NCBI GenBank assembly: GCA_027604665.1
Contig: JADGIZ010000273.1
Span: forward strand, 1-17,299
Length of the DNA stretch: 17,299 nt
Direction: 5' to 3'
Source: Polyrhizophydium stewartii
Taxonomy: Eukaryota > Chytridiomycota > Chytridiomycetes > Rhizophydiales
Part shown: positions 1-17,299 of the stretch, one piece after another
How positions within the stretch are numbered: position 1 is the first letter of the stretch
Layout of the letters: every line of letters begins with the position of its first letter
The notes under the pieces: generated by a model
Database searches by the model: none
Told to the model about the DNA's origin: nothing
What the model saw: only the letters and a program-made list of their open reading frames with translations
Position numbers and translations under genes: made by a program

Positions 1-63
1 GGCGGGGTCCATGTCTGTCGCACAAGGCGGAGGAAAGCGCGGAGTGCGGCATCGCGATGAGAC

Positions 64-69
64 TTTATT
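64..69 (-). terminator. Poly(A) signal AATAAA for the SDS22 gene
   Basis: Reading the minus strand, AATAAA begins 12 nt after the TGA stop codon at 84-82. It is a canonical eukaryotic polyadenylation hexamer, correctly oriented for the SDS22/PPP1R7 gene. The short distance implies a very short 3' UTR. Positions 1-81 hold nothing else I can support. Confidence 0.6.
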
Positions 70-81
70 TCATGGCGCACT

Positions 82-1703
82 TCAGCGCACATATGTGGCA
101 TCAATCTGGCGCACCTGCGGCAGCACCGCCCGCACCTTGCCGCGATACACGGCCCGCGCGTCCGTCTGCAGCGGGTTTCCCTCAAAGTACACCGTCTGCA
201 GGCCCGCCTTGTCGCGAAGCTGCGACTCGACCTCCTGGAAGGACGCGAGCTTGTTGTAGCTTGCCTGCGCACCGCGATTGCTTCAGCTCACCCCGCACTC
301 GAGCCCACATCCGCGCCAGGCGTCACCCATAACCGTTTGCCAGACGCACCCAGAGCTCCGTCAGCTGCGTCAGATGCGCAATGTTCTCGAGATGCTCGAT
401 TTGGTTGTTGGAGACATCGAGGGTCGTCAGCTTCAGGTTGCGGTCGAGGCCCTCGATCTTCTTGATCGCATTGTGGCTCATGTAAAGCTCCTCGAGATTC
501 TCGAGCAGCTCAAGGCCTTCGATCTTTGTCAGGCGGTTGCTCTGGATGCTGAGCAGTCGCAGGTTGCGCAACGGCGAAAGCCCCTCTAAGCGCGAAATCT
601 TGTTCTTGCCCACCCACAGCTGCTGCAGATTCACAAGGCCCTCGAGATTCTCGATTTTCTGCAGCGCCGTCGTCGTCGTTGTCGTCAGAACAAGAGAAAC
701 TTTGGTTCAGACAATCAAATGGCCGCACAAACCCGGATGCGGTTGGCACCGAGCTCGAGGTTGACAAGGTTGACCAAGTGCCCGAGATTCTCGATCTTGG
801 AGAGCTTGTTGGCAACAAAGAAAAGCTCCTTGAGCGTCGCAAGGGCTTCAAGGCCCTCGATGCAGCGGATTTTGTTGAACGAGAGATCCAGCAGACTTGC
901 TCCGGAAGGCCACCGCCCTGTCAACAACTCTAAAGAGAGCCCGAGCAGGTTGCGCAACAGCTCGAGCCTCACCGCAGCGACTGGTACATCTCCAGGGTCT
1001 CGACGCGGACAATGCGGTTGTCGTAAAAGTCGATTTCCTCGAGGTTCTCGCCGCCGGGGATCGGGATCAGCTTCGGGATCAGGTTTTGTCGCATGCGCAG
1101 TGTCTGCACTCGACGATTGAGTTCTGGGCGTCAGCGATGCCCACATAGCGCAGCCCGAGACCGCGCCGCGAGCCACCTTGACGTTCGGGAAGCGGCTGAG
1201 ATCAAGGCCCTCGAGCGTCATCAGACGCAGGTGGATCAAGTCAATGTCCTGCACAAACACCCGTCTTGTCAGCTCTCGCAAGCCTTCCAACGGTATACAG
1301 GAGTTGTGTCCAACCTCGCTGTCGTCCGGGAACTCGTCGAGCAGACCGGCTGCCGGTCCGTACCAGGAGTCAGACGGCGAGCAGCGTCGCACAGGCAGCA
1401 CCGGCAAAGCATACCGCCTGACTCAAGTCCCGTTGCGTCGTCGGCGGCAGCCTCGTCCTCCTCGTCCGTGTCGTGGTGATGCTCAGGCGCCTCTGCGACG
1501 ACCTGGGCGTGGCCAGGGCTCGCCTCGTGTGCTGCCGCTGCCGCGGCGCCGGCAGGCGATGTCGAGGCGGCGGCGGCGGCGGCAACCGCCGCAACGTCGA
1601 CTGTCTGGTCGCCAACCTGCACCATCACGCGCTTGGCGGGCTCGCGCTCGCCCGCCGCTGCGAGGCTGCCGCTTTCGGTCGGCAGGGTGCCGTCAGTCAT
1701 CAT
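82..1703 (-). CDS. PPP1R7: Protein phosphatase 1 regulatory subunit SDS22 (PPP1R7), 6 exons
   Basis: SDS22 is a leucine-rich-repeat protein that binds the PP1 catalytic subunit, controlling its maturation and nuclear/mitotic activity. Exons on the minus strand: 1703-1415, 1349-1177, 1103-973, 895-733, 658-350 and 264-82; 1248 nt, 415 aa. All introns are 65-85 nt and phases agree at every junction. Residues 1 to about 95 are low-complexity (Ala-rich, then His/Asp/Glu-rich). About ten 22-residue LRRs follow, with family signatures such as LRMRQNLI, LDLSFNKIRCIEG, SKIENL, LELGANRIR, QSNRLTKIEGL and ELYMSHNAI. The end is the LRR cap, YFEGNPLQ then RQIDATYVR at the C-terminus, as in animal and yeast SDS22. 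The start is the first of two adjacent ATGs (1703, 1700); the second would remove one residue. Intron 3 uses a CAAG acceptor, chosen because it alone keeps the LRR spacing. The extended acidic N-terminus looks lineage-specific. Confidence 0.93.
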
Positions 1704-1905
1704 GGAGAAAGTCAGGATGACGGGGCGATGCGAGACTTCACCGCTGCCCAGGCAGCAGCGTGCGGGAGCCTGGTGAGACGGCAGCATGCTCACGCCCTGA
1801 GGGCCCCCCACCATGTGCGAGTCGGAGGGTGGGATGGGAGCGACTCGGGTGCTCGGCCGTGCGGGGTGGAGTGCCCTCACGCCGCCTCGCCCGCGACTTG
1901 CCGCC
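1704..1905. promoter_or_regulatory. Divergent intergenic region between SDS22 and the ankyrin-type gene
   Basis: These 202 bp separate two start codons that face away from each other, so both promoters and both 5' UTRs must lie here or overlap the genes. I see no TATA box or recognisable fungal motif. A 7-bp inverted repeat (CGAGTCG at 1818-1824, CGACTCG at 1841-1847) is present but short enough to be chance in GC-rich DNA. Confidence 0.4.
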
Positions 1906-3583
1906 ATGTCCAACACCACCAACTCCGTCAACACCGGCAGCGGCCAGCAGGCACAGCGCCTCGCCGCCCGCGTCGCCGAGCTCGAGACCGAGGTCGCAGC
2001 CCTGCGTGCACGCAACGCCGAGCTCGAGGCCGAGGTCGCCTCTCTGCGCGCGGCGGCGGCCGGCGGCGGCCGGCGGCGGCAGCCAGCACGGCGCTGCTGG
2101 CGCCGGGATGCAAGGCAGTGCGGCGGCCGGCGCCAGCAGCGACGACATGCCGCCCGGCGGCAGCCACTGGGACCGGCTGCCGGCCGAGCTGCACCGCGAG
2201 GTGTTCCGGCGCGCGAGCCCGCTGTTCCTGCTGCAGTCCGGCCGCGTGCGCTGGATCACGGCCCTCAGCGACGACGACCAGCGGCTCGCCTGGGCCGAGG
2301 CTTTCCGAAGCGACTGGGACGGCGACCTCGAGATGCTGCTGCCCCGGCACACGCTGTGGAAGTGCCGCGACGAGGACTGGCTCAACATCCGCACGCTCGG
2401 CATGCTCATGCGCGTCGCCGACATTGCCAAGGAGCACGACGTCGACACCGGCGCGCTCAACCAGGTCGCCATGTGCAACGGCTGGGTCCACGCCATCGAC
2501 CGCTCGCGCAGCGACATCGCCAAGGATGCCATGGCCGCCGAGCTGGGCATCGACGCCATCGAGAACCTCATTGCCCTGCGCATCCTGCACAAGAACAGGG
2601 AGCTGGTCGAGGCGGCTGCAGAGTATGGGCGTCTCGACGTGGTCCAGTGGGCCGACAAGCACGTCCCCGCCAAGTTCTGGACAACCAAGGTCATGGACAA
2701 GGCCGCGCTCAGCGGCAACGCCGATCTGGTTCAGTGGCTGCACGCCAACCGCACCGAGGGCTGCACGGCCAAAGCCATGGATAATGCCGCATCCAGCGGC
2801 AACGCCGACCTTGTCAAGTGGCTGCACGCCAACCGCACCGAGGGCTGCACGGCCGACGCCATGGACAACGCTGCCGGCGCCGGCAGCATCGAGACACTCG
2901 AGTTCCTGCACTCTCAACGCAACGAGGGCGGCGGAAGATTTCTCTTCAAGAAGGCCATCTGGAACGATCAGACCGAGGCGTTCAAGTGGCTGCTCGCCAA
3001 CATCAGCAACTACCCGCACGACGAGTGTCTCGTCGAGGCGGCCGAGAAAGACAACATCGAGATCCTGGCGCTGCTGGCCCCAAAGTGCAAACACAAGGCA
3101 ATCACAAAAGCGGCCATTGGTGCTGCCGGCCGCAGCAGCATCACTGCCCTCGCTTGGATCAACCAGAACATGCCGTCGCTCGTCAACAACCGAGTCGTCG
3201 CCGAGACGCACAACACCGCGTCGCTTGCCTGGCTGCACCAGCACCGCCGCGATCTGTTCACCAAGCCCGTCGTTCTCGAGGCCATCAAGAAGTGCGTCAT
3301 GGGCGAGTACTTCCCGGCCGTCAAGTGGCTGCGTGATGCGTTCCCTGACGTCTTTGGCGAGCACGACGCAAGCAGGCTGCCGCGCGAGGACGCCAACGCG
3401 GCCATCGACTGGCTCGCCGAGAACGTGCCCAGCACGTGGGAATACTATATCGACTTTGTGATCGAAGCCAATCACCGCGATGCGCTTGCGTGGCTCGACG
3501 AGAACACGTATCCAAGCGAAGACGACGCCGGCACGACCGAATATGCGCTCAGAGAGCTGCGCGAGCAAGCGCAACAGCATTGA
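1906..3583 (+). CDS. F-box-like ankyrin-type repeat protein with N-terminal coiled coil; frame interrupted near 2051-2080
   Basis: Probably a substrate-binding repeat protein; such F-box plus ankyrin architectures often serve SCF ubiquitin ligases, but that role is inference. From ATG 1906 the first frame gives a Ser/Thr/Asn-rich start and a heptad coiled coil (residues about 20-50, RVAELETEVAALRARNAELE). A different frame then runs to the TGA at 3581-3583. It has an F-box-like segment (WDRLPAELHREVFRR, about 2168-2212) followed by ankyrin-like units built on NAA-SGNADLV-WLHANR and similar, to about 3500. The last residues are EYALRELREQAQQH. The frame change falls in a GC repeat of three 10-bp units; removing one unit would join the frames exactly. 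It may be a real frameshift allele, an assembly copy-number error, or less likely a weak intron. An ATG at 1760 opens the second frame upstream, but its product there is a Pro/Arg-rich shadow. No introns are seen in the repeat part, unlike most neighbours. The 130 bp after the stop (3584-3713) show no AATAAA. Confidence 0.75.
2051..2080 (+). repeat. Three tandem copies of a 10-bp GC-only unit at the frameshift
   Basis: The unit CGGCGGCGGC occurs exactly three times (2051-2060, 2061-2070, 2071-2080). Because 10 is not divisible by 3, each gain or loss shifts the frame by one. The coiled-coil frame upstream and the F-box/ankyrin frame downstream differ by one base, the amount one extra unit would produce. 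Confidence 0.9.
2702..2869 (+). repeat. Two tandem 84-bp ankyrin-type repeat units, nearly identical
   Basis: Units 2702-2785 and 2786-2869 each encode 28 residues of the pattern AA-SGNADLV-WLHANRTEGCTA-AMDN. A 36-bp stretch (2735-2770 and 2819-2854) is identical at DNA level, including all synonymous positions. This indicates recent duplication or gene conversion within the repeat array. Confidence 0.9.
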
Positions 3584-3713
3584 AAAAGGTGTGCATTTAA
3601 TGAACCCGGTACCATGCACTCTCTTTGCGACCAAGTACCGAGACGGCGGTTGATCTCGTGCTCGCTCGTGGGGCTCGGCAAGGGGAGAAGAGTCTGTTCT
3701 CCCTCAGATCAGC

Positions 3714-5711
3714 ATGGCTGGGCCCATCCTCCACTGCGTGCAGTGCTCCAAAGAGTACAAGGACTCGGACAATCCCTACGGCGGGTGCTCGTTCCACCGC
3801 CTGGCGTACACGTGCTGCGGGAAGTCCGCCCCCTGCCAGCACGGCGTCCACCGCAGCGCGCACCACCACGACTACCCTTATGCGGCCTTCTTCCTCCGGG
3901 CTCATGGCGTGCTGCAGTACACCGACACGCACGACGTGTGGGCCACGGCCGAGGACCAGGACCTCGACGCCAAAGGGGGCGCCGACAGCTCGCAGCGCGC
4001 CATGCTCGGCCGCCTGTACGCTTGGGTGTCTCGCGGCGCCTACGTGCCCGACCCGACCGTTCTGCTGCAGGTCGGCCGCCTGAGCGTGCGGCCTGGCAAC
4101 GACTTCCGCTTCCTCACGTTCACGGTGGCCGAGCTGGCTGCCGAGGCGCTGCAGGCGGCGGCGGTTGTCGCGGCGGGCGGCGGCGTACCCGTGCCGGATG
4201 CGCCGGGGACGGTTGCCGTGCTGGCCCACGAGACGGCCCCGGCAGGCGCCGAGTCGTTCGCGCGCGCAGAGTGGCTCGTGTGCGACGGCGCCATCGTGGG
4301 TGCCAGGCTCTCTGCCAAGGCGGCTTCTTCGAACCAGCCGCACGTCGTGGCGGTGCACTTTGACCAGGGCACGCTCGAGCCTGCAGGCCCCGCAGCAGTC
4401 GTCTCGCGCGCATTCGAGTCGTTCAAGCCCGCAACGCCTTATGTCCTGCCCGCCGGCAAACAGGTTGGCGCACGCTTGCAGGACCCCTCGCGCTCGGTCC
4501 GCACCGACTTCAAGACCGTCTCGTTTGGCTGTCCCGTCAAGCTGCTGGTCACGTCCTCGCCGCCGCTGGCCGCCAACGACTCGCTCGCCTTCACCGACCG
4601 CGACGTCTTCAAGGGCACGCTCTCAATCTTTAACCGCTCGCAGGCGCCGGTCACGATTGCCTCAGTCTCGTCGTCCTTCCGCCTGCTCGGCACCGAGGCG
4701 TACGAGTCGGCCATCAAGACGGACGTTTCGGACGCTGTGCTGCCGCTCACGATCCAGCCGCACACTGCTGCCAACGTCACCTTCTCTGCCCACGTGCCAC
4801 GCCCGCAGAACGACAAGGACCTGGACATCACGTGGTGGAACCGCGCCTTTGTGGCCCGCAAACAGCCTCTCCGGCTGCGCATCGCCGTCCAGGACATGGA
4901 CGACAACGAGGCGTATATTGTTGCAGAGTACGTGCACAAGCCGCACCAGCTCGAGGAGGCGGGTGCCGACGATTTCGGCTTTGTGTTCCTCGACGACCCC
5001 GAGCGCTTCTGCCGCTACTCGGTTCGCTTCACCAAGCCGTGGGACGGCATTATCGAGATCGCCGGCACCAGTTTTGCTGAAGAGGACCTCAACCGGCTTG
5101 TGTTTCGTGCGCGGCGCGAGGGGACGACCGAAGTCGATCTCAAGGTCAACCGCGAGATTGACTACGGCAGTTGCGTCTGGAATGCCTGGGCTCTTGTCGA
5201 TCTGAGCTGCAACCGCGTGTACGCCTTCAAGGTGCTTATGGAGCAAGGCCCCGCCATCATTAACAAGACCCGCGCCTCGCTTGTCTACTTTGCGTGCCCC
5301 GACTACGGCGACTCGACCGAGACCCGCCCGATCCAGGAGGCCGCCGAGACAGTTGTGTTCCCGGAGCTCGCTCCGGAACCCCTGGCCGAGGTCGTTTGGG
5401 AGGACTCGTTTGACGACGTGATCGACCACACCGTCGGCCGCACCGGTCTGAGCCCTGCGCCGTCCAACCCGCAGATCTTTGGGGGGCTCGGAGCCGCGCC
5501 AGGCACCCCAAGCGCCGCTACGCCGCTGCCCGCATCTGCGATTGACGCCGCCGCGAGCCGCGCAGGCCTTGTTCCGTCGGCTGGGATCAGCCCGGCGCTG
5601 GAGGCGCGGCTTGCCTCGCTCGACGCCAACCTGTCGCGCACGGCGACCGCACTCGACAAGCTTGTGGGCGTGCTCGAGGCGCTCGTGGCCACAAAGACCG
5701 AACCGAAATGA
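3714..5711 (+). CDS. Conserved-looking protein with N-terminal CHORD-like Cys/His cluster, function unknown
   Basis: A single uninterrupted 665-codon frame. I do not recognise the family with certainty. Residues 8-56 carry a dense metal-binding pattern: C8-x2-C11, C25-x2-H28, C34-C35, C41, H43, H46 and H50-H52, ending HHHDYPY. The order C-x2-C, CxxH, aromatic-x-CC, C-x2-G-x-H resembles CHORD zinc-binding domains (CHORDC1/RAR1), so a zinc-dependent interaction module is a reasonable inference. Residues about 90-250 are Ala/Val-rich; about 260-560 are beta-strand-rich, Ig-like in feel (FKGTLSIFNRSQAPVTIAS), with aromatic- and acid-rich segments such as DITWWNRAF. Residues about 570-625 are Pro/Ala-rich linker, and about 627-660 form a short coiled coil (LEARLASLDANLSRTATALD) that could oligomerise. 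No signal peptide or membrane segment is visible. It ends 51 bp before the next ATG, and no poly(A) hexamer is seen in that gap. Confidence 0.85.
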   Translation: MAGPILHCVQCSKEYKDSDNPYGGCSFHRLAYTCCGKSAPCQHGVHRSAHHHDYPYAAFFLRAHGVLQYTDTHDVWATAEDQDLDAKGGADSSQRAMLGRLYAWVSRGAYVPDPTVLLQVGRLSVRPGNDFRFLTFTVAELAAEALQAAAVVAAGGGVPVPDAPGTVAVLAHETAPAGAESFARAEWLVCDGAIVGARLSAKAASSNQPHVVAVHFDQGTLEPAGPAAVVSRAFESFKPATPYVLPAGKQVGARLQDPSRSVRTDFKTVSFGCPVKLLVTSSPPLAANDSLAFTDRDVFKGTLSIFNRSQAPVTIASVSSSFRLLGTEAYESAIKTDVSDAVLPLTIQPHTAANVTFSAHVPRPQNDKDLDITWWNRAFVARKQPLRLRIAVQDMDDNEAYIVAEYVHKPHQLEEAGADDFGFVFLDDPERFCRYSVRFTKPWDGIIEIAGTSFAEEDLNRLVFRARREGTTEVDLKVNREIDYGSCVWNAWALVDLSCNRVYAFKVLMEQGPAIINKTRASLVYFACPDYGDSTETRPIQEAAETVVFPELAPEPLAEVVWEDSFDDVIDHTVGRTGLSPAPSNPQIFGGLGAAPGTPSAATPLPASAIDAAASRAGLVPSAGISPALEARLASLDANLSRTATALDKLVGVLEALVATKTEPK

Positions 5712-5762
5712 AGCCGCGGTCTGCACGTGCCTGCAGTTTGCCTGCGACCTTGCAACACCGAC

Positions 5763-7071
5763 ATGGCGGACCGCCTGCGCCAGCCGTTCGAGACCGTGCG
5801 GGTCACCTTCCCCGCCGAGCACGTCGCGCACGTCGAGCTCGCGCGCACCAAGCAGCTCAACAGCATGACCACCAAGTTCTTCAACGAGTTCATCGAGGTC
5901 TTTGAGGCCATCCGCATCGACAACAGCGTTCGCGCCGTCGTCGTGTCGGCCGAGACGCACGCCCGCGGCTTCACCGCCGGCCTCGACCGTGCGTGCCTCC
6001 GGGCTGCTCCGCCTCGCCCGCCCACGGCGCTTGCTGCGCGGCTGACACCCGCCGCCCACGTGCCGCTCTCTCGCCGCCCGCCCAGTCAAGGAGTCCGCCG
6101 ACTTCCCAAAGTCGGGCGACGACCCGGCGCGCGAGGCGATCCGCTTCCTGCCCAAGGTGCAGCAGCTGCAGCGCTCGTTCAACGTCATTGAAAAGTGCGA
6201 CAAGCCCGTCATTGCTGCCGTCCACGGCTTCTGCATCGGCGGCGGTGAGGCCTCTGCCTGCGCCAGACCGCCGCCCTCGGCCCACCGCTGACGCAAACTC
6301 GCCAGGCATCGACCTCATTGCCGCTTGCGACATTCGCTTCTGCTCCAAGGACGCAAGGTTCACGGTCAAGGTGCGTGCTTTGTGGTTTAACCTGTCGAGT
6401 GCAGCCGCCGCAAGCACCACGCCGGCGTCCCCCCCCCCGGTGCTTTGTACTGACCAGCCTGCGCCTCCGCACGTGCAACGTCTGCCGTCAACTATTCCGC
6501 CGCTTCCGCATGCGCCACCAATTCGATCTGGCCGAGCCAGGAGGTCGACATTGGCATCGCCGCGGACCTCGGCACGCTGCAGCGCCTGCCCAAGATTGTC
6601 GGCAACCACAGCTGGGTGCGCGACATCTGCTACACGGCGCGCTTTGTGCCCGCGCAAGAGGCCCTGCAGTTCGGCCTTGTCAGCCGCGTCCTCGACGACA
6701 AGGAACAGCTCATAAGTGAGCACGGCTCCCGATATCCTTCGCCGATCCCGCCCCGCTCGGCGCGCTGACGATACACGCCTGGATTGCGCAGAGGCCGCGC
6801 TCGAGACGGCCAAGCTCATTGCATCCAAATCGCCCGTTGCAGTCCTCGGCACAAAGTAAGCGGATATGCCTGTCTCTGAACCTTGCGCGCGCTCTGCCCT
6901 GACCATCTCTCTCCTGCCAGGCATCTTCTCAACTACAGCCGCGAGCACACCGTCGAGGAGGGCCTTCAGTACACTGCCGTCTGGAACTCGGTCATGATCA
7001 ACACCCAGGACATGGCCGTGGCAGTGGCGTCCTCGCTGTCCAAGCAGCCTGCCGTCTTTGCCAAGCTGTGA
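5763..7071 (+). CDS. ECH1: Peroxisomal delta(3,5)-delta(2,4)-dienoyl-CoA isomerase (ECH1 type), 6 exons
   Basis: A crotonase-fold enzyme that isomerises 3,5-dienoyl-CoA to 2,4-dienoyl-CoA during beta-oxidation of unsaturated fatty acids. Exons: 5763-5988, 6086-6244, 6306-6370, 6541-6715, 6792-6855 and 6921-7071; 840 nt, 279 aa, phases consistent. Oxyanion-hole segments are ARGFTAGLD (residues 67-75) and HGFCIGGGIDL. Asp131, Glu151 and Asp159 match rat ECH1 catalytic/active-site residues Asp176, Glu196 and Asp204, with identical spacing (20 and 8). KEVDIGIAADLGTLQRLPK is close to the animal enzyme and separates it from ordinary enoyl-CoA hydratases. The C-terminus is FAKL, a type 1 peroxisomal targeting signal (AKL). 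The N-terminus lacks an obvious mitochondrial presequence, so peroxisomal location is likely. It starts 51 bp after the upstream stop; the 80 bp after its own stop show no poly(A) hexamer. Confidence 0.94.
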
Positions 7072-7151
7072 GGCCAGGCACCTCGGCAGCGCGCATCGAA
7101 AATGAACGTGCTTTCTCTCGTATTCGACCGCGACCCGCACGTCCATAACGA

Positions 7152-10100
7152 ATGGGCGTCCTCACGCCGCAGATCGCGGGCCTCATCGTCCAGTCGTTCT
7201 CGGGCGAAGTCAATCAGGACGGCGTCTACGAGGGGCCTGGCAGTGCAGAATACCACTCGGGCCACAAGTATGTGGGCCAGTTCCGCGACGGGATGCTCGA
7301 CGGCACGGGCACGTACCGCTGGTTCGACGGGATGGTCTATGAGGGCGAGTTCCGCGACAACAAGATTGCGGGCGTGGGCATGTACAAGTGGTGCGTGCAG
7401 ATGCCCCGTGAACCCGCTTGTCAGTTGGTGCTGCGCATCGGACGGCGTTCGTGTGCGCTGCTCGTTACGTCCAGCAGCATCCACCGGCACCCTGCGTGCT
7501 GTCGGCGCCGAGTCTGACGCGCCAACAACACAGGCCCGACGGGTGTGTCTACGAGGGGCAGGTCAGCAACGGGCTGCGCCACGGCCGCGGCCGCTTCAAC
7601 GACCCCGAGCGCGGCTCGTTCTACGACGGCGAGTGGCTCGAGGGCAGGCCCAACGGCCAAGGCCACCTGCAGTACGACGAGCAGTCGCACTACAAAGGTG
7701 CGCCATGGCCTCATCTCGGCGTTGCCAGCACGCCAGATCTGACTCGACCAAAACACGAGGCGGCTGGAAAGACGGCAAGCGCGAGGGCTTTGGCGTCATG
7801 TTCTACCGGTCTGGCAATGTGTACGAGGGCGAGTGGAAAGGCGGCGTCAAGCACGGCCGAGGCCGCATGGTATGGTACGACCGCAGCGAAGAGTACGACG
7901 GCGAGTGGAAGGGCAACAAGCCAAGCGGGACGGGCATCTACACTTGGCGCATCAAGGCGCTTAGGAACCACCAATTTCCGATGCAGAACCGCTACGAAGG
8001 TGTGCGCCGTGCACGAGCCTGGTGCTGTATGTACGTCAAGGCTGGCTGCTGACCGCTCCGGCTGCAGGTTGCTGGCAAGATGGCAAGCGAAACGGCCGCG
8101 GTGTGTTCCAGTACGCCAGCGGTGCCATCTACGAGGGCGAGTGGCGTGATGACATGAAGGTTCGTCGGCGATCATGGTGCCAGCAGCAGCAGGGTCTGAC
8201 ACATGCGCGTGTGCAGCACGGCCATGGACGGTACGTATCAGAAACGGGCCGCGAGTACGTCGGCGAGTTTGTCAACGACCGCCCGACCGGTGCATTCGCA
8301 CGCACCCAGAACAGTTGCGTTGTCTGCCGCGGCAGCAGGAAGCACGCGCAACCGTGCTGACAGCAATCAAGACACGCCTTACACCTTCGCGTTGAGCTTT
8401 GGTGGCTCTGGCGGAAGCGACAGCGACATGATCAAGGAGGTCCACACCATCATTTTCAGGCACATCGGTGAGCCTATTTGCAGGGCAGTCGCGATTTGAG
8501 GGTCGCTTGTTTTCTGGCGTCCAAAGCAGCTTACCAACGCCAATCGCAGTTGTGCTACGCAAGGTCTACCAGCATTACAGCCAAATGGCGCCAATCAACC
8601 CAGCCAATCCCAAATGTGTGGTCACACGCGAAGCCACATGGCGCCTTCTCAAAGACATGCGAATCGTTGAGCTCGGTTTCACGCTCGGTATGCACTTTGC
8701 CGCGTTCAAGAGGTTAAAGTGCGCTGACGCTCTGTCCGCGCGCCATTCAGCCGAGCTCAACCGCGCGTATGCCAGGGAATTCCGCAATCACGCCTTCCTG
8801 GCAGAGAGATACGATGTACGTTGCGCGAAACAACGGCGGTTTGAGCACCGGCACGCTGTTGACGTCGCCACTCGCACAGGACCCGCACAACTCGACCGAG
8901 ATATTTTTGCTCCGCGACTTTCTCGAGTTTCTGATGATCATCTCGCACCATGTCTATCGCAAGCATCCGGCGCTGTCGATCCACGAGCACGGAATCGCAG
9001 CCACGTTTTCATTCGCCATCAAAAACAATGTGATTCCATATGGAATCCCGATCACCGACGGAGCCAAGCGGCCTGCGACAAACCAAGCGCTCTTCCGCAC
9101 GGTTCTTGGATTGGTGCGTCGCGTGCGCATTGAAGTCTCTCGTTTCAGAGACTAGCTGACCTTTTGCACATTCCAGCACATGCGTGATGCTTACGGCAAA
9201 GAGATCGAGCGGATCTACGTGGATCTGTCGTGCCGGCACGCGAATGCGCTGCCTGGGTCATGCAAGGACAAGACGCTCAGCGTCCGCGAGTCGGTGCTCC
9301 TTCTTCGTGCAAGTCCTTGCCTGCTGAAAGGACGATCAGAGAAAACACGGCTGACACGCCAAGCAGAGCTACAAGATCTTTGGTGCTCCCGGCTCCAGCA
9401 TCACCACTTCGTTTGTAATCGAGCAATTCACAAGAATGATTCCACTTGTGCGCAATGGACTGAGCTACAATCTCGAGTACGAGGTTTGTCAGTGTGTTGG
9501 ACGCTGTGCTTCAATCAATATCGGCCAAGCTGACATTTGACTGTCGAGATCATGTACATGGACCTATTTGACGTCCTCCTTGCGATTGGCATCGAATCGG
9601 CTGCCGAGGCGCTTCACGAGACCGACAAGATCCTGGGCACGCTCCGCTTGCCTGCTGTTGAATTCGAGGCGCAGGCATCGCTTGCGTTCGACGAGGCACG
9701 AGAAGCGATTCGAGCTGCGGCGGCAAAGTGCGCAGTCGCTGAGATCGATGCTGCGGGCGATGAAAATGACCAGGTCCAATCAGACGGCATCGACTCTGTA
9801 GGACAGTCTTCGCATCACACTCTCGCAGTCGCCGGCACCGCAAGCCTCCACAAGTCGCAAATGCTGGGCTCGAGCCTCAGTTTCCGCCGCAAGACGGTCG
9901 CTGGTGTGGCGGGCAGCTTCAAGGGCGATCCAGATCGTAGCGGCGCGGCCGCGGCGGCTGCACCGTCCGAGCAGAGCGGTGATGCCGGCCACAAGGCGCA
10001 AGCGGCAAACCCTGGCGCCGCACCGTCATCGCAGAGGCAGCAACAGCACAATGATCAGTTGCAGCAGTCGCAGTCGTTTGGCCAGCGACAGCACCAGCAT

Positions 10101-10950
10101 CAGTCCCAGCATCAGCAAGAGCAGCACGATCACGCGCAGCAGACTGACCACCATCACCAACAACAGGACTCGCATCAGAAGCACGAGCATGGCCAGCTTG
10201 AGCACCAGACTTCCTCTCAAAACCCGCACCAGGGCCACGCCCAGCACCCACCACCGTACGACCAGCGGCAGCAGTCGGGAGAGCAGCAACTCCAGCAGCA
10301 CGGAAATCAAAAGTCGCACTCGGCGTCACCGCACCAGAACCACGAGAGCAAGCAAGCCTCCCCGGTACCGCAGCAGCCAGCTCAGGCGTCGCAGAAGACA
10401 GCAGGCCAGCAGAAGCCTGCCGATGCTTCCCAGCAGGCAAATGCTACTGCCCAGGCTCAAAGCGCTCCAGATCAGGCACCAAACCAGCAAACGCCGATTG
10501 CCGGATCAAAGGGTTGGCAACCAGCGCAGATTGCCGCTAATGCTTCTCATAGCGCTGACTCGATCTCTCGGTCAGAGCAAGGAACCACAAACTCGACGGC
10601 CAAGCCGGTCGACAGCCACGCTCCAGAGGAGGCCGAGCCGACCGAGGATCCACGTGAGCGTTTTGCATCTGCATTGCTGACAGACTCGGTTGCCATAACT
10701 GACAGAGGGTTGAGCAGTGTGCCGCGTGGCCAAGCGCGTGTACAGCGCGGTCAGCGCGGTATTCGAGGCCATGGTTGCAGCGCACCGCGAGCGCAAGGTG
10801 GCAAGCGACTTGATCGAGGCCAGCCTCATGCGCGATGTTCAGGACAAGGACGCTCCGGCAACGGCCGAGCCCACCTCCGGCGGCACCGACACACAAGCCC
10901 CTCCCGACGCCTCTCGGACAACTCAGCCAGCGTCGTTGGCGACGGCGTGA
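7152..10950 (+). CDS. RSPH10B: Radial spoke head 10 homolog B (RSPH10B), MORN-repeat axonemal protein, 13 exons
   Basis: A component of the radial spokes of motile 9+2 axonemes. Exons: 7152-7390, 7534-7697, 7760-7999, 8068-8159, 8217-8289, 8372-8467, 8550-8687, 8751-8815, 8880-9113, 9177-9308, 9367-9483, 9549-10653 and 10718-10950; 2928 nt, 975 aa. Residues about 40-268 hold ten MORN motifs (YVGQFRDGMLDGTGTY, YEGEWKGGVKHGRGRM and others). Residues about 300-560 match the conserved helical domain after the MORNs in vertebrate RSPH10B (ATWRLLKDMRIVELGFTLAE, EIFLLRDFLEFL, MYMDLFDVLLAIGIESA). Residues about 690-800 are a Gln/His-rich insertion. The last exon is the C-terminal helix (KRVYSAVSAVFEAMVAAHRE). 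The acceptor at 8371 was chosen for its CTGAC branch motif; an acceptor at 8338 would add 11 residues. Intron 10 begins with GC. The protein is longer than the human one (about 870 aa) because of the Gln/His insertion. Confidence 0.92.
9309..9366 (+). other. GC-AG intron in RSPH10B (intron 10)
   Basis: The intron starts GCAAGT, the optimal GC-type donor, and ends AAGCAG with a CTGAC branch motif at 9350-9354; 58 nt. GT donors nearby (9307, 9313) leave the wrong phase for the downstream exon. Only the GC donor joins LLLR to SYKIF in frame, matching the LKDFKMI segment of vertebrate RSPH10B. Confidence 0.8.
10030..10350 (+). other. Gln/His-rich low-complexity insertion within RSPH10B
   Basis: About 110 codons inside exon 12 are dominated by CAG, CAC and CAT codons, giving runs such as QRQHQHQSQHQQEQHDHAQQ. 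The stretch lies between the conserved central domain and the C-terminal helix, where vertebrate RSPH10B has a Ser-rich linker. Codons are mixed rather than a pure trinucleotide repeat, so it is an established disordered linker and not a recent slippage tract. Confidence 0.85.
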
Positions 10951-11005
10951 TGCGGGATCTGCCCAAGTTCAGTCGTTGCGGGAGCGAGCTGTCTCGCATA
11001 TCCGG

Positions 11006-11011
11006 ATTAAA
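11006..11011 (+). terminator. Possible poly(A) signal ATTAAA for RSPH10B
   Basis: ATTAAA, the commonest variant hexamer, lies 55 nt after the RSPH10B stop on the plus strand. Its TTA (11007-11009) is also the complement of the TAA stop codon of the convergent PSMG2 gene, so the two 3' ends overlap. No AATAAA is seen nearby on either strand. Confidence 0.45.
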
Positions 11012-12089
11012 ATAGATCCCGCGTGAACCGCAGCGGGCCGTAGAGATGCTCCCAGGACCGCGGCTGCGACCACGGCTCGTCCTTGGGCCGCAGCTGCAGC
11101 AGCGCGTCGATCGCCGCGGCGAGGTCGCAGACATCCTGCATGTTGTCTGCCCGAGCATAGGCGTCAGGAATATCAGGCGGGGCAGCGTGCCTGCAGACGG
11201 GCCGACCCACCGCCCTCGATCGCGAACCAGCCCAGCACCGTCAGCGGCGTCTCGCGCTTGGTGAGCGCGTCCTGGAGGAAGCGCGTCAGGCCGCCGCCGG
11301 GCGGGATGCGCGAGGGGCTGTCGGTGTACAAGCCCTCGGCAGGCTCCATCTCCCTCCAGCCGAGCTCGGCGATGCGTGGGAAGGCGCCGGCATTGGCGGG
11401 CCCTGTCTGTACGAAGCGCAGCGGCGACGAGTTGAGCTGCGCATCCGAGCGCCGCGTGCCGTCGAACGCCGTCGCGAGCAGCACCCTCGAGAACCCAGAG
11501 GCCGCGATCCAGGCGGCCAGTGCGCCCGCAAACGCAACGCCGCGGCCCTGAGCACCGTGAGTCTGCTGGTCAGCCCATCGGTGACTACGGCGCTGCCGTG
11601 TGGCCCGAGCGCACCTTCTCGACGCGGGAGCGGATCTGCAGCACCGTGATGGTTTCGGCGCCAGGGCCGTCGCCGACCCGGCCCTGGAAGACTGTCGGCC
11701 GGCCAGGGGACGGTGCTCGCTGGTCAGCGGCCGGGCGGGATGCCCGAGACGGGCGAGCGCCGGTCGGTGAGGAGGCATCAGCGCCGACGCACCCTCCATG
11801 GCCGTGTGCACCGCGGGCGGGTCCCACGCGCCGTACGAGTCGACGCCGACGACAGCCTCGACGTCGGCGCTGTCGAGGAAGCCGATGCGCTTGAGCTTGA
11901 GCGTCGCGATGACGAGATCGAGCGCCAGCTGGCCGACAAAGCCCAGGCCGTTGGGCCCGGGCTATGCGCGGGCGGCGGGTCAGTCGGCTGCGCGCGGCAT
12001 CCGCGGTGTGCGCGGCAGCCGCACACACGCACCAGCAGCAGCGTCGTGCCGCCGAGCGTCTGCGCCTCGTCGCCAATGAACTGCACCAT
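11007..12089 (-). CDS. PSMG2: Proteasome assembly chaperone 2 (PSMG2/PAC2), 5 exons
   Basis: PAC2 pairs with PAC1 to scaffold the alpha ring during 20S proteasome assembly. Exons on the minus strand: 12089-12033, 11961-11793, 11691-11615, 11547-11211 and 11146-11007; 780 nt, 259 aa (human 264), all phases consistent. The N-terminus MVQFIGDEAQTLGGTTLLL is followed by GQLALDLVIATLKLKRIGF, the first conserved block. VLQIRSRVEK, WIAASGFSRVLLATAFD and QLNSSPLRFVQTGP match human LQLRSIF, WVKSSGCARVIVLSSS and QLRSTPFRYLLTP. RIPPGGGLTRFL matches human RIPGGGITK, and FAIEGDNMQD matches VSEGDNIPD. The C-terminal part has the Trp-rich end WSQPRSWEHLYGPL. The last intron (11210-11147, 64 nt, CTGAC branch) was placed by that GDN match; reading through it hits a stop. 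The gene faces TRAPPC10 with 36 bp between start codons and converges on RSPH10B. Confidence 0.92.
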
Positions 12090-12125
12090 CTTGGCGAGAG
12101 CTTGAACTTGCCCCCAAGCAACGAC
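12090..12125. promoter_or_regulatory. 36-bp head-to-head gap between PSMG2 and TRAPPC10 start codons
   Basis: Only 36 bp lie between the two opposing ATGs. If TRAPPC10 instead starts at the in-frame ATG at 12204, the gap is 114 bp. Either way the two genes must share a bidirectional promoter or have promoter elements inside each other's first exon. No TATA or other motif is recognisable. Confidence 0.5.
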
Positions 12126-15100
12126 ATGACTCCGGCCGGCCCGCAGCCGCCCACCGCCCGCGCCGGCGCACCACAGCCGCAGGCCGCGGACGGCGCCGCG
12201 CCCATGTCGCCGCCCAACTGGGCTGTCATCAACAATCCCGTCGTGACCTGTGCGTTGCCCTCGCCGCCTCGACCCCTGCCCGGCGCGAGAGGCGCCGCTC
12301 CGCGAGGCTGCTGACCGAGGCACGCCCCTCGTTCACGGCTGCGTGCGCTGGCCGCGCTGGCTCCGCTGGCTGCACTGTGTGCTGCGCTCTCTCTACGCCG
12401 CGGCCCGCCGGCGCGGCCCGCCAGACGCCGAGGACACGGCCATCTGGTCGTCGCTGGCCAGCGACTTCAACTCGCGCCTGCCTCTGCGCCAGCTGCCGTG
12501 GCAGAACCCGCTGCGCTCGGGGCGGGCGACGGCGCCGGGCATGCAGCGCATCATCCCGACGCTCGACATCCAGATGCGGCCCTTTTCGCCGGACCTGCTG
12601 CCCAGGCTCGCGCCGGGCGGGCTGCACCAGAACTCGGTCTTCATGCACATCTTCTTTGTCGGCTGCGAGGACATTGAGTACTACAAGAACAACGTTCGCC
12701 GGCAGCTGCAGGAGTGGATCAACGCCGTGTCGTCCAAAAAGGGCCAGGAGTGGCTTGTCGTGCACCTGACGGGCGGCGACAGCAGGGGCCGCGCGGGCCT
12801 CTTCAACATTGGCGCTGCGAGCACCGTGCTCGACAAGATCCGATCCGACTTCAACCTCAAGAAAGACAGGTTGCGTGCACACCGTGCAGCGCAGCATTCA
12901 CGCATCTCTTCTTCTGCGCTGACGGGTTGCCTTGTGTTTCCGCGCGTGCAGATCCATGCAGTTCCGCATCACCAACAACGAGATCAAGGACGCCGAGTTT
13001 TGGAACGAGCTCCTTGATCGCATCAAAGAGGGCCTTGTCTCGGCCATCACGCAGCAGGCAGCGCAGCTCGAGGACGACACGCGCAGGTTCGAGCAGCAGC
13101 GTCTGATGCCGGGCTGGAACTATTGCCAATACTTTATCCTCAAGGTGCGTGCGCCGCATCGTGCCGCCGCAGCAAGCCCGAGAACTGATCGGATCATCTG
13201 GCACGCTGGGTCTCCATTCCGATCTGCAGGAGACGCTCGCATTCACGTACGAGCTCGTGCGCTTCTTTGACGAAGCGCTGCTTCACTACGACGAGCTGGA
13301 GGCCACGTTCTTCCAGACGCTGGTCGAGCAAGGCGCGCCGTGGTTCCACAAGTTTGGCGGCGTGGAGCCCGGCGACGACTGCTCCGACGTGCTCAACTCG
13401 GACCGCAAGCCATACCGCAGCATGATCATCCAAAACACCATCACCATCTTTGACTTTCGCGAGTACCTGTTCAGCCGCCAGTGCCGGCTCATTTTCCTGC
13501 TGGGCTCGCCCGCCGACGTCTGCCAGCGCACCAAGATGTTTGTGGTCTCGCTATCCAAGATGCTGCGCGAGTACAGCGTGTCGCTAGCGCCGCATTTCCG
13601 CGAGTCGTGGTCGTACTCGCTGTGCATGCGCATCGTCCGCGAGTGCGACGCCGTCTTCAGGATGCTCTCGATGCCCACGTCGGCAATGCAGGTCTACGAA
13701 GCGCTGCGTGCGGAGCTGCTGCAGATCGCACGTATCCAGGTGCATAGCTACTCGGTGATCCAGCCTGCCTTGAGTTGCACAGGAGCTCACCGATTGCCGC
13801 CGTCGCCCAGCTCGACCGCCTTGGAACGGCCAAGAAGATTTGCTCGAACCCGCTGTATCTCGAGGGTGACGGCACGGCCCCCGAGACCCCCGCTGCAGAA
13901 AACGGCCGCACTATCTCCAATCCGGAGCTTGTGCAAGCGCTCTCGTCGCCCGAGACGTTTGGAATTCTCTATCAGGCAAGCATCGTCTGCTCGCCCGATG
14001 GACTGCTGCCCGGGGCAGGAGCCTGACTCTGCCGCTCGCAGCACGTCACCAACCTAGCCGTGCGTGGCTTCGAGGCGTGTGCTCGCCCGCGATCGGCTCT
14101 GGCTCTTCAAAGCGATCTCGCGTTCTGGCACTTGTAAGAGCAATGGCAACAGCCCACTCTGCTGCATGCACGCCACGGTCTGACACAGAGCTACTCCTTG
14201 CGTCGACAGCTCGCAGGAGGACTATGAGAAGGCCGCCGAGATCTGGGAGCGTGTGGCGTTCAGGCACTCGGAATCCGGCTGGCACCACATCGAGACGGTC
14301 ATTGTCGAGTGCCTCGCCAGGTGTTATCGCGAGCTGCGCCGGTATAACAAATATCCTTTTTTCCCGGACTCGCGCTTGTGTGCTCGCGTGCCCGTGCCGC
14401 ATGGGTGCTTCTTGTTTTTTCGAGCTGCCTGTGCGAACACCTTGACGCGTGCCGCACGCTGGTAGAGTCTTGCCTTTACCTTGTCTCGCACCCCAAACTG
14501 ATGGATGCGCAGAAGGCGGAGCAGCTTGTCGACGAGCTTAACGGCGCCGCGATCGCCATGGCAGAGCGTGCGTGAGCATCGATGCGCGCGGCATGGTTGC
14601 TGGATGCGCTGACACTCGACCATGACCAGCCATCTCTCGCCACATGTCGGACCTCTTTGGCGTCTCGATCGCCTCGGTGATCAACCGCGCTGGAGACGAC
14701 GACGAGATTGTCATTGAGCTCAATATCCGCAGCGTCCTGGTCAAGGTCTGAAGTCGCTGGCTATTCGCCCGCTTGATGCGCGGCCGGCGGTGTCGACTGA
14801 CGTGCTCTGATGGGGCAGGACTTTAACATGACTCGCGTGCTGCTCACGCTGACGGCCGGCGACGGCAAGGAGATGATCTGCGAGTGCCACAACGTGGTGC
14901 TGCACACGGGCAAGAACCTGGCTCGTGTGTCGTGCAAGGTCGGTGCCAGTTGAGCCGTTGGCTCGGACCGCCTCGCTTGCTGACTCTGGGCCACCATGCT
15001 CGCAGAAATCAACGATTCCGGGCAACTACAGCCCGTCGACGGTGACGATGGAGAGCGGGAACCTGCACTTTTATTACGACTTGCATCCATTCGACCGCAA

Positions 15101-17021
15101 AAAGGGTGTTCGCATCAACGAAACCGCGGCGTCGCTCAAGATGACAGCGAGCCTGCCACGAACGAGTTGCGTGTGCTGCGCACCCTGCAGACGTTCTTGA
15201 CATTGTGTGTGTGTGTGTGTGTGTGTGTGGCGCTGACGGTCTGGCCGCAGTCGTTCAAGGCGAGTCTGCGTCCACGATTGCATTTGAGATCCTGACTCGC
15301 AGCAACTCTGTCAAGAGCGGTGTTTTGTCGATCTCGACGCTCACCAACATTGCGTTTGCGCACCAGAGCGCGGTGCGATGCACGGTGTCGTCTGCGGGCG
15401 GTGAGTGTACTTGCTTGGTCGGCGGCGGGAACGGATTGCACAAGTTGACGCGAGAGTGCCTCAGGAGATGTCGTCTCGACCAAGGATGTATCGTTTGGTG
15501 GCGGCAAGATGCAGCTGCCCGACGCCGGACCGAACGAGCGCATCTCGTTTGCGCTGCCGTTTTCGCTCGCGCAGGACACCCGCAACACGGACCATAAGTT
15601 GAAGTTGCTTCTTAGCTGCGCCACCGACGACGGCCGGAAACGACTGCACTCGTCGATCCTGCGCGTGTCGCTTGTGCCGACGTTTGCGATTGATTCGTCG
15701 ATGATCCACGAGCACGACGGGTCGGTCGGCTTGCTATCGACTCGAAAATGCTGGCCGTGTGCTGACGTCTGCTGAACGCCTGTCGAGCAGCTCGCTGATT
15801 CAGATTGGGATGCGCTGCAAGGAGGGAGCCCCCATGCGTGTGCTCGCGGCGACGCTCGCAGCCACCGGCGAGCCAGACGTCAAGCCCATCGAGACCATTG
15901 GACAGCAAATCGCCTTTCCGGGCACGCCCATATCGCTCCTGTTCCAGCTTGGCGCCGCTGCGTCCCACGACGTCGAGACCTACACGCCCACATGCAGCCT
16001 GACGCTGACCGTGTCCTACGTCCCTGTCAATGATGGTTTGTCCCAGGCTTTGCGGCTTGTGCATGTGTCGATGACTGACCCGAAGAATGCCCGTCTCGAT
16101 GTGCTGCGCAGAGATCGAAGCCTTTGTGCAGGCGCGACTTGAAGCGGTGCTTGCGAAGCAGGGCCTGTCGCGTTTCACGGGCTTCTTTTTCAACTTCCTG
16201 GCTCGCACGCTTCTGCCGCAGATTGATGCGTTCGAGTCGTCCGCGTTTGGAGCACTCGACTTTGGCAAGTTTGACGCCGCGGCGCTCGAGCCGCTGCTCT
16301 CGGACGAGGAACCGGCGACGCGAGGCAAGCTTGTTGCGGCAGCGGCAGCGCTCTGGGAGGTGCGTGGTGGCCCGCGAATCCGGTTGCTGGCCGAGTGTTG
16401 GCTGACGGTCACTCGACTGTGCAGGAGCTTGCCGGAGTCTCGCTCGACACGGTCACGGCCGAGTCAAAACTTGCGCCGCTCAAGCTCGTCTTCACGGCGA
16501 CGCACGCTGTGCCGCGCGTCATTGCGCACACGTGCATTCGGGTCGAGTCTTTGAGCGACAGGACCGTCGGCAGCGCGATTCCGTGCACGATCCTGGTGAC
16601 GCCGCTCACATGGATACTTCCTGCCAAGCAGGATCAGCTCGAAGTGGAGCTCGAGCTCGACATCAACTTTGCGGTGTTTGCGATTGCGGGCAAGAAGCGC
16701 GGCATTGTGAAGCTCGCGGCAAGTCAAGTTGCTGTTGCATGACCCTGCGAGACAGACGTGCTGACATGGCGGTGGTGGCTGCAGCGGGACAAGCCGGCCG
16801 AGCTGCGCGTGCTGCTGTGTCCGCTGCAGGCGGGCCAGATTCTGCTGCCACGGGTGCAGGCGACCGTGCTGGGCCTGCCCGCGGACGCCGTGTCTGTGCA
16901 GAACGTGAGCACCGGCGCGCAGATATCGGTGCTTCCGCGACGCCAGTCGGCGAAGATCTTTGTGTCCGAGACGCCGGATGCCCTCAAGGCCGTGCTGCCT
17001 GGCCGCATTGTGATGGTGTGA
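12126..17021 (+). CDS. TRAPPC10: TRAPP complex subunit TRAPPC10 (Trs130), 17 exons
   Basis: A large subunit of the TRAPPII tethering complex, which activates Rab11/Ypt31-type GTPases at the trans-Golgi. Exons: 12126-12249, 12425-12869, 12952-13144, 13230-13739, 13811-13975, 14042-14133, 14210-14350, 14458-14567, 14630-14745, 14819-14938, 15006-15165, 15251-15400, 15465-15720, 15791-16035, 16112-16359, 16425-16727 and 16785-17021; 3615 nt, 1204 aa (human about 1259). Family matches include NNPVVTYAEDTAIW (human NKPIVT), VDKIR-like VLDKIRSDF, LEDDTRRFEQ, PGWNYCQYF, ETLAFTYELVRFFDEAL, HYDELEA and DFREYLFSRQC in the helical N-terminal half. The C-terminal half is beta-sandwich rich (KSTIPGNYSPSTVTME, LIQIGMRCK, LRVLLCPLQAG). 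Phases agree at all 16 introns. Intron 5 is GC-AG and intron 7 is AT-AC. The start could be ATG 12126 or 12204; both leave the conserved region intact. No poly(A) hexamer is seen after the stop. Confidence 0.92.
13976..14041 (+). other. GC-AG intron in TRAPPC10 (intron 5)
   Basis: The donor is CAG followed by GCAAGC, with a CTGAC branch motif and a CTCGCAG acceptor; 66 nt, phase 0. It joins ETFGILYQ to HVTNLAVRGFEA, aligning without gaps to human EAFEKHYLDLSHATIEMY. A GT donor nine bases on (13985) also keeps frame but would insert three residues and is a poorer site. Confidence 0.65.
14351..14457 (+). other. Probable U12-type AT-AC intron in TRAPPC10 (intron 7)
   Basis: The intron begins ATATCCTTTT, the full minor-spliceosome donor consensus, and ends CCGCAC. 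CCTTGAC (14440-14446), matching the core of the U12 branch consensus TTCCTTRAC, lies just upstream with 12 nt from the branch A to the intron end; U12 introns typically have 10-16. It is 107 nt, phase 2. Splicing joins ARCYRELRRYN, via a split Lys codon, to LVESCLYLVSHPKL, continuous with the helical repeat expected in Trs130. No GT-AG pair retains the RYNK residues in frame with VESCLYL. The one in-frame GT-AG alternative (14342-14424) loses them and lacks the CTGAC branch motif seen in most introns here. Confidence 0.78.
15204..15229 (+). repeat. (TG)13 microsatellite in TRAPPC10 intron 11
   Basis: Thirteen perfect TG dinucleotides lie inside the 85-nt intron 15166-15250, between the donor and the CTGAC branch motif at 15232-15236. 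It is likely length-polymorphic, and changes would not touch the coding sequence. Confidence 0.95.
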
Positions 17022-17095
17022 CGCTGCGACCTTCCCGATCGAGGCCAAATGAAGATGCATGTCCGGCATTGGTCGGGACAGAAATGTGCGGGGGG

Positions 17096-17101
17096 TTTAT
17101 T
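17096..17101 (-). terminator. Poly(A) signal AATAAA for the minus-strand gene at the window end
   Basis: On the minus strand AATAAA lies 150 nt past the TAG stop codon at 17253-17251, correctly oriented for that gene. The intergenic stretch 17022-17250 otherwise holds only a G-rich segment and a 19-bp duplication. Confidence 0.5.
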
Positions 17102-17144
17102 GCAGATGCGCGGGGCTGGGGCGCTATGTGCGGATGGGGGGGTG

Positions 17145-17182
17145 CGGGCACAGAAGGCTGAGCCGGGCACAGAAGGCTGAGC
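17145..17182 (+). repeat. 19-bp direct tandem duplication
   Basis: The unit CGGGCACAGAAGGCTGAGC occurs twice in a row (17145-17163 and 17164-17182) in the 3' flank between TRAPPC10 and the next gene. It would fall in the 3' UTR of the minus-strand gene. No function is evident. Confidence 0.9.
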
Positions 17183-17250
17183 CGGGGGCGCGGGCATCAG
17201 CGGCATTTGGTGCGGACGGCGAGGCGGCGGTCGGGTGCGGGGCACGCACA

Positions 17251-17299
17251 CTACTTGCGGTTCTCGATGTAGTACTCCTTGATTCCCTTTGTCTCGAAC
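17251..17299 (-). CDS. C-terminal fragment of an unidentified gene
   Basis: Read on the minus strand from the window edge, an open frame gives FETKGIKEYYIENRK and a TAG stop at 17253-17251. A correctly placed AATAAA lies 150 nt further on. The charged, ordinary-looking C-terminus and the poly(A) signal support a real gene running in from outside the window. Fifteen residues are too few to name a family. Confidence 0.5.
   Translation of the reverse strand, partial: FETKGIKEYYIENRK

Follow-up and report, generated by a model that had tools for sequence, protein, structure and literature searches.

A probable U12-type AT-AC intron in TRAPPC10 of the chytrid Polyrhizophydium stewartii, with candidate components of a minor spliceosome

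Does the TRAPPC10 gene of Polyrhizophydium stewartii carry an intron of the minor, U12-type class, and does its host keep the machinery that would remove such an intron? The window, by which we mean the whole stretch of 17,299 nucleotides that was analysed, had been read from its letters in a first-pass annotation that proposed an AT-AC intron of this class inside TRAPPC10 and took such an intron, should the host be a chytrid, to imply retained minor-spliceosome machinery. Protein matches identify the host as P. stewartii, which the NCBI taxonomy places in the Rhizophydiales, Chytridiomycota, so that a chytrid host is borne out, and an excerpt of PMC12204190 describes it as a saprophytic species with 9,378 genes that is a close relative of B. 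dendrobatidis. The 5' splice site and the branch site are the defining features of U12 introns, and the best spacing between branch and 3' end is 11–13 nt, according to excerpted text of PMC3584512.

An AT-AC intron within TRAPPC10

The intron in question is the seventh of our gene model (Table 1). Its 5' splice site, ATATCCTTTT at 14351, agrees with RTATCCTT, and CCTTGAC follows the approximate branch consensus YCCTTRAC apart from the preceding base, which is A and not Y. The branch lies 12 nt from the 3' end, within the 11–13 nt optimum, and the termini are AT-AC, one of the two pairs (AT-AC and GT-AG) expected of U12-type introns. The hallmarks claimed in the first-pass annotation, namely ATATCCTTTT, CCTTGAC 12 nt from the end and a terminal AC, are confirmed. 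On the forward strand of the window the combination of 5' site, branch and 3' end is found a single time, and on the reverse strand not at all; the same combined pattern arose in one of 4000 simulated first-order Markov windows. The window holds two copies of the motif ATATCCTT, where 0.04 would be expected; the second, at 6732, was rejected as a U12 intron, as by reading it falls within a GT-AG intron of the ordinary kind whose branch is CTGAC.

Table 1. Features of the TRAPPC10 locus, in window coordinates
Feature	Positions	Strand	Details
TRAPPC10 gene	12126..17021	+	17 exons, 1201 aa spliced, stop codon included; start codon uncertain
Exon 5' of the AT-AC intron	14210..14350	+	ends ...CYRELRRYN + 2 bases
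Probable U12-type AT-AC intron	14351..14457	+	107 nt, phase 2, after two bases of codon 557 (TRAPPC10 model)
Probable U12-type 5' splice site	14351..14360	+	ATATCCTTTT, letters read
Probable U12-type branch site	14440..14446	+	CCTTGAC; branch A = 14445, 12 nt before last base
3' terminal AC	14456..14457	+	letters read
Exon 3' of the AT-AC intron	14458..14567	+	completes K, then LVESCLYLV...
GT-AG alternative	14342..14424	+	implied by deposited P0001; 8-residue insertion

The identity of the gene is supported by four Pfam domains that score above cut-off in the modelled protein, TRAPPC10_1st (E 1.1e-87), TR130 NTS, DUF7076 and TRAPPC10 (E 8.6e-07). Its start codon is uncertain because the deposited P. 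stewartii proteins start 26 residues later than our model. Most other introns in the window had been described as having major-type branches, and this holds, with CT[GAC]AC or TTRAC found 15–34 nt from the 3' end in 13 of 15 (a count made before one acceptor was changed).

If the AT-AC stretch is retained the frame stops at 594 aa, while its removal gives the 1201-aa open frame. In order to rank this splice against others, we built models from GT-AG, GC-AG, AT-AC and AT-AG pairs with donors at 14225–14419, acceptors as far as 14559 and a length of at least 40 nt. The whole frame stayed open in 100 models, and 93 of these could be scored, both anchor words being kept. The yardstick consisted of 11 homologues intact at the intron spot, drawn from 17 aligned among 44 found, after exclusion of six of the 17: both P. 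stewartii models, two broken ones and two near-duplicates. The AT-AC model ranked first of 93 in summed score (1498; runner-up 1417) and was the single best model for 10 of the 11 homologues; it was second for the Mortierella protein P0013, which gives a higher score to a rival AT-AC model. No gap opens at its junction against any of 13 homologues intact there (two of them near-duplicates; 17 of 44 aligned), as in the alignment of Batrachochytrium dendrobatidis CYRELGRFDKLVECCLYLV with the model's CYRELRRYNKLVESCLYLV. Removal of the AT-AC intron restores a conserved protein, as had been expected of a splice said to keep the frame and to yield the smoothest product.

The anatomy, its rarity in the Markov windows and the ranking of splice models against homologues all support the proposed identity. 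The sequence evidence for a minor-type intron in TRAPPC10 is strong, and positions 14351–14457 almost certainly represent a U12-type AT-AC intron of P. stewartii.

Similar introns and minor-spliceosome components in the genome

The genome holds 113 copies of the nine-letter site RTATCCTTT, compared with 63 of the reversed pattern. The copies are unevenly spread over the strands, with 39 on the forward and 74 on the reverse strand, whereas those of the reversed control are balanced (33 and 30). We examined 100 of the 113 sites, 64 of them in DNA with 50% G+C or more and 36 below 50%, for [CT]TTRAC starting 30–230 nt downstream with an AC ending 8–15 nt after the A, and mock placements of the test were made upstream and, on the opposite strand, upstream and downstream. 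In GC-rich DNA an AT..AC arrangement followed 10 of 45 A-start sites (among the 100 of 113), compared with 2, 2 and 3 of 45 in the mocks (10/45 vs 7/135 pooled; Fisher p 0.002). The ten sites are that of the window and loci L019, L023, L047, L053, L054, L076, L090, L094 and L100. The corresponding counts for AT..AG were 5 of 45 (mocks 0, 2, 3), and G-start sites gave AG ends in 0 of 19 (mocks 2, 1, 2) and AC ends in 2 of 19 (mocks 2, 0, 0). In AT-rich DNA, A-start sites gave AT..AC in 2 of 27 (mocks 1, 1, 2) and AT..AG in 7 of 27 (mocks 0, 3, 1), and G-start sites gave neither GT..AC (0/9; mocks 0, 1, 0) nor GT..AG (0/9; mocks 1, 0, 2). The strict-consensus candidates may therefore be biased towards AT-AC over GT-AG (10/45 vs 0/19; Fisher p 0.02), a lead and not a result because the counts depend on one nine-letter site, strictly matched, and on a limited search range. 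The minor introns that we accepted here are 75–176 nt long.

Several candidates lie in recognizable genes. Alignments span the spliced AT-AC junction in an exportin-5 (L090) and an importin (L094), and also in a kinesin (L023), the latter below Pfam's cut-off, so that three of the eight peptides in one spliced set have a junction-spanning family match. A POLD1 gene (L100) aligns across its junction to PDB 6s1m, and an alignment also spans the junction in a gene of the syntaxin-6 type (L059), with the branch A 29 nt from the end by count. The RIC1-like (L053) and XPO7-like (L054) assignments rest on reading of the peptides; searches gave no support for the RIC1-like and two XPO7-like spliced peptides. 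L066 and L083 fit the pattern as GT-AC. One candidate that fits the pattern over a 205-nt span (L076) was taken as chance, and another (L077) was set aside, as it gave no in-frame splice with the ends tried.

Two further loci on the reverse strand are recorded as observations. In a WD40 gene (L044) a 125-nt span with a perfect U12 5' site fits in frame as AT-AC, and the WD40 match reaches two residues beyond the junction; it has no good U12 branch site, and the only CTGAC, by count, is some 36 nt away from the end. At L071, CCTTGAC comes after ATATCCTTTT but neither AC nor AG stands at the usual distance, and the termini are possibly non-canonical.

The machinery foreseen in the first-pass annotation was recovered in part. 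A U6atac candidate that ends in a T run scored 35.5 bits against an Rfam gathering score of 33 (L002:1501–1647, reverse strand, contig C118) and is separate from U6, which lies on contig C579 (74 bits). The AGC shared by the Rfam consensus and this genome's U6 (L003) is replaced by GGC in the candidate, and the GAAGG of the consensus by GAUGU. For U11-35K, part of human SNRNP35 as query found a frame on C662 at 82.9 bits, distinct from a U1-70K-like frame on C346 that matched the same query more weakly (58.6 bits). The C662 frame is identical to human SNRNP35 at 57 of 135 aligned positions and at 17 of 35 in an N-terminal block, and 35K-like blocks are found at both of its ends. One exon of 65K/RNPC3 was found on C69, at 39.8 bits with the RNPC3 RRM as query; it has RLMKEGRMKGQAF in common with RBM40/RNPC3 and scores 39.2 bits as one domain, though PABP gives a slightly better whole-chain E-value via several weak repeats. 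Two di-snRNP proteins are thus represented in the host, 35K by a gene and 65K by one exon. A possible U11-48K zinc finger was not accepted, since it scored 17.9 bits against a cut-off of 21.1 and the frames there held no convincing finger.

The searches for U11, U12 and U4atac recovered none of the three. Their Rfam models gave no match at E 10 in the 12.86-Mb assembly, in which the U2 control was found at 126.6 bits. A search for a U4atac complementary to the U6atac candidate gave one hit against one control hit, as did a search for U12 by its branch-binding stretch with up to three mismatches, and Rfam at E 0.5 found no minor snRNA in the U4atac- and U12-pattern loci. The assembly searched, of 690 contigs, may be partial, and the absence of these snRNAs is weak evidence because of its size and contig number and because some AT-rich contigs look different. 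All 11 loci read on contigs C1–C4 (L005–L015) have 31–42% G+C, compared with the GC-rich gene contigs, which may reflect contamination or a repeat-rich compartment; several other contigs are alike. We infer that genes for U11, U12 and U4atac exist in P. stewartii. It is conceivable, if rather unlikely, that the species keeps a drifted minor spliceosome, with a GGC U6atac and with U11, U12 and U4atac beyond the reach of the Rfam models, that serves almost only AT-AC introns.

Alternative readings and a possible route of splicing

The deposited P. stewartii proteins P0001 and P0002 match our model at 97% and 95% over 98% of the query, and by eye their differences from it fall at splice choices and at the start. 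At the two introns that we modelled as GC-AG, P0001 has ASI extra (13976–14041) and lacks VKLA (16719–16784), as if nearby GT donors were used. At the AT-AC intron, P0001 carries RELRRCLCEHLDACRTLVESC, which matches a U2-type GT-AG intron at 14342–14424 whose frame is open and next to which the AT-AC signals would be coincidental. We consider this very improbable. That splice ranks seventh of 93 (score 1283), it adds eight residues that are found in none of the 13 homologues intact at this spot, no CTGAC branch was read within it, and coincidence would have to produce the full U12 pattern that just one Markov window in 4000 contained. In P0002, residues are missing to either side of the AT-AC intron, and the models of Entophlyctis (P0004) and B. 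salamandrivorans (P0005) also lack residues at the spot; the AT-AC intron may therefore be shared with TRAPPC10 of these two relatives, for which the missing residues are only suggestive. The case shows how gene models err at minor introns: at this spot the two P. stewartii proteins found, and the proteins of two relatives, all differ from the remaining homologues.

A second alternative accepts the AT-AC boundaries and has the intron removed by the major (U2) spliceosome, the U12 machinery being in decay or gone and the consensus a relic. In its favour, three of the four minor snRNAs did not turn up in the searches, and AT-AC introns spliced by the major snRNAs are known (a title cited in PMC3584512). 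We give it next to no credence, since closely spaced matches to the U12 5'-site and branch-site consensus turn up repeatedly in unrelated genes, and since decay would not predict that U6atac, 35K and the 65K exon are retained. We infer instead that 14351–14457 is spliced in the cell by the minor spliceosome. In the standard scheme of minor splicing, a U11/U12 di-snRNP recognizes the intron and U6atac replaces U11. Applied to TRAPPC10, the di-snRNP, with U11-35K and 65K among its proteins, would have U11 on the 5' site and U12 on the branch site; U6atac would then displace U11 there, pairing through its AAAGGA with UCCUUU of the 5' site, and A14445 would attack the 5' end of the intron.

Relationship to known minor introns

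Human TRAPPC10 (TMEM1) has a U12 intron. Our literature search found no report linking TRAPPC10 to a U12-type or minor intron. Among fungi, excerpts of PMC10639083 report minor introns in Spizellomyces punctatus and Neocallimastigomycetes, and a figure legend there that deals with loss of minor introns names B. salamandrivorans without saying how many it retains; excerpts of PMC2846911 report U12-type RNAs in Zygomycota and Chytridiomycota. S. punctatus, also a chytrid, has introns of the same class (PMC10639083, which does not mention Polyrhizophydium); in P. stewartii the strict-consensus candidates are AT-AC rather than GT-AG. Rhizopus oryzae and Phycomyces blakesleeanus likewise have U12 introns in species with U12-type RNAs; according to the excerpt these are EST-based and include both AT-AC and GT-AG (PMC2846911), whereas the TRAPPC10 intron is predicted from genomic sequence. 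The closest parallel to the AT-AC enrichment among our candidates is Blastocystis, in which 196 of 253 minor introns (77%) are AT-AC compared with about 26% in human; this organism is a stramenopile, and its minor introns average just under 42 bp, against 75–176 nt here (excerpts of PMC10639083).

Since minor introns (excerpts of PMC10639083) and U12-type RNAs (excerpts of PMC2846911) have already been reported in chytrids, the intron class and its presence in this group are known, and the TRAPPC10 intron and the P. stewartii machinery are additions. They extend what little has been recorded of minor splicing in chytrids, and bring to the list of fungi that show signs of it a saprophyte closely related to Batrachochytrium, which kills amphibians. 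Specialists may find both the apparent AT-AC bias and the unusual U6atac worth examining; if true, a minor-intron set made up almost entirely of AT-AC introns would be a specialisation for which Blastocystis is the one other case in the literature consulted.
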